From a bacterium (GTDB lineage: Bacteria; Bacteroidota; Ignavibacteria; SZUA-365), in the NCBI GenBank assembly GCA_020444325.1, contig JAHLLD010000012.1, forward strand, positions 62,001-126,000: 64,000 nt of DNA. The letters run 5' to 3'. The translations under genes were made by a program, and so were the position numbers. Below are positions 1 through 64,000 of the stretch, piece by piece (position 1 is the first letter of the stretch; every line of letters begins with the position of its first letter). The notes under the pieces are model-generated. The model had not been told where the DNA came from. It ran no database searches and saw only the letters and a program-made list of their open reading frames with translations.

Positions 1-11
1 ACACCGCGTCA

Positions 12-40
12 TTGGTCCACGGTGAGGGACCTGCTATATT
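12..40 (+). promoter_or_regulatory. Candidate sigma-70-type promoter of the acyltransferase gene
   Basis: TTGGTC at 12-17 and TATATT at 35-40 are separated by 17 bases. The -10 box matches TATAAT well and the -35 box only partly. Transcription would begin near base 47, which agrees with a translation start at 105 rather than an ATG at 12. Confidence 0.4.
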
Positions 41-104
41 TACCAAACGCATCCCCCGAACGCCCCGGTTCCGGGTATCGCATAAAGGAACAAAAAATCA
101 TCGC

Positions 105-845
105 ATGATCACAGCCGAAAAATCATCCCTTCACGCCCGCTTCCTGACGCCATATTTCAGGAGAAAGCTCCGTCGCAGCTTCGCTGGCGTGCATTGCAAG
201 GGAATGGACTTTCTGGGAGAGGCGGAAAACGGCGTCCCGGTCGTACTCTACGCCAACCATCCCGGCTGGTGGGACGCCGTGCTGCCCATCTTCCTGAGCT
301 ACGACGTGTTCAGGCATGATGCCTATGCGATGATGGAAGAAAAGCAGCTGTCGCGCTACCAGTTTTTCCGCAAACTGGGTTGCTTTTCCGTCATCAGGGA
401 GAACCCCCGCGAGGCGATGCGCAGTCTGCAGTATGCAGCATCCCTGCTTCACGGCAGTGATCGCGTGCTGTGGATTTTCCCCCAGGGAGAATTGACATCG
501 GTCGACAAACGGCCTCTCAGTTTCTATCCCGGTACCGCGCATCTGCTGCGCGCCCTCGGCGACGTCACTGCCATCCCCGTCGCCTTCCGCTATGATTTCC
601 TGGAACAGGAACGCCCGGAAGCCTTCATTGCCATCGGCAAACCCTGGCGCATCCATGCCAACGAGCGCGTCGACATCCCCCTCACCAGTTCCATCCTGCA
701 GCAGCTGATGGAATACGAAATGGACGTCCAGCGTGAAGACGTCATGGAACGTGAGTTCGACGCGTATACCACCCTTCTGAGTGGAAAGCGATCCATTAAT
801 GAGATTTGGGATAACCTACGTGGGAAGTTAGTCCAGCCTAAGTAG
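105..845 (+). CDS. PlsC-like 1-acyl-glycerol-phosphate / lysophospholipid acyltransferase
   Basis: The 246-residue product resembles the PlsC/LPLAT family, which transfers acyl chains to lysophospholipids or related glycolipids at the cytoplasmic membrane. The acyltransferase motif appears as NHPGWWD near residues 50-56, a variant of the usual NHxxxxD. A second block, FPQGE, sits near residue 127. The ATG at 105 is preferred because the N-terminal extension from an ATG at 12 is basic and low in family character, and a promoter-like sequence lies at 12-40. Its end overlaps the end of the convergent hpnE gene by 18 bases. The substrate is unknown. Facing the squalene genes, it could acylate a carotenoid or other glycolipid instead of a phospholipid, but nothing in the sequence decides this. 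Confidence 0.75.
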   Translation: MITAEKSSLHARFLTPYFRRKLRRSFAGVHCKGMDFLGEAENGVPVVLYANHPGWWDAVLPIFLSYDVFRHDAYAMMEEKQLSRYQFFRKLGCFSVIRENPREAMRSLQYAASLLHGSDRVLWIFPQGELTSVDKRPLSFYPGTAHLLRALGDVTAIPVAFRYDFLEQERPEAFIAIGKPWRIHANERVDIPLTSSILQQLMEYEMDVQREDVMEREFDAYTTLLSGKRSINEIWDNLRGKLVQPK

Positions 846-2150
846 CTCTGCAGCCCTGTTCCCACTGCGCACGGCGCTTTCTATCGTGGCAGGCAGCCCC
901 GTATTGGTCCAGTCACCGGCCAGATACAGGCCAGGTATGGAAGTGGTGGGATCGGGACGAATGGATTCGAGTCCTGGAGCCGGAACAAAAGTCGCACGTT
1001 TTTCCCGGATGGGCATGATGCGGTCGATGTCCTCGTCCCGGAGATCAGGAACGGCAAGCGCGAGTTCATCGTGCAGCAGTGCACGCAGGGCATTTTCCCC
1101 GGCAGGAAAATCCTCCGGTACGGCAGATACTGTCGCACTGTAGTGATACCTGTTGTCGCTTTCCTTTTCCTTACTGAAAATCCAATGCAATCGCGTTTCG
1201 AGCAGTCCCGTCATGCGCGGGAGCCGGAGGTCTCGTCGCGTCCAGAAATGCAGGGATAGGATTTCCGATGCTTCAAAGCGGGAAAAATCGATGGCGAGTT
1301 GCTCCAGCACCCCCGATTCCCGCGCGAGACGTTCAAGCGCCCAGGGCGGGATGGCGCTGATGACGGCGTCTGCGGGAATTTCCTCTCCTTCCGAAGTACG
1401 TATACCCCGCACCGCACCATCGCGAATGAGAATGCTGTCAGCGCGCAGACTGCATTGCACCTCGGCACCGGCACTCCAGAGTTCAGCGAGAGCGCCATCG
1501 ACCAGGAGAGGAGTGAGTCCCGTTTTGGGAAGCAGCATATCCGCTGCATCTGCGCTGCCGAGGAAGATTTCACGCAGCACAACGGTCAGCAGCCAGGCGG
1601 AAGCCCGGTCAATATCGCTGTTCATGGTTGCCAGGACGACGGGACGCCAGAAGCATTCCAGCGAAGCTCGATCCTGCCGCAGCAAGCGCAGCCAGGCCGC
1701 GGCTGTCATACCATCGAGTTCCTCGCGATCAGCCCCGGTGATGGATCGCAGTTTCCATGCAACGGAAGCGATGCGCAGACGCGCGCTCAGCGGCAGCATG
1801 GAGTAGGAAAGAAATGCCTGTGCGAGTCCGATGGGATGCGGCAGCGTGCCGGCAGTCAAAGATGCGCTGCGTCCGTCCCGGTGAAAGAATTGCAGCGCCA
1901 TGCCTTTTCTGCGTTCGAGCAGGTCGCGGGTACCGCAGGCTTCCAGGTACGCAAGCGTGGCGTGGCAGCAGCCCATGAGCACATGCTGGCCGTTATCGAT
2001 TTCGACTCCGCCCCGGCGCGGCGAAAAGCTGTAGGCGCGTCCCCCGAGTTTCGGCGATGCTTCGAGCAGGGTGACTTTCCAGCCACGTCGTGATGCACGG
2101 AGCGCTGCCGCCAGTCCGGCGACACCTCCGCCCAGGACGATGAGCTTCAT
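828..2150 (-). CDS. hpnE: Hydroxysqualene dehydroxylase HpnE (FAD-dependent)
   Basis: This 440-residue flavoprotein belongs to the amine-oxidase/phytoene-desaturase superfamily. It begins with a dinucleotide-binding motif, GGGVAGLAAA (residues 7-16), followed by the acidic ribose-binding residue in LLEAS. The block DNGQHVLMGC near residues 53-62 is characteristic of HpnE. The C-terminal FAD motif YLAGDWTNTGLPATIESA is intact. HpnE reduces hydroxysqualene to squalene, the last step of the HpnCDE route from farnesyl diphosphate. The start overlaps the hpnD stop in an ATGA, so the two are probably translationally coupled. It is the last gene of the cysE-cysK-hpnC-hpnD-hpnE operon. No squalene-hopene cyclase lies in the window, so whether hopanoids or another squalene product is made cannot be said. 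Confidence 0.9.
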   Translation of the reverse strand: MKLIVLGGGVAGLAAALRASRRGWKVTLLEASPKLGGRAYSFSPRRGGVEIDNGQHVLMGCCHATLAYLEACGTRDLLERRKGMALQFFHRDGRSASLTAGTLPHPIGLAQAFLSYSMLPLSARLRIASVAWKLRSITGADREELDGMTAAAWLRLLRQDRASLECFWRPVVLATMNSDIDRASAWLLTVVLREIFLGSADAADMLLPKTGLTPLLVDGALAELWSAGAEVQCSLRADSILIRDGAVRGIRTSEGEEIPADAVISAIPPWALERLARESGVLEQLAIDFSRFEASEILSLHFWTRRDLRLPRMTGLLETRLHWIFSKEKESDNRYHYSATVSAVPEDFPAGENALRALLHDELALAVPDLRDEDIDRIMPIREKRATFVPAPGLESIRPDPTTSIPGLYLAGDWTNTGLPATIESAVRSGNRAAELLRLD

Positions 2151-3007
2151 GACAGGGTGGCGTACTGGAGTGGAGCGCGGCTGAAATACTCTGCCGCAGC
2201 GATGCGGAATTTTGCGAAAGAGGAAATGGAGATGCGCTCGTCGAACAGGGCGAACTGCTTCTGCTCGATTTTCTGCAGGATGCGGTAGTAAATGCGATCC
2301 ATGATGCGCGCGGCGAAGAAGGCGGCATGATCCTCATGCGCAAGTGCGGAACGGGCACGTGCGTAATACTCGCGTGCACGCTGCGTCTCGAAACGCATCA
2401 TACGTATGAAATTTTCATTATACGTACTGGAAAGCAGTTCTTCGTAGGAGTATCCGAAGCGCGTAAAATCTTCACCCGGCAGATAAATGCGTCCGATGGC
2501 TGCGTCGGCCTTGACGTCACGTACAATGTTGGTAAGCTGCAGGGCGATGCCGAGATCGATGGCGTACTGCTTTGTGGTCTCCCTGGTATAGCCGAAAATT
2601 TCACTGCACATGAGTCCCACCGTCGACGCCACGTTATAGCAGTACTCATAGAGTTCCTCGAAGCTCTGATAGCGGGCCTTCTCGAGATCCATGCGCATGC
2701 CGCGAATAAGGTCGAAGAAATGTACAGCGGGAATACTGAAGCGATCGGCAATGACACTGAGGCGATTGAGCAGCGCATGACTGCTTTCATTGCGCAATCC
2801 GCGCTCGAGCTCTTCGGTCCACCGGTGCAGCCGCTGCGCCTTGCTCTCGTGGTCCCCTTCCTCGTCGACGATATCATCCGTGCAGCGACAGAACGCATAC
2901 ACGGTGTGAATGGCATCGCGTTTGTGCTCGGGAAGCATGGCGAACGACATCATGAAGTTCGTTTTGCTTTTCCGGGTAATGTCAGCTGCGGACTCGGGTT
3001 CGTGCAT
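2147..3007 (-). CDS. hpnD: Presqualene diphosphate synthase HpnD
   Basis: The 286-residue protein is a trans-isoprenyl diphosphate synthase of the squalene/phytoene synthase family. Both aspartate-rich magnesium-binding motifs are present: DDIVD at 44-48 and the region LTNIVRDVKAD with D164 and D168. HpnD condenses two farnesyl diphosphates to presqualene diphosphate. Assignment as HpnD and not HpnC follows from gene order (hpnC-hpnD-hpnE) and from the closer match to phytoene-synthase-like sequences such as AIHTVYAFCR. Its 5' end overlaps hpnC by 26 bases and its stop overlaps the hpnE start by four. Phytoene synthase is the main alternative, made unlikely by the pairing with hpnC and hpnE. 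Confidence 0.88.
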   Translation of the reverse strand: MHEPESAADITRKSKTNFMMSFAMLPEHKRDAIHTVYAFCRCTDDIVDEEGDHESKAQRLHRWTEELERGLRNESSHALLNRLSVIADRFSIPAVHFFDLIRGMRMDLEKARYQSFEELYEYCYNVASTVGLMCSEIFGYTRETTKQYAIDLGIALQLTNIVRDVKADAAIGRIYLPGEDFTRFGYSYEELLSSTYNENFIRMMRFETQRAREYYARARSALAHEDHAAFFAARIMDRIYYRILQKIEQKQFALFDERISISSFAKFRIAAAEYFSRAPLQYATLS

Positions 3008-3857
3008 CTGGCTTTGCTCTCAGTACAGCAGCGGAAAATAGTTTGATTCCATCGACAACGGACAGACTCGGTCGGGAATCAAGTACATTATACCCTTGTT
3101 TTTCAATTTTTTCAAGCACTGTCATCCCTCCATACCAGATCGCCCGCAATTCAAGTCGTAGGCGGTATGGCACCATCGGAAAGAGCGGCACGGCGGCGAG
3201 GAAATATCCACGCGCGCGTTCCACCTCCCCTGCAATGACCGTACGCATGCGATGGGAATCGTTTCCGGCAAGGACATCATCGACGGACAGTCCCTGTGCC
3301 TCAAGACTCGCGGCGGGCAGGTACACACGCGGTTTTTTTCGGTCGACGGAAACGTCCTGCCAGAAATTCGCGAGTTGCAGGGCGGTACAGAGGGCGTCGG
3401 AGTAAGGACCGGTTTCCTCGTTCAACCGCCCGAACAGCGCCAGGATGATGCGTCCCACGGGATTGGCCGAACGCCGGCAGTAATCGAGCACCTCATCGAA
3501 ATCCTCATACCGCTCCTTCTCCGTATCCTGCACGAAGGCATCCAGCAGGTCGTGGAAAAGCTGTTCCGGTATGGAAAAGCGGCGCATGGTATCGCCGAGT
3601 GCGAGGAATACCGCGTCGTCCGCTTCCCTCTGCTGACAGCTGCGGAGGCGTTCGCGCCAGGCTTCAAGTTGTGCCCTGCGCTGATCGCCGCTGCGCTCCC
3701 CTTCGTCCGCCATATCATCCGCATGCCTGGCGAAAGCATACACCGCGGAGATATGCGGCCTGAGCGTACGCGGTAACAGGTGCGATGCCACCGGGAAGTT
3801 TTCGTAATGGCTCCGGGCGAGCTGCATGCATTCCTGGTATGCCTGCTGTAAGGTCAT
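2982..3857 (-). CDS. hpnC: Squalene synthase HpnC (hydroxysqualene synthase)
   Basis: This second squalene/phytoene synthase paralogue has 291 residues. Aspartate-rich motifs are DDMAD at 47-51 and QLANFWQDVSVD with D168 and D172. The segment HYENFPVASHLLP near the N-terminus is typical of HpnC. The enzyme converts presqualene diphosphate to hydroxysqualene, which HpnE then reduces. The ATG at 3857 was chosen because family similarity begins there and it lies 19 bases after the cysK stop. The open frame continues 61 codons upstream inside cysK, but that extension is not HpnC-like. It is the third gene of the five-gene operon. Confidence 0.87.
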   Translation of the reverse strand: MTLQQAYQECMQLARSHYENFPVASHLLPRTLRPHISAVYAFARHADDMADEGERSGDQRRAQLEAWRERLRSCQQREADDAVFLALGDTMRRFSIPEQLFHDLLDAFVQDTEKERYEDFDEVLDYCRRSANPVGRIILALFGRLNEETGPYSDALCTALQLANFWQDVSVDRKKPRVYLPAASLEAQGLSVDDVLAGNDSHRMRTVIAGEVERARGYFLAAVPLFPMVPYRLRLELRAIWYGGMTVLEKIEKQGYNVLDSRPSLSVVDGIKLFSAAVLRAKPDARTRVRS

Positions 3858-3876
3858 ACGCAAAAATGCACAGAAT

Positions 3877-4806
3877 TCAGGCCATTTCCTCGAACAGCGC
3901 CGTACTGAGATACCGTTCACCCGTGTCAGGAAGAACGGTGACAACATTCTGTCCCTCATCCATCTCCTGCGCGCAGCGAACGGCCACACTCGCGGCAGCG
4001 CCGCAGGAAATGCCAACGAGCATCCCCTCCTTGCGGGCAAGCGCGCGTGCCATGGCGATGGCTTCTTCCGTGCTCACTGTCATGATTTCATCGATGACGC
4101 TGCGATCGAGGATTTCAGGCACGAAGCCGGCGCCAATGCCCTGGATTTTGTGGGGACCGGGCTCACCGCCGCTCAGCACCGGCGATTCTTCCGGTTCCAC
4201 GGCAATGATGCGGACGTCGTCGCCGAGTTCCTTGCGCAGCACCTGTCCCACACCCGAGATGGTCCCACCCGTTCCCACGCCGGCAACGAAGGCGTCGATA
4301 TGCATGCCCTCCATATCCTCGAGAATCTCCACCGCCGTCGTTTCCCTGTGTGAGGTCACATTGGCCTGGTTGCGGAACTGCTGGGGAATGAACACGGCTT
4401 CCATGTTCGCGGCGAGCTCCTGTGCCCTGTCGATTGCGCCCTTCATCCCTTTCTCCGCTTCGGTGAGCACGAGTTCCGCACCAAGATGACGCAGAATGCT
4501 GCGGCGCTCCTGGCTCATGCTTTCGGGCATGGTGAGAATCAGGCGGTATCCTTTAACTGCACAGACCATGGCGAGTCCGATGCCCGTGTTTCCTGAAGTC
4601 GGCTCGACGATGGTGGTGCCCGGACCAATGACGCCTTCCTTTTCCGCCGTCTCTATCATGTACAAGGCGGGACGCTCCTTGACGCAGCCAAGGGGATTGA
4701 AGGATTCGAGCTTCACCCACACGGTCGCGCCCTTTTCGGGAGAAAGCCGCGAGAGGCGAACCAGCGGTGTACGTCCAATGCTCTCGTTGATATTCTGAAA
4801 ACGCAT
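3877..4806 (-). CDS. cysK: Cysteine synthase (O-acetylserine sulfhydrylase)
   Basis: This PLP enzyme of fold type II has 309 residues, the usual length. The cofactor lysine is K43 in NPLGCVKERPA, where most family members have GSVKDR, so the serine-aspartate pair is replaced by cysteine and glutamate. The substrate loop PTSGNTGIG, the glycine-rich phosphate loop GVGTGGTISG and the C-terminal GISCGAAAS are intact. It makes L-cysteine from O-acetylserine and sulfide in the cytoplasm. It starts 21 bases after the cysE stop, so serine acetylation and sulfhydrylation are encoded together. CysM-type thiosulfate use or a cystathionine beta-synthase-like role cannot be excluded from sequence alone. 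Confidence 0.88.
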   Translation of the reverse strand: MRFQNINESIGRTPLVRLSRLSPEKGATVWVKLESFNPLGCVKERPALYMIETAEKEGVIGPGTTIVEPTSGNTGIGLAMVCAVKGYRLILTMPESMSQERRSILRHLGAELVLTEAEKGMKGAIDRAQELAANMEAVFIPQQFRNQANVTSHRETTAVEILEDMEGMHIDAFVAGVGTGGTISGVGQVLRKELGDDVRIIAVEPEESPVLSGGEPGPHKIQGIGAGFVPEILDRSVIDEIMTVSTEEAIAMARALARKEGMLVGISCGAAASVAVRCAQEMDEGQNVVTVLPDTGERYLSTALFEEMA

Positions 4807-4827
4807 GTTCCTGCGCTCCTTTCCTTT

Positions 4828-5760
4828 TCAAATAGTGTAGTACCAGGCAGCGTTGTCACGGTCGCCGGCGGGAATGACATTGATGCGCGGCTCGCTCGTG
4901 ACAACGGCATGCGCCTCGACGGATTTGACGAGCCAGACATTTCCTCCGATCACCGCGTCGTGGCCGATTTCCGTTTCGCCCCCGAGTATGGTTGCTCCTG
5001 CATAAATGGTGACGCGGTCTCCGATGGTCGGATGCCGCTTTTTTTCCGAAAGTTCCTTCCGCACGCTGAGCGCGCCGAGAGAGACGCCCTGGTAAATTTT
5101 GACGTGCTCCCCGATGAGTGTTGTTTCCCCGATGACCACACCCGTACCGTGATCGATGTGGAAATACCTGCCGATCTGTGCGCCCGGGTGGATGTCGATT
5201 CCCGTCCTGCTGTGTATGTACTCGCTCATCATGCGCGCGATCAGACGCACACCGTGCGTCCAGAGAAAATGGGCCACCCGGTGTACCGCAATGGCACGGA
5301 GTCCCGGATAACTCAGGATGATTTCTTCCCGCGATTTCGCGGCAGGATCTCCGCTGAGCAGAGCTTCCACGTCGGTCGAAAGAACGCTGCGCAGCTGTGG
5401 GAGCGCACGAAAGAAATGCTCGACGATGTCGCAGGCTTCCTCGCGCAGCCCCGATTCATGTTGCAGCGCCCCGTTCTCCCCTCGATCAAAGTGCAGATTC
5501 TTCCGCACCTCCTCCACCAGCTTCTCATACACGCGCACGAGCCGGCCCCCGGTCAGGAAGCTGAGGTTGGCCCGGCTGAGCGATTCATCACGGAAAAATC
5601 CCGGAAAAAGCAGCGCCTCAATATCCCGCACCACGTCGATGATGGCATCGCGGGATGGAAGGTTGTTGCCCTGAAAGTGATTGATACCACCTTCGCGGTG
5701 ATATGAAGCGAGCAGGGCTTCTGTGAGGTCCTGCATGTCGCCCTGATGTTCTGTATTCAT
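4828..5760 (-). CDS. cysE: Serine O-acetyltransferase (EpsC/CysE type)
   Basis: The 310-residue protein has the long helical N-terminal half of EpsC-type serine acetyltransferases and a C-terminal left-handed beta-helix of hexapeptide repeats. Catalytic residues lie in HIDHGTGVVIGE, with H201, D203 and H204. The repeats continue through IYQGVSLGALS, IGDRVTIYAGATILGG and IGGNVWLVKS. It transfers acetyl from acetyl-CoA to L-serine, giving the substrate of the next gene. The ATG at 5760 is preceded by AAAGGAG at a good distance. A longer reading from 5988 would run through the divergent promoter region and lacks family similarity. It is the first gene of the cys-hpn operon. Confidence 0.9.
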   Translation of the reverse strand: MNTEHQGDMQDLTEALLASYHREGGINHFQGNNLPSRDAIIDVVRDIEALLFPGFFRDESLSRANLSFLTGGRLVRVYEKLVEEVRKNLHFDRGENGALQHESGLREEACDIVEHFFRALPQLRSVLSTDVEALLSGDPAAKSREEIILSYPGLRAIAVHRVAHFLWTHGVRLIARMMSEYIHSRTGIDIHPGAQIGRYFHIDHGTGVVIGETTLIGEHVKIYQGVSLGALSVRKELSEKKRHPTIGDRVTIYAGATILGGETEIGHDAVIGGNVWLVKSVEAHAVVTSEPRINVIPAGDRDNAAWYYTI

Positions 5761-5924
5761 GTCGACTCCTTTCTGCCTCAACGCAGAATATTGGAAGAGG
5801 ATTCCTTTCCGTGCGGGGAAAAGTGTATCACGGAGCCGCCGGGCCGTATCCATTTTCGTGAATTCCGTATCTTTGGCACATGAAACACGACAATTCAGTG
5901 CATAATCCGCAGCTTCTTCGCACG

Positions 5925-6737
5925 ATGTTCCTTCAGATGGTCTGCCGTACGGGACGCCGCCTGCAGCTGCTGCTGTTCCTCCTGCCATTTTTCATCATCC
6001 TTCCCGCCATGCTCCACGCGCAGGTCAACACGGAAAAGCTCCGCCGCGATGGCGAGAAAACCGGGGTGTTTTTCAACACCGGGGTGGCACTCGGACTGGT
6101 ACGCGGGAATTCCGAATTCGTCTCCGTCGAGGGTGATCTGCGTTTCGACTACGTGCGGACGGACAACGACAACTTTGTCGTACTCAACTATGCGTTCAAG
6201 GAAGCGCGCCAGGGAAAAATCGCGAACAAGGGCTTCCTGCACGGAAGAAGTATATGGGATGTGGCTTCAGCCCTTGCGGTGGAAGGATTTGCGCAGGCCG
6301 AGTTCAATGAATTTCTCTCCCTGAAGAACAGGGATCTCCTCGGCGCAGGGGCGCGATGGAAAGCGATCGACCTGCGGGACAATGATGAAAAAAGTCGTCT
6401 CGAAATCTTCCTCGGCATCGGTGCGATGTTCGAGCATGAGGAGTATGACACGAGTCCCGCTGCCCTGCGCTTCGACCGCATGCGTTCGACGAATTACCTG
6501 ACCCTGAACTGGACGCCCTCCGACGCCGCGGCAGCCACCCTGATCGCGTACGCGCAGCCGCTTGTCGAGAATCCGGAGGATGTGCGCATCATCACCGATG
6601 CATCCGTCGAATGGAAAATCGTAGCGGGACTCCATTTCAACGTGCGCTGCAGCTGGCGGTATCACAGTCGTCCCGTAACCGACGTCAAGCGCTATGATCT
6701 TGAGCTGACCAACGGACTGCGGCTGTCACTTCCCTGA
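5925..6737 (+). CDS. DUF481/YdiY-like outer-membrane protein
   Basis: A signal peptide (hydrophobic core LQLLLFLLPFFIILPAML, cleavage after LHAQ) is followed by about 240 residues of alternating polar and hydrophobic strands. The blocks GLVRGNSEFVSVEGDLRFDY, LLGAGARWKAI, IFLGIGAMFEHEEY and KRYDLELTNGLRLSL match DUF481 outer-membrane beta-barrels. The function of the family is not established. The ATG at 5925 gives a normal signal-peptide n-region. An earlier ATG at 5880 would add 15 residues and lies only four bases behind a TATCTTTG box at 5868-5875, making it a poor start if that box is a promoter element. The gene is divergent from cysE. Confidence 0.75.
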   Translation: MFLQMVCRTGRRLQLLLFLLPFFIILPAMLHAQVNTEKLRRDGEKTGVFFNTGVALGLVRGNSEFVSVEGDLRFDYVRTDNDNFVVLNYAFKEARQGKIANKGFLHGRSIWDVASALAVEGFAQAEFNEFLSLKNRDLLGAGARWKAIDLRDNDEKSRLEIFLGIGAMFEHEEYDTSPAALRFDRMRSTNYLTLNWTPSDAAAATLIAYAQPLVENPEDVRIITDASVEWKIVAGLHFNVRCSWRYHSRPVTDVKRYDLELTNGLRLSLP

Positions 6738-6825
6738 GCAGCGTTTCCGTCACACGCGTCGTCATGGGAATAATCTGTGCCATTGTGTGTCCTTCCATCA
6801 CACACTACCCGGCAGGAGGTTCAGA

Positions 6826-8481
6826 ATGATTCGTTTTGCATGCCTGTTTCTCATCCTCACTTCATTTTGTCAATCGCAGCAGTACCAGGTCTGGGACTTC
6901 CCGGAAGGGACGAAATACGTATCCGTTCGATCCATCGATGACGGTATCGTCGCCATGGAGGAAAGAACAGATGTACAGGCGTATGGAGGACATATCCCGG
7001 GGTGGTATGTCGAAGCGGTTGTCAATGCGTTTATCCCGAAAGATGATGGAACACTGCGGCAGTACGTCCTTCGTCCTGATACGACCTACCACAGTGGACA
7101 GCAGATGGAGTACACAGCTCCCGTGTACACGTCGGATTTCACTCGCCTGGATGATGAGACTGTACTTGCCGTGCTGGCAACCGCGGAGGTGCAATACACC
7201 GATCTGGGCTCATGGATCACGAATATCCCCCCGATGCGGCTTTTCGTTCTTCATGACACCGGATTGGAAGTTCTCGCTGAAATACCGGGTGCGCTGAATC
7301 CATCGTTTCATCGCACACAATCGGGCGACATCCTTATGGTGTGGGACGAGCGCAGCATTCCGGACGAGCCATGGGAAATATCTTCGTCCGATGATGCTGA
7401 GATTCATGTGGCGCGTGTGAGTGCATCTGATGGACTTCAGGATGCCGCCGTCATCGGATCCGGTTTTCGGCCGCATTGGATTGAAACAACGGATGGCAGC
7501 CGCTACCTCGCCTATCTCCACAGTGTACACCGGGAACGGAACGACAGGCTCGACTTCACACTGCGCCAGGTTGCGCCATCAATCGGTCAGCCAGCAGCGC
7601 TCGACAGCATGATCCGGGAGAGGCTTGCAACCGGCTACGCAGACTTCCCTCACAACCTGCAGACCTGCGTGAATGCTCAGAATGGTGTATCCATCCTTCT
7701 GGAAAGCGATTCGCTGCGCTTCATGCACCGCTCCGGAAATGGTCAGTTCACTCAGTATGCAACAAGGCTCGGCCGGGGTGCACAGCTTGCGCTCTATGGC
7801 AGCGAAGAAACACCCACGGTATTCTGGCGCCGCAATGATGGAGCCGTGGTATGGTCGGATATGAGTATGGGTGTAATGTTTACCGTGGTTGACACGGTGA
7901 ACGGCGCCGCCGAGCATCCGCACTGGTCGAACCAGTGGACGACGCAGCGATGGATCGACGGCAACATCACGTTACTCCACCGTTCACAGGATCTGCACCG
8001 GTCGATCATCGTGCGACAGAACGCCACCTCCCCGACATCGAACGGGACGCTGCTCTTCACCCTTCCGGAAGACCGCACCGAAATTGTGAGCTGGCTGCTG
8101 AAGGATGACGCGACCCTCTGGTTGACACAGACCGACACGACACTTGACGGCACGGTGCGCTCCGCACTGTACAGGGTTACCGATCTGCCGCTGAGCGCTT
8201 CGGCAGCGCCTGTGCTTCCAGTGCAATCCGCAATACTCGGCAGCTTTCCTTCACCCACCCGGGGAGTGACGACACTGAACTACAGAGCTGCGCATGCCGG
8301 CGTCGTTCACCTCACGTTGCACGATTTGCTTGGGAAAAGATGTGCCAGGCTTGGTGATCGTATCGTCCACACCGGCGATCAGCTCCTGTCCCTGCGCCTG
8401 CCGGATCTGCCGACAGGAACCTACCTGCTTTCTGCCGTGACAGGGACGCAGCGCATCACCCGTCCCCTGCTCATTCGCTAG
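6826..8481 (+). CDS. Secreted protein with T9SS type A sorting domain
   Basis: This 551-residue secreted protein has no recognised catalytic domain. It begins with a signal peptide (MIRFACLFLILTSFCQSQ) and ends with a T9SS C-terminal sorting domain. In that domain, the block SFPSPTRGVTTLNY is followed by VHLTLHDLLGKR, then LPTGTYLLSAV, and finally RPLLIR. The middle contains repeated short beta motifs and many aspartates and tryptophans, compatible with a beta-propeller-like surface protein. The ATG at 6826 is preceded by a strong AGGAGG at six bases, which rules out the ATG at 6787. It is probably exported through the Sec and then the T9SS machinery to the cell surface. It appears monocistronic. 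Confidence 0.8.
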   Translation: MIRFACLFLILTSFCQSQQYQVWDFPEGTKYVSVRSIDDGIVAMEERTDVQAYGGHIPGWYVEAVVNAFIPKDDGTLRQYVLRPDTTYHSGQQMEYTAPVYTSDFTRLDDETVLAVLATAEVQYTDLGSWITNIPPMRLFVLHDTGLEVLAEIPGALNPSFHRTQSGDILMVWDERSIPDEPWEISSSDDAEIHVARVSASDGLQDAAVIGSGFRPHWIETTDGSRYLAYLHSVHRERNDRLDFTLRQVAPSIGQPAALDSMIRERLATGYADFPHNLQTCVNAQNGVSILLESDSLRFMHRSGNGQFTQYATRLGRGAQLALYGSEETPTVFWRRNDGAVVWSDMSMGVMFTVVDTVNGAAEHPHWSNQWTTQRWIDGNITLLHRSQDLHRSIIVRQNATSPTSNGTLLFTLPEDRTEIVSWLLKDDATLWLTQTDTTLDGTVRSALYRVTDLPLSASAAPVLPVQSAILGSFPSPTRGVTTLNYRAAHAGVVHLTLHDLLGKRCARLGDRIVHTGDQLLSLRLPDLPTGTYLLSAVTGTQRITRPLLIR

Positions 8482-8541
8482 CGCACATCGGTTGCCCCAA
8501 GGTGATCACTCAAGTCTGCGAATGCATTCGACAGAGCGAAC

Positions 8542-9729
8542 TCAGCTGATAATCCGGAGGCTTCCTTCGGCGGGAATGAGGATGTCATGTTCCCTACGTT
8601 CCATGTCCTTCAGCGTGATGACATCATAGCGCTGCACGCGCTCTGCATCGGCATTGCGGTCCGTTCCGTCGCGCCGGTTGCGCTGGCAGACCGATCTCCC
8701 TTCTTTCCCGCACATATGCCACCACAACCGTCCTTTCTCGTCGAAACGTTCACTGACGACACGCGTCAGCATTTCGCTGGTAGTGGATGTCCTGCCGGGA
8801 GCGGATGTGTCCAATGCTTCTCTGAGCGTCTTTCCATTCCTGTTGAGAACAACGTAACTGTACTTGAGTGACTTCTTGATATTGCCGATTTCCTCATCGA
8901 GTTCTTCCATGAAATCGGGCCGTTCCCACGGGAGGTCGTCATGGCACCAGTCGGTGGACTTGATAAGTGCGGGACAATCCTTCTGCCGCAGGCAGGGTGA
9001 AAAAACCGTCCACCCTGCACGCACAGCCTCATCCCGCAATTCCAGCAGAGCGCGAGAGGTTTCACGCAGCGCAGGTTCTATCAGCAGCAGCTGTCCGTTT
9101 GCATCAGTCCGATCCCCCAGCCATGTGAGCAGCTGCGCGCGCTTTGCGGGAGGAAGCTCGTTGACGACATTCATCGCGAGAACAAGGTCGTACCGTTCCT
9201 TCAGCGGGGGCGGTGATGTCAGGTCCGCTGACTGCGTCGTGACATGCATGGACAAACCGCCTCGTGCGCTGACTGCAGTCGCGACCAGCTCGTATGTCGC
9301 TAGATTCTGTGACACGGCGTCAATTGCAGTGATGTGGATTTCCGGAATCGCGTCAGCGGGATACAGTTCGGGGAGCAGAGCCGCGAGTCCGGCAGCAGCC
9401 GTTCCGGGTCCCGCCCCAAGGTCCAGCACACGCAACGCACCCCCTGGCAGAGCATCCGCCATCGCAAGCTCGCGCAGCGCACGATGGAGTTTGAGCATGT
9501 TTGCGGAGCTGTAATAGACGAGATAGGCCGTCCGCAGACGCTTATCCTTCATATACCGCTGCGCGCCACTCCCGCGCGCATCCGTCGCATTCAGATATGC
9601 TGTCAGCTGCCGCAATGCTGGCAGCAGGCGATGCAGCTGCGAGCTGTCGCCGGTGTCGATACCCGTCACCTGCCGCAGGGCCTCAGGCCACCATGCTGGG
9701 AGCTGCAGTTTTCCGGGCTTCAGCGCCAT
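8542..9729 (-). CDS. Rsm22-like small-subunit rRNA methyltransferase with cysteine cluster
   Basis: This 395-residue Rsm22/METTL17-family protein carries an SAM-binding fold: motif I is VLDLGAGPGT (101-110), with acidic residue D137 in TAIDAVS and AMNVVNELP near 185-193. Downstream are cysteines C246, C252, C262, C340 and C348. The spacing C-x5-C-x9-C followed by a distant cysteine resembles the positions that bind an iron-sulfur cluster in METTL17, the mitochondrial relative. Family members act on or near the small ribosomal subunit. The N-terminal PAWWPEALRQV is typical. It lies 33 bases behind a small acidic protein gene and is probably co-transcribed with it. The family call is firm; cluster binding is inference. 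Confidence 0.8.
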   Translation of the reverse strand: MALKPGKLQLPAWWPEALRQVTGIDTGDSSQLHRLLPALRQLTAYLNATDARGSGAQRYMKDKRLRTAYLVYYSSANMLKLHRALRELAMADALPGGALRVLDLGAGPGTAAAGLAALLPELYPADAIPEIHITAIDAVSQNLATYELVATAVSARGGLSMHVTTQSADLTSPPPLKERYDLVLAMNVVNELPPAKRAQLLTWLGDRTDANGQLLLIEPALRETSRALLELRDEAVRAGWTVFSPCLRQKDCPALIKSTDWCHDDLPWERPDFMEELDEEIGNIKKSLKYSYVVLNRNGKTLREALDTSAPGRTSTTSEMLTRVVSERFDEKGRLWWHMCGKEGRSVCQRNRRDGTDRNADAERVQRYDVITLKDMERREHDILIPAEGSLRIIS

Positions 9730-9762
9730 ATCACAATCCGCCCAGGAGTACTGATGGTGTGG

Positions 9763-10005
9763 TCAGTCATCATCCTCTTCACCAGCTCCATAAAGCTCTA
9801 TTTCCTCGTTCGCGTCAATGATGATGGACGCAAGATCAACCACTGCGACCGCCCTTTCACGAGGCACGAAGGTTCCGAGCAGGGCCATGCCGGCATCGAG
9901 CCGCGCACCAGCGTCATCATTGTCAAAAATATCAGTCAGCACCTTGTTCATTTCCTCAGGCGTGAGATTGAGAAATCCCTTCTGCATGGCTTCTTCGAAC
10001 TTCAT
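9763..10005 (-). CDS. Small acidic protein of unknown function
   Basis: The product has 80 residues with a helical N-terminal half (TPEEMNKVLTDIFDN), a hydrophobic central segment and a very acidic tail (GAGEEDDD). It has no signal peptide or clear membrane span. The start has AAGGAGA upstream at a proper distance, which supports real translation. It precedes the Rsm22-like gene by 33 bases in the same direction, so a shared transcript and a link to ribosome assembly are possible but unproven. I recognise no family. Confidence 0.6.
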   Translation of the reverse strand: MKFEEAMQKGFLNLTPEEMNKVLTDIFDNDDAGARLDAGMALLGTFVPRERAVAVVDLASIIIDANEEIELYGAGEEDDD

Positions 10006-10196
10006 GTCTTCTCCTTGCTGTGCTCTGGCAGATAGTTACTTTCTTCCGCTGTCGCGGCTCCCGAAATATACACAAATCACATCACCGCGTTGACGGATAT
10101 TCCCCCCTGCTATTCGTTTCTCTCTCCTATTCCTTTCCGCCCCGCGATTCCGTATTTTTTTGCGATAGTACGTGCCTCATCACAGCACTCAGCTTC

Positions 10197-10697
10197 ATGC
10201 CAGCATCACTTCCCGACTGTTCCCACATCGCACTGCGCCGCGTCCGTGAAGAAGACGCCACATCATTCCTCTCCCTGATCGATGCGCTCGCGGCGTATGA
10301 GAAGCTCGATCCCCCCGACGCTGCCGCCCGCGACCGGCTCATGCGCCATGCGTTTGGTGATCACCCCCGCTACGAAGCATTTCTCGCATCCATTGACGGG
10401 GAGGATGTGGGGTACGCCATCATCTATGAAACGTATTCCAGTTTTCTCGCCCTGCCGACGATGTATCTCGAAGATATCTTCGTGCTGCCCGCGGCGCGGG
10501 GGAAGAAAGCCGGATTGGCGCTGTTCCTGCACGTTGCCGGACTGGCGCGTGAACGGGGCTGCGGGCGGATGGACTGGACGGTACTCGACTGGAATACGCT
10601 GGCGCAGGACTTCTACGATCGGCTTGGCGCCACGCATCTGAAGGAATGGCAGCTGTACCGGCTCGACAGTACCGCCCTCGCGAAACTGGAGTCCTGA
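10197..10697 (+). CDS. GNAT family N-acetyltransferase
   Basis: The 166-residue GNAT protein resembles diamine N-acetyltransferases. The acetyl-CoA segment is LEDIFVLPAARGKKAGLALF, where RGKKAG takes the place of the Q/RxxGxG/A loop. It is followed by the conserved WTVLDWNTLAQDFYDRLGA, with the tyrosine that often acts as general acid. The ATG at 10197 is the first one at which family similarity starts. A reading from 10020 would add a cysteine-rich, unrelated extension. The acceptor could be a polyamine, amino acid or other small amine. It is followed 76 bases later by the dipeptidyl peptidase gene. Confidence 0.8.
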   Translation: MPASLPDCSHIALRRVREEDATSFLSLIDALAAYEKLDPPDAAARDRLMRHAFGDHPRYEAFLASIDGEDVGYAIIYETYSSFLALPTMYLEDIFVLPAARGKKAGLALFLHVAGLARERGCGRMDWTVLDWNTLAQDFYDRLGATHLKEWQLYRLDSTALAKLES

Positions 10698-10773
10698 AAC
10701 GCATCCTGTTGCACGCAGACAACAACGCACAGCATTGATACAAACGCTCCGCTTTGATACAACGAGGAATACA

Positions 10774-12999
10774 ATGAAACGCAGCACATCGCAACGCAAC
10801 ACTACCCTCCTGCTTCTCATTTTCCTGATCACACTGCTTCCTTCCGGCCTCACGGAGGCACAGGAGAAAAAGCCCGTCACGCTGAGGGACGTTTTCGGCA
10901 ACCCGGCCTTCTTCGCGCCACGGATGGCGAACCTGCAGTGGATGGCCGACGGAGAACATTACGCCTATGTCAAGTTCAACCGGGAATCCCGCAGTATGAC
11001 CATCGTCAAGGTCAATGCACGCACGGATGAGGAAGCCATTCTGCTCGATCCGGCGAATCTGCAATTCGAGGGCTCCGATGACGCGGTCACCTTTGAATCG
11101 TTTTCCCTGCAGAAAAATCCACGCTTCCTGGTTCTGACGCTCGATGAGCGTCCCATCTGGCGCCGCTCCACCATCGGCACGTACGCCGTGTACGACCTGG
11201 AAACAGGTGCGCTCATCGCCCTGCCGGAATACGAGGAAGGCGTGATGAACGTCAAGGTGTCGCCGGACGGACAGTGGGTCGGCTATGTGTACAAGGACAA
11301 CATTTACATCATGAATCTCGCGAGCGGCGACGTGCGTCAGCTGACCAGCGACGCGCGAGAGGATGTGCATAACGGACGATTCGGCTGGGTGTACGAAGAA
11401 GAATTCAGCATCGTCGACGGATGGCAGTGGTCCCCCGACAGCAAGCGCATCGCGTTCTGGCAGGAAGATGAAACCATGGTGCCCACCTTCGAGATGGTCA
11501 ACTTCATGCCGCTGTACATGGAGCGCATTCCCATTCGCTACCCGAAGGCGGGAGACAGCAATCCCGTCGAGAAAATCGGCATCATCGATCTGGCCGATGG
11601 CAGCCGCCGCTGGATGGACATCGGGGAAGAAACCGATCAGTACATTCCCCGTATTCGGTGGACAAAGGACGCAAACACACTCTGCATGTACCGGCTGAAC
11701 CGGCTGCAGAATCACGTGGAACTGCTTTTCGCAAATGTCGAGGACGGCAGTTCCCGCGTCGTACTTTCCGACCGCTCTGAAACGGGCTGGATCAGCGTAG
11801 ACGACGGCGCCTTCCTGCATTTCATGGATGACGGCCATCGCTTCCTCTGGGCGTCCGAGCGCGACGGCTGGAATCATCTCTATCTGTATGATTATGACGG
11901 CAGCCTGCTGCGCCAGGTGACCTCAGGCGAATGGGAAATCGTCGATGTGCTCGGCGTCACGCCCGACGACGCGCAGGTTTACTTCACCGCCACGAAGGAA
12001 GCACCGACACAGCAGAATCTCTATCGCGCCGCTGTTGAGGACGACGATATGGATCGACTGACCGAAGACGACGGCTGGCATGCGATCAACCTCTCACCCA
12101 CCTGTGCACTCTATATCGACAGCTGGTCGAGCATCGAGGCCCCTACGCGCCGCATGCTCTGCGACGGCGATGGCGATGAACTGCGCAGCCTCGGCGCGGT
12201 CGATCCTACCGTCTACGCGGAATATTCATGGAGCGACAAGGAGCTGTTTACGGTGACCACCGACGACGGCTGGACGCTGGACTGCAGCATGATCAAACCC
12301 GCAAACTTCGATCCTTCCAAAAAGTACCCGGTGTTTTTCGATGTCTACGGCGGTCCCGGCACATCCGCCGTGCGCAACAGCTGGCCCAGCACCATGGCGG
12401 AGTGGTACGCCAGCGAAGGCTTCATCGTCATTGAAGTCGACAACAGGGGAAGCAGCCGCCGTGGTACCGCATTCAAGCATGCCGTGTACAAGCAGCTCGG
12501 GAAATGGGAAGCCCATGACTACGTCCAGGTCGCCAATTACCTTTCCACCCTCCCATTCGTGAACGCCGACCGCATCGGCATCTGGGGCTGGAGCTATGGC
12601 GGGTATATGGCGGCACTGACCTTGCTGCTGGGCAACGGCACCTTCCATGCCGGCGTCGCCATCGCTCCGCCGACCGACTGGCGACTGTATGACACGATTT
12701 ACACGGAACGCTTCATGCAGCGTCCCCAGGACAATCCGGAAGGTTACGACGTCGGCTCCTGCCTCGTGCATGCCGACAAGCTGCAGGGCAGGCTGCTCAT
12801 CATTCATGGCGGACTCGATGACAACGTGCACGTGCAGAACACGATGCAGTTTGTGCATAAACTCGAGGAGGCCGGCAAGCAATTCGATATGCGCATATAT
12901 CCCAATGGCAACCACGGCGTCGCCGGCGGCATGCAGTCGCGTCTCGGACTCTTCGAATACTACGTCCAGCACATGAAGGAACATCTGCAGGATCAGTGA
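10774..12999 (+). CDS. Secreted S9B dipeptidyl-peptidase IV-like serine peptidase
   Basis: This 741-residue protein has a signal peptide (LLLLIFLITLLPSGLTEAQ), an eight-bladed DPP IV-type propeller of about 450 residues and a C-terminal alpha/beta-hydrolase domain. The nucleophile is S607 in GWSYGG. Catalytic aspartate (D682 or D683 in GGLDDNVHV) and histidine H714 (GNHGV) follow in the usual order. The propeller contains RFGWVYEEEF, which matches the double-glutamate motif that binds the substrate amino group in DPP IV. It should remove N-terminal dipeptides from peptides in the periplasm or outside the cell. The ATG at 10774 has GAGGAA upstream. A strong terminator follows at 13021-13055. 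Confidence 0.88.
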   Translation: MKRSTSQRNTTLLLLIFLITLLPSGLTEAQEKKPVTLRDVFGNPAFFAPRMANLQWMADGEHYAYVKFNRESRSMTIVKVNARTDEEAILLDPANLQFEGSDDAVTFESFSLQKNPRFLVLTLDERPIWRRSTIGTYAVYDLETGALIALPEYEEGVMNVKVSPDGQWVGYVYKDNIYIMNLASGDVRQLTSDAREDVHNGRFGWVYEEEFSIVDGWQWSPDSKRIAFWQEDETMVPTFEMVNFMPLYMERIPIRYPKAGDSNPVEKIGIIDLADGSRRWMDIGEETDQYIPRIRWTKDANTLCMYRLNRLQNHVELLFANVEDGSSRVVLSDRSETGWISVDDGAFLHFMDDGHRFLWASERDGWNHLYLYDYDGSLLRQVTSGEWEIVDVLGVTPDDAQVYFTATKEAPTQQNLYRAAVEDDDMDRLTEDDGWHAINLSPTCALYIDSWSSIEAPTRRMLCDGDGDELRSLGAVDPTVYAEYSWSDKELFTVTTDDGWTLDCSMIKPANFDPSKKYPVFFDVYGGPGTSAVRNSWPSTMAEWYASEGFIVIEVDNRGSSRRGTAFKHAVYKQLGKWEAHDYVQVANYLSTLPFVNADRIGIWGWSYGGYMAALTLLLGNGTFHAGVAIAPPTDWRLYDTIYTERFMQRPQDNPEGYDVGSCLVHADKLQGRLLIIHGGLDDNVHVQNTMQFVHKLEEAGKQFDMRIYPNGNHGVAGGMQSRLGLFEYYVQHMKEHLQDQ

Positions 13000-13020
13000 T
13001 CCTGCATTCCCCATTTTCAA

Positions 13021-13055
13021 ATGCTCCCTCCGTCTCGCGGAGGGAGTATTTTTTT
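13021..13055 (+). terminator. Rho-independent terminator after the dipeptidyl peptidase gene
   Basis: CTCCCTCCG and CGGAGGGAG form a 9-bp perfect stem (13024-13032 / 13038-13046) with a 5-base loop. It is followed by TATTTTTTT. It ends the peptidase transcript before the amidase start. Confidence 0.88.
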
Positions 13056-13067
13056 GTATTATTGCAT

Positions 13068-13964
13068 ATGCCGCCACCAAGACGACATGTCCTCATACTC
13101 CTTCTGCCCTTCCTCCTGCCTTTTCTCCTAGCCGCGGCGTCCATTACGCCACCTCCTCACACGGCACATCCCACAGGCGCGAATCTGGATGCACATGAGC
13201 CGCCCGTCGCTCCTCCCCCGGTCCGCAGCTTCCCGATCTTCGGCAGCGCGTACGCCGATGTGGAAGTGCGTGACCACAGGCTGCGGGGTGCGGTGTACTA
13301 CATCGTCAGCGGACATGGGGGACCGGACAGCGGTGCCCGGGGCAAGCGCAACGGTAAAACGCTGTGCGAGGACGAATACGCCTACGATGTCGCCCTGCGC
13401 CTGGCACGCAATCTCCTCAGTCACGATGCGAAGGTGTATATCATAACGCGCGATGAGAATGACGGGATCCGGGATGAAAAGTATCTCGCCTGCGACAGTG
13501 ATGAGACGATCTGGCGTGGGAAAGCCATTCCCAGGGGACAGCTGGCGCGACTCAGGCAGCGCACGGATGTGGTCAACGCCCTGCACCGTCGCAACAGACA
13601 TGCGGCATATCAGCGGCAGATCGTTCTGCATGTCGACAGCAGACAGAAAGGCAGCCGCGTCGATATTTTCTTCTACCACCATTCAGAAAGTACGGCCGGA
13701 CGTCGCACCGCGTCGCAGCTTCAGCGCACTATTGAGGAAAAATACCGCAGACATCAGCCTTCGCGCGGGTACCATGGAACCGTGGACGCACGCGACAGGC
13801 TCTATATGCTGCGGAAAACCCTGCCCCGCACTGTCTACATCGAACTCGGCAACATCCGGAATTCCCAGGATCAGCGGCGCTTCGTTTCTGTCGACAACCG
13901 GCAGGCGCTGGCCAACTGGTTGAGTGAAGGACTGCTCAAAGACCGCCAGAACAGCCGAAATTAG
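13068..13964 (+). CDS. N-acetylmuramoyl-L-alanine amidase-like protein (Amidase_3)
   Basis: The 298-residue protein has a hydrophobic N-terminal export signal (HVLILLLPFLLPFLLAAAS) and a divergent Amidase_3 domain. The zinc-site motifs can be matched: VSGHGGPDSGARG (first histidine), EDEYAYDVALRLA (glutamate), IVLHVDS (second histidine) and the late YIELGNIRN (catalytic glutamate). The family cleaves the bond between muramic acid and the stem peptide of peptidoglycan. The domain holds an insertion of about 40 residues around the middle and reads FFYHHSES after the zinc histidine, so it is a divergent member. The ATG at 13068 lies just behind the preceding terminator. An earlier ATG at 12996 would run through that hairpin. 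Confidence 0.75.
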   Translation: MPPPRRHVLILLLPFLLPFLLAAASITPPPHTAHPTGANLDAHEPPVAPPPVRSFPIFGSAYADVEVRDHRLRGAVYYIVSGHGGPDSGARGKRNGKTLCEDEYAYDVALRLARNLLSHDAKVYIITRDENDGIRDEKYLACDSDETIWRGKAIPRGQLARLRQRTDVVNALHRRNRHAAYQRQIVLHVDSRQKGSRVDIFFYHHSESTAGRRTASQLQRTIEEKYRRHQPSRGYHGTVDARDRLYMLRKTLPRTVYIELGNIRNSQDQRRFVSVDNRQALANWLSEGLLKDRQNSRN

Positions 13965-14139
13965 TCCTTTCCGGGGCGAAGCACGACCAACAGCCCTGCG
14001 GGACTGCTGCCGAACGCGGCTCCCCGCTTCCCCCTTTCCTTCCAGACGCAATCTCTCTACATTATTCATATTGCAACAAACCCCGGATTGGTGTGTCTTT
14101 ACACTGACGCGGAGGTATAACGCGCATAAGGACCCTGTT

Positions 14140-14730
14140 TTGCAGGAAGAGAACCGGCATACATCCCCGGCACGCTTCGAGGAACGCAGTGACGTCGAAC
14201 TGTTCCGGATGATTCGTGAGGACAATCGCAGCCGCGAGGCCGCATTCAGAGAATTGTACTCTCGTCTCTCAGGCAACGTGTATGCGTACTGCCGCTGCCT
14301 CGCCTGGCGCAGGGATGAAAGTGACGACCTCTTCCAGGAAGCGTTCACGCGTCTGTACGAGAGCGCGCTCGCGGGACGCGACATCACCAATGTCGCGGGC
14401 TATGTCATCAAGATCGCGCGTAATCTCTTCCTCAACATGCAGCGTGACCGCAAACCGACAGTCACCATCGAACACGACACGCTGAGTATGAGCGACGTGC
14501 CTCACGAGCGCACGGAAATGCTCGAACTGATACACATGGCCATGGAACTGCTGACCGACGATTATCGCGAGGCGTTTTTCCTCCGTGAATTCGCGGACCT
14601 GCCCTACGAGGATATCGCCTCGATCATGAACCTGACGAATGTGAACGTGCGCATTCGCGTGACACGCGCGCGCGAGAAAATACGCACCATCCTTCAACCC
14701 TACATCGCTGAATACGAAGAACACAAATAA
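14140..14730 (+). CDS. ECF-type RNA polymerase sigma factor
   Basis: The product has about 196 residues. Sigma region 2 is clear (AAFRELYSRLSGNVYAYC, then DESDDLFQEAFTRLYE), as is region 4 (DYREAFFLREFADLPYEDIA and a helix-turn-helix ending VRIRVTRAREKIR). It should direct RNA polymerase to a small regulon and be held inactive by a partner anti-sigma factor. The start is uncertain. No ATG fits, and a TTG at 14140 has AAGGA seven bases upstream, so it is preferred over an ATG at 13924 inside the amidase gene. The stop is ten bases before the anti-sigma-like gene. Confidence 0.85.
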   Translation: MQEENRHTSPARFEERSDVELFRMIREDNRSREAAFRELYSRLSGNVYAYCRCLAWRRDESDDLFQEAFTRLYESALAGRDITNVAGYVIKIARNLFLNMQRDRKPTVTIEHDTLSMSDVPHERTEMLELIHMAMELLTDDYREAFFLREFADLPYEDIASIMNLTNVNVRIRVTRAREKIRTILQPYIAEYEEHK

Positions 14731-14740
14731 GTATGCTGCC

Positions 14741-16213
14741 ATGAATCCGCACATTCCCACTACCGACGAACTGTTGCACGCCTGGATCGATGAGGAACTC
14801 GACCCTCAGTACGAAGCACAGTTTTTCTCCCAGCTCGCGACGGATCGCGAGCTGCGTGATCGCCTCCGCCAGCTGCGCGCGGTACGCGTTGAAGCCCGCA
14901 ATTTCGGAGCAGTTGCCGAACCGCCCGAAAGCACCACGCGTGCGGTTTTCGAACGACTCGGCTTTCCTGCCGAGGAGAAAAAGGAAAAACGCACTGTTGG
15001 CATTCTCCCCCTGTTCTCGCAGGCATGGAGTCCCATCGCCTCGGCCGCGGCAGCAGCGGCAATCACGGCGATGATATTCCTCGGCGTGCGCAGTACCGAT
15101 GTACAGAACCTCGCAGAGCCGATGGCGTCGAAACAGGAAGCAGCGACGGAAGCTGTATCCTCATCACCCGCGGAAAGCAGTTCCCACGCTCCTGAACATA
15201 CAGCACAGTCACCGGCAGTGGCTGAACAGCAAAGCGAATCGCAGGACGCGAGTGAATCTGCACGTGTAAACGGCGCGGCAGTCATGTCGCAGAAGCCGTC
15301 CATCGCAGCAGTCCTTCCGCCTGCAGCATTAACAACCGAAAGCTCAGATAATGGTGATATGGCCGCAGCAGGCACGTCATCGACCCCTGTCGAGGCGAGC
15401 GATCGCACCGGCAGATTCGAGGATATCTCTGACGAGGAACTGGCGGCGCTTCGCGAACTGTATGCGTCGCTCAACGATGCTGAATCCCCGCAGACACCTC
15501 CCGCCTCCTGGGTGGACGCTGGGGTACAGGACGGACTGCATACGTCGGAGAGCACTGTGGTCGCATCCTCGCTTCCATCGCGCGATGCGGACTTGACTGC
15601 GGCGCTGTCGTCGATGCCGGAGCAGACAGGGAGTGTCCTCGCACAGCAGCAGGTACCCGTGCAGGCGCATCTGCAGGCTCCCAATACGCAGCAGTACTTC
15701 CCCACGCTGGGCAAGTCGGAACTCCTCAACGCAATATCCGTCGAGCTGCGGGGCATGAACACGAAATCCTTCCCTGAGGCGACCATCGGTACGGATGCGG
15801 ATCCCCTGCTCGAGAACATGGCGGTAAGCGCTTATCTCAGCTACGACAGGCATGATATCGGACTCACCTACGGCGAGGAACCGTATTCCATGCATTTCAA
15901 CGGCATCGAAGAAGGAGAACAGGTGGGCTGGCAGCAGAATCTCATGACGTCATGGGTTGTCGCGAGCTGGCGCTACCGCTTCTCACCGATCCGTGCTCTT
16001 GCGAACATCGAACCCTACGTCACCCTCGGCGCGGGCACCAGCGTCCAGTTCTGGCCGATGGCCCGTTCGGGATTCGGACTCGCGTATATGCCCGATACAC
16101 GTGTTCGATTCTATGTCGGACTCGAAGGAAGCCTGATGGCATATCCTTATCAAAGCGCCTGGTTCACTTCACGCCGACTCGGTCTGACCTACGGCATCGC
16201 GGTACTCATGTAA
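14741..16213 (+). CDS. Anti-sigma-like membrane protein with C-terminal beta-barrel-like domain
   Basis: The 490-residue protein has four distinguishable parts. Residues 1-90 are charged and helical and look like an anti-sigma N-terminus (DELLHAWIDEELDPQYEAQF). No complete HxxxCxxC zinc motif is present. Residues 95-117 form one membrane helix rich in alanine. Residues 118-325 are low-complexity, rich in Ala, Ser, Glu and Gln. Residues 326-490 are beta-rich, with alternating strands such as AVSAYLSYDRHDIGLTYGEE, ANIEPYVTLGAGTSVQF and RVRFYVGLEGSLMAY, and resemble an OMP beta-barrel domain. Position directly after the ECF sigma gene supports a regulator role. The fused barrel-like end is unusual. 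The gene is followed 34 bases later by a lipoprotein gene. Confidence 0.7.
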   Translation: MNPHIPTTDELLHAWIDEELDPQYEAQFFSQLATDRELRDRLRQLRAVRVEARNFGAVAEPPESTTRAVFERLGFPAEEKKEKRTVGILPLFSQAWSPIASAAAAAAITAMIFLGVRSTDVQNLAEPMASKQEAATEAVSSSPAESSSHAPEHTAQSPAVAEQQSESQDASESARVNGAAVMSQKPSIAAVLPPAALTTESSDNGDMAAAGTSSTPVEASDRTGRFEDISDEELAALRELYASLNDAESPQTPPASWVDAGVQDGLHTSESTVVASSLPSRDADLTAALSSMPEQTGSVLAQQQVPVQAHLQAPNTQQYFPTLGKSELLNAISVELRGMNTKSFPEATIGTDADPLLENMAVSAYLSYDRHDIGLTYGEEPYSMHFNGIEEGEQVGWQQNLMTSWVVASWRYRFSPIRALANIEPYVTLGAGTSVQFWPMARSGFGLAYMPDTRVRFYVGLEGSLMAYPYQSAWFTSRRLGLTYGIAVLM

Positions 16214-16247
16214 CTGATTGCTCACTGGCAACAACGCAGGATCTCTC

Positions 16248-17504
16248 ATGTCGAGAAACATCATGTGGTCGAAGCGTCACAACATATTCAAGCACGTATG
16301 CGCTGCAGCAGTACTCGTATTGCTGACCACCTCCTGTGAATCCCCCCTCGACCCGGATACACCCCGGATTCGTATCACGGAGCCAACGCCGTATTTCCTT
16401 CGGACTTTCAACTTTTCGCTGACCATGGATCGGGAAGTGGGGCAGGACGTTCTTCAGCTCGATGACGGGGGCTACATCATCACCGGAAGCGTCACGACAG
16501 CCGACACGAAGTCAGCGGATGTCATGTTGCTTCGCACCGATGCGGAAGGCCATAAAATGTGGCTGAAAACCTATGGCGGCGTCAAGTCGGATATCGGATA
16601 TTCCGTCGCACAGGCCAGTGACGGCGGCTTTGTTATCGCGGGACAGACCGAGACCTTCGGTGAAGCCCCTGCCGATATGTGGATCATCAAAACCGACGCA
16701 AACGGTACGATGGAATGGCTGGAGCTGCGCGGCGGAGTGGGACGAGATATCGCGCAGGACATCATTCCCTCTTCATCCGGTGGCTACCTCGTTACTGGCT
16801 GGATAGACGATATCAACCACGGCGCGAATTATCTGTACGCTTCGCTGATCGACGAACGGGGCAAGGATGTCTGGGTATTCCAGCCGACCGGCATGAATCG
16901 GAATGACCGTGGACTCGCGGCGCTGGAAACGGCCGAGGAGGATTTTGTCGTCGTCGGAAGTACCCCTGATACGGCGGATGCCGGACTATCCGATATCTGG
17001 CTCATCAACATCGACGGCGGAGACGGGTCGGTGAACTGGTCGCGGATGATTGGCGCTCCCGACAATCTCGAGGGGGTCGATATTGCACAGACAATGGATG
17101 GCGGGTTCGCCATTGCGGCAAACAAAAGCACCGTGGGCTCCAACAACAAAAATATCTATGTCGTCAAAACCGATTCCGCCGGCAACGTGCTTTCAAGGAC
17201 GGTGCTGTCTGAACCTTCGGTCTCAAGAAGCATCAAGAGCTGCAGTGACGGTGGGTTTGTGCTGTGTGGATACACCAATCCGCTCGTGCAGACGAGTTCC
17301 GATATCTTACTGCTCCGCTTTGCGGCAGACGGATCCCTGCTCTGGAAGAAAAAAATCGGCGGCGAGCACATCGATCAGGCCCATGGCGTGGAGGTCACAC
17401 TGGAAGGCGGCTACATTCTTACCGGTACGACACAATCCTACGGAAGCGGAACCGAGGATGTCCTTCTTCTCAAAACCGATGAAAACGGGAATTACAAGGA
17501 ATAG
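16248..17504 (+). CDS. Repeat lipoprotein with propeller-like DGGY repeats
   Basis: The 418-residue lipoprotein has a lipobox LTTSC near residue 32, followed by ESPLDPDTP. The mature part contains about seven repeats of roughly 50 residues. Each carries a motif such as DDGGYIITGS, DGGFVIAGQT, SGGYLVTGW, DGGFAIAAN, DGGFVLCGY or EGGYILTGT, followed by a segment like MLLRTDAEG or LLLKTDENG. This pattern is common in predicted beta-propellers of Bacteroidota surface proteins. No enzymatic residues are evident. The ATG at 16248 has GCAGGA upstream. It lies close behind the anti-sigma-like gene and may share its transcript, so a ligand- or stress-sensing role at the outer membrane is possible but unproven. 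Confidence 0.72.
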   Translation: MSRNIMWSKRHNIFKHVCAAAVLVLLTTSCESPLDPDTPRIRITEPTPYFLRTFNFSLTMDREVGQDVLQLDDGGYIITGSVTTADTKSADVMLLRTDAEGHKMWLKTYGGVKSDIGYSVAQASDGGFVIAGQTETFGEAPADMWIIKTDANGTMEWLELRGGVGRDIAQDIIPSSSGGYLVTGWIDDINHGANYLYASLIDERGKDVWVFQPTGMNRNDRGLAALETAEEDFVVVGSTPDTADAGLSDIWLINIDGGDGSVNWSRMIGAPDNLEGVDIAQTMDGGFAIAANKSTVGSNNKNIYVVKTDSAGNVLSRTVLSEPSVSRSIKSCSDGGFVLCGYTNPLVQTSSDILLLRFAADGSLLWKKKIGGEHIDQAHGVEVTLEGGYILTGTTQSYGSGTEDVLLLKTDENGNYKE

Positions 17505-17536
17505 CCGCTCCTGCGCTTTTTTCGTAGATTAGGGAG

Positions 17537-18319
17537 ATGAATGCGTCAATCGAGACCATAGCGCAGCTCTCCGTCATCGTCATCGCGGGACGGGAAGAAG
17601 ATAACATCGCAGATTGCCTGGCATCAGTGCGTTTCGCGGATGAAATCATTGTGGTTTGCTCTTCACGGGAAGACGCCACCATGGATATCGCATCCCGTTA
17701 TACGAAACACGTGCATTTCAGGGACTTTGATGGCTACGCCACACAGAAACAATTCGCGCTCGATCAGGCAACACGCGACTGGGTGCTGAGCCTGGATGCA
17801 GACGAACGTGTGACGCCGGAGTTGCACAGGGAAATCACTGCTATCGTCAGGAACGATGGTCCGATGGACGGCTACACCGTGCCCAGGAAAAATCACTTCC
17901 GCGATAAGTGGCTGCGGCATGGCGGATGGTATCCCGACCGCCAGCTCCGCCTGTTCCGCCGCACGCATAGCAGACTCACCGACCGTCTCGTGCATGAGGG
18001 ATTTGAAGTTCGCGGCAGCCGCGGTGAACTCGAAGGACCCCTTCTCCACTACACACTTCCTCACGTGCGTCACATGCTGCAGAAAAATCTTGCGTATTCG
18101 CTGTACGAAGCGCGCGAGAAAAGGAACAGACGGCGTGTGGGAGCACTGGATTTCCTGCTGCGTCCCCCACTTGAATTCGCCAAGAAATACATCCTGCAGC
18201 GCGGCTTCCTCGATGGCTGGGAGGGATTCGTGGTAGCGGCCATTCATGCACAGAACAAGATGCAGGTGTTGCTGCAGCTCTGGGAGATGCAGTATCGTGA
18301 CAGCGAGGCGAAGCGTTGA
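17537..18319 (+). CDS. Glycosyltransferase family 2, WaaE/KdtX-like
   Basis: This 260-residue GT-A enzyme begins with LSVIVIAGREEDNIADCL and carries the metal-binding DADE motif at SLDADERVTPEL. YATQKQFAL follows EIIVVCSS, as in LPS core glycosyltransferases of the WaaE/KdtX group. The family adds a sugar, often glucose, to inner-core LPS from a nucleotide sugar at the inner face of the membrane. The ATG at 17537 sits directly behind AGGGAG with almost no spacer, which suggests weak initiation. The downstream GT9 gene starts inside its stop codon, so the two are coupled. Confidence 0.82.
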   Translation: MNASIETIAQLSVIVIAGREEDNIADCLASVRFADEIIVVCSSREDATMDIASRYTKHVHFRDFDGYATQKQFALDQATRDWVLSLDADERVTPELHREITAIVRNDGPMDGYTVPRKNHFRDKWLRHGGWYPDRQLRLFRRTHSRLTDRLVHEGFEVRGSRGELEGPLLHYTLPHVRHMLQKNLAYSLYEAREKRNRRRVGALDFLLRPPLEFAKKYILQRGFLDGWEGFVVAAIHAQNKMQVLLQLWEMQYRDSEAKR

Positions 18320-19356
18320 GAACACCGCGCAGTATTCTCGTCATCCGGCCCGATCGCATCGGGGATGTCGTCCTTTCCACGCCAACCATTCGCGCGTTGC
18401 GACGCAGTTTTCCGGATGCACGCATAAGCGCGCTTGTGCGTCCCGCGACCGAACCGGTGCTGCGAAACAATCCGCATCTCAATGACATTCTCATCGACGA
18501 CTGGGAAGGACGGCATGCGGGACGCAGCGGTTTTTTCGATCGGCTGCGCATGCTGCGGCGGCACCGCTTCGATACGGCATTGATGCTGCTGCCCACGGAA
18601 CGTCATGCATGGATGACCTTCCTCGCCGGTATTCCACGGCGTGTCGGTGTCGGGACAAAACTGTACCAGGTCCTGACGTTCGCGCGTTCTGTCAGCCGCA
18701 GAAAGTACACTCCCCTGCGGCATGAGGCGGATTACTGCCTCGATCTTGCACGTTCGATCGGGGCCGAAGATGACGGACTCGCAACTGAAGTATTTCTCGA
18801 GGACCAGGAACGCGACGCCGCAGCCGCGCGGCTCCGGTCGCTTGGCTGGACGCCCGACCGGCGCACGATTTCACTGCATCCCGAGAGCGGTCGATCGGCA
18901 CCGAACTGGGAAGCGGAGAAGTATCGTGATTTCGTGCAGGAAACACGCACACGTTTCCCCGACGCGCAGGTGGTTGTCAATATCACACCCGCCAATACCG
19001 CTGTGCGCGATCTGTTCGCACCGTTCGCATCCGACCGCGTCTTTCTGCCCGACAATGGTGGAGACCTGCGCATGGTGATGGGATTTATCGCCCACGCATC
19101 CGTCGCCGTGTCAGCCAGCACTGGTCCCATGCATCTCGCGGCAGCGCTTCGCATCCCGACAGTCAGCCTCTTCTGTCCCCTCACTGCCTGCCACCCGAAG
19201 CTCTGGGGTCCCCAGGGCAACCAGGCCGTGACGCTGCTGCCTCCCGAAGATTACTGCCAGCAGCGCTGTCCCGGGGATCCGCATATCTGCACGCTCAAAG
19301 GCGGACTCGAGATTGTCGATGTTCTCGACGCGCTCCCACCTTTCCTCACAGCCTGA
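18316..19356 (+). CDS. Glycosyltransferase family 9 (heptosyltransferase-like)
   Basis: The 346-residue protein has the GT-B fold of ADP-heptose:LPS heptosyltransferases. The N-terminus reads ILVIRPDRIGDVVLSTP, the family hallmark. The C-terminal donor half includes ISLHPESGRSAPNWEAEKY and SASTGPMHLAAAL followed by IPTVSLFCP. The start is taken as the TTG at 18316, whose last bases overlap the TGA stop of the preceding glycosyltransferase. No other start lies upstream of the conserved N-terminus. The enzyme should extend the LPS core with a heptose or related sugar. It ends shortly before the minus-strand terminator of the Lon-like gene. Confidence 0.85.
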   Translation: MRTPRSILVIRPDRIGDVVLSTPTIRALRRSFPDARISALVRPATEPVLRNNPHLNDILIDDWEGRHAGRSGFFDRLRMLRRHRFDTALMLLPTERHAWMTFLAGIPRRVGVGTKLYQVLTFARSVSRRKYTPLRHEADYCLDLARSIGAEDDGLATEVFLEDQERDAAAARLRSLGWTPDRRTISLHPESGRSAPNWEAEKYRDFVQETRTRFPDAQVVVNITPANTAVRDLFAPFASDRVFLPDNGGDLRMVMGFIAHASVAVSASTGPMHLAAALRIPTVSLFCPLTACHPKLWGPQGNQAVTLLPPEDYCQQRCPGDPHICTLKGGLEIVDVLDALPPFLTA

Positions 19357-19391
19357 CTGCTCCCCCTCCCGTAACCGTATTGGCGAACAGG

Positions 19392-19425
19392 AAAAACGCC
19401 CCACAGCATGAAGCCACGGGGCGTT
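19392..19425 (-). terminator. Rho-independent terminator of the Lon-like protease gene
   Basis: AACGCCCC (19395-19402) pairs with GGGGCGTT (19418-19425). On the minus strand the stem is followed by TTTTT. It sits between the convergent GT9 and Lon-like genes. Confidence 0.85.
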
Positions 19426-19449
19426 CGATACACATTTCCCTGCGTGATG

Positions 19450-21873
19450 TCAGTCTGCTTCTTCCGCGGACTGCAGTTTCTTCGATGACTTGTACAATGC
19501 GTCGAGTCGGCGTTCGACCATTCCGAATACCGTGCCCGGTGGAAATGCACCATTCGCGCCACGTTCGCCGGCCTCCACTCCGGTCAGTATTTCAATACCT
19601 TCCCGAATCGAGGAAATGGCCCAGATATGGAAGCGTCCGTCCTTCACCGCCGCGACAACCTCAGTGCGAAGCATGAGATCGTTGACATTCTGGATCGGGA
19701 TGATCACGCCCTGCTTCCCGGTCAATTCTCGCGTCAAGCACACATCGAAGAACCCTTCGACTTTCTCATTCACTCCGCCGATGGGCTGGATGTCACCTTT
19801 CTGATTTACCGATCCCGTGACGGCGATACCTTGCTTGATGGGGAGCTCTGTCAAGGAGGACAGCAGAGCATAGACTTCAGTGGATGACGCACTGTCGCCA
19901 TCGATGCCGGAGTACGACTGCTCGAATGAGACCGAGGCCGTGAATGAAAGCGGCTGGTTCTGCGCAAACTGCTCGCGGAAATATCCCGTGAGAATGAGCA
20001 TCCCCTTGTCGTGCGTCTTCCCGCTCATCTTGGCTTCACGTTCAATATTGACAATCCCCGCCTTCCCGGCGCTCACCGCAGCAGTTATGCGCGTGGGTTT
20101 GCCGAAAGAGAACCTGTCACCTCCGTACACTGCGAGTCCGTTAATCTGGCCGACCCGCTCACCTTCCACATCGATGAGAATGACTTCTTCTTCGATCAGC
20201 TCCTGCAGTTTTTCCTCGTAGAGCGAATGCCTGTTGTACGTTTCCGCGATCGCCTTGTCGACATGACTCGCGGTAACATACTTGTTGCTGTTCTGCTGGC
20301 ACCAGTAATTGGCTTCGCGAACGATATCCGCAATCTCACTGAACTGTGTGGTAAGTTTGCGCTTGCTGTCAACCAGGCGTGCTCCGTATTCAACGATGCC
20401 CGCGATGGCCCGCTTGTCGAAATGCTTCAGTCCTTCGTCTGAAATCAGCTTCCGGATAAGTGAGGTGTATTGCTGCACGGCCAGTTGCGTATTGGGCATC
20501 TCATGGTCGAAATCGACTTTTACCTTGAATATTTTCTTGAAGTCACGCTCGTATGCGCTTAGCATACCATAGATTTCATTATTCCCTATCAGTATGACTT
20601 TCACATTCACATCGATGGCTTCCGGCTTGAGAGCGATGCTGGATTGCTGACTCAGCATCTCGATACTCTGAATCTCCAGCTTGCGATAGAGCAGGACGCG
20701 CTGCAGGTTTTTCCACACGCCCGGCTCGGTCAGAGCGTCAGCCGCATTGAGCACGAGGAAACCACCGTCCGCGCGAAGCAGGGATCCCGACTTCACCATG
20801 GTGAAATCCGTATACCAGAATCCGTTCGAGTCCTGTCGTCTCCCGATAGTTCCGAATATATTGCGGAAGTTCGGAGAGGTCTCGATGATCACCGGCGTAT
20901 TCGTGGTCGCACTGTTGTCGAGAAGCAGGTTCACCGTGTACTCGGAAGGCAACTCGGCTTCGTCTTCCGCATGCGCCTTGAACTGTTCGATATTATCGAG
21001 TACGCTGTCGACGAGCTGCGAGAGATAGCGCTGCACTTTTTCGTCACCGTAGTCCGACATGATTTCGGCGATGATGGCGTTGACGAAAAATTCACCGACT
21101 TCCCTCTCATGATCGGCGATGCGCTTTTGATACTCGCGGGAAAGCCGCATGCCACGGCGGAAGACATCCTGCAGTTCGGACTTGTGCTCGCGGTATTTTT
21201 CTGCAAGCCGTTCCGCATCTTCCTTGCTGATGAGCTCCTGCGTGACAGCCGAAGGAAGTTCAGAAACCATGACGGCCTTGTCCTCGAGTTTGACAAGGAT
21301 TTCCGGGTGCATGGACTGTCCCTCCTGCACACGGCCAAGCACGAATCCATCAGGAGCGATCTGCTTTTCGAACGCCGAGAACAGCTCCGCTTCCTTCGCG
21401 TTATACTCGTCGATGTAGGATTGACGTTTCTTGAGGTATTCCTCTTCTTCAAACACGCCGGGGATACGTGCCCGGATCATGTCCATGGTTTCGGAGACTT
21501 CCTTTTTGAAGCGGCAGCCGAGGCCACGGTCAAAGGTCAGAAGAACCGGATGGTCCTCATTCTCGAAGTTGTGCACATAGCAGTAGTCCTTGGTCATGGC
21601 ACTGCTTGGCTGAATTTTTTCGAGAATGGTCTTGATCGTGGTCGCCTTTCCCGTACCGGAGAGTCCGCATACGAAGACATTGTAGCCGGGACTGTGCAGC
21701 TCAACACCGAGCTTGAGTGCTTTCAGCGCCCTGTCCTGCCCGATGATTCCCTCGATCGGTTCGACGCTTTCGGTCGTTTCCGCGGGGATGAGGTCGGGTG
21801 GACAGTACCAGCGTAAATCTGCAATGGGAAGGGATGCGTGTTCGGGGGCGGTGCGTACTGTTGTGTCTGACAT
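19450..21873 (-). CDS. Lon-like ATP-dependent protease (S16 family, LonB/AAA_32 type)
   Basis: This 807-residue protease is a divergent Lon relative. A Walker A motif GLSGTGKA (70-77, K76) opens an AAA module interrupted by a long charged helical insertion (about 120-330). A Walker B-like segment is GGFLVLNAADAL. The C-terminal S16 protease domain has S661 in GIDGDSASSTE and K704 in GGVNEKVEGFF, 43 residues apart as in Lon. It lacks the N-terminal Lon substrate domain. It should degrade selected cytoplasmic proteins with ATP. The gene stands alone with a terminator at 19392-19425. A TAATTTG box about 40 bases before the start may be a promoter element. Confidence 0.9.
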   Translation of the reverse strand: MSDTTVRTAPEHASLPIADLRWYCPPDLIPAETTESVEPIEGIIGQDRALKALKLGVELHSPGYNVFVCGLSGTGKATTIKTILEKIQPSSAMTKDYCYVHNFENEDHPVLLTFDRGLGCRFKKEVSETMDMIRARIPGVFEEEEYLKKRQSYIDEYNAKEAELFSAFEKQIAPDGFVLGRVQEGQSMHPEILVKLEDKAVMVSELPSAVTQELISKEDAERLAEKYREHKSELQDVFRRGMRLSREYQKRIADHEREVGEFFVNAIIAEIMSDYGDEKVQRYLSQLVDSVLDNIEQFKAHAEDEAELPSEYTVNLLLDNSATTNTPVIIETSPNFRNIFGTIGRRQDSNGFWYTDFTMVKSGSLLRADGGFLVLNAADALTEPGVWKNLQRVLLYRKLEIQSIEMLSQQSSIALKPEAIDVNVKVILIGNNEIYGMLSAYERDFKKIFKVKVDFDHEMPNTQLAVQQYTSLIRKLISDEGLKHFDKRAIAGIVEYGARLVDSKRKLTTQFSEIADIVREANYWCQQNSNKYVTASHVDKAIAETYNRHSLYEEKLQELIEEEVILIDVEGERVGQINGLAVYGGDRFSFGKPTRITAAVSAGKAGIVNIEREAKMSGKTHDKGMLILTGYFREQFAQNQPLSFTASVSFEQSYSGIDGDSASSTEVYALLSSLTELPIKQGIAVTGSVNQKGDIQPIGGVNEKVEGFFDVCLTRELTGKQGVIIPIQNVNDLMLRTEVVAAVKDGRFHIWAISSIREGIEILTGVEAGERGANGAFPPGTVFGMVERRLDALYKSSKKLQSAEEAD

Positions 21874-21940
21874 ACGACAGAGGTGCTTGTTGATGTTTGC
21901 TGTTTCAAATTAGAGCACTGAAGGACGCTGCGCAACCATA

Positions 21941-21982
21941 AAACGAAACAGGGCCATCCCGCTTCCGGGTACGGCCCTGTTT
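21941..21982 (-). terminator. Rho-independent terminator of the RND efflux operon
   Basis: AAACAGGGCC (21946-21955) pairs with GGCCCTGTTT (21973-21982) across a 17-base loop. On the minus strand the stem ends in TTTCGTTTTA. It lies 16 bases after the RND gene stop. Confidence 0.8.
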
Positions 21983-21997
21983 CATCAGATCATGGGA

Positions 21998-24900
21998 TCA
22001 GTCAGAAACGGCTTCACCCGGCTTCTCGCGTCCAAGCCGCCTGCGGACGACGGCACCGATGCGGTTGCCGACCAGCTCGAAGTAACTGTAGAATGTCGGG
22101 ACAACCACGAGCGTGAGGAAGGTCGACACTGAGAGTCCCGCAATAATGGTGATACCGAGGGGACGCCAGAAGTCGGAGCTTTCCGCACCGATCACGAGCG
22201 AGAACTGCCGCCAGTCAACGTCCACTCCCGTGGCAAGCGGCACCACACCGAGAATGGTCGACACCGCTGTGAGCACGACGGGACGCAGACGCGTACGGCC
22301 GGCTTCGAGCAGTGCCTTGTCGAGAGGCATGCCTTCCTGGATTTTCTGTTTCGCGAAATCCAGGAGCACGATGGCGTTCTTCACCACGATACCCGCGAGG
22401 GCGATAACACCCACACCGGTCATGATGATACCAAACGGCGTTCCGGTGATCAGCAATCCCCAGAGCACACCGATCAGTGACAGGATCACGGAAATCATGA
22501 TCACGACCGGTACCTTGATGCTGTTGAACTCGCTGACCATAAGAAGGAAGATGAGGAAGATCGTGATGATCAATGCTCTCTCGAGGAAATCCGCAGCTTC
22601 CTGCTGTTCTTCCTGCTGACCGGTAAAGCTGATCGAGTAGCCCTCGGGCATCTCGAAACCCTTCAACGTGCTTTCCACGTCCGCGAGAACATCATTGGCC
22701 AGGCGACCCTCGGCATCACCGCCAATGGTGATGACACGCTTGTAATCCTTGCGACGGATGTCGGTCACACCGGTGGTGCGCACGACTTTCGCCACGGAAG
22801 TCAGGGGCACGGAAACCAGCTTCCCGCGACGGTTCATGAAGGTGATATTCAGATTTTCCAGATCCTCAGGTTTCTCACGCTGGTTCTCACGCAGCCGTAC
22901 GTTGATTTTGTATTCATCTTCGCCGACGCGGAATTTCGCAGCTTCCGTTCCATTGACGGCGGTGCGTACTGTAGAGCCGATCTGCGCCGTGCTCATTTCG
23001 AGCAGGGCAGCCTTTTCCCTGTCGACGATCACCTGCACTTCCGGTTTCCCGGCGTTGTAATCGTCATCGAGGTCCACAAGACCGGGGATATCCCGAATCC
23101 TGTCCTGTATCTGCTTCGAGAGGACGTGCAGTTTCGCGTAATCTTCACCTGATACTTCGATGCTGACCGCCTTGCCGACCGGGGGACCCATTTTCTGCAC
23201 TTCGACCTTGATCTCGGCGCCGGGAATGTCGTCGGTGGCATTGCGAATGTCTTCGACAGTCTCAAAGGAACTGTACTGACGATCTTTCTTGTCGTGGAAA
23301 CTCAGGGAGTAATTTGCCTTGTTGGCGATACTGCTCCCGCCAAAATCGAAGGGGTTATTGGACGAACCGACGTTCGTGACGCGGAATTCGATGTCGTCGA
23401 TTCCCTTGACACCCCTGACACGCCGCTCCACCTCACTGGTCACCTGATTGGTGATCTCGAGGGGAGTGCCCGGCGGCATGGTGATCTGTACGGTAGCCTG
23501 CGCCGGCTGTGTGGACGGGAAAAATTCGACGCCCTTGTTGAACATCCCGAAGATCACGAACGTGAACAGGAGGAGTCCGATGGTCCCGAGTACCGTTTTC
23601 CCACGGTGCTGCAGCGTCCATGCCAGAACTTTCACATAGTGCTTCTGTGCAGCCGGGAAGAACTTCGCATCCACCCAGTGATAGGCGATGGTGAAGGGAT
23701 TGTACTTCTTCCAGAACGTCGGGTTTTCGAGATCCTGTTTCGCCTTCGCGATTTCCTTGCGGTAATTGATAAACACCGACCCCTGCACGGGACTGATAAT
23801 GAATCCCACGAGCAGAGACGACATCATCGTCGCGATGAGCGTAATGGGCAGATAGCTCATGAATTCACCGACTACGCCCGGCCAGAACAACAGGGGAAGA
23901 AACGCGGCGATCGTCGTCAAGGTCGCAGTAACGACAGGCACGGCAACTTCGCTTGTGGCCTTCTTCGCAGCCACGATGAGGTTTTCCCCGTACTCCTGCT
24001 GATGCCGATAGATGTTCTCGATGACCACCACGGCATCATCGACGACAATTCCCAGCACAAGGACCAGCGCGAACAGCACAACGAAATTCAGCGTGATCCC
24101 CATGATCGAGAGGATGATGAAGCCCATGAACATCGACAGCGGAATGGCCGTACTGATGAGCACCGCATTCTTCACACCGAAGAACATGAACAGCACGAGG
24201 ATGACGAGAAACATACCCGTCATGATGCTGTTCTCGAGTTCGTAGACGCGATCTTCGATCATGATGGACTGGTCGTTGGTGACTTCGACATCGACGCCTT
24301 CCGGCACTTTCGATCGGAAGTCGCTGACCAGCTGTTTGACATCCTTGGCGATACGCACGAGGTTTTCACCGGCGCGTTTTTTCACGGGGAGAGAGACCAC
24401 GGTTTCGCCGTTGAGGCGCGCGTAGGTCTGACGATCCTCGAAAGCGAAACGGACATCCGCCACATCACGCACGTAGATGGGTTTCCCATTGCGCATCTTG
24501 ACGATGATGTTTTCGATGGGACCCGGATCCTTGTACTCGCCAGGGATACGCACGGTGTAGTCCGTCGTGCCGTTGTCGAGCGAACCACCAGGGACGGTGA
24601 TATGCTCATTCTGAATTGCGCCGATAACATCGCCGAAGCTGATATCGTAGCCTTTCATCCGGTTGACGTCGCAGTTGATCTGCACTTCAGGCTCGAGCGC
24701 ACCGGTGATATCGGCGCTGAGCACACCGGGAACGCCTTCGATATCATCCTGCAAATCCTCTGCAATCGACTTGAGCCTCGGGAGCCCGACATTCCCACCG
24801 ATATTGACGAAGAGTATGGGGAATTCGGAGAAGTTGATTTCCGAGATGATCGGCTCCATGATATCGTCCGGCAGGTTCGGGCGGGTCGAGTTGACCTTGT

Positions 24901-25228
24901 CACGAACCCTGCGAAGCGCTTCATCGATGTCGATCCCGGTTTCAAATTCGATAAATATCGTCGCCAGTCCTTCCTTGGACGATGACGTGATGACTTTGAC
25001 GTCTTTCAGCGTCTTGAATTCCTGTTCCATCGGCTGCGTGATCAGTCCTTCCATGTCGGTGGGACTCACACCGGGATAGGGCACGGAGACGATCACATAG
25101 GGGATGGTGATATCAGGTGCTGCCTCGCGCGGGAGTTCGCTGTAGGACTGAAACCCGAGGATCACGATGATCAGCACCAGGATGTAAACCGCGACACGAT
25201 TGTCGACGGCGAGATTCCATATTTTCAT
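21998..25228 (-). CDS. RND efflux transporter, HAE1/AcrB family inner-membrane pump
   Basis: The 1076-residue protein has the RND plan: a first membrane helix (VAVYILVLIIVILGF), a large periplasmic loop, helices 2-6, a second periplasmic loop and helices 8-12. The proton-relay aspartates occur in LGIVVDDAVVVIENIY (helix 4) and the helix-10 lysine in GIVVKNAIVLLDFA. It should export hydrophobic or amphiphilic compounds using the proton gradient, with the adaptor and TolC genes upstream as partners. The start has CAGGAAG upstream, and the adaptor stop is 31 bases away. The substrate is unknown. Its length and sequence fit MdtB/AcrB-like drug pumps more than heavy-metal CusA pumps. Confidence 0.92.
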   Translation of the reverse strand: MKIWNLAVDNRVAVYILVLIIVILGFQSYSELPREAAPDITIPYVIVSVPYPGVSPTDMEGLITQPMEQEFKTLKDVKVITSSSKEGLATIFIEFETGIDIDEALRRVRDKVNSTRPNLPDDIMEPIISEINFSEFPILFVNIGGNVGLPRLKSIAEDLQDDIEGVPGVLSADITGALEPEVQINCDVNRMKGYDISFGDVIGAIQNEHITVPGGSLDNGTTDYTVRIPGEYKDPGPIENIIVKMRNGKPIYVRDVADVRFAFEDRQTYARLNGETVVSLPVKKRAGENLVRIAKDVKQLVSDFRSKVPEGVDVEVTNDQSIMIEDRVYELENSIMTGMFLVILVLFMFFGVKNAVLISTAIPLSMFMGFIILSIMGITLNFVVLFALVLVLGIVVDDAVVVIENIYRHQQEYGENLIVAAKKATSEVAVPVVTATLTTIAAFLPLLFWPGVVGEFMSYLPITLIATMMSSLLVGFIISPVQGSVFINYRKEIAKAKQDLENPTFWKKYNPFTIAYHWVDAKFFPAAQKHYVKVLAWTLQHRGKTVLGTIGLLLFTFVIFGMFNKGVEFFPSTQPAQATVQITMPPGTPLEITNQVTSEVERRVRGVKGIDDIEFRVTNVGSSNNPFDFGGSSIANKANYSLSFHDKKDRQYSSFETVEDIRNATDDIPGAEIKVEVQKMGPPVGKAVSIEVSGEDYAKLHVLSKQIQDRIRDIPGLVDLDDDYNAGKPEVQVIVDREKAALLEMSTAQIGSTVRTAVNGTEAAKFRVGEDEYKINVRLRENQREKPEDLENLNITFMNRRGKLVSVPLTSVAKVVRTTGVTDIRRKDYKRVITIGGDAEGRLANDVLADVESTLKGFEMPEGYSISFTGQQEEQQEAADFLERALIITIFLIFLLMVSEFNSIKVPVVIMISVILSLIGVLWGLLITGTPFGIIMTGVGVIALAGIVVKNAIVLLDFAKQKIQEGMPLDKALLEAGRTRLRPVVLTAVSTILGVVPLATGVDVDWRQFSLVIGAESSDFWRPLGITIIAGLSVSTFLTLVVVPTFYSYFELVGNRIGAVVRRRLGREKPGEAVSD

Positions 25229-25259
25229 TATTCTTCCTGTCGTTTCGTCTTGACTGAGA

Positions 25260-26348
25260 TCAGTTTTCGACCATTACAGGCTGTCCGTCGGAAACATGCT
25301 GCTGCCCGGTGGTGATGAGACGGTCTCCGATGCGGAGTCCGTCGAGTATCAGCACGTTGCCGCGGCTGCTTCCGCCGATTTTGACTTCCCTTTCCACTGC
25401 CTTGCCGTCTTGTTCGATGTACACGACAAAGCTGTCCATGTCGTTCTTGATGATATAATCCTCAGGAACCACGATGGAGTTTTCACGCGCGCGGAGACGC
25501 ACGGTCATGTCCGCAATCATGGAAGGCTTGAGACCGCCTCCGGCGTTGCTGACATGCACTTCGACCGGAATGGTGCGGTTGTCGGTATTGACAGCGGCAC
25601 CCACAAAAGTGATTTTCCCGTTGAATTCCTTCCCGGCGATTGCATCCACCGTGAAGGTTACCGGGTCACCGGTGCGAAATGCTGACGCATAACGTTCGGG
25701 GATACCCGCTTTCAGCTTGATGCTGCTGGTATTAACAACATGTGCGATGGGCATGCCCGGCGCACTCATCTCGCCCTTTTCAACCAGGCGCTGATTGAGC
25801 ACACCGCTGATCGGACTGCGCACGCTGCAGCGCTGCAGTCTCTCCCGCGCAAGCTCCATTCCGGCCTTCGCAGCATCGCGCTGATACTGCAGCGTCTTCA
25901 ATTGCAGTTCGGAAATGCCCTGCTCTTCATACACGCGTGCCTGCTTCTCATAGCTGGTCTGTGCAATGTTGTATTGCGCAAGCGCGGCATCATACGCGCT
26001 GCGCAGCAGAGCACTGTCGAGCTGCACCAGCACCTGGCCGCTCTGCACATGGGCACCGAGCGGGACACGCCAGTTCAGCACACGGCCGCCTTCGTCTGCA
26101 GGAACCATGACATCACCATCGGAAGCGACCGCTCCGGTGATCTCAATGACCTGGGTGAATTCCTGCGGTTCGATTTCGTCGATGCGGATCGAGACCTTCG
26201 GGATTTCTTTTTCCCCATCCGAACGGTTGGCGGAGGATGCTTTTTCCTCCCCGCAGGATGAAAGGAACAGAGCACCTGCAAGCAGCATAGCGAGCAGCGG
26301 CAGGGTGGGAAATCGTTTCATGGAAATACTCATGATGTATGATGACAT
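25260..26348 (-). CDS. RND efflux periplasmic adaptor (membrane fusion protein), lipoprotein
   Basis: The 362-residue adaptor has a lipobox LFLSSC, so it is probably anchored to the inner membrane by lipid. A lipoyl/barrel-sandwich half (DEGGRVLNWRVPLGAHVQSG) is followed by an alpha-hairpin rich in charged residues (YDAALAQYNIAQTSYEKQAR). Then come the second lipoyl half (CSVRSPISGVLNQRLVEKGE), the beta-barrel and the membrane-proximal domain. It links the RND pump and TolC. The first ATG (26348) lies nine bases behind the tolC stop. In-frame ATGs at 26333 and 26321 are alternatives, the last giving the most classical signal peptide. None has a clear ribosome-binding site. Confidence 0.9.
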   Translation of the reverse strand: MSSYIMSISMKRFPTLPLLAMLLAGALFLSSCGEEKASSANRSDGEKEIPKVSIRIDEIEPQEFTQVIEITGAVASDGDVMVPADEGGRVLNWRVPLGAHVQSGQVLVQLDSALLRSAYDAALAQYNIAQTSYEKQARVYEEQGISELQLKTLQYQRDAAKAGMELARERLQRCSVRSPISGVLNQRLVEKGEMSAPGMPIAHVVNTSSIKLKAGIPERYASAFRTGDPVTFTVDAIAGKEFNGKITFVGAAVNTDNRTIPVEVHVSNAGGGLKPSMIADMTVRLRARENSIVVPEDYIIKNDMDSFVVYIEQDGKAVEREVKIGGSSRGNVLILDGLRIGDRLITTGQQHVSDGQPVMVEN

Positions 26349-26357
26349 TCTATTCTA

Positions 26358-27701
26358 TTACTTACTGTTCATGCTGAGCAGATACTCGAGGTCGGCTTTG
26401 GCCACGCTGTAATCATACACTGCCTGGACACGGTTGACGCGTGCCTGCAGCAGGGCGAGGTCGGCATCGTTGACTTCGAGCTGAGTGCCGGAGCCGGACT
26501 GGTAGCGCGTGGTCGCGATACGGTATCCCTTTTCCGCCTGCTCCACCGTTTGCGTCTGCGACTCGATGCGGCGATGCGCCTCCTCAAGCCGGTAACGGAT
26601 GTTCTGTGCATTCGTAATGAGGGCATCCCGCGTTGCGTTGTACTGCTCTTCCGATTTGAGATAATCTACCTGCGCCTGGTTGACGCGCGAGGTGGTCTGC
26701 AGTCCGTTGAACAGGTTGACGTTGAGGGTGATGCCAACCTGCGATGTACTCACGAAATCGTTGGTGGATATACGTCCGAGGGCGTCGTTTTCCGCCAGCC
26801 ATCGGTAATTACCGAAGGCCGAGAGCGTGGGAAGGGATTCTGACCTGTAAATCGTCACCAGCTTTTCGTTGACGCGTGCCTGGTCCTGCAGTGCGCGCAA
26901 CGAGGCGTTTTTTTCCACCACGAGCGTTTCCGCACGATCCACCATGACATCTTCGGCAGGAATGAACTCCAGCTCGCCTTCAATTTCGATGTCTTCCTGG
27001 GGACGCAGTCCGAGCAGCAGTTTGAGTCCGTTCACCGCAAGCGTTACGTTCCGTTCCGACTCGATAACCCTCGGCCGGATATTGTCCGTCTGCACCCGCG
27101 CACGGATGAGATCGTACTCTGAAACGATGCCCTGCTCGTTCATCACCTCAACATTGTGGAGATTGTCTTCGGCGTTGGAGAGGCTGGCTTTCATGAGTGT
27201 GAGTACATCCTTCGCGAGGAGTACGCCATAAAAGGCCTTTTTCACGTCGGCAATCGTTTTGTTGTAGGTCTCGGTGTACATGTGCTTTGAGGCGTCTTCG
27301 TAAATCTTTGCCGTCCCGACACCCGTGAACACGGCCGCGTTGAACAGCACCTGAGACGCTTCAAAACCGAACTGATACGAATTGTCGCTGCCAATCTCGA
27401 CCGGAATCACTCCGTCTCCCGCATTCGGATCCATGAATCGTGCGGGAAGAAAAAACACCGGTTTTTTCAGCGTACGCGTGTAGGTACCGCCAGCGCTGAT
27501 TGACGGCAGTGCGGTACCATACGCCTCGCTGACCTGGTACCCGGCCTTGTCCATGTTGAGTCTGGAAATCTCAAGCTCCCTGTTGTTGTCTACCGCCAGG
27601 GAGATCGCATCCTCCAGGCGCAGCGTCCGCGGCTGTGCGACGGCAAGAGTAATGCCGAACAGCAGCAGGACACCTGTGGAGAATAATCTGTGCAGTGTCA
27701 T
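26358..27701 (-). CDS. TolC family outer-membrane efflux protein
   Basis: The protein is about 447 residues with a signal peptide ending AVAQ. It has two related OEP repeats of long amphipathic helices, with LRLEDAISLAVDNNRELEIS opening the first. Features such as YEDASKHMYTETYNKTIADV and the C-terminal YRIATTRYQSGSGTQLEVND are typical of TolC proteins. It forms the trimeric outer-membrane channel and periplasmic tunnel of the pump. The ATG at 27701 is chosen because ACAGGA lies seven bases upstream. ATGs at 27719 and 27752 also exist, and the last overlaps the end of the tetR gene. It is the second gene of the tetR-tolC-MFP-RND operon. Confidence 0.9.
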   Translation of the reverse strand: MTLHRLFSTGVLLLFGITLAVAQPRTLRLEDAISLAVDNNRELEISRLNMDKAGYQVSEAYGTALPSISAGGTYTRTLKKPVFFLPARFMDPNAGDGVIPVEIGSDNSYQFGFEASQVLFNAAVFTGVGTAKIYEDASKHMYTETYNKTIADVKKAFYGVLLAKDVLTLMKASLSNAEDNLHNVEVMNEQGIVSEYDLIRARVQTDNIRPRVIESERNVTLAVNGLKLLLGLRPQEDIEIEGELEFIPAEDVMVDRAETLVVEKNASLRALQDQARVNEKLVTIYRSESLPTLSAFGNYRWLAENDALGRISTNDFVSTSQVGITLNVNLFNGLQTTSRVNQAQVDYLKSEEQYNATRDALITNAQNIRYRLEEAHRRIESQTQTVEQAEKGYRIATTRYQSGSGTQLEVNDADLALLQARVNRVQAVYDYSVAKADLEYLLSMNSK

Positions 27702-27733
27702 GCGAAGTCCTGTCTGCATTGATGATGGATGCT

Positions 27734-28438
27734 TCAACGTTGTGTAAAACAATTATGCCTCTCTCCTTCCCCGTCGCGCGCAAGTATGCCGTGGAAAAAT
27801 GTTTTCTCTATCAGGCGCACCGCGCGATCTATTTCCTGATCAATCTCGCTTCCTGAGAGCGATATCTCCTGCGATTGCCGCGTGAGTACATCGCCGTGAT
27901 ACATGTGCAGCGAAGATTTGAATACGGAAAAAATTGTGGATAAAAACATCATCGCCACCTGCTGGGGCAGCATCTCGTCTATCTGATCCTCCCGGATCGC
28001 CTTCTTTACGGGATCGGAAAGCAGAATCAGCAGATTCGGGAACAGCGTCGCGAGATGCGTGTTGGAATCAATTTTGTGAAATTCGCGCATCACCAGTCCG
28101 TAAATGCTGAAATTCGCATACAGCAATTCCAGCAGCTGGCGGGCAAAACTCACGTAACATTTCTGCAGCTCGCAAGATTCTCCGCCACAGGTCCGTGTCG
28201 CCACATCGACGAACTCGTCCACCGCATCAGCGATCACTGTTTCAAACAACTCTTCTTTATTCTGAAAGTAGTTGTAAAGCGTGCCCTTGCTGAATTCTGC
28301 CCTGTCAGCGATTTCATCCAGTGTCGCTGCGGAAAAACCGCGCAATGCAAACACCTCGCGGGCCGCTTCGACAATCTCCTGCCGCTTGAAAAGACGTTCC
28401 CTTTCCTTCCGGCTCAATATTTGCGTTTCATCGTTCAT
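27734..28438 (-). CDS. TetR/AcrR family transcriptional regulator
   Basis: This 234-residue repressor has an N-terminal helix-turn-helix (IVEAAREVFALRGFSAATLD, then EFSKGTLYNYFQNKEELF) and a helical ligand-binding half. It heads the efflux operon and very probably represses its own transcript, releasing DNA when a pump substrate binds. Three dyad sequences lie upstream at 28458-28512 and are good operator candidates. The C-terminal part contains several cysteines (TRTCGGESCELQKC) near residues 83-94, which might sense oxidants or metals, though this is only a possibility. Confidence 0.9.
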   Translation of the reverse strand: MNDETQILSRKERERLFKRQEIVEAAREVFALRGFSAATLDEIADRAEFSKGTLYNYFQNKEELFETVIADAVDEFVDVATRTCGGESCELQKCYVSFARQLLELLYANFSIYGLVMREFHKIDSNTHLATLFPNLLILLSDPVKKAIREDQIDEMLPQQVAMMFLSTIFSVFKSSLHMYHGDVLTRQSQEISLSGSEIDQEIDRAVRLIEKTFFHGILARDGEGERHNCFTQR

Positions 28439-28457
28439 GACTCTCTAACACAATAAC

Positions 28458-28512
28458 AGAACTGTTTAGTTCTCGAAATGAACGCTCAGTCAGTAAAATG
28501 ACTGATCAGTCA
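28458..28512. promoter_or_regulatory. Cluster of three dyads, candidate TetR operators
   Basis: Upstream of tetR lie AGAACT-GTTT-AGTTCT (28458-28473), CAGTCA-GTAAAA-TGACTG (about 28488-28505) and the perfect 14-bp palindrome TGACTGATCAGTCA (28499-28512). The last two share the half-site TGACTG. Position and symmetry suit autoregulation by the efflux repressor. Confidence 0.6.
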
Positions 28513-28675
28513 CATTTACGCTCAACATGCTGAAATGTTGCAACGGAAACAAGAAAATATTCTGAAGGGGGATTTTTGTGACCAACGACTGGTCGGGAGA
28601 GTGGCTCAGGCCCTGAAACAGAGTGCAACGAAGGGGCTTATCGCATCTATGTGCCTGAATATTAAGAACCTGGGT

Positions 28676-28693
28676 GCCGCCATGGGTGGCGGC
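28676..28693 (-). terminator. GC-rich hairpin downstream of the DUF5683-like gene
   Basis: GCCGCC (28676-28681) pairs with GGCGGC (28688-28693) across a six-base loop, eleven bases past the stop codon at 28704. No T-tract follows on the minus strand, so termination is uncertain. Confidence 0.3.
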
Positions 28694-28703
28694 TGATGGA
28701 ATA

Positions 28704-29501
28704 CTACCAGGTGAACACGAGCTGCATGCCATCGATGCGTCCGGCATAGCTCGTCATACGTGCATGCATGCCGGGAAGTTGCGACAGCCGTTCGGTCAAT
28801 GAAGCGTTATAGGAATTCACTGCCGTGGCTGCCTGGATGGCACTCCAGATGCGATTGGCGATCATGCCGAGGACGAAGTAGGTAACCCCATTGTGCAGTT
28901 CATCGGCAAAAATGCGCTGGTCCTTATAATCGAGCCTGTTGTCCTTGCTGTCCCAGTTCCAGCGCCACTCCTGTTCATCGGGATACACCTCATCGAGACG
29001 GCGTTCAATAAGCATCTGGTTATTGTACGCGTACAGATCCTGGTAATTCTCGATATCCACGAAGAAGTTATCGTCTTTCCCCGCTGTCTGGATTCCCGCA
29101 TGCTGAATTGCATACAGGCGGGCATCATCCTCCACCCAGTTTCCATAGCTGTTCACTCCGACGAGTCCCAACCAGAGACCCGTCTCAATGATCAGCGGAT
29201 ATTTTCCCTTGTCGAAACGGCCGGCGTAAAGCTCACCCATTCCCGGGAGTACGAGTGAATAGAGTACGCCGATGAATGCGGATTTTCGTTCCGCTGTGCC
29301 GACATCTTCCGGCAGCAGCGCCTGTGTTTGCTGAGGAGCGGAGGATGCGAACGCCTGCTCATAGGCAGCGGAAAAGCTCTGCACGCTGCCTGGATGTGAT
29401 TCATCCTGCTGTTGTCCAGTCAAGGGCACTGACGGTTGCTGTGCGTGCATGCTGCCGTTGAGGAAAATCATTCCCAGCATGAAACAGACGGCGTATCTCA
29501 T
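28704..29501 (-). CDS. DUF5683-like envelope protein
   Basis: The 265-residue protein has a signal peptide (MRYAVCFMLGMIFLNGSMHAQ) and then a region FIGVLYSLVLPGMGELYAGRFDKGKYPLI. That pattern, a hydrophobic pair around PGxGxxYxGxxxKG, is seen in DUF5683-type proteins of Bacteroidota. Three hydrophobic segments are visible (VLYSLVLPGMGEL, IIETGLWLGLVGVNS, GVTYFVLGMIANRIWSAI). Between them is an acidic, tyrosine-rich stretch. No function is known to me. The ATG at 29501 has CAGGA six bases upstream. It follows the deacetylase-like gene by 79 bases and may share its transcript. Confidence 0.6.
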   Translation of the reverse strand: MRYAVCFMLGMIFLNGSMHAQQPSVPLTGQQQDESHPGSVQSFSAAYEQAFASSAPQQTQALLPEDVGTAERKSAFIGVLYSLVLPGMGELYAGRFDKGKYPLIIETGLWLGLVGVNSYGNWVEDDARLYAIQHAGIQTAGKDDNFFVDIENYQDLYAYNNQMLIERRLDEVYPDEQEWRWNWDSKDNRLDYKDQRIFADELHNGVTYFVLGMIANRIWSAIQAATAVNSYNASLTERLSQLPGMHARMTSYAGRIDGMQLVFTW

Positions 29502-29580
29502 TGTCATTCCTGATGTTCGGTGCGAAAGCTTCATCGACAATCTACCTGTTCCCTGTTCACTGCACAAGGGCATTTTTCCG

Positions 29581-30690
29581 TCAATCCCGAACCACCTTGC
29601 GCAGCGGGAGAAAGTCGTACCCTTTTTTGCGCAGTCGTTTCATTTCCGCAGTGAGAAAACGCATGATATCGTCACGCAGCTCGATGACACCGATCGAGAA
29701 TTTTTCACGGATCGAAAGCGCCGCAATGTCATTCATACGCGCGCTCATCACGCTTTCCTGGGATCCGCGATCGATGTACGAAAGCATGGCGCTTTCGAGC
29801 TTCCGGTAGGAAAGTCCCTGCATCACCTCATCGACCATACGGGTGTACATTCCGAGCGCACGCTCGGAAGTGACGTAATAGTATCTGCATCCCGGATAGT
29901 TTTTCGCGATGTAGCGAAGGTGCGACGAAAGTTCATCGAGGCTCAGATCTTCCGCCAGTTCAAAACGCGATTCGCTTTCGCTGACCGGTTTGAAATGCAG
30001 GTGGAGCACCACCTCCTTGTCCTGCTTGCGCAGCTGGGTGTGCAGGGGAATGTTGTCCTTGTCCGGTTCGATGATGCATGCAACCGGCTCCCTGCTCTCG
30101 AGATACTGGTCAATTTCACTGTCGGGCGCGTCCGCGATGCCGTCGACGAGGAGAACAATATCCCCGGCCTGCCTCGCAACCTCGGATGTGGGCATGAACA
30201 GCAAGGAGTAGCGTACTTTTCCGCGAAAGGTGATGTGCAGGGCTATGCGGCCTTCACGGGCATTCTCCACGGCGAAGGCTCTTCCGCCGTACTGCACGAC
30301 AACATCCTTGAGATCGAGATTCACCGAAGCCAGCGGAAGATCGTGCGGCACGCGCACAAGCCAGAGATCACGTACATGGCTGCCATCCTCGAGATCGATG
30401 CTGCGTTCACGCACCCATTCGGGCTGCATGCCGAAATCGTCGAGCACCTTGCGCACATCCTCTTCGAGATTTTCGACGCTCTGCAGGTCGCGTTGCGTCT
30501 GCATGCGCTCGATGTTGGGCTGCACAAGCGTCACATACCTGTCTGCAACGAAAAGCAGTATGATAAGCACAACGAGGAAGCCAGCGATCCAGAGCCGCCG
30601 CCGTACACCCCGATTCTGTTCGTCTTCACCGTCAAGCGTGTAGGAAAAATGCTCTTCAGCGTATGACCTGTCTTCGTCCTTTCGGCTCAT
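29581..30690 (-). CDS. Membrane-anchored divergent polysaccharide deacetylase-like protein (YibQ-like)
   Basis: The 369-residue protein has a cytoplasmic acidic N-terminus, one membrane helix (LWIAGFLVVLIILLFVADRY, about 33-52) and a periplasmic part. The C-terminal 200 residues resemble the divergent polysaccharide deacetylase (DUF610/YibQ) fold: DIVLLVDGIADAP in place of VAIVIDDIG, PVACIIEPDKDN, then KEVVLHLHFKPVSES where the family has EVLLHLPMEP. The metal ligands of true deacetylases are not obvious, so catalytic activity is doubtful. Its start overlaps the stop of the enoyl-CoA hydratase gene in an ATGA, an odd coupling. The family call is tentative. Confidence 0.5.
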   Translation of the reverse strand: MSRKDEDRSYAEEHFSYTLDGEDEQNRGVRRRLWIAGFLVVLIILLFVADRYVTLVQPNIERMQTQRDLQSVENLEEDVRKVLDDFGMQPEWVRERSIDLEDGSHVRDLWLVRVPHDLPLASVNLDLKDVVVQYGGRAFAVENAREGRIALHITFRGKVRYSLLFMPTSEVARQAGDIVLLVDGIADAPDSEIDQYLESREPVACIIEPDKDNIPLHTQLRKQDKEVVLHLHFKPVSESESRFELAEDLSLDELSSHLRYIAKNYPGCRYYYVTSERALGMYTRMVDEVMQGLSYRKLESAMLSYIDRGSQESVMSARMNDIAALSIREKFSIGVIELRDDIMRFLTAEMKRLRKKGYDFLPLRKVVRD

Positions 30691-31469
30691 GCGCCTTTGA
30701 AATCCGCTTTCCGCTTCTCGAGAAAGGCCGTTGTTCCTTCCTTGAAATCTTCCGTTCCACAGGCCAGGCCAAAGAGCGCGGCTTCCGTCGCCAGTCCTTC
30801 ACGCAGGCCCATCTGCGGAACGCAGCGGAGTGCTTCAAGCGAAAGGCGCACGGCCACCTGTCCCTTCGAAGCGATTTTCTTCGCCATGTCCGTCGCAACG
30901 TTCAGCGCCTCGCCTGCAGGAACGGTCTTGTTCGCGAGTCCGATGCGCAGGGCTTCCGCTGCGTCGACCATATCCCCGGTGAGAATCAATTCCGCCGCCC
31001 TTCCCTGTCCGACAATGCGTGCCAGTCGCTGCGTACCACCATAGCCGGGGATGACAGCAAGATTGACCTCGGGCTGACCGAATTTTGCGTTTTCCGAAGC
31101 GATGCGAATATGGCAGGCAAGCGACAGCTCACAACCACCACCGAGCGCAAAGCCGTTCACCGCGGCAATGACGGGTTTGGAAGACTGCTCAATCGTGTTG
31201 AACACATCCTGACCAAAAAGCGCAAACTGCTGTCCGCGCACGGCATCCTGGGCAGAGAGTTCCTTGATGTCGGCACCTGCGACGAAGGCCTTTTCCCCGG
31301 CCCCGGTGAGGATGATAACATCGACCGCGTCACTTGCATTTGCGGCAAGAACCGCCTGCTTGAGTTCGGTGAGAGTTTCGTAGTTGAGGGCGTTCAGCTT
31401 GTCAGGCCTGTTGATGGTGATCACAGCGATGCGCTGCTCTTCGGTGTAAAGCAGGTTGTTGAATTCCAT
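30687..31469 (-). CDS. Enoyl-CoA hydratase / crotonase
   Basis: The 260-residue crotonase-fold enzyme is the usual length. The oxyanion-hole segments are AFVAGADIKEL and AAVNGFALGGGCELSLACH. The catalytic glutamates are in GGGCELSLAC and FGQPEVNLAVIPGYGGTQRL, so both are present as in true enoyl-CoA hydratases. It hydrates 2-trans-enoyl-CoA in beta-oxidation or in related routes. The ATG at 31469 was chosen because family similarity starts there. The open frame upstream, to 31667, runs into the preceding gene. No other beta-oxidation gene is near, so the pathway is uncertain. Confidence 0.88.
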   Translation of the reverse strand: MEFNNLLYTEEQRIAVITINRPDKLNALNYETLTELKQAVLAANASDAVDVIILTGAGEKAFVAGADIKELSAQDAVRGQQFALFGQDVFNTIEQSSKPVIAAVNGFALGGGCELSLACHIRIASENAKFGQPEVNLAVIPGYGGTQRLARIVGQGRAAELILTGDMVDAAEALRIGLANKTVPAGEALNVATDMAKKIASKGQVAVRLSLEALRCVPQMGLREGLATEAALFGLACGTEDFKEGTTAFLEKRKADFKGA

Positions 31470-31579
31470 GCCTCGATACTCCGTTCTGATGTTGCGTGCG
31501 CTCAATTCCACTGTGCAGTCCCGCGCGGGATTCATCCTTTGCGGAATACACACTGGCGTAAACAGAAAGATACAAGCAC

Positions 31580-32380
31580 TCAGGGACGAAATCCAATGCC
31601 CGCGGTGTGCGTCCATCCCAGGTCGGGATGCGCAGAGACGGCATAGCCGATTTCCCACTGTCCCCATTGCACCCCGGCTCCACCGGATGCGATTCCGGGG
31701 ATGGTGGATGCGCCCGCGCGCAGGGAAAGGATATCGAGCAACCGGTATTCCACCCCGAGCACGAACACGGCCGGGAAGCGGCTCTGCTTGACAAAATCAC
31801 AGGCCACACGGAACGCCCCCTGCTCCAGGGCGGTACCAAGCTTCATCGTTATCGGAAGACGCTCTTCTTTCGCAAATGGAAGTTGTGCCACATTCTCCGC
31901 AACCGCCCCGCAGGAAAGTTGTTCCGACAGCTTCATGCGCACGCCTATATCGATTCCGACGGCGTAGCCACTGCCGTAGCGCAGCATGGATACGTGCGTG
32001 TACCGTATCGTGCTCCCGCCCGCAAGTTTTTCACCGAGAGCAATTCCCCCACCCACCGACAGCTGCATCTCCCGATAGGCTTGGAAACCGAAATGCTGGA
32101 GCGCCGCGCGCATGCCGCTCGCGGTCCATCGCCGGGTATACGCACAGCCGGCGCTGCCAAGCTCCGGCAAGCCGAATCTGGCAGGAACCCAGTGCGCTTC
32201 GAGACTCGTCAATGCCGCGGTCAGCAGAGCGGGATTGAGTGTGTGATTGCCTTGCAGCGCACACCCGCTGCCCGCCATGGCCGCCGTGCGTGGCGTCTGC
32301 GGGAAGACATCACCACCGCGCAGTACATCGGGATTCTTCAGGGTGGAACTGTGCACAACCCCTCCACAGGGAATGCACAT
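31580..32380 (-). CDS. PorV/PorQ-like outer-membrane protein
   Basis: The product is about 266 residues. The mature start DVFPQTPRTAAMAGSGCALQGNHTLNPALLT matches the opening of PorV/PorQ-type T9SS proteins (aaaGG.gvA..dN..al..NPA). It is followed by antiparallel strands such as GSTIRYTHVSMLRYGSGYAV and the final HTAGIGFRP. Such proteins are FadL-like barrels that help deliver T9SS cargo at the surface. The start is unsettled. ATG 32380 is the first standard start, but the in-frame codons upstream encode QFLLLLLL, a likely signal-peptide core. A CTG at 32416 or another rare start is therefore possible. The gene is divergent from porD. Confidence 0.6.
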   Translation of the reverse strand: MCIPCGGVVHSSTLKNPDVLRGGDVFPQTPRTAAMAGSGCALQGNHTLNPALLTAALTSLEAHWVPARFGLPELGSAGCAYTRRWTASGMRAALQHFGFQAYREMQLSVGGGIALGEKLAGGSTIRYTHVSMLRYGSGYAVGIDIGVRMKLSEQLSCGAVAENVAQLPFAKEERLPITMKLGTALEQGAFRVACDFVKQSRFPAVFVLGVEYRLLDILSLRAGASTIPGIASGGAGVQWGQWEIGYAVSAHPDLGWTHTAGIGFRP

Positions 32381-32420
32381 CAGCAGAAGAAGCAGCAGAA
32401 ATTGTCCCGCATACAGTGCC

Positions 32421-32449
32421 TTGCCGACCCTGCGTGATTTTTCTATCTT
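32421..32449 (+). promoter_or_regulatory. Candidate promoter of porD
   Basis: TTGCCG (32421-32426) and TATCTT (32444-32449) are separated by 17 bases, 40 bases before the porD start. The -10 box also fits the TAnnTTtG form seen in Bacteroidota. It overlaps the 5' end of the divergent PorV/Q-like gene. Confidence 0.4.
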
Positions 32450-32488
32450 GGGTGTAATATGCTTGTCACAGTTACACCGAAAGTGTCC

Positions 32489-33391
32489 ATGCGTCGCATA
32501 CTTCTCGCAATTTTCCTCCTGTCCACCCTCACCGGCACACTGTCCGCCCAGGAGATTGACCTGATGACGGAAGTCACCATGGATGCACTGACGCCGTCGC
32601 AGAAAACCTATCTCGCAAAATTTGAAGAGAAGGTCAAGGACTACGTCAACATGCACCGGTGGACGGACGTGGAGTTCTATGGCGACCAGATCCCGGTGCG
32701 CATGAGCATCAATTTCCTTTCTGGAACCGACGCCGGCGAGTTCACCGCACAGGTCGTGGTAGACGGACAGCGCCGCCTCTGGAAGGACGGCAGACCACTG
32801 CAGATGACTTCGCTCATGTTTCGAATCATGGACAGCAAGTGGGCCTTCTCCTACCAGCAGGGACAACCTTTCGTCCACGATGAATATCAGTACAACGACA
32901 TCACCAGTCTCCTCGACTTCTACATGTACATTGCGCTGGGACTCGATTTCGACAGCTATGAACCGCTTGCGGGCTCGCCGTACTATCAGAAAGCGCTCAC
33001 CATCGCACAGCGCTCGCAGAGTTCGCGCAACGCCGGGGAATGGCAGGGACAGTCGAATCAGTACAGCCGCATGAACTTTCTCAACGAACTGCTGAACGCG
33101 CAGTACGAACGCTTTCGCGAAGCGCTTTACTGGTACTACTATGAAGGACTCGATTTCCTCGAAACCGAACCGGAGTTTGCACGGCGTGCCATCGCCAAGG
33201 CACTGGAAAAAATCGGGGATCTGCTTTCGCGCACCGGATCGCGCTCCCTGGTGCTGACGATGTGGCTCGAAGCCAAGGCCAATGAGTTCTGTGCCAAACT
33301 CGAAGGGTATCCCGATCGTGCAAAGGTCATGAAGCTCATGATGCAGGTCGATCCCGCCCGGCAGCAGATCTACCAGAAGTGTTCGTTCTGA
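32489..33391 (+). CDS. porD: Type IX secretion protein PorD (DUF4835)
   Basis: The 300-residue exported protein has a signal peptide (MRRILLAIFLLSTLTGTLSAQ). The DUF4835 landmarks occur in order: EEKVKDYVNMHRWTDVEF near the N-terminus, the DGQRRLWKDGRP block, FSYQQGQPFVHDEYQYNDI, and SLLDFYMYIALGLDFDSYEP followed by GSPYYQKALTIAQ. The C-terminal half is helical with FREALYWYYYEGLDF. PorD is a conserved T9SS-associated protein of Bacteroidota. The ATG at 32489 gives the normal signal peptide; an ATG at 32459 would add ten residues. It is divergent from a PorV/Q-like gene and followed by a triple hairpin repeat. Confidence 0.85.
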   Translation: MRRILLAIFLLSTLTGTLSAQEIDLMTEVTMDALTPSQKTYLAKFEEKVKDYVNMHRWTDVEFYGDQIPVRMSINFLSGTDAGEFTAQVVVDGQRRLWKDGRPLQMTSLMFRIMDSKWAFSYQQGQPFVHDEYQYNDITSLLDFYMYIALGLDFDSYEPLAGSPYYQKALTIAQRSQSSRNAGEWQGQSNQYSRMNFLNELLNAQYERFREALYWYYYEGLDFLETEPEFARRAIAKALEKIGDLLSRTGSRSLVLTMWLEAKANEFCAKLEGYPDRAKVMKLMMQVDPARQQIYQKCSF

Positions 33392-33416
33392 CATAATATT
33401 CTCCCTATAAATGTTT

Positions 33417-33473
33417 TTGCGCCTGCGGCGCGGTGTTGCGCCTGCGGCGCGGTGTTGCGCCTGCGGCGCGGAG
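33417..33473. repeat. Three tandem 19-bp hairpin repeats
   Basis: The unit TTGCGCCTGCGGCGCGGTG occurs at 33417-33435 and 33436-33454. A third copy at 33455-33473 ends GAG. Each contains a self-complementary GCGCC-TGC-GGCGC. The last copy is followed by CGTTTTT, so the array may also terminate porD. No other copy was seen in the window. Confidence 0.9.
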
Positions 33474-33518
33474 CGTTTTTCTGTACAGTCAGCCTCCCTA
33501 TAGCTGGTTCAGATTGTC

Positions 33519-34496
33519 TCAGCTGCCTTCGAACATGCGGCGGAGCTTACTGTGGTCTGAGGTGACGGCGAGGGACAGCATGAGTTTGATGCGTGCTTTC
33601 TGTCCGTTGAGGTAGCGGGCAAAAATGACACCGGCGTTATGGAGATTACGGCCCGCGCCGTAGTAGCCGTAGACTTCGTCGGTGCTGCCACGGGGACAAC
33701 GGGAAACGAGCACAACGGGAATGTCATTCCTGAGTACTTCGAGTATACCATCATATGCCTCGGGCGGCACGTTGCCTGTTCCCATGGCTTCGACCACCAG
33801 TCCCTTTACCCCTGTCTCGATACAGGCAGTGAATGGCAGGGCATCCATCCCGGCATAGCATTTGATTAGGTGCACGGGTTCGATCGGAGGGTGCATGCCC
33901 ACGTGATCGTGTATAAATGGCTGACGGAGAAACACGGCGCGTCCTTCAAAAATGCGGCCAATGGGACCGAAGTCGAAACTCATGAACGTGTCGCGCTGCA
34001 GTGTATGCGTCTTCGTCACCTCACTCGCTGCATTGATTTCCCCGTTGAGGCAGGTGAGGACGCCAAGACCCTGGAACTGACCACTGAGCACCGTAAGCAT
34101 GGCGTCGCGAATGTTTCGTGGTCCATCCCAATCCGGGTCTTCCGAATGATGCATTGCGCCGATGAGGATCACAGGCTTCTCGGTGCGCAGGGCGAGATCG
34201 AGGAAATAGGCGGTTTCCTCCAGCGTGTCAGTTCCATGCGTGATGATCACACCGGCGATCTCCTCCCTCTGCGCTTCCTCTGCGGCCAGGCGAGCGATGT
34301 CGAGCATCATTGCGGGAGTGACATGGGGACCGGGATATTTCCCGAATTCGCGGTAGCGAATCTCGGCAAGATCAGCGACATCATCCAGACGTGCGAGGAT
34401 CTGATCACCGGATAGCGATGGTACTGCACCACCGGTTTCGGGGTCGATTGTCATTGATATCGTTCCGCCGGTGAAGATCATGGATACATGTTTCAC
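33519..34496 (-). CDS. L-asparaginase
   Basis: The 325-residue enzyme carries both asparaginase signatures: FTGGTISM near the N-terminus with the nucleophilic threonine, and IITHGTDTLEETAYFLDLAL with the second threonine-aspartate pair. VEAMGTGNVPPEA and SRCPRGSTDEVYGYYGAGR complete the C-terminal domain. It hydrolyses L-asparagine to aspartate and ammonia. There is no signal peptide, so it is probably cytoplasmic. Its start overlaps the stop of an upstream membrane-protein gene in an ATGA, pointing to coupled translation. Confidence 0.9.
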   Translation of the reverse strand: MKHVSMIFTGGTISMTIDPETGGAVPSLSGDQILARLDDVADLAEIRYREFGKYPGPHVTPAMMLDIARLAAEEAQREEIAGVIITHGTDTLEETAYFLDLALRTEKPVILIGAMHHSEDPDWDGPRNIRDAMLTVLSGQFQGLGVLTCLNGEINAASEVTKTHTLQRDTFMSFDFGPIGRIFEGRAVFLRQPFIHDHVGMHPPIEPVHLIKCYAGMDALPFTACIETGVKGLVVEAMGTGNVPPEAYDGILEVLRNDIPVVLVSRCPRGSTDEVYGYYGAGRNLHNAGVIFARYLNGQKARIKLMLSLAVTSDHSKLRRMFEGS

Positions 34497-34957
34497 GGAT
34501 AGCTCCTGTCTACGCGGCGCAGCTGCGCCATAGGTGATTCAATCTGCAGCGCGGCAAAAAGTGCGAACGGCCATGCCTCGCTTGAAACACGGAGGGACAC
34601 GCTTCCGGCACGCCCTGTCGATCGCAGCGTCCAACACACGCTGTCTGCATCCGCTTCGAGTGTGACGAGTTCGCTTCCCTGCATCAGCTCCACTGTGCAT
34701 GGCGTCGTGGAGAACGGCACTTCTCCTCCCAGGCGGTTGATGGCGAGGAGATGCAGCGTCGCAGCTTCTCCTTCGACAGCATATAAATGCGACGGAGTGA
34801 TTTCCACATCGTATCGCATTGCCGTCAGTATGGAGCTGTAGCTGAACAGTCCGGCAGCCACCATAAACAGCAGGGCGCCGAGCAGCAGTGCCGGACGCAG
34901 GCTGCGTGTGTTCTCCGTACCAGGCGGTATGGGTGTCTGTCTCGTTTTACTCACCAT
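34493..34957 (-). CDS. Membrane-anchored protein of unknown function, coupled to asparaginase
   Basis: The 154-residue protein has one membrane helix (LLLGALLFMVAAGLFSYSSI, about 28-47) after a short basic, proline-rich cytoplasmic tail. The remaining hundred residues look like a beta-sandwich, somewhat like the C-terminal Ig-like domain of FixG/CcoG proteins: DVEITPSHLYAVEGEAAT, then ELVTLEADADSVCW and AGSVSLRVSSEAWPF. GGGAG precedes the start at a suitable distance. It shares an ATGA with the asparaginase gene. I do not recognise a family with confidence. Confidence 0.6.
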   Translation of the reverse strand: MVSKTRQTPIPPGTENTRSLRPALLLGALLFMVAAGLFSYSSILTAMRYDVEITPSHLYAVEGEAATLHLLAINRLGGEVPFSTTPCTVELMQGSELVTLEADADSVCWTLRSTGRAGSVSLRVSSEAWPFALFAALQIESPMAQLRRVDRSYP

Positions 34958-35058
34958 GCTTGAAGCTCCCTTCGGGGATGCGTTAAACCCTCGCGCTCCC
35001 CAGGCCGTCTAAAAAGCGAAACTACAGTGGACACTATCAACGCGCAAGGAAAAACGTC

Positions 35059-35517
35059 ATGAAACACAAAATCATTATCCCTCTCCTCATTGTCCTGTTC
35101 GCGAGTCCCGTACTCGCGCAACCTGAAGACCGTCCCCCCGAACTCATGCGCAAGCAGCTCAAGGAGCTCAACCTCAGTCCCGAACAGCGTGACGCCATGC
35201 GTGAACTGCGCAGCAGCACGCAGAAGGACATGATCGACATCCGGGCATCCATGCGCAAAATCCGCGTCGACCTCGACGACATGCGCAAGGCTGAATCCCC
35301 CGACCGTGCGCAATTCGAAAAACTGAACCGCCAGCTGGCTGATCTCCGCGTCCGTCAGGCAATGCTTCGCTTCGATGCCCATCAGAAGATGATGGAGCAG
35401 CTCACGCCGGAACAGAAGGAGAAATTCAACGATATGATGGACGGCATGCGCATGAACATGAAAGACCGGATGCGGGGGAAAATGAAAGAGCATCGTGGTC
35501 ACGGACCACGACGGTAA
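35059..35517 (+). CDS. Spy/CpxP-like periplasmic protein
   Basis: The 152-residue secreted protein has a signal peptide (IIIPLLIVLFASPVLAQ) and a helical, charged mature part with two LTxxQ-type motifs: LNLSPEQRDAMRELR and LTPEQKEKFNDMMD. These mark the Spy/CpxP/heavy-metal-resistance superfamily, which acts as a periplasmic chaperone or envelope-stress sensor. The C-terminus is rich in methionine, histidine and arginine, which might bind metal. AAGGAA lies six bases before the ATG. A strong terminator follows at 35593-35628. Confidence 0.8.
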   Translation: MKHKIIIPLLIVLFASPVLAQPEDRPPELMRKQLKELNLSPEQRDAMRELRSSTQKDMIDIRASMRKIRVDLDDMRKAESPDRAQFEKLNRQLADLRVRQAMLRFDAHQKMMEQLTPEQKEKFNDMMDGMRMNMKDRMRGKMKEHRGHGPRR

Positions 35518-35592
35518 TCTCTCCTGTGCCTCACCATGACATAAACGCAGCACTCTGTCACTGATGGCGAACCTCCTTCACCCATGCTGCAT

Positions 35593-35628
35593 ACGCCCGC
35601 ACTCCCTCCGTTGTGCGGGCGTTTTATT
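35593..35628 (+). terminator. Rho-independent terminator of the Spy-like gene
   Basis: ACGCCCGCAC (35593-35602) pairs perfectly with GTGCGGGCGT (35613-35622), followed by TTTTATT. It separates the Spy-like gene from the convergent nrnA gene. Confidence 0.9.
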
Positions 35629-36640
35629 ATGGCGTACTATCGTCGGAAAGCGCGTTGCTGAATACCGTCTCGATGCGCTTCCGCAGCTCCGCCACCTCTC
35701 CGCCCCTGACGCGGGCTCCGCTCGCGAAACGGTGTCCCCCGCCGCCGAACTGTTCCGCAATATCGTTCACGGTGATGCTGCCGCGCGAACGGAAACTGAT
35801 TTTACAGCCATCTTCGACTTCCGTGATGAGCGCCGTGAGCTGCACACCTCGAATGCCGAGTCCGTAATTCACCATGTTTTCCACATCGTTGAGCGTCGTG
35901 GAAGTTTCCTCGAGCATAGCCCGGGTCACGGCAAAAATCGTCGCCTTTCCGTCACAGCATGGTTCGATACCTGAAAGCACACGTCCCAGCAGTTGCGTCC
36001 TGCCTATGGGAAAGTCGTCGTAAATGAGCCGATGCACGCGCGTGGGATCAACGCCCTGCTCGAGCAGCGAAGCGGTGAGACGATGCACCCGGGGTGTCGT
36101 GCGATCAAAACGAAACGAACCGGTATCCGTCATGATGCCGACGTACAGTCCGAGAGCGATCTCATACGTCAGCGCACCGTCTGCCGCAACGACGAGATCA
36201 TGAATAATCTCCGCAGTGGAACTGGCTTCAATCACACTCAGGTATTCGGAAGCGAATGCATGCGGATGCATGTGATGATCGATGACGACACGCGTCGCGC
36301 TGCTCGCGATGAGTGCTTCCTCCATATCTCCCACACGCGAGGGATGGTTGAAGTCCAGCGCTGCAACGACATCGGCTTCTGCCAGCAGATTGGCATGGAT
36401 ATCCGCTTCCCATGTCTCGAAAACACCACCTTCATTGAGGAAGGCGAGGTTTTCAGGGACGGGATCACAGTTGACGATGCGGCAGTCCACGCCACGCGAT
36501 TTGAGAAACTGCAGCAGCGCGAGTTCACTGCCAAGCGCATCGCCGTCAGGATTGCTGTGCGTGGTCAGTATCACGGTGCGCGCCTGCAGAAGTATTTCAC
36601 TCATGCGGCGATGATCAACGATGCGAATCCCCTGTTTCAT
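35627..36640 (-). CDS. nrnA: DHH-family phosphoesterase, NrnA-like (oligoribonuclease / pAp phosphatase)
   Basis: The 337-residue DHH/DHHA1 phosphoesterase has the metal-binding motifs in order: NPDGDALGSEL, ALDFNHPSRVGDME and VVIDHHMHPHAF. The C-terminal GGGGHRFASGARV is the DHHA1 substrate motif. NrnA degrades nano-RNAs of two to five nucleotides and dephosphorylates 3'-phosphoadenosine 5'-phosphate. Only two bases separate it from the msbA stop, so it is the last gene of an HAD-msbA-nrnA operon. The pAp activity could serve sulfur metabolism, but no sulfate-reduction gene is close. Confidence 0.88.
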   Translation of the reverse strand: MKQGIRIVDHRRMSEILLQARTVILTTHSNPDGDALGSELALLQFLKSRGVDCRIVNCDPVPENLAFLNEGGVFETWEADIHANLLAEADVVAALDFNHPSRVGDMEEALIASSATRVVIDHHMHPHAFASEYLSVIEASSTAEIIHDLVVAADGALTYEIALGLYVGIMTDTGSFRFDRTTPRVHRLTASLLEQGVDPTRVHRLIYDDFPIGRTQLLGRVLSGIEPCCDGKATIFAVTRAMLEETSTTLNDVENMVNYGLGIRGVQLTALITEVEDGCKISFRSRGSITVNDIAEQFGGGGHRFASGARVRGGEVAELRKRIETVFSNALSDDSTP

Positions 36641-36642
36641 AT

Positions 36643-38391
36643 TTATTCCATCTCCTGGAGTTCTTCAGCCAGCAGCTGCTTCTGATACAGATCTGCGTAC
36701 ATGCCGTCACCGCGGACGAGTTCATCGTGGGTACCGGATTCATGAATTTTCCCGTCATGGAGTACGATGATGTGATCGGCCTGCTTGACCGTCGAGATAC
36801 GGTGACTGATAAGAATGCTTGTGCGTTCGGCCATGACATCACGCAGCCGCTGCAGAATGTCCTCTTCCGTATGCGTATCCACCGCGGAAAGCGCATCGTC
36901 GAGTATGAGGATGGAGGGACGGCGCATGACGGCGCGCGCGAGACTGACGCGCTGTTTCTGTCCCCCGCTCAGCGTGATCCCGCGCTCACCGAGTATGGTC
37001 TCATACCGCTCCGGAAAATCCACGATATCTTTGTCCACCTGCGCAATCTCCGCCGCCCACATGATGTCTTCCTCCTTCGGATGCTCGACACCATAGGCGA
37101 TGTTGTTGCGCAGCGTATCAGAAAACAGGAAGGTTTCCTGTGTGACGTAGGCGATGCTGCTGCGCAGTGTCCCGACAGGAATCCGCTCGATCTCATGTCC
37201 GTCGATCGTGACAGTCCCTTCCGTCGCATCGAATATTCTCGGGATCAGATTCACGAGCGTACTTTTCCCCGATCCTGTCGTCCCGATAATGCCGAGTGTG
37301 CTGCCGGCGGGCACATGCAGGTCAATGCTGTGCAGCACTTCGGGAAGCTGCTCTTCGTAACGGAAGGTGACGCCGCTGAAGCGCACATCGCCTTTCAGAC
37401 TGGTAATCGATGCATCGGTGTGTTCGTCATCGGCGATATCCGGTTCCGACTCCAGGATGCGATCGATGCGCTTCATCGAGGCGGAAGCACGCTGTATGAG
37501 GTTGACCACCCACCCGATTGCGGCCATCGGCCAGATCAGCATGCCGAGATAAATGATGAACTGCGTAAGCTCCCCGAGAGAGAGTTTATTCTGAATGACC
37601 TCGCGTCCCCCGAGATAGATAATCAGGATGGCGGATACGCCGACGAGCATGGCGATCATGGGCATGAACAGCGACTGCACACGGATCATGCGCATATTCC
37701 GCTGGCGATACTCCTCACTCATCTCGTGGAAAATCCCGGCCTCATACTTTTCACGCAGATAGGCCTTCACGACCCGTATTCCTGAAATGCTTTCCTGGAT
37801 GCGTCCCGTCATGAAGCCGTAATGCTGCTGAATGTCTTCGTAGCGCTTGTGTATCATCGTCCCGAGCCGGTTGACGGCGTAGCTCAGGAACGGAAGCGGC
37901 AGCAGCGCATACAGTGTGAGCAGCGGATGGATGCTGATCATCATGCCGACGATGATGATGAAATTGAAGACGGTGTTGGACGAGTACATGACGGCGGGAC
38001 CGACGAACATGCGCACCGCGGCGATATCGTTGGTGGCATGCGCCATGATGTCGCCCGTCGTCATCGTGGAAAAAAATCGCTGTGACAACCGTTCGACATG
38101 CCGCAGAAAGTCGTTCCGCAAATCGTACTCGATGCGACGCGACATGACAATGATTGTCTGCCGCGTGAGATAGAGAAACAGACCACTGAGCAGCGATACG
38201 GCAACGATCAGAAGCGCGTAGCGAAACAGGCTGCCGGCAGTCAGGGCGTTCGACAGGCTGTCGATGGCATCGCGTATGATGATGGGTGCGATCACGGCAA
38301 AAACCGTGGAGAGAAAAATGAAGAACACCCCCCACGCGAGTGTGCGCCTGTAGGGACGGAAATAGGGAAAGAGCTTTCGCAGAGCGTTCAT
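36643..38391 (-). CDS. ABC exporter, MsbA/multidrug type (fused membrane and ATPase domains)
   Basis: The 582-residue half-transporter has six membrane helices in the first 300 residues (for example LAWGVFFIFLSTVFAVIAPI and FRYALLIVAVSLLSGLFLYL) and a C-terminal ATPase. The ATPase has Walker A GTTGSGKST, signature LSGGQKQRVSLARAV and Walker B ILILDDALSAVDTHTE. It works as a homodimer. Substrates of this subfamily include lipid A, lipids and drugs. The start overlaps the stop of the HAD gene by four bases. MsbA is the likely role given the lipid-rich neighbourhood, but a drug exporter is possible. Confidence 0.88.
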   Translation of the reverse strand: MNALRKLFPYFRPYRRTLAWGVFFIFLSTVFAVIAPIIIRDAIDSLSNALTAGSLFRYALLIVAVSLLSGLFLYLTRQTIIVMSRRIEYDLRNDFLRHVERLSQRFFSTMTTGDIMAHATNDIAAVRMFVGPAVMYSSNTVFNFIIIVGMMISIHPLLTLYALLPLPFLSYAVNRLGTMIHKRYEDIQQHYGFMTGRIQESISGIRVVKAYLREKYEAGIFHEMSEEYRQRNMRMIRVQSLFMPMIAMLVGVSAILIIYLGGREVIQNKLSLGELTQFIIYLGMLIWPMAAIGWVVNLIQRASASMKRIDRILESEPDIADDEHTDASITSLKGDVRFSGVTFRYEEQLPEVLHSIDLHVPAGSTLGIIGTTGSGKSTLVNLIPRIFDATEGTVTIDGHEIERIPVGTLRSSIAYVTQETFLFSDTLRNNIAYGVEHPKEEDIMWAAEIAQVDKDIVDFPERYETILGERGITLSGGQKQRVSLARAVMRRPSILILDDALSAVDTHTEEDILQRLRDVMAERTSILISHRISTVKQADHIIVLHDGKIHESGTHDELVRGDGMYADLYQKQLLAEELQEME

Positions 38392-39152
38392 CGTGTTTCC
38401 AATCGCTGATCGGTATCGAAGTCTGACAGTATGCGCGGGATTTCCGCCCAGTGATGCGCAACCGCATCCGCCGCGGTCCGGTCTTCCCCGTTTTCATGGT
38501 AGTAACGGCCGCTCTCATCACCGCGGAACAGCACCGCCCGCATCCCCAGTGCCTTCGCACCTGCAATGTCCGTGCGCTCGATGTCACCGATATGCGCAGA
38601 CGCTGCAGGGTTTGCATCGAGCGCGGACAGCGCGCGTTGAAATATTTTTCTGTGGGGCTTGGACACCCCGACTTCATCGGAATACGCGAGGAAGGTAAAG
38701 TGCTTTGCGATACCATGCGCTTCGAGCACCTTCCGCAGCACACGTCCCGGGGAGTATGCCGTGTCGGAAATCACAGCCAGCCGGTATCGCGATGCCAGCG
38801 CGGCGATACCCTCTGCCGCCCCGGGGAGCAGCGATGGCATGCCGGCAAGGATGCTGTCCTCGAAACTGCGCACGGCACGCGCGTGCACCTCGCCGGGAAC
38901 GTCAATGCCGAGATGCTTCCAGATGACATTCAGGCTTTCGGAAGCGGACGGTGTGCGCTGTTCCCCCTGCCAGACATGCTCGAATGCAGCGTAGGAGACG
39001 CGAAAAGCCTCCTCGACCTGCGCTTCATTCCACGGGAGTCCACTTGCTTCGTAGACCTCCTTCATGGCGTCGTGACGAACCGCACGACGGGAGGCCCCGT
39101 TGCGCGAATCCACGATAGTATTCCAGAAATCGATGGTTACTGCCTGTATCAT
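38388..39152 (-). CDS. HAD-superfamily hydrolase (subfamily IA)
   Basis: The 254-residue HAD hydrolase has the nucleophile motif IDFWNTIVD near residue 8, with tryptophan in place of the usual x between the aspartates. An alpha-helical cap follows. Motif II is LAVISDT, motif III is the lysine in GVSKPHRKIF, and motif IV is HIGDIERTDIAGAKALG. Members dephosphorylate small phosphorylated metabolites. The second aspartate of DxD is replaced by asparagine-threonine (WNT), a known variant group. It is the first gene of the HAD-msbA-nrnA operon. Confidence 0.82.
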   Translation of the reverse strand: MIQAVTIDFWNTIVDSRNGASRRAVRHDAMKEVYEASGLPWNEAQVEEAFRVSYAAFEHVWQGEQRTPSASESLNVIWKHLGIDVPGEVHARAVRSFEDSILAGMPSLLPGAAEGIAALASRYRLAVISDTAYSPGRVLRKVLEAHGIAKHFTFLAYSDEVGVSKPHRKIFQRALSALDANPAASAHIGDIERTDIAGAKALGMRAVLFRGDESGRYYHENGEDRTAADAVAHHWAEIPRILSDFDTDQRLETR

Positions 39153-39174
39153 GCTGTCTTTCTAACAACGGAAT

Positions 39175-39213
39175 GATAATAAAAGCTCCTCGATCAGCAC
39201 GTGAAAGAGGAGC
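39175..39213 (-). terminator. Rho-independent terminator after serS
   Basis: On the minus strand GCTCCTC (complement of 39207-39213) pairs with GAGGAGC (complement of 39185-39191), followed by TTTTATTATC. It closes the long mla-serS operon before the HAD gene. Confidence 0.8.
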
Positions 39214-39236
39214 CGGAAATCGAATCGCGCGAGGAA

Positions 39237-40526
39237 CTACCCGATCATCGTGAAACCCGTATATGGCTGCAGCACTTTCGGCACAATGATTTTTCCTTCA
39301 GGAGTCTGGTAATTCTCGAGAATGGCGACCATCAACCTGGATGTCGCAAGTCCCGAACCGTTGAGCGTGTGTACGAATTCAGGTTTGCTCTTCGGTCCAT
39401 CAGGACGCCAGCGAATATTTGCCCGCCGCGCCTGGAAATCTTCAAAATTGCTGCAGGAGGACGCTTCAAGCCAGGTTTTTTCCGCAGGCGACCACACTTC
39501 GAGGTCATAGGTCTTCGCCGACGAAAAGGAGCTGTCGCCGGTGCAGAGAAGAAGCACGCGGTAGGGAATTTCCAGCAGATGCAGGATACGTTCCACATCC
39601 GCAACCAGCGACTCGAGTTCGTCATACGACTCTTCGGGGCGCGCAAACTTGACCAGCTCGACCTTGTTGAACTGATGCACGCGCAGGAAACCCTTGGTCT
39701 GTTTTCCATAGGAACCCGCTTCCCTGCGGAAGCAGGCGGAATAGCCGCAGAAACGCGACGGCACTGCTTCACTGTCGAGGATTTCGTCACGGTACATGTT
39801 CGTGATGGGGACCTCAGCGGTTGGAATCAGGTAGAGATCGTCATCCGCGCAGCGGTACATGTCCTCACTCATCTTGGGCAGCTGTCCTGTACCGTACATG
39901 CTGGCTTCGTTGACGAGAAACGGCGGGAAGACCTCGCGGTAGCCATGATCGCGGAGATGCACGTCGATCATGAAATTGATCAGGGCACGTTCGAGCGTGG
40001 CACCCTCACCGGTATAGAGCGCGAAACCGCTGCCGCTGAGTTTCGCACCGCGGTCGAAGTCAAGAATATGGTGTTTCTTTCCAAGTTCGATGTGGTCAAG
40101 CACGTCGACCTCAGCCTCTTCCGTGAGGCCGATCGCCTGTTCGGGCACCCAGGAGCGGATCTCGGCATTGTCGCTTTCACTCGTGCCGACCGGCACACTT
40201 TCATGGCAGAGGTTGGGCAGCATGAGCAGTGCTTCGCGCATGCGTCCGTCAACATCTCGCAGTTCCTCGTCCATACTTTTGATGGTATCGGAAACCCCTT
40301 TCATCTCCGCAATCTTGTCGTCCGCATCCTGTTTTTCCTTCTTCAGGCGCGCGATCTCCTGCGAAACCACATTGCGGGTATTTTTGAGCTGTTCCACTTC
40401 GGCAATGATTTCGCGGCGCCGTGCATCGAGTGCGAGCACGGCATCGACATCACCCTTTTCATTTTTGTTCGCAATGCCCTGCCTGACGAGGTCGGGCTGT
40501 TCACGGATACGCTTGATATCCAGCAT
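39237..40526 (-). CDS. serS: Seryl-tRNA synthetase
   Basis: The 429-residue class II synthetase begins MLDIKRIREQPDLVRQGIANK, followed by the long antiparallel coiled-coil arm (about 30-105) that holds the tRNA variable loop. Motif 2 is ACFRREAGSYGKQTKGFLRV and motif 3 is NGSGLATSRLMVAILENYQ. The serine-binding TAEVPITNMYRDEIL is intact. It charges tRNA-Ser and tRNA-Sec. The gene lies 12 bases after the RmlD-like gene and is the last of a long operon, followed by a terminator. The combination with a lipid transporter is unusual. Confidence 0.96.
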   Translation of the reverse strand: MLDIKRIREQPDLVRQGIANKNEKGDVDAVLALDARRREIIAEVEQLKNTRNVVSQEIARLKKEKQDADDKIAEMKGVSDTIKSMDEELRDVDGRMREALLMLPNLCHESVPVGTSESDNAEIRSWVPEQAIGLTEEAEVDVLDHIELGKKHHILDFDRGAKLSGSGFALYTGEGATLERALINFMIDVHLRDHGYREVFPPFLVNEASMYGTGQLPKMSEDMYRCADDDLYLIPTAEVPITNMYRDEILDSEAVPSRFCGYSACFRREAGSYGKQTKGFLRVHQFNKVELVKFARPEESYDELESLVADVERILHLLEIPYRVLLLCTGDSSFSSAKTYDLEVWSPAEKTWLEASSCSNFEDFQARRANIRWRPDGPKSKPEFVHTLNGSGLATSRLMVAILENYQTPEGKIIVPKVLQPYTGFTMIG

Positions 40527-40538
40527 CGTGGACTGTCC

Positions 40539-41489
40539 TTATTTAGATGAAAGAAATCTGCTGTCGGAAAGGAGATCCGTATGTGTGGCGCCTTCCCGGA
40601 ACTGCTGCTGCAGCCGGGTAAGTCCCAGCTGCACGTCGCTGAGCCGGAAGTCGCATTCAGACTCGAACTTCAGCGTGATAAAAGTACTGTCTGGAGGTCT
40701 GTTCGCCGGCTGACCAATCTCCTGTGACGTCGTCGGTGATACCAGCGACCTGTCGAAGGAGAAAATGTCGGCAATTTTTTGTGCAAATGAAAAACGATCG
40801 ATGGATTCAGGCCCTGAAACGTGGTACACGCCCTGGCATCTTTTCTCGATGAGCTTCAGGATGCCGAATGCAAGATCGTCGGCCAGGGTCGGATTCCCAC
40901 GCTGGTCATCGACAACACGGAACGGCAGTCCCTTCTCAAACTGTGAGAGCACCCAGGTCACAAAATTGGGCCTCGTCTCATAGCCCGTACCGTACAACAC
41001 CTGTGTGCGCACGATAACCCCCTCGACCGGAGAAGATTTCACGGCGTTCTCCGCCGCCAGCTTGGATCTGCCGTAGTAGCTGACAGGCTGGGGACGCGAG
41101 CTTTCCGAATACGGAGCATGCCGGCCATCGAACACATAATCGCTGGAGAGCTGCACCAGTCGGCAGCCATCGATGCGACGTGCGGGGATGAGCAGGTTTT
41201 TCACCCCGTCGACATTCAGCTGCCACGAACCCCGGCGGTCTTCTTCACAGCCATCGACGTTGGTCATGGCGGCGGTATTGATGATGACGTCGGGACGGAA
41301 GGAGGAGACCAGGCTCTTGACGTCACCGAGACGGGTGATGTCGAGCTGCTGGTAATCGAAACGATCATGCAGGAAAAATGTTTTCGGCGCGAGATCGGTG
41401 AGCAGCAGCTCGTCGTCCGTTTCCCTGCCGAACATCAGCGCAAGCTTCTGTCCGAGCAATCCATGCGCGCCTGTAATCAGTATTCTCAT
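40539..41489 (-). CDS. NAD(P)-dependent SDR sugar reductase (RmlD/dTDP-4-dehydrorhamnose reductase-like)
   Basis: This 316-residue extended SDR enzyme has the Rossmann motif ITGAHGLLGQKLA at the N-terminus. NTAAMTNVDGCEED and STDYVFDG-like SSDYVFDGRHAPYSE match the RmlD family, and the catalytic pair is YYGRSKLAAEN. RmlD reduces dTDP-4-keto-rhamnose to dTDP-rhamnose. A MAT2B-like or other nucleotide-sugar reductase role is also possible, as no other rml gene is present. It overlaps the PfkB gene by four bases and precedes serS by 12. Confidence 0.8.
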   Translation of the reverse strand: MRILITGAHGLLGQKLALMFGRETDDELLLTDLAPKTFFLHDRFDYQQLDITRLGDVKSLVSSFRPDVIINTAAMTNVDGCEEDRRGSWQLNVDGVKNLLIPARRIDGCRLVQLSSDYVFDGRHAPYSESSRPQPVSYYGRSKLAAENAVKSSPVEGVIVRTQVLYGTGYETRPNFVTWVLSQFEKGLPFRVVDDQRGNPTLADDLAFGILKLIEKRCQGVYHVSGPESIDRFSFAQKIADIFSFDRSLVSPTTSQEIGQPANRPPDSTFITLKFESECDFRLSDVQLGLTRLQQQFREGATHTDLLSDSRFLSSK

Positions 41490-42391
41490 CGTGTCATCTC
41501 TCCGAGTGCGTCATGCAGCGCTTCGAGTCCGACAGACCCCTTGATACCTACGACATACGAGGCCGCACGGGCAGCGCGCGCCGCGGCATCGGCAAGATCA
41601 CTGCCACGTGCCAGTTCCATCCCGAGTGTTGCACCGAAGGCATCGCCACAGCCGGTCGGATCCACCGTCCGCGCTGCGGGCACGACAGGAACATGAAGGC
41701 AGTCACCGTTGCGCGAAAACACCTCCGCCCCGTTTTCTCCGCGGGTGAGCACAAAATGCCTGCATCCGCTTTCTTCGAGCAGCCGTTGCATGTACTCCGG
41801 CGTGGCGGATGCGCCCCCGGTGAGTGCATCGAACTCGCGCGCGTTGCACTGCACGACATCACCCGCGGCAAGCCATTGTTTCCATCGCTCTTCGGAGGCG
41901 GGCTCTCTGCTGCCGTCAGCATGCACCCTGTATGCAATCATGTGGAGATCGATATACACGAGGCGACCGCTTCCACGCAGCAGCGATGCATGCTCGAGCA
42001 GGATATCATCTCCGGTCATGAGGTTGAGGTACACAAGCTGTGCATCCCCGAGTATGGGGGAAAAGCGTTCGGGTGGAATGGGCGAGAGACTGCGGACGAG
42101 CTGCGTATTGTACTGCTGTTCCGCTTCGTGGAACAGTCGCACGCGCGTGGTATCCTGCGGCACTTCCCAGCAATGGTCGAAGGAAACGCATGGGAACCTG
42201 GAAGCGAGGTCCTGCAGCGTTGGTCTGCCGTCAGCGCCGAACGGAAATACAGGCAGAATGCTGTCTTGCTCACCAGCCAGGGCGTTGAATGCACCGAGGG
42301 GAAAAGTTATGCCTCCGGCTGCATGCCAGATGCTGCCGTCCAACGCATGGATTTCATCCAGTACGAGATGTCCGAGCAGCAGCGTGGTCAT
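41486..42391 (-). CDS. PfkB-family carbohydrate/nucleoside kinase
   Basis: The 301-residue ribokinase-fold protein has the C-terminal PfkB signature RTVDPTGCGDAFGATLGMEL with the catalytic aspartate in GCGDAF. QCNAREFDALTG and FVLTRGENGAEVF are the ATP-side motifs. The N-terminal substrate motif is weak (GGITFPLGAFNALAG instead of GGxxxNxA), so the sugar or nucleoside cannot be named. It sits between mlaD and the RmlD-like gene with four-base overlaps on both sides, so translation of the three is likely coupled. Confidence 0.8.
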   Translation of the reverse strand: MTTLLLGHLVLDEIHALDGSIWHAAGGITFPLGAFNALAGEQDSILPVFPFGADGRPTLQDLASRFPCVSFDHCWEVPQDTTRVRLFHEAEQQYNTQLVRSLSPIPPERFSPILGDAQLVYLNLMTGDDILLEHASLLRGSGRLVYIDLHMIAYRVHADGSREPASEERWKQWLAAGDVVQCNAREFDALTGGASATPEYMQRLLEESGCRHFVLTRGENGAEVFSRNGDCLHVPVVPAARTVDPTGCGDAFGATLGMELARGSDLADAAARAARAASYVVGIKGSVGLEALHDALGEMTR

Positions 42392-43461
42392 CGTCCGGGT
42401 CCCTGTTTCCCCTGCTGCATGCGCTGTTCACGCTGTCGCAACTGTTTTTCACGTTCGTTGAGCTCACGCAGTTTCTGATTGACCATGCGCAGCTTGTGCT
42501 GATAGGCGGACATCGGAGGATCTTCCTCTTCGAAATTATCACCTGCGAAAACGCGGCCGAACAGCCAGTGTTCACGCATGGCATGCAAACTGTTCGCAGC
42601 CTGGTTTGCGGCATCCGCTGCTTCATACCCAACGTCGTTCAGGGTGGTCAGAAGCGTAACGAGCGAGTCATACAGCGCGCGATCCTTCATAAGCGCACCG
42701 AGCGTCCCCTGCCCGCTGTTGATATCGTCCATCAGCTCAGCCGCTTCCGCGGTGATCCGGCTGGTACTGCCCATCGCCGTATCGGCTTTCGTGGCGATGC
42801 GTTTGAGCGTTTCCGCACTTTCGACGAGTAAATCGGAGAGCTGGTCAAGCCTCGCGTTCGTCTGCTTCAGTCCACTTTCCGTCTCCTCGACAACACCGAC
42901 AAGACGGCGATAGATCTCATCATCGGTCAAAAGCTTTCCTATTGTCCCGTCACCCTCATTGAGATGAGTGAGCAGGGTGTTCATCTGCACCATGACGAGC
43001 TTCGCCGTATCGGTGATGGAAGTCACATTGTCGGCGAGACTGGTCAGCGCAAACGGAGGCACGCCTTCGATAAATCCGTAATCATCAACCGGCTTCGCCT
43101 TGTCCGAACCTATATTGAGGTTGATGAACTTGTTCCCGACCAGTCCTTCCTGTTTCACCTCGGCTTTTGAATCCGTCTTGATGAAAGGATGCACATCTTC
43201 GCTGACGCGAAGCAGAAGGCGGACGCTGTCGGCTTCCTCGGTCAGGCTGATAGAGGACACTGTTCCGACATTGTATCCGGAGAGCACGACGTACGCGCCG
43301 GGTTTCACTCCTTCCGCACTGGAGAAATTCACCTGCACGTAGAAGACGGAGCTGAAGAGCTGGCTCTTGTCTCCGATGTAGAAGATGGCCAGCGTGAAGG
43401 AGATCACACCCAGGAAAATGAGAAGACCAACGCGGGCTTTGGACAGATTGGCTTTTTTCAT
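42388..43461 (-). CDS. mlaD: MlaD-like MCE-domain lipid-transport protein
   Basis: The 357-residue protein has one N-terminal membrane helix (VGLLIFLGVISFTLAIFYIG) and one MCE domain with GVKPGAYVVLSGYNVGTVSS and VRLLLRVSEDVHPFIK. A long helical C-terminal half follows (coiled-coil-like, QLSDLLVESAETLKRIATKA). It is bound to the permease-ATPase complex and forms the hexameric periplasmic ring that carries phospholipid across the envelope. It overlaps mlaF and the PfkB gene by four bases. The extended helical tail exceeds that of E. coli MlaD and resembles longer MCE proteins. Confidence 0.87.
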   Translation of the reverse strand: MKKANLSKARVGLLIFLGVISFTLAIFYIGDKSQLFSSVFYVQVNFSSAEGVKPGAYVVLSGYNVGTVSSISLTEEADSVRLLLRVSEDVHPFIKTDSKAEVKQEGLVGNKFINLNIGSDKAKPVDDYGFIEGVPPFALTSLADNVTSITDTAKLVMVQMNTLLTHLNEGDGTIGKLLTDDEIYRRLVGVVEETESGLKQTNARLDQLSDLLVESAETLKRIATKADTAMGSTSRITAEAAELMDDINSGQGTLGALMKDRALYDSLVTLLTTLNDVGYEAADAANQAANSLHAMREHWLFGRVFAGDNFEEEDPPMSAYQHKLRMVNQKLRELNEREKQLRQREQRMQQGKQGPGR

Positions 43462-44201
43462 AATGCCACCTGGAAGAATGCACGGGTATACGGATCGGTG
43501 GAGGATTTCAGCTCATCGTACGTGCCCTGGTGCTGGAACACGCCGTCATCGAGAATGTAGATGCTGTTTGCGATAATGCGGGCACATTCGAGATCGTGCG
43601 TCACGGTAATCGACGTGATGCCGAACTGCTCTTCGAGGCTCAGGATAAGCTCTGAAATTTCGCGTGCGGTAATGGGATCGAGTCCGGCCGTCGGTTCGTC
43701 GTAGAGAACGATTTCCGGTCGCTTGATGATCGCCCGGGCCAGTCCGATACGCTTTTTCATCCCCCCGGAAAGTTCCGAGGGCATCTTATCGATGGCGTCT
43801 TCGAGTCCGACCAGCCTGAGCTGTTCAAATACGCGATCGGTGATCTCATCCTCATCGGCATCCGTGTGCTTGCGGAGGGGAAACTCCAGGTTCTCGCGCA
43901 CGGTCAGCGAATCGTACAACGCCGCGTACTGGAACACGTAGCCGATTCTCTTCCGCAGGGTGTTTATCGCACGGGTTTTCATTCCGATGACCTCTTCGCC
44001 CATCACGTGAATTGACCCACGTTCGGGCGTGAGAAGTCCGACAATACTTTTGAGCAGGACGCTTTTCCCGATACCACTGCGTCCGAGAATAACGTCGCTC
44101 GAACCGTTGCGCACCTGCATGGTGATGCCTTTGAGCACTTCGTGCTCGTCGAACGATTTCCAGACATCCGCAACGTCGATGAGAATTTCGTTGTTCTGCA
44201 T
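43458..44201 (-). CDS. mlaF: MlaF-like ABC transporter ATPase
   Basis: The 247-residue ATPase has Walker A GRSGIGKSVLLKSIVG, the signature LSGGMKKRIGLARAI and Walker B EIVLYDEPTAGLDP, all typical of the Mla/Ttg2A group. The methionine-lysine after LSGG is the MlaF-type variant. It powers lipid transport with the MlaE-like permease and the MlaD-like ring. The start shares one base with the mlaE stop (TGATG) and its stop overlaps mlaD by four bases, so the three are translated together. Confidence 0.92.
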   Translation of the reverse strand: MQNNEILIDVADVWKSFDEHEVLKGITMQVRNGSSDVILGRSGIGKSVLLKSIVGLLTPERGSIHVMGEEVIGMKTRAINTLRKRIGYVFQYAALYDSLTVRENLEFPLRKHTDADEDEITDRVFEQLRLVGLEDAIDKMPSELSGGMKKRIGLARAIIKRPEIVLYDEPTAGLDPITAREISELILSLEEQFGITSITVTHDLECARIIANSIYILDDGVFQHQGTYDELKSSTDPYTRAFFQVAL

Positions 44202-45016
44202 CAGGCCCCGGTTCCGAGAAAGAGATACGTGAGCTGAATAATAACCATATCGAGAAAGATGATGTTCAATGATGAAAGGACGACGGCAGAGGTGGCCGCG
44301 CGTCCGACGCCTTCCGTTCCCCTGCTGGTATTGAATCCCTGATAGGTTCCGATCACACCGATGATATAGCCGAAGGCGATGGTTTTCCCGACGCCCGGGA
44401 GCAGGTCGTAGAAGCGGATCGACTGAATAACCTCAGTGAAGTACAGCTGGAAACTGGAGTTGTGATTGAGCCATTCGGCCACATAACCACCGAAAATCGC
44501 CAGGAAATCGACGTAGGCGGTGAGCAGCGGCAGGATGATGGCGCAGGCAAGCACACGGGTGACCACGAGATAGTTGTAGGGATCGACCGCGGAAACTTCA
44601 AGTGCATCGATCTGCTCAGTCACTTTCATCGAACCGACTTCCGCACCAATACCTGAACTCACCCTTCCGGCAACGATAAGCGCGGTAATGACCGGACCAA
44701 GTTCCCGTACGATCGTCAGGGCAATCATGGCCGGAAGAAACCCGCCTGCGCCGAAACGATCGAGAGTGGGACGCGACTGCAGGGCAAGGATGAGTCCCAT
44801 GATCAGTCCGACAACCGTCAGCAACGGCAGCGATTTCGAACCGAGATCATCGAGATGCTTGCGTACCTGTCCGAATTCATACGGCGGGACAAAGAGATAG
44901 CGGAAAAAGCGCAAACCGAACATGGTAATCCTGTACACTTCCTCCATGGAGGACCGTACCCGCTGACGCGTGAATTTCAGATATGAAATGCGAGGTTCTT
45001 CCCGTTTCTTGCTCAC
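44201..45016 (-). CDS. mlaE: MlaE-like ABC transporter permease
   Basis: The permease is about 271 residues of the MlaE/DUF140 family with five to six membrane helices. The conserved EQIDALEVSAVDPYNYL is the ATPase-contact loop, and GFLPAMIALTIVRELGPVI is characteristic. The start is taken as GTG at 45016, with GGAG six bases upstream. A TTG at 45028 is an alternative that overlaps the ribosome-binding site. It transports phospholipids with MlaF and MlaD. The NYN nuclease gene lies 58 bases upstream and probably opens the operon. Confidence 0.9.
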   Translation of the reverse strand: MSKKREEPRISYLKFTRQRVRSSMEEVYRITMFGLRFFRYLFVPPYEFGQVRKHLDDLGSKSLPLLTVVGLIMGLILALQSRPTLDRFGAGGFLPAMIALTIVRELGPVITALIVAGRVSSGIGAEVGSMKVTEQIDALEVSAVDPYNYLVVTRVLACAIILPLLTAYVDFLAIFGGYVAEWLNHNSSFQLYFTEVIQSIRFYDLLPGVGKTIAFGYIIGVIGTYQGFNTSRGTEGVGRAATSAVVLSSLNIIFLDMVIIQLTYLFLGTGA

Positions 45017-45074
45017 TGTGTTCTCCAATCTGGAGTATCTTTCAACCTAGGGAATTGGTGTGCTATTTCCAATG

Positions 45075-45623
45075 TCATTGTCCGGATCCATGTGGCCTTC
45101 CGCCTTTCTTGCCACCCGGCTTGCCACCCGGCGTTCCGCCGTCATCATTGTTTTCAGAATCCCGTTCAAACTCACGCATCCAGAAGCGGATTTCATGTTC
45201 TGAGACCGCCTGCGTTTTCAGACGCATTTCTACGGTATCCTGCTTTTCCTTTTTCTTTTGCGTAATGAACTCCTGCGCGCCGAGAACTTCCGCTCCGCAT
45301 GCCAGGGCATGAGCACGGACCTCGTTGTCAGAGCTGATCACCAGGCACATGCGCGGGTGGTGTTCTTTTTCCAGGCTCATGCGAATCCAGGAATCCGCTG
45401 TGCGGGTCAACGAGTACACCACCGAAATCCGTGCGCCGCCGCCAATCACATCACCATGTCCGTCGAACACGATGACCGTATGGCCGAGGCTGCGCGCCCT
45501 TCGGCGCACGAACTCGACGAAGCCTCTTCGTGCCGCGTCGGCATTCGACTGCATGAGGCGTTCGAGCCGTGAAATCTTTCGGAGAACGTTATAGCCGTCA
45601 ATATAGGTCTTTTTGTACTCCAT
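45075..45623 (-). CDS. NYN-domain RNase (YacP/Rae1-like)
   Basis: The product has about 182 residues. The start of the NYN/PIN-like fold is YIDGYNVLRK, with the first acidic ligand. VIVFDGHGD and CLVISSDNEVRAHALACGAE are the later acidic motifs. Such proteins are metal-dependent endoribonucleases, and YacP/Rae1 cleaves mRNA on ribosomes. The C-terminus ends in a glycine-lysine-rich, probably disordered tail (GGKPGGKKGGRPHGSG). The ATG at 45623 has GGAGG close upstream. An ATG at 45671 would add a 16-residue extension. It heads the mlaEFD-PfkB-RmlD-serS operon. Confidence 0.78.
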   Translation of the reverse strand: MEYKKTYIDGYNVLRKISRLERLMQSNADAARRGFVEFVRRRARSLGHTVIVFDGHGDVIGGGARISVVYSLTRTADSWIRMSLEKEHHPRMCLVISSDNEVRAHALACGAEVLGAQEFITQKKKEKQDTVEMRLKTQAVSEHEIRFWMREFERDSENNDDGGTPGGKPGGKKGGRPHGSGQ

Positions 45624-45704
45624 ATCCTCCAATGAACGCAACTTCACGTTGTCCGTCAAGCGCATATTCATACACCGTGGCGGGATGGTGTTTTATGCCG
45701 GTAC

Positions 45705-45739
45705 AAGCAAAAGCCCCCTCCCGGTTCGCGGGAAGGGGC
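45705..45739 (-). terminator. Rho-independent terminator of the HPPD gene
   Basis: GCCCCCTCCCG (45713-45723) pairs with CGGGAAGGGGC (45729-45739) with one mismatch. On the minus strand the stem is followed by TTTTGC. It lies 21 bases after the dioxygenase stop. Confidence 0.82.
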
Positions 45740-45760
45740 CTGCAAAGTACTCGCGGGGAA

Positions 45761-46873
45761 TCAGAGATTCCCGCGACGCTCCTGTTCGCGTTCGATCGAG
45801 ACGAACAGCGCCTTGAAGTTGCCCTTGCCGAAGCTTTCGGCACCCTTGCGCTGGATGATTTCGATGAACAGGGTGGGACGATCTTCCACCGGCTTGGTGA
45901 AGATCTGAAGCATGTAGCCCTTGTCGTCACGATCGACGAGAATGTTCAGTTCCTTGAGCGGTGCGAGATCTTCATCGATCGGTCCGACACGATCGAGCAG
46001 ATCGTCGTAATAGGTGTCGGGAATATCGAGGAATTCCACGCCCTGGTCGCGCATGAGGCCGATGGTCTCGACGATGTTGTCGGTTTCGATGGCGATATGC
46101 TGCACACCGGGACCGTTGTGATAGACGATGTATTCCTCGATCTGCGATTTCTTCTTGCCTTTCGCGGGCTCGTTGATCGGGAATTTGATCCACTTGTTGT
46201 GATTGGAGACGACGGTGGATTTCAGTGCACTGTATTCGGTGGAGATGTCGCCGTCGTCGAAACTGACGAAACGGGAAAAACCGAAGACGTTGAGATAGTA
46301 GTCAACCCATTCGTCCATTTGATCCCAGTCGACATTGCCCACGATATGGTCGATATGCTTGAGTCCGACCGGACGCGAGATGTTGTCTTCGGGCGTGGCA
46401 ATGAAACCGGGCAGAAACGGTCCATTGTAATCCATGCGCTCGATGAAGGTATGCACGGTATCGCCATAGGTCGCGACAGTCGCCACTTTGGCTTTGCCGT
46501 GCTCATCTTCGATGATATGCGGTTCGGCGATCGCTTTCGCTCCGCGCTCAACGGTGGTTTTGAAGCAGAATTCCGCATCGCTCGTTTCCAGGGCGATGTC
46601 GCGCACACTGTCGCCGTGCTTGGTGAGAAAGGGCCCGATCCCGTCATCGGTCAGCGGTGTCGTCAGGATCAGTGTCACCTTGTCCTGCTGAAGGACGTAA
46701 GACACGCGATCGCGAACACCGGTTTCCGGTCCGCGATAGGCCACGAGTGAAAATCCGAACGCCGTGCGGTAATAATAGGCGGATTGCTTGGCGTTACCAC
46801 TGTAGATCTCAACATGATCGACCGCGCGCAGCGGAAGCAGATCCTGCTTGAGTTCGTGGGATTCTACCTGCAT
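45761..46873 (-). CDS. hppD: 4-Hydroxyphenylpyruvate dioxygenase
   Basis: The 370-residue two-domain vicinal-oxygen-chelate enzyme carries the iron ligands H176 (HIDHIVGNV), H259 (GPGVQHIAIET) and E338 (LFIEIIQRKG). The C-terminal GKGNFKALFVSIEREQERRG is the HPPD tail that closes the active site. It turns 4-hydroxyphenylpyruvate into homogentisate in tyrosine breakdown. The ATG at 46873 has TGGAG upstream, and an upstream extension to 46999 is not HPPD-like. A duplicated 12-base element at 46887-46917 precedes it. Homogentisate dioxygenase is not in the window. Confidence 0.95.
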   Translation of the reverse strand: MQVESHELKQDLLPLRAVDHVEIYSGNAKQSAYYYRTAFGFSLVAYRGPETGVRDRVSYVLQQDKVTLILTTPLTDDGIGPFLTKHGDSVRDIALETSDAEFCFKTTVERGAKAIAEPHIIEDEHGKAKVATVATYGDTVHTFIERMDYNGPFLPGFIATPEDNISRPVGLKHIDHIVGNVDWDQMDEWVDYYLNVFGFSRFVSFDDGDISTEYSALKSTVVSNHNKWIKFPINEPAKGKKKSQIEEYIVYHNGPGVQHIAIETDNIVETIGLMRDQGVEFLDIPDTYYDDLLDRVGPIDEDLAPLKELNILVDRDDKGYMLQIFTKPVEDRPTLFIEIIQRKGAESFGKGNFKALFVSIEREQERRGNL

Positions 46874-46886
46874 GATTGCTCCATTG

Positions 46887-46917
46887 TATCTGTTGGTAAA
46901 TTGAATATCTGTTGGTA
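46887..46917. promoter_or_regulatory. Direct repeat upstream of the HPPD gene
   Basis: TATCTGTTGGTA occurs exactly twice, at 46887-46898 and 46906-46917, with a 19-base period, 14 bases before the start codon. Two identical half-sites on nearly the same DNA face suggest a binding site for a regulator or a leader element. Confidence 0.5.
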
Positions 46918-47047
46918 CAGCAACACGGTCACGGTCCCCCGAAAACACACTGGGACATGGCGCAGCCATGAAAGAACCAATTCCATGCGAGCTGATCAAT
47001 TAAGATACAAATACTCTGGAAAAATGCCCATCTGAGAGGGGGAGAAA

Positions 47048-47836
47048 TTACTGCACAATGAGGCGGCGGGCCGCGGATCCGCTCGAAGTATGTGCGATGA
47101 GCATGTACATGCCGGCTGGCAGTCCCTCCCGGTTCAGTATATACGTATACGCACCTGCCTGCAGCCGGTAACTGACCCGGGTTGCGGATGCGGGAATGTT
47201 TCTGTCCTCATACACATAGCTGCTCGGTGTCTGCACAGTTCCCCCACCCGGCACAAAGCCGAGCACTTCCCAGTCGCTGTCCCCCCTGGAAACGGGGAAA
47301 CGACGCTGGATTTCAAACCCATGGTTGTTGAGTTCCGTCGCGGTTCTCCACTGCAGCGTAATACCGGCATCCTTCCGGTACGCGGAAAAATGCGTGAGTT
47401 CCACCGGCGTCACGCCGACGTGACCCGTGTACACAGCTACCGAGCCCAGGGTAACGAAACTCCCGCCGCCGCCATCGAGTAATCTGCCGATGGTGACATC
47501 TCCCGGAGTTGCGCTCCAGGCCAGATCGCGATTTTTATTCCCCCAATTTGTCCCTTGCCTCACTCCATTGATACTTACCCAGCCCTCACCGCTCGCCGCA
47601 TCGTAGCCGCATTGCAGCAGGTCGAACGCACCGGATATGCCCTGCGGCAGGCTTATGGGACCAATACTGCGCGTTCTCGTCTGCACGGCATTGTGCTGCA
47701 CCTCATAGGTAAACACCAGCGCACCGCCGGTGATCTCGATACTGATTCCATCGTGCTCGTAGAGATACGCGGTACTCTCGTTGCGGGCGTACTCAATGTG
47801 AATGTCGATGCTCGCATACATCAACAGGGTATGCAT
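47048..47836 (-). pseudogene. Remnant of a T9SS cargo protein
   Basis: The frame encodes 262 residues without a signal peptide. The N-terminal half resembles a LamG/concanavalin-like sandwich (EGWVSINGVRQGTNWGN). The block VELTHFSAYRKDAGITLQW, then TELNNHGFEIQRR and YEDRNIPASATRVSYRL, is the standard linker before a T9SS sorting domain. The sorting domain itself is cut short: YRLQAGAYTYILNREGLPAG joins the linker directly to its last strands, so the usual NPFNP-type and LGREV-type segments are missing. A TAG stop lies one codon upstream of the ATG. A truncated gene with an internal deletion explains both ends best. Confidence 0.6.
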
Positions 47837-47929
47837 GTGCTATCACCACGCTTAATACTATCACCGCCCCCAATGTAATGTGGGCGGCACATGCGCACCA
47901 GTTAATAAGATGTAAGTCAGGGAGTTGTA

Positions 47930-47960
47930 ATTTTACTGAACGATAATCGTACGGTAAAAT
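47930..47960. promoter_or_regulatory. 31-bp dyad upstream of the T9SS remnant
   Basis: ATTTTAC (47930-47936) and GTAAAAT (47954-47960) flank ACGAT-A-ATCGT (47940-47950), symmetrical about base 47945 with three-base interruptions. It may be an operator for the minus-strand gene, or part of the AU-rich tail region of the neighbouring terminator. Confidence 0.4.
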
Positions 47961-48027
47961 AATAAACAAAATAAACCCGTCTCTGCCTACGGGTCGATAG
48001 CGCGGTGATAGGTGGGGCAGAGACGGG
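47957..48027 (-). terminator. Long-loop terminator after the degenerate receiver gene
   Basis: CCCGTCTCTGCC (47976-47987) pairs perfectly with GGCAGAGACGGG (48016-48027) across a 28-base loop. On the minus strand the 12-bp stem is followed by TTTATTTTGTTTATT. It ends the kinase-regulator-receiver cluster. Confidence 0.75.
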
Positions 48028-48124
48028 ATAATGTGAGAGAAAACAGGTATCAGTCAGATTCGGGACAGCGACGTTACATCAGAGGAGAGCGCAATGCAGC
48101 GTCCCCGGAATGAACATGCTTCTC

Positions 48125-48565
48125 TCAGCTTATGGGTACAGGACTTAAGTGCTTGTACTGATGACGGATGGCGGCTTTGGCCTCAACGTTCGTCAGCAGC
48201 GAGTCAAGCTCCGATGATTTATCACAAAAACCATGAATATCGAGATTGCTATAGGCGTTGCGGTCAATTTCAGAGAGAAATGCCGAATACACACAGACTT
48301 CAGTGCCGGGCGAGTAGTCAGGGACCTTGCGCAGAATTTCGGTTCCATCCGAGGATTTCAGCTGATGTCCGAGAATAAGCACATCGGGCTGCAAATCCAG
48401 CAATTTCAGGATGGCATCATCTGCGGAGGAGCAGTAATTCACGGTAGATACACCAGGCATGTTTCGGAACAGTCTTTCCAATCGTTTTCCAACATCAGGC
48501 ATTTCGTCAGCGATCAGGATTTTCACAATGCCACGGAGAACTTGTTCAACAACGTACAGTGGCAA
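48125..48565 (-). CDS. Degenerate response-regulator receiver protein
   Basis: The protein is a single receiver domain of about 146 residues without an output domain. The acidic pocket is D20-E21 (ILIADEMPDV), serine S94 (VCVYSAF) and lysine K116 (GFCDKSSEL). The position of the phospho-acceptor aspartate holds glycine G66 in PDVLILGHQLKSSDG, where active receivers read DIxLP. It therefore cannot be phosphorylated in the usual way and may work as a binding or decoy module. A TTG at 48565, with AGGAGG nine bases upstream, is the preferred start. No ATG fits. It lies downstream of the histidine kinase and NarL regulator genes. Confidence 0.68.
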   Translation of the reverse strand: MPLYVVEQVLRGIVKILIADEMPDVGKRLERLFRNMPGVSTVNYCSSADDAILKLLDLQPDVLILGHQLKSSDGTEILRKVPDYSPGTEVCVYSAFLSEIDRNAYSNLDIHGFCDKSSELDSLLTNVEAKAAIRHQYKHLSPVPIS

Positions 48566-48680
48566 ATGTAACTTCCTCCTGTCTACTACGCTGTAATCAG
48601 TAATCCCGATCTTACCCTCCGAATCCCTCATTGACCAGTGATGAAAACCCGTACACCTTGTACGGGAAATGCATACACCG

Positions 48681-49322
48681 TCAAATTCCTGCATCAACGA
48701 GCTTGTGATCAACGGCGTAGCGCACGATATCCGCTGTCGAGTGCAAATTCAGTTTCTGCAGTATGCGTGTTCTGTACGTGCCGACCGTACGAGCGCTGAT
48801 TGCGAGTACATCGGCGATTTCCTGATTCTTTTTTCCCTGCGCGATGAGCAGCATGACCTGGTATTCCCTGTCCGAGAGCTCATCATGGGGAAAATCCCCA
48901 CTCTCTCCCTGGAAGGCGGAAAAAAGGTGATCCGCGACCGAGGGAGTGATATACCTTCCTCCGCCGTGAATTCTGCGCACGGCACTGACAAGTTCATCCG
49001 TTGCGGAATCCTTGTTCAGATACCCCGCAGCCCCTGCTTTGAGGGAGCGTACGGCGAGTACTTCCTCCGGGTGCATGGTGAGGACCAGGATTCCCATTTC
49101 CGGGTACAGGCTTCTCAAATCCTTGATGACATCGAGTCCACTGCGTCCCGGCAGCGAAATGTCCAGCAGAAGAATATCAGCCTTGATCCTCTGCAGCATA
49201 TCCAATGCTTCTTCCGAACTTCCGGCTTCCCCTGCAATTTCCATGTCATTCTCGAGCGTGAGAATTTTCTTTAATCCCTCACGCACGATTCTGTGGTCAT
49301 CTACGAGGGCTACTCGAATCAT
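48681..49322 (-). CDS. NarL/FixJ-type response regulator (LuxR-type DNA-binding domain)
   Basis: The 213-residue regulator has an intact receiver: D8-D9, phospho-acceptor D54 in LLLDISLPGRSG, the threonine in ILVLTMH and the lysine in YLNKDS. The C-terminal LuxR helix-turn-helix reads LSDREYQVMLLIAQGKKNQE, then TVGTYRTRILQKL. It is very probably phosphorylated by the multi-PAS kinase encoded 188 bases upstream on the same strand. The gap between the two is AT-rich and may hold its own promoter. Confidence 0.92.
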   Translation of the reverse strand: MIRVALVDDHRIVREGLKKILTLENDMEIAGEAGSSEEALDMLQRIKADILLLDISLPGRSGLDVIKDLRSLYPEMGILVLTMHPEEVLAVRSLKAGAAGYLNKDSATDELVSAVRRIHGGGRYITPSVADHLFSAFQGESGDFPHDELSDREYQVMLLIAQGKKNQEIADVLAISARTVGTYRTRILQKLNLHSTADIVRYAVDHKLVDAGI

Positions 49323-49510
49323 GACTCTCCTCTTCTATGCGAAAGTGCATGCAATTCATGATACGCACTCCCAATTACGCAGGGTCAGTACAAAATAAAT
49401 ACGCAATAAGCGAATAGAATCCTTATTCCTGCGGAATATGTTCATGTACACAGACAGAATACGCATTTTTTCAGCCGTATTCAATTATTGAGGAAAATAA
49501 AGTGGTTTTC

Positions 49511-51961
49511 TTACTCTACATTGATCTCATCCGGATCGACTTCACGCACGATGGGTACGGTCACACGTACCACGGTACCTCCATCGTCCCCGGGAAGCAC
49601 ATCGATATTCCCACCGAGCAATTCCGCACGTTCACGCATACTGATTAGTCCCATGGAACTGCTCTGTTCGCTGTCGCGCGGTGATATTCCCACTCCATCA
49701 TCCGTGATTTCGAGAAAGATACGCTGTGTCCGCTGCCTGAGGGTGACGGATATTTTCTTCGCATGCGCATGACGGAGAATATTGGTCATCGCTTCCTGCG
49801 CGATCCTGTACAGTGCCAGGGCGGCACGGGGATCCAGATTCTCACCGATATCCTCAATGCGATCCGTCAGTTGCAGCTCATTGCGCCTGGAGATGTCATG
49901 CGCGTGCTGGCGGAGGGCGTCGGAGAGTCCGAGCTGGTCGAGCATGCCCGGACGCATCTGCCACGCCAGGTGACGTGCCTGGGAAATGAGCTGTTCAACC
50001 AGGGAGCCCATGGACTGCATGGCATCCTCTTCCTGTTCCGCTGTTGTTCCTTTCTGATTCCTGAGGCGGCGCAGATAAGAGATGTCAATTTTCAAGGCAG
50101 TCAGTGACTGGCCGAGTCCGTCATGAATTTCCCGCGAGAGGATAAGTCTCTCTTCCTCGCGGATTCGGTCGAGGCGTTCGGCAAGTGCGCGCAGTCTGGT
50201 GCGGCTCAGCAGGAGTTCCCGTTCAGCCTCTTTCCGCAATGTAATGTCACGCCAGAAACAGAGCACCACAGGCTGATCCTGCAGTTCAATGCGTGTGAGA
50301 CTCACTTCGATTACTGCTGCCGATTGGTCCTTGCGGAGATGAATCCATTCGAACACCCGCCTGCCGGAGGAAATACTCTCGTGTATCAACCTGGCAGCCT
50401 TGCTTGCGGAGGCTTCACCGTCGGGCTGATTCGGCGGGGAGATGTCTTCCGGTCGTTTGCCCACAAGTTCACCGATTTCCATGTCCAGCATTCTCGCGGC
50501 CGAAGGATTTGAGCTTACAAATACACCGTCCTGAAGGAGAAGGATTCCATCATTCGCGCGTTCGATGAGGACACGGTAGCGTTCCTCGCTCTCGCGCAAT
50601 GCCTTTTCTGCAAGTTTCTGGTCCGTGATATCACGTCCGACAGCCTGAATTTCCTTAACGGAATCGTCTCTGCCGAACAGCGCCCGCAGTGACCACCAAT
50701 GCCAGCGGGGGTTGCCCGATTCATCCGAAATCACGAGCACGCCTTCCCAGGTGGGACGCTCCCTGCCGAGCGATTCAAAAACGGCGGCGGCTTTCTCACG
50801 GTTATCATCCGTCAAATGGGCGAAGAGGGATGTACCGATCGTTTCCTCCGTCGTCTGGTTGTGGTATTCGCAGTAATTCTCATTTGCGAACGTCAACGTC
50901 CCGTCCACCTTGCAGCGCACGATCCACTCGTTCTGCGCTTCCAGAATGGCGCGGAGGCGCGCCTCGCTCTCTCTGAGCTCCTCTACAGCGCGGGTGCGTT
51001 CGGTTACGTCCACGACCATGGAAACAAGGGATTCAAAATTGCCATCCTTGTCGAGAATCGGTGTATTGTACCACTCGGTCACGAGCTTTTTCCCGTCCCG
51101 TGTCATGGCTTCCGTGGTCAGGTGTGCGGTCAATTTCCCCCTGAGAAGTGATTCCCGCACCTCTTCGAAATATTCTTTTGATGATTCCAGAAGGATCAAT
51201 CCGTAGGGTTTGCGTCCATGAACTTCTCCCCTGTCGTAGCCGAACAGCCGTTCCGACATGGGATTGAGATACTGTATGCGGAAATTACTGTCGGAGACAA
51301 TGTAACCGATCGGCATACGGTCGACGTGCATCTGAAGGCGGGTGAGCAGTTCTTCCCTCTCGCGCTGCAGGTCGATCTGCCGCTGAATGCTGTGCTTGGT
51401 GGTAGTGATGTCGCGCAGGTAGAGCGTCATGCCACCGGGAAACGGGTGATAGCGCATCTCCCACCAGAGGCCCTTTTCGTCGAGCAGTTCGCGGGATGCC
51501 GGCTTCGCGCCAGTGAGTGCATCCAAGGCGTAAGACTTGATGTCCAGTCCAAATCGGTCGCTAAGCTTCTCCCAGATGTCGTGGTTCGCCGACCAGCCGT
51601 CGACCAGACCGAACAGCTCCTCCGCCCGCCGGTTGTGGTACTGCAGCATGAGTTTGGGACTGAGAACGAACAACGCGTCGGGGAAGGAATCAAACACAGA
51701 CTGAAGCAGAATGTTGACATCACTCAGCGCCCGCTCTTTCCTTCGCTGTTCCCTCATATGCTTGCGCAGGGACAGAAACAGAAGCACACTGGTCACGAAC
51801 ACGAAGAGCCAGCCTTTCAGCGTGCTGATCATCGAGATGGTAGCAGGACTGAACAGGGCGTCGAAAAGCAGCATGTCGGAAAACAGAATCCAGAGCATCG
51901 CAACGAGAAAATACAGCAGCGGGACGCGCCATTCTGTCGGCAATGCCGCACGAGACTTCAT
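49511..51961 (-). CDS. Multi-PAS sensor histidine kinase (NarX/DegS-like HisKA_3)
   Basis: The kinase is about 816 residues. Two membrane helices lie near the N-terminus (VPLLYFLVAMLWILFSDMLL and GWLFVFVTSVLLFLSL) with almost no periplasmic loop. Four PAS-type modules follow, and the QAVGRDITDQKLAEKALRES linkers are typical. The HisKA_3 motif SREIHDGLGQSLTALKID holds H613. The ATPase follows with DDGVGISPRDSEQSSSMGLI. With its membrane-buried N-terminus it probably senses a membrane or cytoplasmic signal, such as redox or a small molecule bound to PAS. The ATG at 51961 has GAGAGG upstream. Its partner is the NarL-type regulator downstream. Confidence 0.9.
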   Translation of the reverse strand: MKSRAALPTEWRVPLLYFLVAMLWILFSDMLLFDALFSPATISMISTLKGWLFVFVTSVLLFLSLRKHMREQRRKERALSDVNILLQSVFDSFPDALFVLSPKLMLQYHNRRAEELFGLVDGWSANHDIWEKLSDRFGLDIKSYALDALTGAKPASRELLDEKGLWWEMRYHPFPGGMTLYLRDITTTKHSIQRQIDLQREREELLTRLQMHVDRMPIGYIVSDSNFRIQYLNPMSERLFGYDRGEVHGRKPYGLILLESSKEYFEEVRESLLRGKLTAHLTTEAMTRDGKKLVTEWYNTPILDKDGNFESLVSMVVDVTERTRAVEELRESEARLRAILEAQNEWIVRCKVDGTLTFANENYCEYHNQTTEETIGTSLFAHLTDDNREKAAAVFESLGRERPTWEGVLVISDESGNPRWHWWSLRALFGRDDSVKEIQAVGRDITDQKLAEKALRESEERYRVLIERANDGILLLQDGVFVSSNPSAARMLDMEIGELVGKRPEDISPPNQPDGEASASKAARLIHESISSGRRVFEWIHLRKDQSAAVIEVSLTRIELQDQPVVLCFWRDITLRKEAERELLLSRTRLRALAERLDRIREEERLILSREIHDGLGQSLTALKIDISYLRRLRNQKGTTAEQEEDAMQSMGSLVEQLISQARHLAWQMRPGMLDQLGLSDALRQHAHDISRRNELQLTDRIEDIGENLDPRAALALYRIAQEAMTNILRHAHAKKISVTLRQRTQRIFLEITDDGVGISPRDSEQSSSMGLISMRERAELLGGNIDVLPGDDGGTVVRVTVPIVREVDPDEINVE

Positions 51962-52079
51962 GAAAAACCTCTCCGGGTACAAGCAGGTGTTCTCATGGAA
52001 GTTATGGATTTCATAAAAGAGATTCTATTTTATCTGCATGTGCGACTGGTAAATCATCAATTGAAAGGGGTTCATATTC

Positions 52080-53870
52080 ATGCCGCGAATCATGCTGCCT
52101 GTACTGGCTGCCCTGCTTCTGCTCTCCGCCTGCGGAAAAGACGAAACGCAAATGCAGGAAGCCGATCAGTTTCTCAAGGACTACAACGCACGCTACGTCG
52201 AACTCTATTACGCTTCGTCGAAAGCGGAATGGAAATCCAACACTTTCATTCAGGAAGGTGATACCGCCACGGCAGCGGCAACGAAAGCCGCAAATGAAGC
52301 GCTTGCCGCCTTCACCGGCAGTGAGGAAAACATCACCCGGGCACGCGCACTGCTGGAGCATCGTGACGCGCTGACGGATCTGCAGGTGCGGGAGCTCGAA
52401 GCAGTGTTGTACAACGCTGCGAACAATCCTCAAACCGTTCCCGATCTCGTGAAAGAACGTATTGACGCCGAAACCAGGCAGACCGAAAAGCTTTTCGGTT
52501 TCAATTTTACCATTGACGGCAAAGCGGTCAGCACGAACGACATCGATACGCGCCTCAAGGAAGAAACGCTTCTCCCCGCACGGCTCAAAGCCTGGGAAGC
52601 GAGCAAGGAAGTGGGACGCGAACTGCGTGACGGACTGCTGAACCTGCGGCAGCTGCGCAACAAAACGGTACAGGCGCTCGGGTATGACGACTATTTCAGT
52701 TACCAGGTCTCCGACTACGGGATGACCACGGAAGAAATGATGGACATGAATCGTCGCCTCGTCGACGAAATCATGCCCCTCTACCGTGAGCTGCATACCT
52801 GGGCACGCTACGAACTGGCGAAGCGCTATGGCATGGCCAAAGTGCCCGACTATCTCCCTGCACACTGGCTCCCGAATCGCTGGGGACAGGACTGGAGTTC
52901 GCTGCTCACGGTCGAAGGACTCGACCTCGACGGCGTACTCGCGCAGAAGGACGCGGAATGGCTCGCCCGCCAGGGAGAGCGCTTTTACGTCAGCATGGGC
53001 TTCGAGACGCTTCCGCAGAGCTTCTGGGAAAAGTCAAGCCTCTACCCGCTTCCCCCGGATGCGGATTACAAGAAGAACAACCATGCATCAGCCTGGCATA
53101 TGGATTTGAACCATGATGTCCGCAGCCTGATGAGCATTATCCCGAATGCCGAGTGGTATGAAACGGTGCATCATGAATACGGGCACATTTATTACTTCCT
53201 CGCATACAGCAACGACGACGTGCCTCCCCTGCTCCGGAACGGCGCGAACCGTGCCTTCCATGAAGCCGTTGGGAGTCTGCTGGGACTCGCTGCGATGCAG
53301 CGTCCTTTCCTCGAGCACCTCGAGCTGCTCCCGGCCGATGCCCCGAACGATGAGATGCAGACCCTGCTCAAGGAAGCGCTCAACTATATCGTCTTCCTCC
53401 CCTGGTCGGCCGGCGTCATGACGGAATTCGAACATGAGCTGTATGCTGATGCGCTTCCTGCTGATGCATTGAACAGCACCTGGTGGGACCTGAAAAAGAA
53501 ATGGCAGGGTATCGTCCCTCCCACCGAGCGCGGTGAGGAGTACTGCGATGCTGCATCGAAAACGCATATCAACAATGACGCAGCGCAGTACTACGACTAC
53601 GCGCTTTCATATGTCATTCTCTTCCAGCTGCACGACCACATCGCACGCGAAATCCTGAAGCAGGATCCGCATGCAACCAATTATTTCGGCAGTGTCGAGG
53701 TCGGCAATTTCCTCCGCAGTATTCTCACTCCAGGCGCGAGCGTCGACTGGCGCAAGCTGATGAAGGATAATCTCGGTGAGGAAATCAGCGCCAAACCCAT
53801 GCTGCGCTATTTCGAGCCACTGATGGACTATCTCAAAAAAGCCAACGAAGGCAGGAAGTACACCATCTGA
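52080..53870 (+). CDS. Peptidase M2 family (ACE-like) metallopeptidase, lipoprotein
   Basis: The 596-residue protein has a lipobox LLLLSAC near residue 18, so it is a predicted lipoprotein. The zinc site is H365-E366-Y-G-H369, with the third ligand E395 in AFHEAVGSL, 26 residues on (24 in human ACE). SYQVSDYGMT and PAHWLPNRWGQDWSSL are also M2-like. The family removes C-terminal dipeptides from oligopeptides. AAAGGGG lies upstream of the start. The gene is divergent from the multi-PAS kinase and followed by two 17-bp palindromes and a bidirectional terminator. Confidence 0.9.
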   Translation: MPRIMLPVLAALLLLSACGKDETQMQEADQFLKDYNARYVELYYASSKAEWKSNTFIQEGDTATAAATKAANEALAAFTGSEENITRARALLEHRDALTDLQVRELEAVLYNAANNPQTVPDLVKERIDAETRQTEKLFGFNFTIDGKAVSTNDIDTRLKEETLLPARLKAWEASKEVGRELRDGLLNLRQLRNKTVQALGYDDYFSYQVSDYGMTTEEMMDMNRRLVDEIMPLYRELHTWARYELAKRYGMAKVPDYLPAHWLPNRWGQDWSSLLTVEGLDLDGVLAQKDAEWLARQGERFYVSMGFETLPQSFWEKSSLYPLPPDADYKKNNHASAWHMDLNHDVRSLMSIIPNAEWYETVHHEYGHIYYFLAYSNDDVPPLLRNGANRAFHEAVGSLLGLAAMQRPFLEHLELLPADAPNDEMQTLLKEALNYIVFLPWSAGVMTEFEHELYADALPADALNSTWWDLKKKWQGIVPPTERGEEYCDAASKTHINNDAAQYYDYALSYVILFQLHDHIAREILKQDPHATNYFGSVEVGNFLRSILTPGASVDWRKLMKDNLGEEISAKPMLRYFEPLMDYLKKANEGRKYTI

Positions 53871-53894
53871 AAATCCATCCCCGGGAAGCGGAAT

Positions 53895-53944
53895 TATGCA
53901 GAAACTGCATATTCTCCCGCCTCCCGATATGCAGAAACTGCATA
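53895..53944. repeat. Two copies of a 17-bp palindrome
   Basis: TATGCAGAAACTGCATA occurs at 53895-53911 and 53928-53944. The arms TATGCAG/CTGCATA are perfect. A third copy with one change, TATGCAGAATCTGCATA, lies at 61263-61279. All copies follow closely behind a stop codon. Confidence 0.85.
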
Positions 53945-53961
53945 ATGCCATGATATGAATC

Positions 53962-53992
53962 GAAAACGTCCCCGTAGCGCGGGGACGTTTTC
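53962..53992. terminator. Bidirectional terminator between the M2 peptidase and racemase genes
   Basis: GAAAACGTCCCC (53962-53973) and GGGGACGTTTTC (53981-53992) form a 12-bp stem with a 7-base loop and a T/A run on both sides. It can stop transcription from both convergent genes. Confidence 0.9.
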
Positions 53993-54022
53993 ATTTCGAA
54001 TCCATGAAAGCGGTACGTACGG

Positions 54023-55150
54023 TCAGGTGCGTGGCAGTTCGTACTGCTTCCCTGTCGCCGTCTTGTAAATGAATTTGGAATTCATCAGTCGCGCTGCCCC
54101 CATATACGTGGGAACGAAGCGTACCGTATCCCCGACGTGATAGCGCTGCTTGCCGCTCGCTGTCGTATTGTCGGTGATCTCGAACACGGTGAGATCCGAG
54201 GTCGTGCCAGCGAAGCGGACATGACTGTCCTTCGGCGCGATCTCGTCCGCATCGACGTCGAGCAAGCCAAAGTCTACAATGGCACGACAGTGCATCTCTC
54301 CCCGCTGCGGCGCTTCGCTGCTTTCGGCAACGTGTCCGACGGCCGCATCACTGATGATACCGTCGGGTGTGCTTTCCTTTTCTTCCAGTTCCAGTATGTT
54401 CGCCTTGTACTCGAACACATCCGTGGAAAGATTGCGAAAGCGTTTGTTGTCGAGCGGGGACGTTCCGAGGAATACCGCTTCGCCGATACGGAAATGGTTC
54501 GTTGTCGGCGGCAGTCTCCGGCTCCCTAGAAGCGGCAGTGTAATGGAGCTCCCGCCGGAAATGATGGGCAGCTTGCGGTCAAACATCTCCTCGAGCAACT
54601 GCCGGTAAAGAGAGAGCTGAATCATCTTGTCATACGTGGGTTCAATCCCGTACATGCAGCCGAGATTCGTTCCGATGCCGATGACCTCGATATACTCCAT
54701 CGCAAAAGCCTGTCTGTAGAAATCCACGATATTCTCGCGGACCACGCCTTCACGCAGTTCCCCGAGTTCAATCATGACGATCACCTGATGACGCACGCCT
54801 ATGCGCGCGGCAGCTTCATTCATCAGATGCAGCGTGCGCAGCGAACTGATCAGTGAGATGTCCGCAAGCTGGACGATGGAAGGAACGAGATTCTGCGGAA
54901 CGGGCTTGATATACATCGTCCTGATATCGGGCCGCAGGCTTTTGATGACCTCGAGGCTGGAAAGCCGGGAGTCGCCAATGCTGTGCAATCCGTCCATCGC
55001 CGGATGCGCCAGTATGCGATGCAGGGATTCCTTGTGTCCACTGAGCACCTTGGATATCAGCGTCCAATGCGCCCCGTGTTTCTTCATCACCGCATTGATT
55101 TTCTCAATATTCCCGATGATGCGGTCTGTATGGATCAGCAATTCTGCCAT
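54023..55150 (-). CDS. Alanine/ornithine racemase-like PLP enzyme (fold type III)
   Basis: The 375-residue protein begins with the alanine-racemase N-terminal barrel. The lysine expected to bind PLP is in WTLISKVLSGH. IVMIELGELREGVVRENI and GIGTNLGCMYGI match the ornithine-racemase (Orr/YhfX-like) branch more than Alr. The C-terminal domain is beta-rich with HFRIGEAVFLGTSPLDNKRF. It may racemise ornithine or another basic amino acid. Good ribosome-binding site AGAGGT before the ATG. It follows a GNAT gene by three bases, suggesting that the two act on the same amino acid. Confidence 0.7.
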   Translation of the reverse strand: MAELLIHTDRIIGNIEKINAVMKKHGAHWTLISKVLSGHKESLHRILAHPAMDGLHSIGDSRLSSLEVIKSLRPDIRTMYIKPVPQNLVPSIVQLADISLISSLRTLHLMNEAAARIGVRHQVIVMIELGELREGVVRENIVDFYRQAFAMEYIEVIGIGTNLGCMYGIEPTYDKMIQLSLYRQLLEEMFDRKLPIISGGSSITLPLLGSRRLPPTTNHFRIGEAVFLGTSPLDNKRFRNLSTDVFEYKANILELEEKESTPDGIISDAAVGHVAESSEAPQRGEMHCRAIVDFGLLDVDADEIAPKDSHVRFAGTTSDLTVFEITDNTTASGKQRYHVGDTVRFVPTYMGAARLMNSKFIYKTATGKQYELPRT

Positions 55151-55153
55151 GAT

Positions 55154-55594
55154 CTACCTCTTGTAACGCATTTCCGCATATTTGGAAGCGAAACCGATGC
55201 GTTCGTACAGGCGCTTTGCGGGGTTTTCATATTCAACATGCAGTTTCACCTCACCATCGGCTTCGCTGAGTGCGCGTTCGACAACCTTGCGGCCAATGCC
55301 CATACCTCTCTTCGAGGCATCCACCGCTACGTACACGAGGATGTTCTCAGGGATATACCCCGACATTCCCGTGCTGTTCATGATCAATGCACCGACAAGC
55401 TCTCCTTCAACCTCGGCTGCGAGCGCAAATCCACCGAGCCCGCCATTGAGCCCGAAAGCGAAATCGAGGCATTTACGGATTGCAGGCTTCGGGTCGCCGA
55501 ACTGATCGAGATGGGTATGCAGAAAATCGATGAAACGATCACTACCTATTTCTTTGTCCAATGCGTCGTAACTGTCAAAACGAATGATGTTCAT
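55154..55594 (-). CDS. GNAT family N-acetyltransferase
   Basis: The 146-residue acetyltransferase has the acetyl-CoA loop SKRGMGIGRKVVERAL after ILVYVAVDA, and the late motif VEYENPAKRLYERIGF. It is encoded three bases upstream of the racemase-like enzyme and co-transcribed. It could acetylate the amino acid that the racemase handles, as happens with D-amino acids, but the substrate is not predictable from sequence. Confidence 0.85.
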   Translation of the reverse strand: MNIIRFDSYDALDKEIGSDRFIDFLHTHLDQFGDPKPAIRKCLDFAFGLNGGLGGFALAAEVEGELVGALIMNSTGMSGYIPENILVYVAVDASKRGMGIGRKVVERALSEADGEVKLHVEYENPAKRLYERIGFASKYAEMRYKR

Positions 55595-55844
55595 ACGTCT
55601 CTTCGTGTTTTGGTGATACGTAGGGTATTTGGTTGCGGCGATGCGTGCACTGTGATTCGTGCACTGCCACTGTTGAGAGTGTGTTGCGGGAATGGACTTG
55701 TCAGCTGAGTATGGATACTGCTGTCATTATTGTGAAACTGTCCATTATATATGAACCGGACCGGGGGCAGAAGGGTTCCGATTCGAGAAAAAATGCTCAG
55801 AAAAGCCTTTTCCATGCATCAATCTGTTCCGGACCTTCCGGTCG
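55595..55844. other. 250-base gap upstream of the GNAT-racemase operon
   Basis: The gap holds the promoter of the minus-strand GNAT-racemase pair and the end of the convergent region of the large kinase. A TATAAT box on the minus strand (55744-55749) has only a weak -35 partner. An open frame of 74 codons here does not look coding. Confidence 0.4.
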
Positions 55845-58800
55845 TCAGCTCGCACTCCCTGCGTCCTTATCCAGAGGCAGTGTGATCGTGAACTGCGTCC
55901 ATTCCCCTTCTTCACTGTCTACCCGCATGCTTCCCCCATGCCCCTCGACGATGATATCGTAGCTCAGGGAAAGTCCCAGTCCGGTGCCATCACCGGTAGG
56001 CTTCGTAGTAAAGAACGGTTCAAAAATGCGCTCTCGCACCTCACGCGGGATACCGCCACCATTGTCACGAATCTGGATGACCACATCCTGTCCGGCCACC
56101 CGGGTTTGCGCATGGACGGTGGGCATATACGAGTCGTCTTCACCGGCTTGCTGCTTTTTTAAAACAGCATAGAAGGCGTTGTCGAGCAGGCTCAGCACGA
56201 CACGACTGATTTCCTGCGGGATCAAAGACACGGGAGGAAGATCATCGTCAAACTCTTTTTCGATCTGTACATGAAACTCACTGTTGCTCGCGCGTTTCCC
56301 ATGATAGGCCAGGTGCAAAGCGTCCTTCACCAGCCGATTGACATACGTCAACTGCCTCTCACCCTGCTTGCTCCGCGCATGCATCAACATTCCCTCCACG
56401 ATTCGGTTCGCACGCGTGCCGTGCTCCTGGATTTTCTCTGAGGCGAGTCGCAGTTCACCGAATAACTCGAGCGGACTCTCGCCGAGATCAATACTGACCT
56501 GAATTTCTTCAACCAGTTCACGCGCGGTGATGGAAAAGTTATTGATGAAGTTGAGGGGATTCCGGATTTCATGCGCAATGCCTGCAGTGAGCTGTCCGAG
56601 CGATGCCAGCTTCTGCTGCACCACAAGCTGCTCCTGCGTCCGGACCAATTCTTCGTTTTTCGTTTTCAGCGCCTGCATCGTATGCGCCTTGGCAAGGGCC
56701 GTCACGGCATGTTCGCGGTATCGCTGCAGTCTGCTGGCATCCTCAAAAGTGAACACAACCGTATCATCACGATTGTCAAAAAGCAGCACGCTGCGTCCCT
56801 GGCTCCCCTCCTGGGTGTAGCTGACCGACATCAGCAACAGCGATGTCGGGCGGTTGCGCTGTGCCGTAGCTTTCCCGCCCTGCTCAAGAGCTTTCCCGTC
56901 CTGCTCAGGAGTTTTGCCACGCTGCTCAGAGTCCTTCAGCTGCAGAACCTGTATCCCACTTTCAGGAATGTCATGCAGCACATTGTACCCATGAATCGTG
57001 TGGTTTAACGTCAGATCCGAATCACTAGCGGGGTAATTTATGCTGTCGCTGAGGAAATACGACGACCGCGAAGGATCATGAATGAAGATTCTGGCTCGAT
57101 GCGCACAGGGCAGAAGTTTCATTCCCTGCTCAAGGAGCGAGCGGATGAGGCGCTGGAGACTGGTTTCGTTGTTGAGGATTTCCACGATACGGTCAATCGT
57201 CTCCAGTTCCTGCGTTCTGCGGGCCAGTGTCTGTTCCGTCTGCTTGCGCTCAGTGATATCTTCCTGAATTCCGATATAGTGTGTGACGTTGTCATCCTGT
57301 CCCTTGAGCGGGGAAATCGAGGTAAGCACCCAGTACGAAGAACCGTCTTTGCGCCGGTTCTGCAGCTCGCCTCTCCATTCCTCTCCCCGCGCAAGCGTAC
57401 GCCACAGCTGCCTGTACAATGCCGTGGAACTCTCCGCGGATTTCAGCAGACGCGGATTCCTGCCTGCAACTTCCTCCGCCGTGTAGCCGGTGACTTCCGT
57501 GAATTTTGGATTAACATACTCAATTGCACCATTGGTATCGGTGATGATGACGATGGTCGGACTCTGATGTACCGCACGGGACAGTTTTTCAATTTCCGCG
57601 CGCGAGGCGCGCATCTGTTCATGCGTTTTCTCGAGCTCATCGTACGCAATACGCAGCTGTTCGGCGCGATTCAGTTCAAGTGCTTTCACCTCATTTTCCG
57701 CAGACAACGCTTTCGCTTCCGCCTCCGCGGTCTGTGCCCGCAGTTCAGCGGCGAGGACATCATTGCGATAACGCTCCCGCTGAACGGCACGCCGCTGCTG
57801 AATTCGAATCAACAGGAATATGGAAAGCACCACGGCGAAGGTGTAGAGTGCGTAGGCCCACGGGGTCTGCCACCACACGGGGCGTATCGTGAAAGGAAGC
57901 GAAATGCCGGTCTTATTCCAGCGTCCTTCACTGTTGCATGCGATTACATGAAACGAGTACGCGCCCGGACGCAACCCTGAATAGGAGGCGAAGCGCCTTG
58001 GTCCAGGATGCACCCAGTCCTTGTCCACCCCCTCGAGCATATATGCATAGCGGTGCTCATTTGAACGTTGATGACTGAGGGCGGCGAATTCGAAGGTGAG
58101 GTAATTCTCATCGTACTGTAATTCAAAGCCACTCGCATTGAAGGGACGCTCTTCGCTATAAACGAGGAGTTTCGTGATGACCACATTCGGTGGCGGCAGA
58201 AGATCGTGAATGCTTGCGGGATCAAAGACGTTGAAGCCCTTCACTCCACCGAACACAAGCTTTCCATCAGAAAGATGTGTGCTGGCGCTGGTGTTGAATT
58301 CATAATTCTGGAGGCCGTCATCCACGCCGTACTTCCTCACCCGTCGTGTATCCGGATTGAAACTGCAGAGCCCTCTGTGGGTGCCAAGCCAGAGCGTGCC
58401 ACCCGCATCCTCTTCGATGCTGTACACGATATTATCCGGGAGTCCGTCAGGCATGCCGAACACCGCAAGGGTGCCCCTGTCCGGATCGAACAGATGCAGT
58501 CCCCCTCCATGCGTACCCAGCCAGATGCGCCCCTTGCTGTCTTCAAATACGTCACGGATGTTATCGCTGACCAGTCCGGCTTCGGGTGATGAGTCGCGTG
58601 TCCATATGCGAGTCGTTTCCGCGGCAGGGTCTACAAGCACAAGCCCGTGATCCGTCGCAAGCCACCATCGCTGCCTGCTGTCTATCGTCAGAGCCATGAT
58701 CAGATTTCTCGCGACCTCCTGCGTCACGGTGTCGGAGTTGAGCAATGTGGAAACGAACAATCTGCGCGTCGGGGATATTTCCAGACTGTCTGCGTTGATG

Positions 58801-60431
58801 CGATAGCCGCCATCCCAGGTGCCCAGCAGCATTTCCCCCTTTTCGGTCAGGCTCATGGTGCGAATCCGTGCCACCCGCATCGATTGCGGCAGATAGTCGA
58901 GATCAGCGGTACACAGGTATTTCCGTTGGACGGGATCATACACCACCAACCCATCTCCTCCGGTCCCTATCCACAACCTTCCTCTCCGGTCTTTCGCGAC
59001 AGACCAGACCGGTTCGCGTGTGAGATGATCAAACCTCTCGGGGAGTCCGCGCAGCGCTTCACAGCGGTTTTCCGAGGGACGATAGAGATACAGTCCCGAA
59101 AGGGTCGCCACGAACACACTGTCCCTGCTCCACACCAGGAAGCTGCGTACGTTGTTGGTTTCGATCCGGTTCACTGCGCTTCGCTGCACCGGCATGGCAA
59201 AGGTGGTAAAGCGCCGCGGGTGATGTTCGAATTTGAATAGTCCCTGACCGGGAATGGTGAGCCACGCAGTCCCTGACATGTCAATGAGAAAGTTGAGGCC
59301 CTCGACACCACGTACGATGTTTTCCGCGAGGAGCGTCCAGCGCCTGCGCATCGGATCAAAACGGATGAGCGCGTTGTCGGGGAAGCGCATCCAGCACGCG
59401 CCGTCCTTCTCAATGCCCAGTATGCCCATGCTGCGGTCTTCCGGTCTTTGAAGCTGCAGCTGCCGAATCCGCTTTAATCGCGTATCGTCGGCATCCTGTG
59501 CCACGGGATAGTTTTCGAACGTCTGTGTTTCCAGATCAAAGCGTGCAATCGCGAGGTCGGGTGACGCAAGCCACAGCGCATCGTCCTGACTGCTCACCGT
59601 CACGACCGGACGCTCAAATGTGCGCAGCATGCGCTGCTGCCGCGTATCGGGGTTCAGAGAAATCAAATAGTGCGTGGTGGCGACGAACAATGTTCTGCGA
59701 CTGTTTCGGAATACCCCAAGTATCTCACCGGGTGCCGAGCGTGTGGGATTGAGGTAGGATCCCGTAAGAACCTCAATTTTCCCGGTGCGCATATCAAAGC
59801 GTGAGACGGAACCGTCAGACACGTACCACAATGCACCTTGACACTCAACCCAGTTCAAATCATCGACATGATTCCCCGGCAATGTTCGCTGTGGCTCGAA
59901 GAATTCGAACTGATCGGCTGCGGAGTCAAACCTGTTCATTCCCAGATCGGTGCGCACCCAGATACTGCCATCCTGCGTCTGAAGCACGCCTCGCACCCAT
60001 CTGCCTACCGGCGGGATTCCGCCCTGGTCAGAGTACAGATAGCGTGTGAAGGTTTGCGTTGCACCTTCGTACCTGTGAATGGCACGCCGCGTGAACACCC
60101 ACAGCCGCCCTTCCCTGTCAACGAAAAGACGCATGACCCTGTTGTCCGTCAACCCATCTTCCTGCGTCCCAAGGCTGCGGAACACCTTGAACTCGTGCCC
60201 ATCGAAACGCATCAGACCTTCTTCGCTTCCGCACCAGATGTACCCTTCACGATCCTCCACCAGTTGGCGCACATTTGCGGTGGGGAGGCCGTTTTCGACC
60301 GTATATGAGGTTGCGGTATAGGTATCCTGTCCGACAGCATCAGCAGCATAGCCGGTACAGAGAACAATCAGACTCAAGAAGATTGAAAGCACTCTTCTCT
60401 TATCCGGGACGTATGGGAGCTTGCCAGACAC
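55845..60431 (-). CDS. Beta-propeller / Y_Y_Y sensor histidine kinase with PAS and GAF-like domains
   Basis: The kinase has 1528 residues. A signal peptide is followed by about 700 residues of two-component propeller repeats (for example [36 protein letters not shown]). A Y_Y_Y domain follows ([18 protein letters not shown]), one membrane helix ([17 protein letters not shown]), a coiled coil, a PAS domain ([20 protein letters not shown]), a GAF-like domain and the kinase core. H1287 is in [18 protein letters not shown], and the ATPase has [13 protein letters not shown]. It should sense carbohydrate or another extracellular ligand. Unlike most propeller kinases it has no receiver or DNA-binding end, and no partner regulator is adjacent. 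The start is a GTG. Confidence 0.9.
56859..56942 (-). repeat. Four 21-bp tandem repeats inside the large kinase gene
   Basis: Units at 56859-56879, 56880-56900, 56901-56921 and 56922-56942 are imperfect copies (about 15 of 21 bases shared between neighbours). They encode heptads of the form EQxGKxx in the GAF-like domain. The reading frame is kept. Confidence 0.7.
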
Positions 60432-60498
60432 GGTATGGCGCCTTCTTCGCTGGATGCGAAGCTACTCAGTACGTGAAATTAGGATATGACATCACGGA

Positions 60499-60527
60499 AA
60501 TATACTTGCACGCACGCGTGTTGTCAA
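60499..60527 (-). promoter_or_regulatory. Sigma-70 promoter of the large kinase gene
   Basis: On the minus strand TTGACA (60522-60527) and TATATT (60499-60504) are separated by 17 bases, about 68 bases before the kinase start. Confidence 0.75.
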
Positions 60528-60597
60528 GTGTGCGTACAGTGAGCACCCTTTGCGGACAGTTTCTCCCCGGCACCCCGGCCTGACAATTTGAAATGTG

Positions 60598-60792
60598 TTA
60601 TTGACCCCGGGCCTGATACCATATGCGCAGTTCCTTCCCCAGATCGCTGAGTCCGATGAGCACGAGCAGCATTGCGACGTAGCGCTGTTCGGGCTCCACA
60701 AAAGCGAAACCAACAAAGAACAGTACTATGGTAATTGAAAATGCGATGTGGAAGCCGCTTCCCTTCTGCAGGGCGCGATCAAAGGCATTCAT
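60598..60792 (-). CDS. Small two-helix membrane protein
   Basis: The 64-residue protein has two membrane segments (HIAFSITIVLFFVGFAFV and YVAMLLVLIGLSDLG) and a basic C-terminus. Its start shares one base with the stop of the upstream lipoprotein gene, so translation is coupled. I recognise no family; a small envelope or subunit role is possible. Confidence 0.65.
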   Translation of the reverse strand: MNAFDRALQKGSGFHIAFSITIVLFFVGFAFVEPEQRYVAMLLVLIGLSDLGKELRIWYQARGQ

Positions 60793-61172
60793 TACTTTTC
60801 ATCCTCCACTGTGTGCGACTCATAGGAAGTGATTTTCCTGTTCGACTTGACGGTGAACCGATAATAGATCATGTCCCCATCCCTTTTGTAAAAGGTTGTG
60901 TCCTCGCCCGAGATGCTCTGGACATGCCAGCCGGATTCATACCCCGGTGGATTGGATACATTCTCAAGGTTGGGCGCTTTTATGTCTTCACCCCCGAGGC
61001 GCTGCGGCATCATCGGTTGCGGTGTGCGAAGCGCCAGCGACGGTGTGTCCTGCTGCCTGCTCGCGGTCACATCATCGGAACTGCTGGAGCATCCTGATAC
61101 AAGCACAACAACAAGCACGAATGCCAGAGCGGCTGACAGCTGTTTTGCGGTGTTCAGTGCGCGTACGTTCAT
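60792..61172 (-). CDS. Small lipoprotein of unknown function
   Basis: The 126-residue lipoprotein has the lipobox LVSGC around residue 28 and a serine-rich linker. A C-terminal beta-rich part follows (GWHVQSISGEDTTFYKRDGD, then YYRFTVKSNRKITSY). It has no known domain that I recognise. It is preceded by a consensus promoter at 61209-61237 and coupled to the small membrane protein gene that follows. Confidence 0.7.
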   Translation of the reverse strand: MNVRALNTAKQLSAALAFVLVVVLVSGCSSSSDDVTASRQQDTPSLALRTPQPMMPQRLGGEDIKAPNLENVSNPPGYESGWHVQSISGEDTTFYKRDGDMIYYRFTVKSNRKITSYESHTVEDEK

Positions 61173-61208
61173 CCAGTCCCTCCGGGAAGATTGTTATACG
61201 TTTAAGAG

Positions 61209-61237
61209 AATATAGTCTTTTCTTCCTGTGTTGTCAA
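61209..61237 (-). promoter_or_regulatory. Sigma-70 promoter of the small lipoprotein operon
   Basis: On the minus strand TTGACA (61232-61237) and TATATT (61209-61214) are separated by 17 bases, the same boxes and spacing as the promoter at 60499-60527. Transcription would begin about 30 bases before the gene. Confidence 0.8.
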
Positions 61238-61262
61238 GGAATGCATCTTCCCGCCAGGGAAT

Positions 61263-61279
61263 TATGCAGAATCTGCATA
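61263..61279. repeat. Third copy of the 17-bp palindrome
   Basis: TATGCAGAATCTGCATA, with one centre base changed relative to the copies at 53895-53944. It follows the stop of the DUF4153 gene by three bases and may serve as its 3' hairpin. Confidence 0.8.
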
Positions 61280-61282
61280 TTG

Positions 61283-63121
61283 TCAGGGCATCTCCTGCGG
61301 AGGAATTTCCTGCGGGGAGACTTCCCCGCAAACAGCCCGCAGGCGCAGGTTCTCGATCTTCAGACTGCCTTCATTGCGCTGCAGTCTGATCCAGGGCATA
61401 TACAGCTTGACACGCAAACGGGATCCTTCCGCCGTTGCTGTCATGCGCTCGAGTGGAATTTCCAGCGCGCTGACCGTATGGTATTCTTCGGACAGCGCTG
61501 TGAAGAATTCCTGCAGGGGTATGACCAGCGTATCTGCAACCGGCGCCTCTGCAAGCACTGTCAGAGTATCAAGCTTTTCGCTCATACGGTATTCGAAACC
61601 GGTGAGACGTATGCTGTGCAGATTGCCGCGACGGTGGAAGGTGTATTCGGGCAGCACCCATCTGTAACCGTCTACCTGCATGGCATCGCTGAACCGAGCT
61701 TCGTAGGAACGTCTGCCACCCGGTTCTGCCCGGGGCGCGAGGGCGAATTCCACCCCAATCAGTGCAGCGACATCTGTCGCATCCTTCCAGTTCGCGCCCT
61801 CATCAGCGTCATCCTCACGAAGCGAGGCCGTAAAGTATTGCTGAATGCCGGCGAAACCGTGAACATTGTGAAGGTACTGCAGAATGGCGCTTATCTCCTG
61901 GGTGGCTTCAGCGGGCAGCTCTGCGTCCGCCTGCACGGCATGCCCATCCTTCAGCATGTGCTGCTGATCGAGAATATGCAGAAAGCGCATAATCTGACTC
62001 TGTTCCGAAACGGAGAACGCGCCCCAGGGACCGAAGGAAACCAGGAACGCGAGTGCGCACATTGAGGCCGGGATAAGCCGGATGTTCTTCACGCGACTCA
62101 GCAGCAGGTACAGCGTGATGAGAAGCAGCCAGATTCCCAGGACAATTGCGAGATAACGTCCTTCCGTCAATCCGTAATCTGACAGCCGGCGCAGCACCGC
62201 GAGGAAATACAGGACGAGCAGGGGGAGCAGAGCGATGTTGAACCATTGCAGCGCCGTACGCACCCAGCGGTTTTCCAACTGTTCGCGGATGGGATGCATG
62301 AGCAGCATGAAAAACAGACCGGCCCCGGCGAAACCGAGTATGAGCCTGCTCACCCAGCCGTTCGGCCAGCTCCATTCGATGATGATTTTTCCGCTGTACG
62401 CGATCAGAATCACGAGGTAAATCACGACCAGCGGAAATACAACATACTGCGCGAAAATCTTGAGTCCCTTCGGGTAGTCGGTGGCCTCGTGCAATTCACT
62501 GAGCCGCTGCGGAATTCCGGCGAGAAAGAACCAGGGCATGAACACGCCAACCAGCAGCATCCAGAGCTGGGCGTAGCGTTGTCCGGGCACCTCCAGTTCG
62601 AAGAGATTCTCAATCGCAGCAAGCGCGATCGCAAGTCCGGCATACAGCACATGCGCAAAGAGTCCGGCAGTGAGCAGGCGCAGGAACAGCGTCTTGTTGT
62701 ACTGCCAGAACCCATTCCCCTCCCCTTTTCCTGTCCAGGGAAGTACGGATACAAGCAGCATCGCACCCGTCACGAGCATGGCCAGGCGTATGGCATGCAT
62801 CTCCGGCGCGTTTGACAGGTTTCCGGGCAGCGTCCATGCGTACAAAACAGGAAGGACGAGTCCCATGACCTGCAGAAGCAGGCCCCCTCCCCTGCCGATT
62901 TCCCGCTTCTCCGCCACGAGCCTGAACACCAGCGTGAGCGGTACGGCCAGCAGCGCAGCAAACAGCACACGCAGTGCAAAGGTATCCGGCGATGTTCCGA
63001 TGTCTTGAGCCAGCGTAATTCCCGCCAGTGTTCCGGCAGCCGCGGCCGCCAGAGTGGCAGGAAAACGCTGAAGGGTGGTGAGAGACGAACGGGTGATCTG
63101 CTGCATCGAGGGAAATTTCAC
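61283..63121 (-). CDS. DUF4153 polytopic membrane protein
   Basis: The protein is about 612 residues with twelve or so membrane segments in the first 420, such as RVLFAALLAVPLTLVFRLV, RLAMLVTGAMLLVSVLPW and MLLVGVFMPWFFLAGIPQRL. A soluble C-terminal part follows that is rich in beta structure. The family is DUF4153, of unknown function. The start is a GTG at 63121 with GAGGT six bases upstream. A GTG at 63127 is an alternative. A copy of the 17-bp palindrome lies three bases behind the stop codon. Confidence 0.8.
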   Translation of the reverse strand: MKFPSMQQITRSSLTTLQRFPATLAAAAAGTLAGITLAQDIGTSPDTFALRVLFAALLAVPLTLVFRLVAEKREIGRGGGLLLQVMGLVLPVLYAWTLPGNLSNAPEMHAIRLAMLVTGAMLLVSVLPWTGKGEGNGFWQYNKTLFLRLLTAGLFAHVLYAGLAIALAAIENLFELEVPGQRYAQLWMLLVGVFMPWFFLAGIPQRLSELHEATDYPKGLKIFAQYVVFPLVVIYLVILIAYSGKIIIEWSWPNGWVSRLILGFAGAGLFFMLLMHPIREQLENRWVRTALQWFNIALLPLLVLYFLAVLRRLSDYGLTEGRYLAIVLGIWLLLITLYLLLSRVKNIRLIPASMCALAFLVSFGPWGAFSVSEQSQIMRFLHILDQQHMLKDGHAVQADAELPAEATQEISAILQYLHNVHGFAGIQQYFTASLREDDADEGANWKDATDVAALIGVEFALAPRAEPGGRRSYEARFSDAMQVDGYRWVLPEYTFHRRGNLHSIRLTGFEYRMSEKLDTLTVLAEAPVADTLVIPLQEFFTALSEEYHTVSALEIPLERMTATAEGSRLRVKLYMPWIRLQRNEGSLKIENLRLRAVCGEVSPQEIPPQEMP

Positions 63122-63219
63122 AGGCACACCTCATCATGTGGGAGGATTACGGGGCAAAATACGGATGTTTCGCCCCGATTTCCGAGCGGTACCTGATTTT
63201 TCCCTTACGGCCTGAGCGC

Positions 63220-64000
63220 TCAGTCCAGCACCATTCTCATCGAAGAATGCCTTTCTCCACTCTTGAAATGCAGAAGGTATATTCCTGCCGTCACAGCGTG
63301 CAGATTGAGATCCGACACGGTCGTTCCATCCGCACTGCTCATGCCTTGCGTTCGCATCACGCATCTGCCTAGAAGATCGTGGATGGTGATGGACCAGGGT
63401 GAAGCCGGTGCCAGATCCTCTATGTTGATGTGCAACTGACCATCCTTACATGGCTGCGGGTACACGTCGAGCGTGAAATTCGTCGCGGCAGAAGTGGCAA
63501 CGGAGGTGGACTGTTCTGTATAAAACTTCACCGGTGCGCTCCAGTCGCTGGTGTAGCCGCCGCCACGCGCACGGACACGCACAAAGTAGTCACGGTTCAC
63601 CTGCAGCCAGAACGCAAGGTCGAGCATGGTGGGAGTCATCCACTGTCCCTGCATGTACGGATCCGTATCAAAAATCTCGTACTGAATCGTGCTGGTGTGG
63701 TAATCCCGCGTCATCTCGAGCTGGTATTCGGTCGCGCCCGGAACTGCGGTCCACCTCGCCGTGAAATCGAGATCACCACTGCCATGATCGATCGTGACGA
63801 CGGGAGATGGCAGCGTGCGTCGGCCGGTATAGGTAACGATGTGCTTCAACGCGCCTGCGACCGCTGATGAAGTATCGGGAAACACGACTTCCACCATCGC
63901 GGGATCATAGAGGTAGAACGGACGAGGTGCGCGCTCCCAGCTGTCACCCCCGTCATGCGAATGCAGCAGTTTCCCGAGTCTTCCTACGGCAATCACTTCA
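63220..64000 (-). CDS. T9SS cargo protein with BNR/Ycf48-like repeats, 5' end outside window
   Basis: The visible part is the C-terminal 258 or more residues; the gene continues past base 64000. RLGKLLHSHDGGDSWERAP is a BNR/Ycf48-type repeat, so the missing part is probably a propeller. A fibronectin type III-like domain follows (TARWTAVPGATEYQLEM, then YFVRVRARGGGYTSDWSAP). The T9SS sorting domain is intact: LDVYPQPCKDGQLHINI, SITIHDLLGRCVMR, AGIYLLHFKSG and MRMVLD. It is predicted to be secreted and attached to or released from the cell surface. Confidence 0.85.
   Translation of the reverse strand, partial: EVIAVGRLGKLLHSHDGGDSWERAPRPFYLYDPAMVEVVFPDTSSAVAGALKHIVTYTGRRTLPSPVVTIDHGSGDLDFTARWTAVPGATEYQLEMTRDYHTSTIQYEIFDTDPYMQGQWMTPTMLDLAFWLQVNRDYFVRVRARGGGYTSDWSAPVKFYTEQSTSVATSAATNFTLDVYPQPCKDGQLHINIEDLAPASPWSITIHDLLGRCVMRTQGMSSADGTTVSDLNLHAVTAGIYLLHFKSGERHSSMRMVLD

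Follow-up and report, generated by a model that had tools for sequence, protein, structure and literature searches.

The closest described relatives of the protein considered here are the mitochondrial proteins METTL17 and Rsm22. According to the accessible part of PMC9892005, an Fe4S4 cluster is an architectural cofactor of the METTL17/Rsm22 family, and the accessible text of PMC11138216 adds that the cluster had been predicted by AlphaFold. A cluster has been reported in the yeast protein in the available part of a 2024 paper (PMC11046306), and the maturation of the yeast Rsm22 cluster is the subject of PMC12375894, in the available text of which the LYR motif of human METTL17, a subgroup feature that does not define the family, is described as not fully conserved. 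The 2024 paper also states, in the same available part, that six METTL17 orthologues "spanning bacteria, fungi, and humans" share four cysteines (PMC11046306). As a feature of the sequence, the four-cysteine site has thus been described for bacteria before, while no study of a bacterial Rsm22 was found among the matches listed in the open-licence literature.

A bacterial member of this family is encoded in the window analysed here, by which we mean the whole stretch of 64,000 nt from assembly GCA_020444325.1 (contig JAHLLD010000012.1, positions 62,001-126,000, forward strand). The features discussed below are the following.

8542..9729, minus strand: full-length Rsm22/METTL17-type methyltransferase-like protein of 395 aa, assigned from Pfam PF09243, the AF2 model and fold matches
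9403..9423, minus strand: SAM-binding glycine motif DLGAGPG, residues 103-109 (G105, G107, G109), located in alignments A1 and A4
8941..8994, minus strand: putative cluster loop, residues 246-263 (C246, C252, C262, H263), aligned with the human and yeast proteins and invariant in 18/18 sequences
8698..8718, minus strand: C-terminal strand of residues 338-344 (HMCGKEG), carrying the putative fourth ligand C340 (codon 8710-8712), aligned with human C404 and yeast C513
9763..10005, minus strand: 80-aa acidic protein, the adjacent upstream gene, seen as an ORF and modelled by AF2 as four helices

In the window, 33 bp separate the stop codon of the small ORF from the ATG of rsm22. A scan for promoters and terminators over 8300-10400 gave no match, and neither did Rfam. 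The gene order around rsm22 (window 3877-12999), which is common to several genomes of the family, runs from a cysteine synthase-like gene (PALP) through a serine acetyltransferase-like gene, DUF481 and rsm22 to the small acidic gene, a GNAT acetyltransferase and a DPP-IV-type peptidase.

The Rsm22-type methyltransferase identity that had been proposed from the DNA is borne out by a PF09243 (Rsm22) match that scores 58 bits, where the cut-off is 23, and by profile and fold matches to METTL17 and Rsm22. NCBIfam returned generic methyltransferase models only for this protein, each below its own cut-off. Two alignments were used as profiles, both including the window's own sequence: A1 contains 18 sequences, the other 17 being drawn from the family, order and class by whole-protein similarity, and A4 contains 33. 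Searched singly against PDB sequences, the 395-aa protein retrieved no METTL17 or Rsm22 at E 1, but the profiles found them. With A4 the top three were human METTL17 (E 2.9e-28), Trypanosoma brucei Rsm22 (2.6e-22) and yeast Rsm22 (1.5e-17), and with A1 the best two were the yeast and T. brucei Rsm22 proteins, human METTL17 being sixth of eight.

An AF2 model built on the 18-row alignment A1 (mean pLDDT 91.5, pTM 0.91) shows the METTL17 arrangement of a Rossmann methyltransferase core, a cluster loop and an OB-type C-terminal domain. In structural comparisons, the best matches of this model were METTL17/Rsm22 structures: Foldseek ranks 1-7 are human METTL17, yeast Rsm22 and T. brucei Rsm22, and VIA-align 2 ranks 1-11 are entries of the same family, with Z 24.5-29.6 over 321-352 residues and the next fold at 16.8. 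Human METTL17 (8csp chain 7, entry 8csp_7) superposes with Z 29.6 over 321 residues at 3.0 Å and 18% identity, covering model residues 4-375; yeast Rsm22 (8d8j, 8om2) gives Z 26.8-27.9 and T. brucei mt-SAF1/Rsm22 (6sg9, 6sgb, 9hny) Z 24.5-24.7.

The protein has five cysteines in all, C246, C252, C262, C340 and C348. As in the Rsm22/METTL17 family, three of them (C246, C252 and C262) lie in a loop after the core and a fourth (C340) in the OB-type domain. In the A4 profile alignment, with residues counted by hand, C246/C252/C262/C340 stand opposite C333/C339/C347/C404 of human METTL17 and C373/C379/C400/C513 of yeast Rsm22, and these human and yeast residues are the ones reported to hold a [4Fe-4S] cluster in the available part of PMC11046306. 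The T. brucei protein also has cysteines opposite all four columns, where the stretch carrying the fourth scores negative by itself. The pattern is far beyond chance, because each of the four columns coincides with a cluster ligand published for human METTL17 and yeast Rsm22. The METTL17-like cysteine site claimed in the original prediction thus stands: the failure to align that had been named as fatal to it did not occur, all four cysteines being in register with the cluster ligands of METTL17 and yeast Rsm22. Its alternative of C340 or C348 as the fourth residue is settled in favour of C340, which aligns and is invariant in 18/18 sequences of A1, whereas C348 was rejected as a ligand, the position being cysteine in just 6/18 aligned sequences, the window's among the six. 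A radical SAM enzyme was likewise considered and rejected, since cysteines at 246, 252, 262, 340 and 348 do not fit the CxxxCxxC spacing.

Although human METTL17 shares with the window's protein the fold, the four cluster cysteines and the GxGxG motif, it differs in that its LYR tyrosine falls on N359 here (by hand count), the LYR motif being absent, and in that its first-ligand PC-x-H reads PC-x-R. The same difference separates our protein, with PCLR, from that of Bradyrhizobium and many others, which carry PC-x-H. Yeast Rsm22 resembles it in fold and in the register of its four cysteines but has lost the last SAM glycine and acquired long extra loops, according to the accessible parts of PMC8171064 and PMC11046306, whereas GxGxG is intact here. 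The T. brucei protein has the same fold but is much longer, at 1041 aa, with large insertions.

Among prokaryotes the site is widely shared. C246, C252, C262 and C340 are invariant in all 18 sequences of A1, and the full set of four is in register in 28/33 sequences of A4 and in 36/41 prokaryotic sequences in total, the set of 41 consisting of A4 and eight A1 members absent from it, with the window's own in each. Nitrospira (L035), Bradyrhizobium (L045) and Methanocorpusculum (L038) proteins carry four cysteines like ours, and PF09243 was found in L034, L038 and L045 and in 31/33 A4 members at E 1e-4. The sequences L034-L045 are matches listed by a two-pattern scan, one pattern of which holds C262, and they are therefore biased toward that residue. 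Several sequences were dropped before the count of 36/41 was made: L019, which is partial and reaches a contig end; L046-L049, generic methyltransferases recognised as such by Pfam (L046, L048) or by eye (L047, L049); and L083-L093, 11 matches from the phylum with at most 27.1 bits, of which three exceed the Pfam cut-off of 23. L078 and L079 are repeats of sequences already counted. A lack of the site in members elsewhere in the phylum, considered at one stage, was rejected: C-G in place of C-P had defeated the search pattern, and the sequences and alignment show the cysteines.

The exceptions among the 41 are five. Three are archaeal, from Methanocorpusculum and Methanolinea records (L038, L040, L041), in which the third cysteine lies across its tryptophan, two columns earlier, so that C-W-T or C-W-S takes the place of the x-W-C of other members; these loci (L038:4665-6083, L040:4656-6068 and L041:1301-2854) encode four cysteines each. 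In L082 the segment with the fourth cysteine is missing. The last, from a single genome, is an Opitutae MAG record (L037, 4779-6017), in which D, D, S and I replace the four cysteines while the neighbouring W and H are kept. It aligns with the A1 profile at E 2.2e-26 over 287 columns (hhalign), although its match to the Pfam Rsm22 model is weaker than E 1e-4. The joint loss of the four cysteines, with W and H retained, fits what is expected if the cysteines work as a unit.

Rsm22 itself is patchily distributed. It was found in 19/61 genomes, own included, and in 11/12 members of the own family. In a sample of 296 genomes of the phylum, PF09243 was detected in 24 at E 0.001, of which 13 score at least 56 bits and the other 11 at most 27.1 bits. 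The three low-scoring matches that were read (L083-L085) are short methyltransferases lacking the cluster loop, and weak matches to PF09243 can be regarded as unspecific because 3/14 control genomes also match, one above the cut-off. Given this distribution (19/61 genomes; 13/296 at 56 bits or more), Rsm22 is an accessory gene in the phylum and no universal assembly factor.

An AhpC/TSA-type peroxiredoxin gene, identified with Pfam, lies directly upstream of rsm22 at L068:6646-7197, L069:6943-7470 and L044:4060-4665, the first two being genomes of one family and the third an Acidobacteriaceae record; this neighbour provides a thin hint of a redox connection. In four genomes of family f12, a different short protein of 63-95 aa is encoded on the same strand downstream of rsm22 (L064:5120-5392, L065:5232-5519, L066:4454-4645 and L067:7198-7476).

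We hold with considerable confidence that the window encodes a bacterial Rsm22/METTL17 which, by homology, would carry a [4Fe-4S] cluster on C246, C252, C262 and C340 and act in the assembly of the small ribosomal subunit, and for which the acidic protein is a lineage-specific neighbour. The type of cluster, the binding of rRNA and the role in assembly are carried over from the mitochondrial relatives; on this analogy, the cluster is likely and the role in ribosome assembly plausible. The four-cysteine site would be formed by C246, C252 and C262 from the loop after the core together with C340 from the C-terminal OB-type domain, and the [4Fe-4S] cluster would pin the Rossmann methyltransferase core and the OB-type domain together, such that the protein could bind the head of the small subunit during assembly. 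Its SAM motif suggests that it may, in addition, still methylate RNA.

A different possibility, which we regard as tentative, is a SAM-dependent RNA methyltransferase whose target is not 16S rRNA but, for instance, tRNA; the cluster would then be structural, and the protein would have no role in ribosome assembly. The SAM glycines are in favour of this, G105, G107 and G109 being invariant in the 18 sequences of A1 and the 33 of A4. The patchy occurrence of rsm22 is in keeping with such a reading, as is the composition of its surroundings, no ribosomal gene having been recognised beside it in the neighbourhoods that were read, mostly by eye; a tRNA substrate has, moreover, been proposed for yeast Rsm22 in the available part of PMC8171064. 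Against it, the model keeps the full METTL17 architecture, and relatives with solved structures are found on the small subunit.

It is rather improbable that the four cysteines form a purely structural zinc site that holds no cluster and has no connection with iron. The site was modelled with zinc in the T. brucei homologue, and zinc has also been proposed for yeast Rsm22 (accessible part of PMC8171064), but the histidine of the proposed yeast zinc site, H375, falls on R248 here, a residue that is nearly invariant in A1, and Fe4S4 is reported at the same site in the mitochondrial proteins in the available parts of PMC9892005 and PMC11046306. SUF-type cluster assembly genes (PF01458) occur at two places in the genome of our organism, and likewise in all 14 control genomes. 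The window contains no Fur-box-like site when up to 3 mismatches are allowed. A putative link between iron and the ribosome in bacteria is plausible.

The small acidic ORF described ahead of the rsm22-type ORF is present, and its product is strongly acidic, with 20 D/E against 6 K/R. With a profile at E 0.01, homologues were found in 11 of the 12 own-family genomes and in 0/282 others of the class; three matches outside the family (G022, G047 and G051, single-sequence E 0.04-0.1) were taken as chance because the profile does not confirm them at that threshold. The homologues have a mean column identity of 66% and are all acidic, the calculated pI of 4.05 for each of the 11 being probably the floor of the program. 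AF2 predicts four helices (pLDDT 81.4). The 80-aa protein belongs to no Pfam or NCBIfam family, matches no PDB sequence below E 0.5 and no fold at E 0.001, and shows no metal-ligand pattern, cysteine being absent from 10/11 homologues and none of the 11 carrying a second histidine. A PADLOC match to AbiEii at E 0.012 was taken as chance. We conclude that the small protein is a family-restricted orphan and a lineage-specific neighbour.

The partnership that the original prediction had drawn between the two proteins is upheld as adjacency and weakened as a fixed functional bond. In 8/12 family genomes rsm22 follows the small gene directly and on the same strand, with a gap of 6 to 303 bp in seven and, with the start codon chosen, a 23-bp overlap in one; GGAG-type sequences precede all 11 start codons of the small gene, as judged by eye. 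In G001 the two genes are 1422 bp apart, and the opposite-strand gene between them looks like one for a glycosyltransferase. In G005 they are on separate contigs, the small gene staying beside the GNAT and DPP-IV genes; in G010, a draft that is 96% complete, the small gene stands in an unchanged gene order, but rsm22 is missing from its usual place and there is no Rsm22 match; and G007 has rsm22 and lacks the small protein. The small genes of G001 and G002 had escaped automatic gene calling and were found by profile. Since the two genes are separated or unpaired in G001, G005, G010 and G007, the bond of the small gene is to its place rather than to Rsm22; it is probably co-transcribed with rsm22 in most members of the family and would not be required by it. 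That the acidic protein is an obligate regulator or chaperone coupling Rsm22 to iron status is, despite the close spacing on one strand, the GGAG-type sequences and the conservation, very unlikely in the face of these separations and of the scarcity of cysteine and histidine in its homologues.

The four-cysteine site of our Rsm22/METTL17-type protein is not special, being shared by most of the prokaryotic sequences compared here and already in print for bacteria. Of the side results, the Opitutae homologue, which has none of the four cysteines and was seen in one genome, is the most interesting; on a reading that we regard as very unlikely, it would be a natural iron-independent version of the protein. 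Should the bacterial proteins carry a cluster in the way their mitochondrial relatives do, this homologue would serve as a natural control, and the iron-sulfur checkpoint that governs ribosome assembly in mitochondria would be a prokaryotic inheritance rather than a mitochondrial invention, open to study in a bacterium that is easy to grow.

Follow-up and report, generated by a model that had tools for sequence, protein, structure and literature searches.

The window, the whole stretch of 64,000 nucleotides analysed here, covers positions 62001-126000 of contig 12; the genome comprises 4.65 Mb in 25 contigs. The locus of interest carries the following features, all on the forward strand:

14072-14098 (+): putative autoregulatory ECF promoter, TGCAACAAA-N12-GTGTCT, conserved at equal distance 5' of the sigma gene in orthologues
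14140-14730 (+): ECF sigma factor, 196 aa, TTG start (Pfam Sigma70_r2/r4_2; start backed by orthologue alignment)
14741-16213 (+): predicted membrane-spanning anti-sigma factor, 490 aa, Dma-like (AF2; ECF gene upstream in relatives)
14762-14962 (+): anti-sigma domain, residues 8-74, without Cys (profile match to RsiW; four AF2 helices)
15023-15091 (+): the one transmembrane helix (residues 95-117), preceded by KKEKR (N-in)
15092-15733 (+): predicted disordered periplasmic tether, residues 118-331
15734-16213 (+): predicted 8-stranded outer-membrane beta-barrel, residues 332-490 (AF2, Foldseek, strand alternation, Phe ends)
16248-17504 (+): lipoprotein with seven propeller-type repeats, the conserved third gene (repeats; lipoprotein models below cut-off)
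16335-16367 (+): N-terminal signature CESPLDPDTPR, from the presumed lipidated Cys, common to unrelated downstream lipoproteins

A sequence-only reading had proposed an ECF sigma gene followed after ten bases by a protein of 490 residues, and then by a propeller-like lipoprotein gene. The open reading frames confirmed this layout (14140-14730, 14741-16213 and a third one ending at 17504), with 10 bp between the stop codon of the sigma gene and the anti-sigma ATG at 14741. GT2 and heptosyltransferase-like GT9 genes of the LPS-core type (17537-19356) start 32 bases past the lipoprotein gene. Within the orthologue set of seven loci, this linkage was kept in all those with sufficient sequence, and the block as a whole is syntenic across the family, in the order DPP4-like peptidase, sigma, anti-sigma, lipoprotein, GT2, GT9, LON. 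Synteny alone is insufficient proof of co-regulation, which is worth testing in view of the parallel with the LPS-affecting Reo regulon described below.

The sigma product matched Pfam Sigma70_r4_2 (2.3e-14) and Sigma70_r2 (6.9e-8), and its TTG start is supported by the TTG or ATG found at the aligned position in orthologues. Upstream of the sigma gene, the orthologues share an ECF-like element with the consensus TGMAACAAA-N12-GTGTCT. The TGAAAC -35 element of the putative window promoter is SigW-like. When 13 genomes were searched with up to one mismatch, the exact consensus was found five times, once in each of five genomes and always before the sigma operon; the 64-kb window contained a single exact match. 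The pattern was unmatched in two orthologue genomes, G004, where this region is poorly aligned, and G002, which does not have that sequence. The promoter assignment is putative and derives from conservation alone, and weaker targets would escape such a search.

We then considered the N-terminal part of the 490-residue protein, described as anti-sigma-like in the sequence-only reading. A family profile (A6) made from the N-termini of 13 relatives gave one convincing match in the PDB: residues 8-74 aligned with the RsiW anti-sigma domain (5wuq) at E=5.4e-4. The AF2 model of the full chain placed four helices in this region (8-16, 22-33, 36-55 and 63-72), followed by a long helix at 89-116. Both the anti-sigma-like N-terminus and the single helix proposed at 95-117 were thus borne out, the latter also by a KD maximum of 1.95 at residue 98. 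Single family members gave weak zf-HC2 and RseA_N matches, and the NCBIfam anti-sigma model scored 28.5 bits on the 490-residue protein, far below its cut-off. No FecR domain was matched in profile searches of the protein or its family, and the Pfam scan of the protein matched no family, barrel families included. The HxxxCxxC zinc motif that characterises ZAS domains is missing, because residues 1-120 contain no Cys. The full-chain model had an overall pLDDT of 54, with high values only in parts of the C-terminus. The low-confidence linker reached from about residue 117 to 330, with values mostly below 50 over about residues 117-312, in agreement with the linker of some 200 residues that had been noticed earlier; the tether is about 215 residues long in the window protein. 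In the family its length ranges from 97 to 253 aa, length and composition varying freely, and when extended all these tethers could reach across a periplasm.

The beta-rich C-terminus had been suspected of forming a barrel of at least eight strands. AF2 predicted eight strands (332-489) in the full chain, and again eight when the C-terminal domain was modelled alone with an alignment of 8 sequences, with moderate confidence (pLDDT 70, pTM 0.67). Foldseek searches of the PDB returned NspA (E=1.1e-4), OmpA, Ail, OprF, OmpX and OmpW, the top matches being mostly 8-stranded outer-membrane barrels with moderate TM-scores (0.4-0.6); matches among viral models were also mostly outer-membrane barrels. 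Hydrophobicity alternated along the strands more than in within-strand shuffles, both for the window protein (p=0.036) and for the family profile (p=0.014). The inner face of the predicted barrel carries conserved R337, E380, R442, E462 and Y468, together with several glycines. In 28 of 37 relatives the chain closes with Phe, as is usual for BAM substrates; the window protein itself ends in Met.

The fusion had been expected to recur beside ECF genes in related genomes, and it did. The window's genome contains five copies, in the window and on contigs 1, 2, 5 and 8, every one adjoining an ECF gene, and 20 of 41 related genomes had a match. Among the distinct relatives that bear a barrel, 35 had sufficient sequence on the upstream side, and in all 35 an ECF sigma gene lay directly upstream; these are kindred sequences and not independent events (loci L036-L041, from the same species as some loci of the wider genome search, were counted once). 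The four paralogues and the 35/35 association indicate that the arrangement is not due to chance. In a sample of 198 genomes of the phylum, barrel-covering matches occurred only within the window's class, among the matches listed; outside this class, and in several of its families, the anti-sigma part alone was matched, in shorter proteins, again among the matches listed. Among named relatives, the closest are MAGs that carry the title Bacteroidetes bacterium or uncultured Ignavibacteria; Candidatus Kapaibacterium is more distant. The relatives belong to the Bacteroidota, where NCBI also places Kapaibacterium. In the contig-1 paralogue (L003, 646-2040, +), an Ala/Gly-rich repeat of AAAGG units separates the anti-sigma part from the transmembrane helix, and about 35 bases of its reading frame, in the listed form, are shared with the sigma gene.

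The contig-5-type module is preceded by a separate element, TGTAACCTT-N12-GTGTTA. Each of these modules therefore seems to be self-driven, from a promoter of its own. Allowing one mismatch, further copies of the contig-5-type element (mostly TGTAACTTT...GTGTTA) were observed, five more in the window's genome (where the contig-5 module is L181) and seven in genome G008, against none in the reversed controls of both genomes. This difference suggests a wider ECF regulon.

The lipoprotein gene starts at ATG 16248, with TTG 16218 as an alternative. Its seven DGG[YF]-type repeats are about 52 residues apart, and this regular spacing fits the expectation for a 7-bladed propeller; delta-60 and SBBP lipoprotein models matched below cut-off. 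Directly after the presumed lipid-anchor Cys, we found the consensus C-x-S-P-[LT]-D-x-[DE]-T-P-R, which is common to lipoproteins with unrelated folded parts, a propeller in the window, a vWA domain in the contig-5 paralogue, and others elsewhere. Searched as a DNA pattern in 61 genomes, the signature gave 15 matches, 14 of them immediately downstream of a barrel anti-sigma gene, and none in the reversed control. The fifteenth (G039) lay inside a fabD-like gene and was discarded as a chance match. The window's genome contained two exact matches, both after barrel anti-sigma genes, and allowing mismatches raised the numbers to background. Being nearly exclusive to these sites, the CxSPxD peptide can be regarded as a signature of the module. 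A general lipoprotein export signal was also considered and rejected, as the peptide is confined to barrel anti-sigma operons. By a simple rule the next gene encodes a lipoprotein in 28 of 35 loci, and several cases missed by the rule are evident in the sequence; the lipoprotein is missing or dissimilar in about one fifth of the loci. The signature was not found at the paralogues of the same genome on contigs 1, 8 and 2. Downstream of position 2919 at the contig-8 paralogue (L004) lies a lipoprotein without CxSPxD that looks serpin-like by sequence reading. The simplest reading of the signature, by analogy with RcsF/OMP complexes, is that it docks on the barrel.

We consider it likely that the three genes form a Dma-like module that senses the envelope and regulates itself. 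The sequences show how genes and domains are ordered, which fold is predicted, how far proteins and promoter are conserved, and the lipoprotein signature; localisation and function are deduced from sequences and models. The anti-sigma domain would hold the ECF sigma factor at the inner membrane, and the transmembrane helix and long disordered tether would link it to the eight-stranded barrel, presumably inserted into the outer membrane by BAM. The trigger may be misassembly of the barrel, a ligand, or an altered contact with the co-encoded lipoprotein. The signal would travel down the tether and the sigma factor would be freed, most likely via cleavage of the tether or transmembrane region, and would then transcribe its own operon, lipoprotein included. 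The conserved N-terminal peptide of the lipoprotein would probably dock on the barrel, giving feedback. More speculatively, and we regard this extension as rather unlikely, the fusion of a class I anti-sigma domain with an outer-membrane barrel may have arisen in Kapabacteria-type bacteria separately from Bacteroides Dma, and each barrel may be read out by a dedicated lipoprotein, its conserved C-x-S-P-x-D-x-D-T-P-R peptide docking in the barrel or threading it. If true, a single chain would connect an RcsF/OMP-like sensor to sigma, and the lipoprotein heads that do the sensing (propeller, vWA, others) would be interchangeable.

Other explanations were weighed against the Dma-like module. The C-terminal domain could be a soluble periplasmic beta domain, the protein then being an ordinary anti-sigma factor of the inner membrane whose sensor in the periplasm is large. 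Such a domain would account for the absence of Pfam barrel matches, the moderate confidence of the barrel model and the terminal Met in place of Phe. However, it is very hard to reconcile with Foldseek matches that are almost all outer-membrane barrels, in the viral library too, with an alternating lipid face and a polar or Gly interior, and with the Phe ends of 28/37 relatives; we judge it highly improbable. The lipoprotein, for its part, could be a neighbour and not a partner, a bystander in a conserved block with the LPS glycosyltransferases (17537-19356), as the synteny of the whole block from DPP4 to LON would allow. The signature peptide, however, also follows a paralogous pair elsewhere in the genome, there on an unrelated (vWA) folded domain, and was otherwise not found in the window's genome, which makes a mere bystander improbable.

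It is also conceivable, if somewhat doubtful, that the barrel only anchors the tether, sensing being left to the lipoprotein or to proteolysis of the tether, which would signal that BAM has failed, much as a stalled OMP alerts DegS. The free variation of the tether in length and composition agrees with such a role, as does the behaviour of the P. vulgatus Reo system: a toxin that damages the envelope induces it, and a BamA inhibitor elicits a response in an overlapping set of genes (PMC9308784). Against it, the inner-face residues are invariant across paralogues, suggesting that the barrel does more than anchor.

With this module, in which we prefer to read the barrel as sensing, the known range of the membrane-spanning anti-sigma design grows beyond gut Bacteroidales and takes in a part of the Bacteroidota that is distant and uncultured, and genomes of the Kapabacteria/Ignavibacteria part of the phylum can hold several such modules (five in the window's genome). 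The chief new lead is the partner-lipoprotein signature: a lipoprotein encoded in the same module, with a short peptide that is conserved and may be a barrel ligand, is a testable handle not present in the cited Bacteroides literature.

The sequence-only reading had further claimed that known systems use only separate sensors or regulated proteolysis and that the arrangement might be new. This is refuted by Dma1/2/3 and EcfO/Reo; the idea of a bridging architecture was right, yet already published, since Dma and Reo proteins have been described in this way. A PNAS study of 2024 (10.1073/pnas.2321910121) reportedly dealt with Dma1, Dma2 and Dma3, together with Das1 and Das2, in Bacteroides thetaiotaomicron. 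In this species Dma1/2/3 have an anti-sigma domain, a transmembrane helix, a long disordered tether and a C-terminal barrel, beside an ECF sigma gene; Das1/Das2 accompany Dma1/Dma2/Dma3, dma2 lies in a three-gene operon, and Dma1/2 act on vesiculation (PMC13088901). EcfO/Reo of Bacteroides fragilis and Phocaeicola vulgatus pairs an ECF sigma factor with an anti-sigma factor predicted to span the periplasm and to carry an outer-membrane barrel; it responds to envelope stress, and its regulon comprises NigD lipoproteins and LPS changes (PMC9308784, PMC13114119). The Phocaeicola Reo protein is described as reaching, with a barrel, from the cytoplasm to the surface, and its loss frees the sigma factor, lengthens O-antigen and protects against toxins (PMC9308784, PMC13114119). 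The dual-membrane design is backed by genetics in Bacteroides/Phocaeicola (PMC13088901, PMC9308784).

The window family was compared with the named Dma1 and Reo by description, and in sequence with Bacteroidia fusions beside ECF genes gathered through PF13568. An NF058625 sigma search, tried as another route to such fusions, returned other ECF families instead. No profile similarity was detected between the N-termini of the window family and the short N-termini of the PF13568 set, so that the window N-terminal domain is a distinct variant; the barrels of both groups matched with 11% probability in a profile comparison. The Bacteroidia-fusion profile matched nothing in the window's genome, in a search run without a positive control. 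One Bacteroidia fusion beside an ECF gene (L146, 1547-3412, +) has, ahead of its transmembrane helix, the short N-terminal anti-sigma-like motif in several tandem copies. In the sigma tree, window-type sigmas formed their own supported clade, separate from the supported clade of Bacteroidia-fusion sigmas, and two non-barrel ECFs were nearer to the window's kind than to the Bacteroidia-fusion kind. A joint clade of both kinds was not rejected (AU p=0.138), and claiming an independent origin from this tree was not justified; on sequence grounds, an origin independent of Bacteroides Dma is possible.

Judged by its sequence, the window protein is a well-conserved Dma-like membrane-spanning anti-sigma factor, its own lineage's version of a published design. 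It shares with Dma the domain order, here as a prediction, and the adjacent ECF sigma gene, but differs in its distant lineage, its RsiW-like anti-sigma domain and its signature lipoprotein as third gene. Like EcfO/Reo, it combines an ECF sigma factor with an anti-sigma factor bearing a predicted outer-membrane barrel; in difference from that regulon, with its NigD lipoproteins and LPS changes, the exact conserved promoter of the window was found only before its own operon. Its N-terminal domain aligns over 67 residues with RsiW, a SigW-type class I anti-sigma factor, but has neither Cys nor zinc motif and is extended by a tether and a barrel. RcsF-OmpA/OMP, in which a lipoprotein and a small outer-membrane barrel report envelope state (PMC4942254), is a working analogy only: RcsF signals by a phosphorelay, and threading in the window module is hypothetical. 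In FecA/FecR/FecI, the signal also passes from an outer-membrane barrel through an anti-sigma factor to an ECF sigma factor, but the barrel there is a separate TonB-dependent transporter, in contrast to the fused barrel predicted here (PMC9249621). Beyond the cited Dma/Reo literature, the window module adds a distinct N-terminal domain, the lipoprotein signature and a conserved putative promoter.
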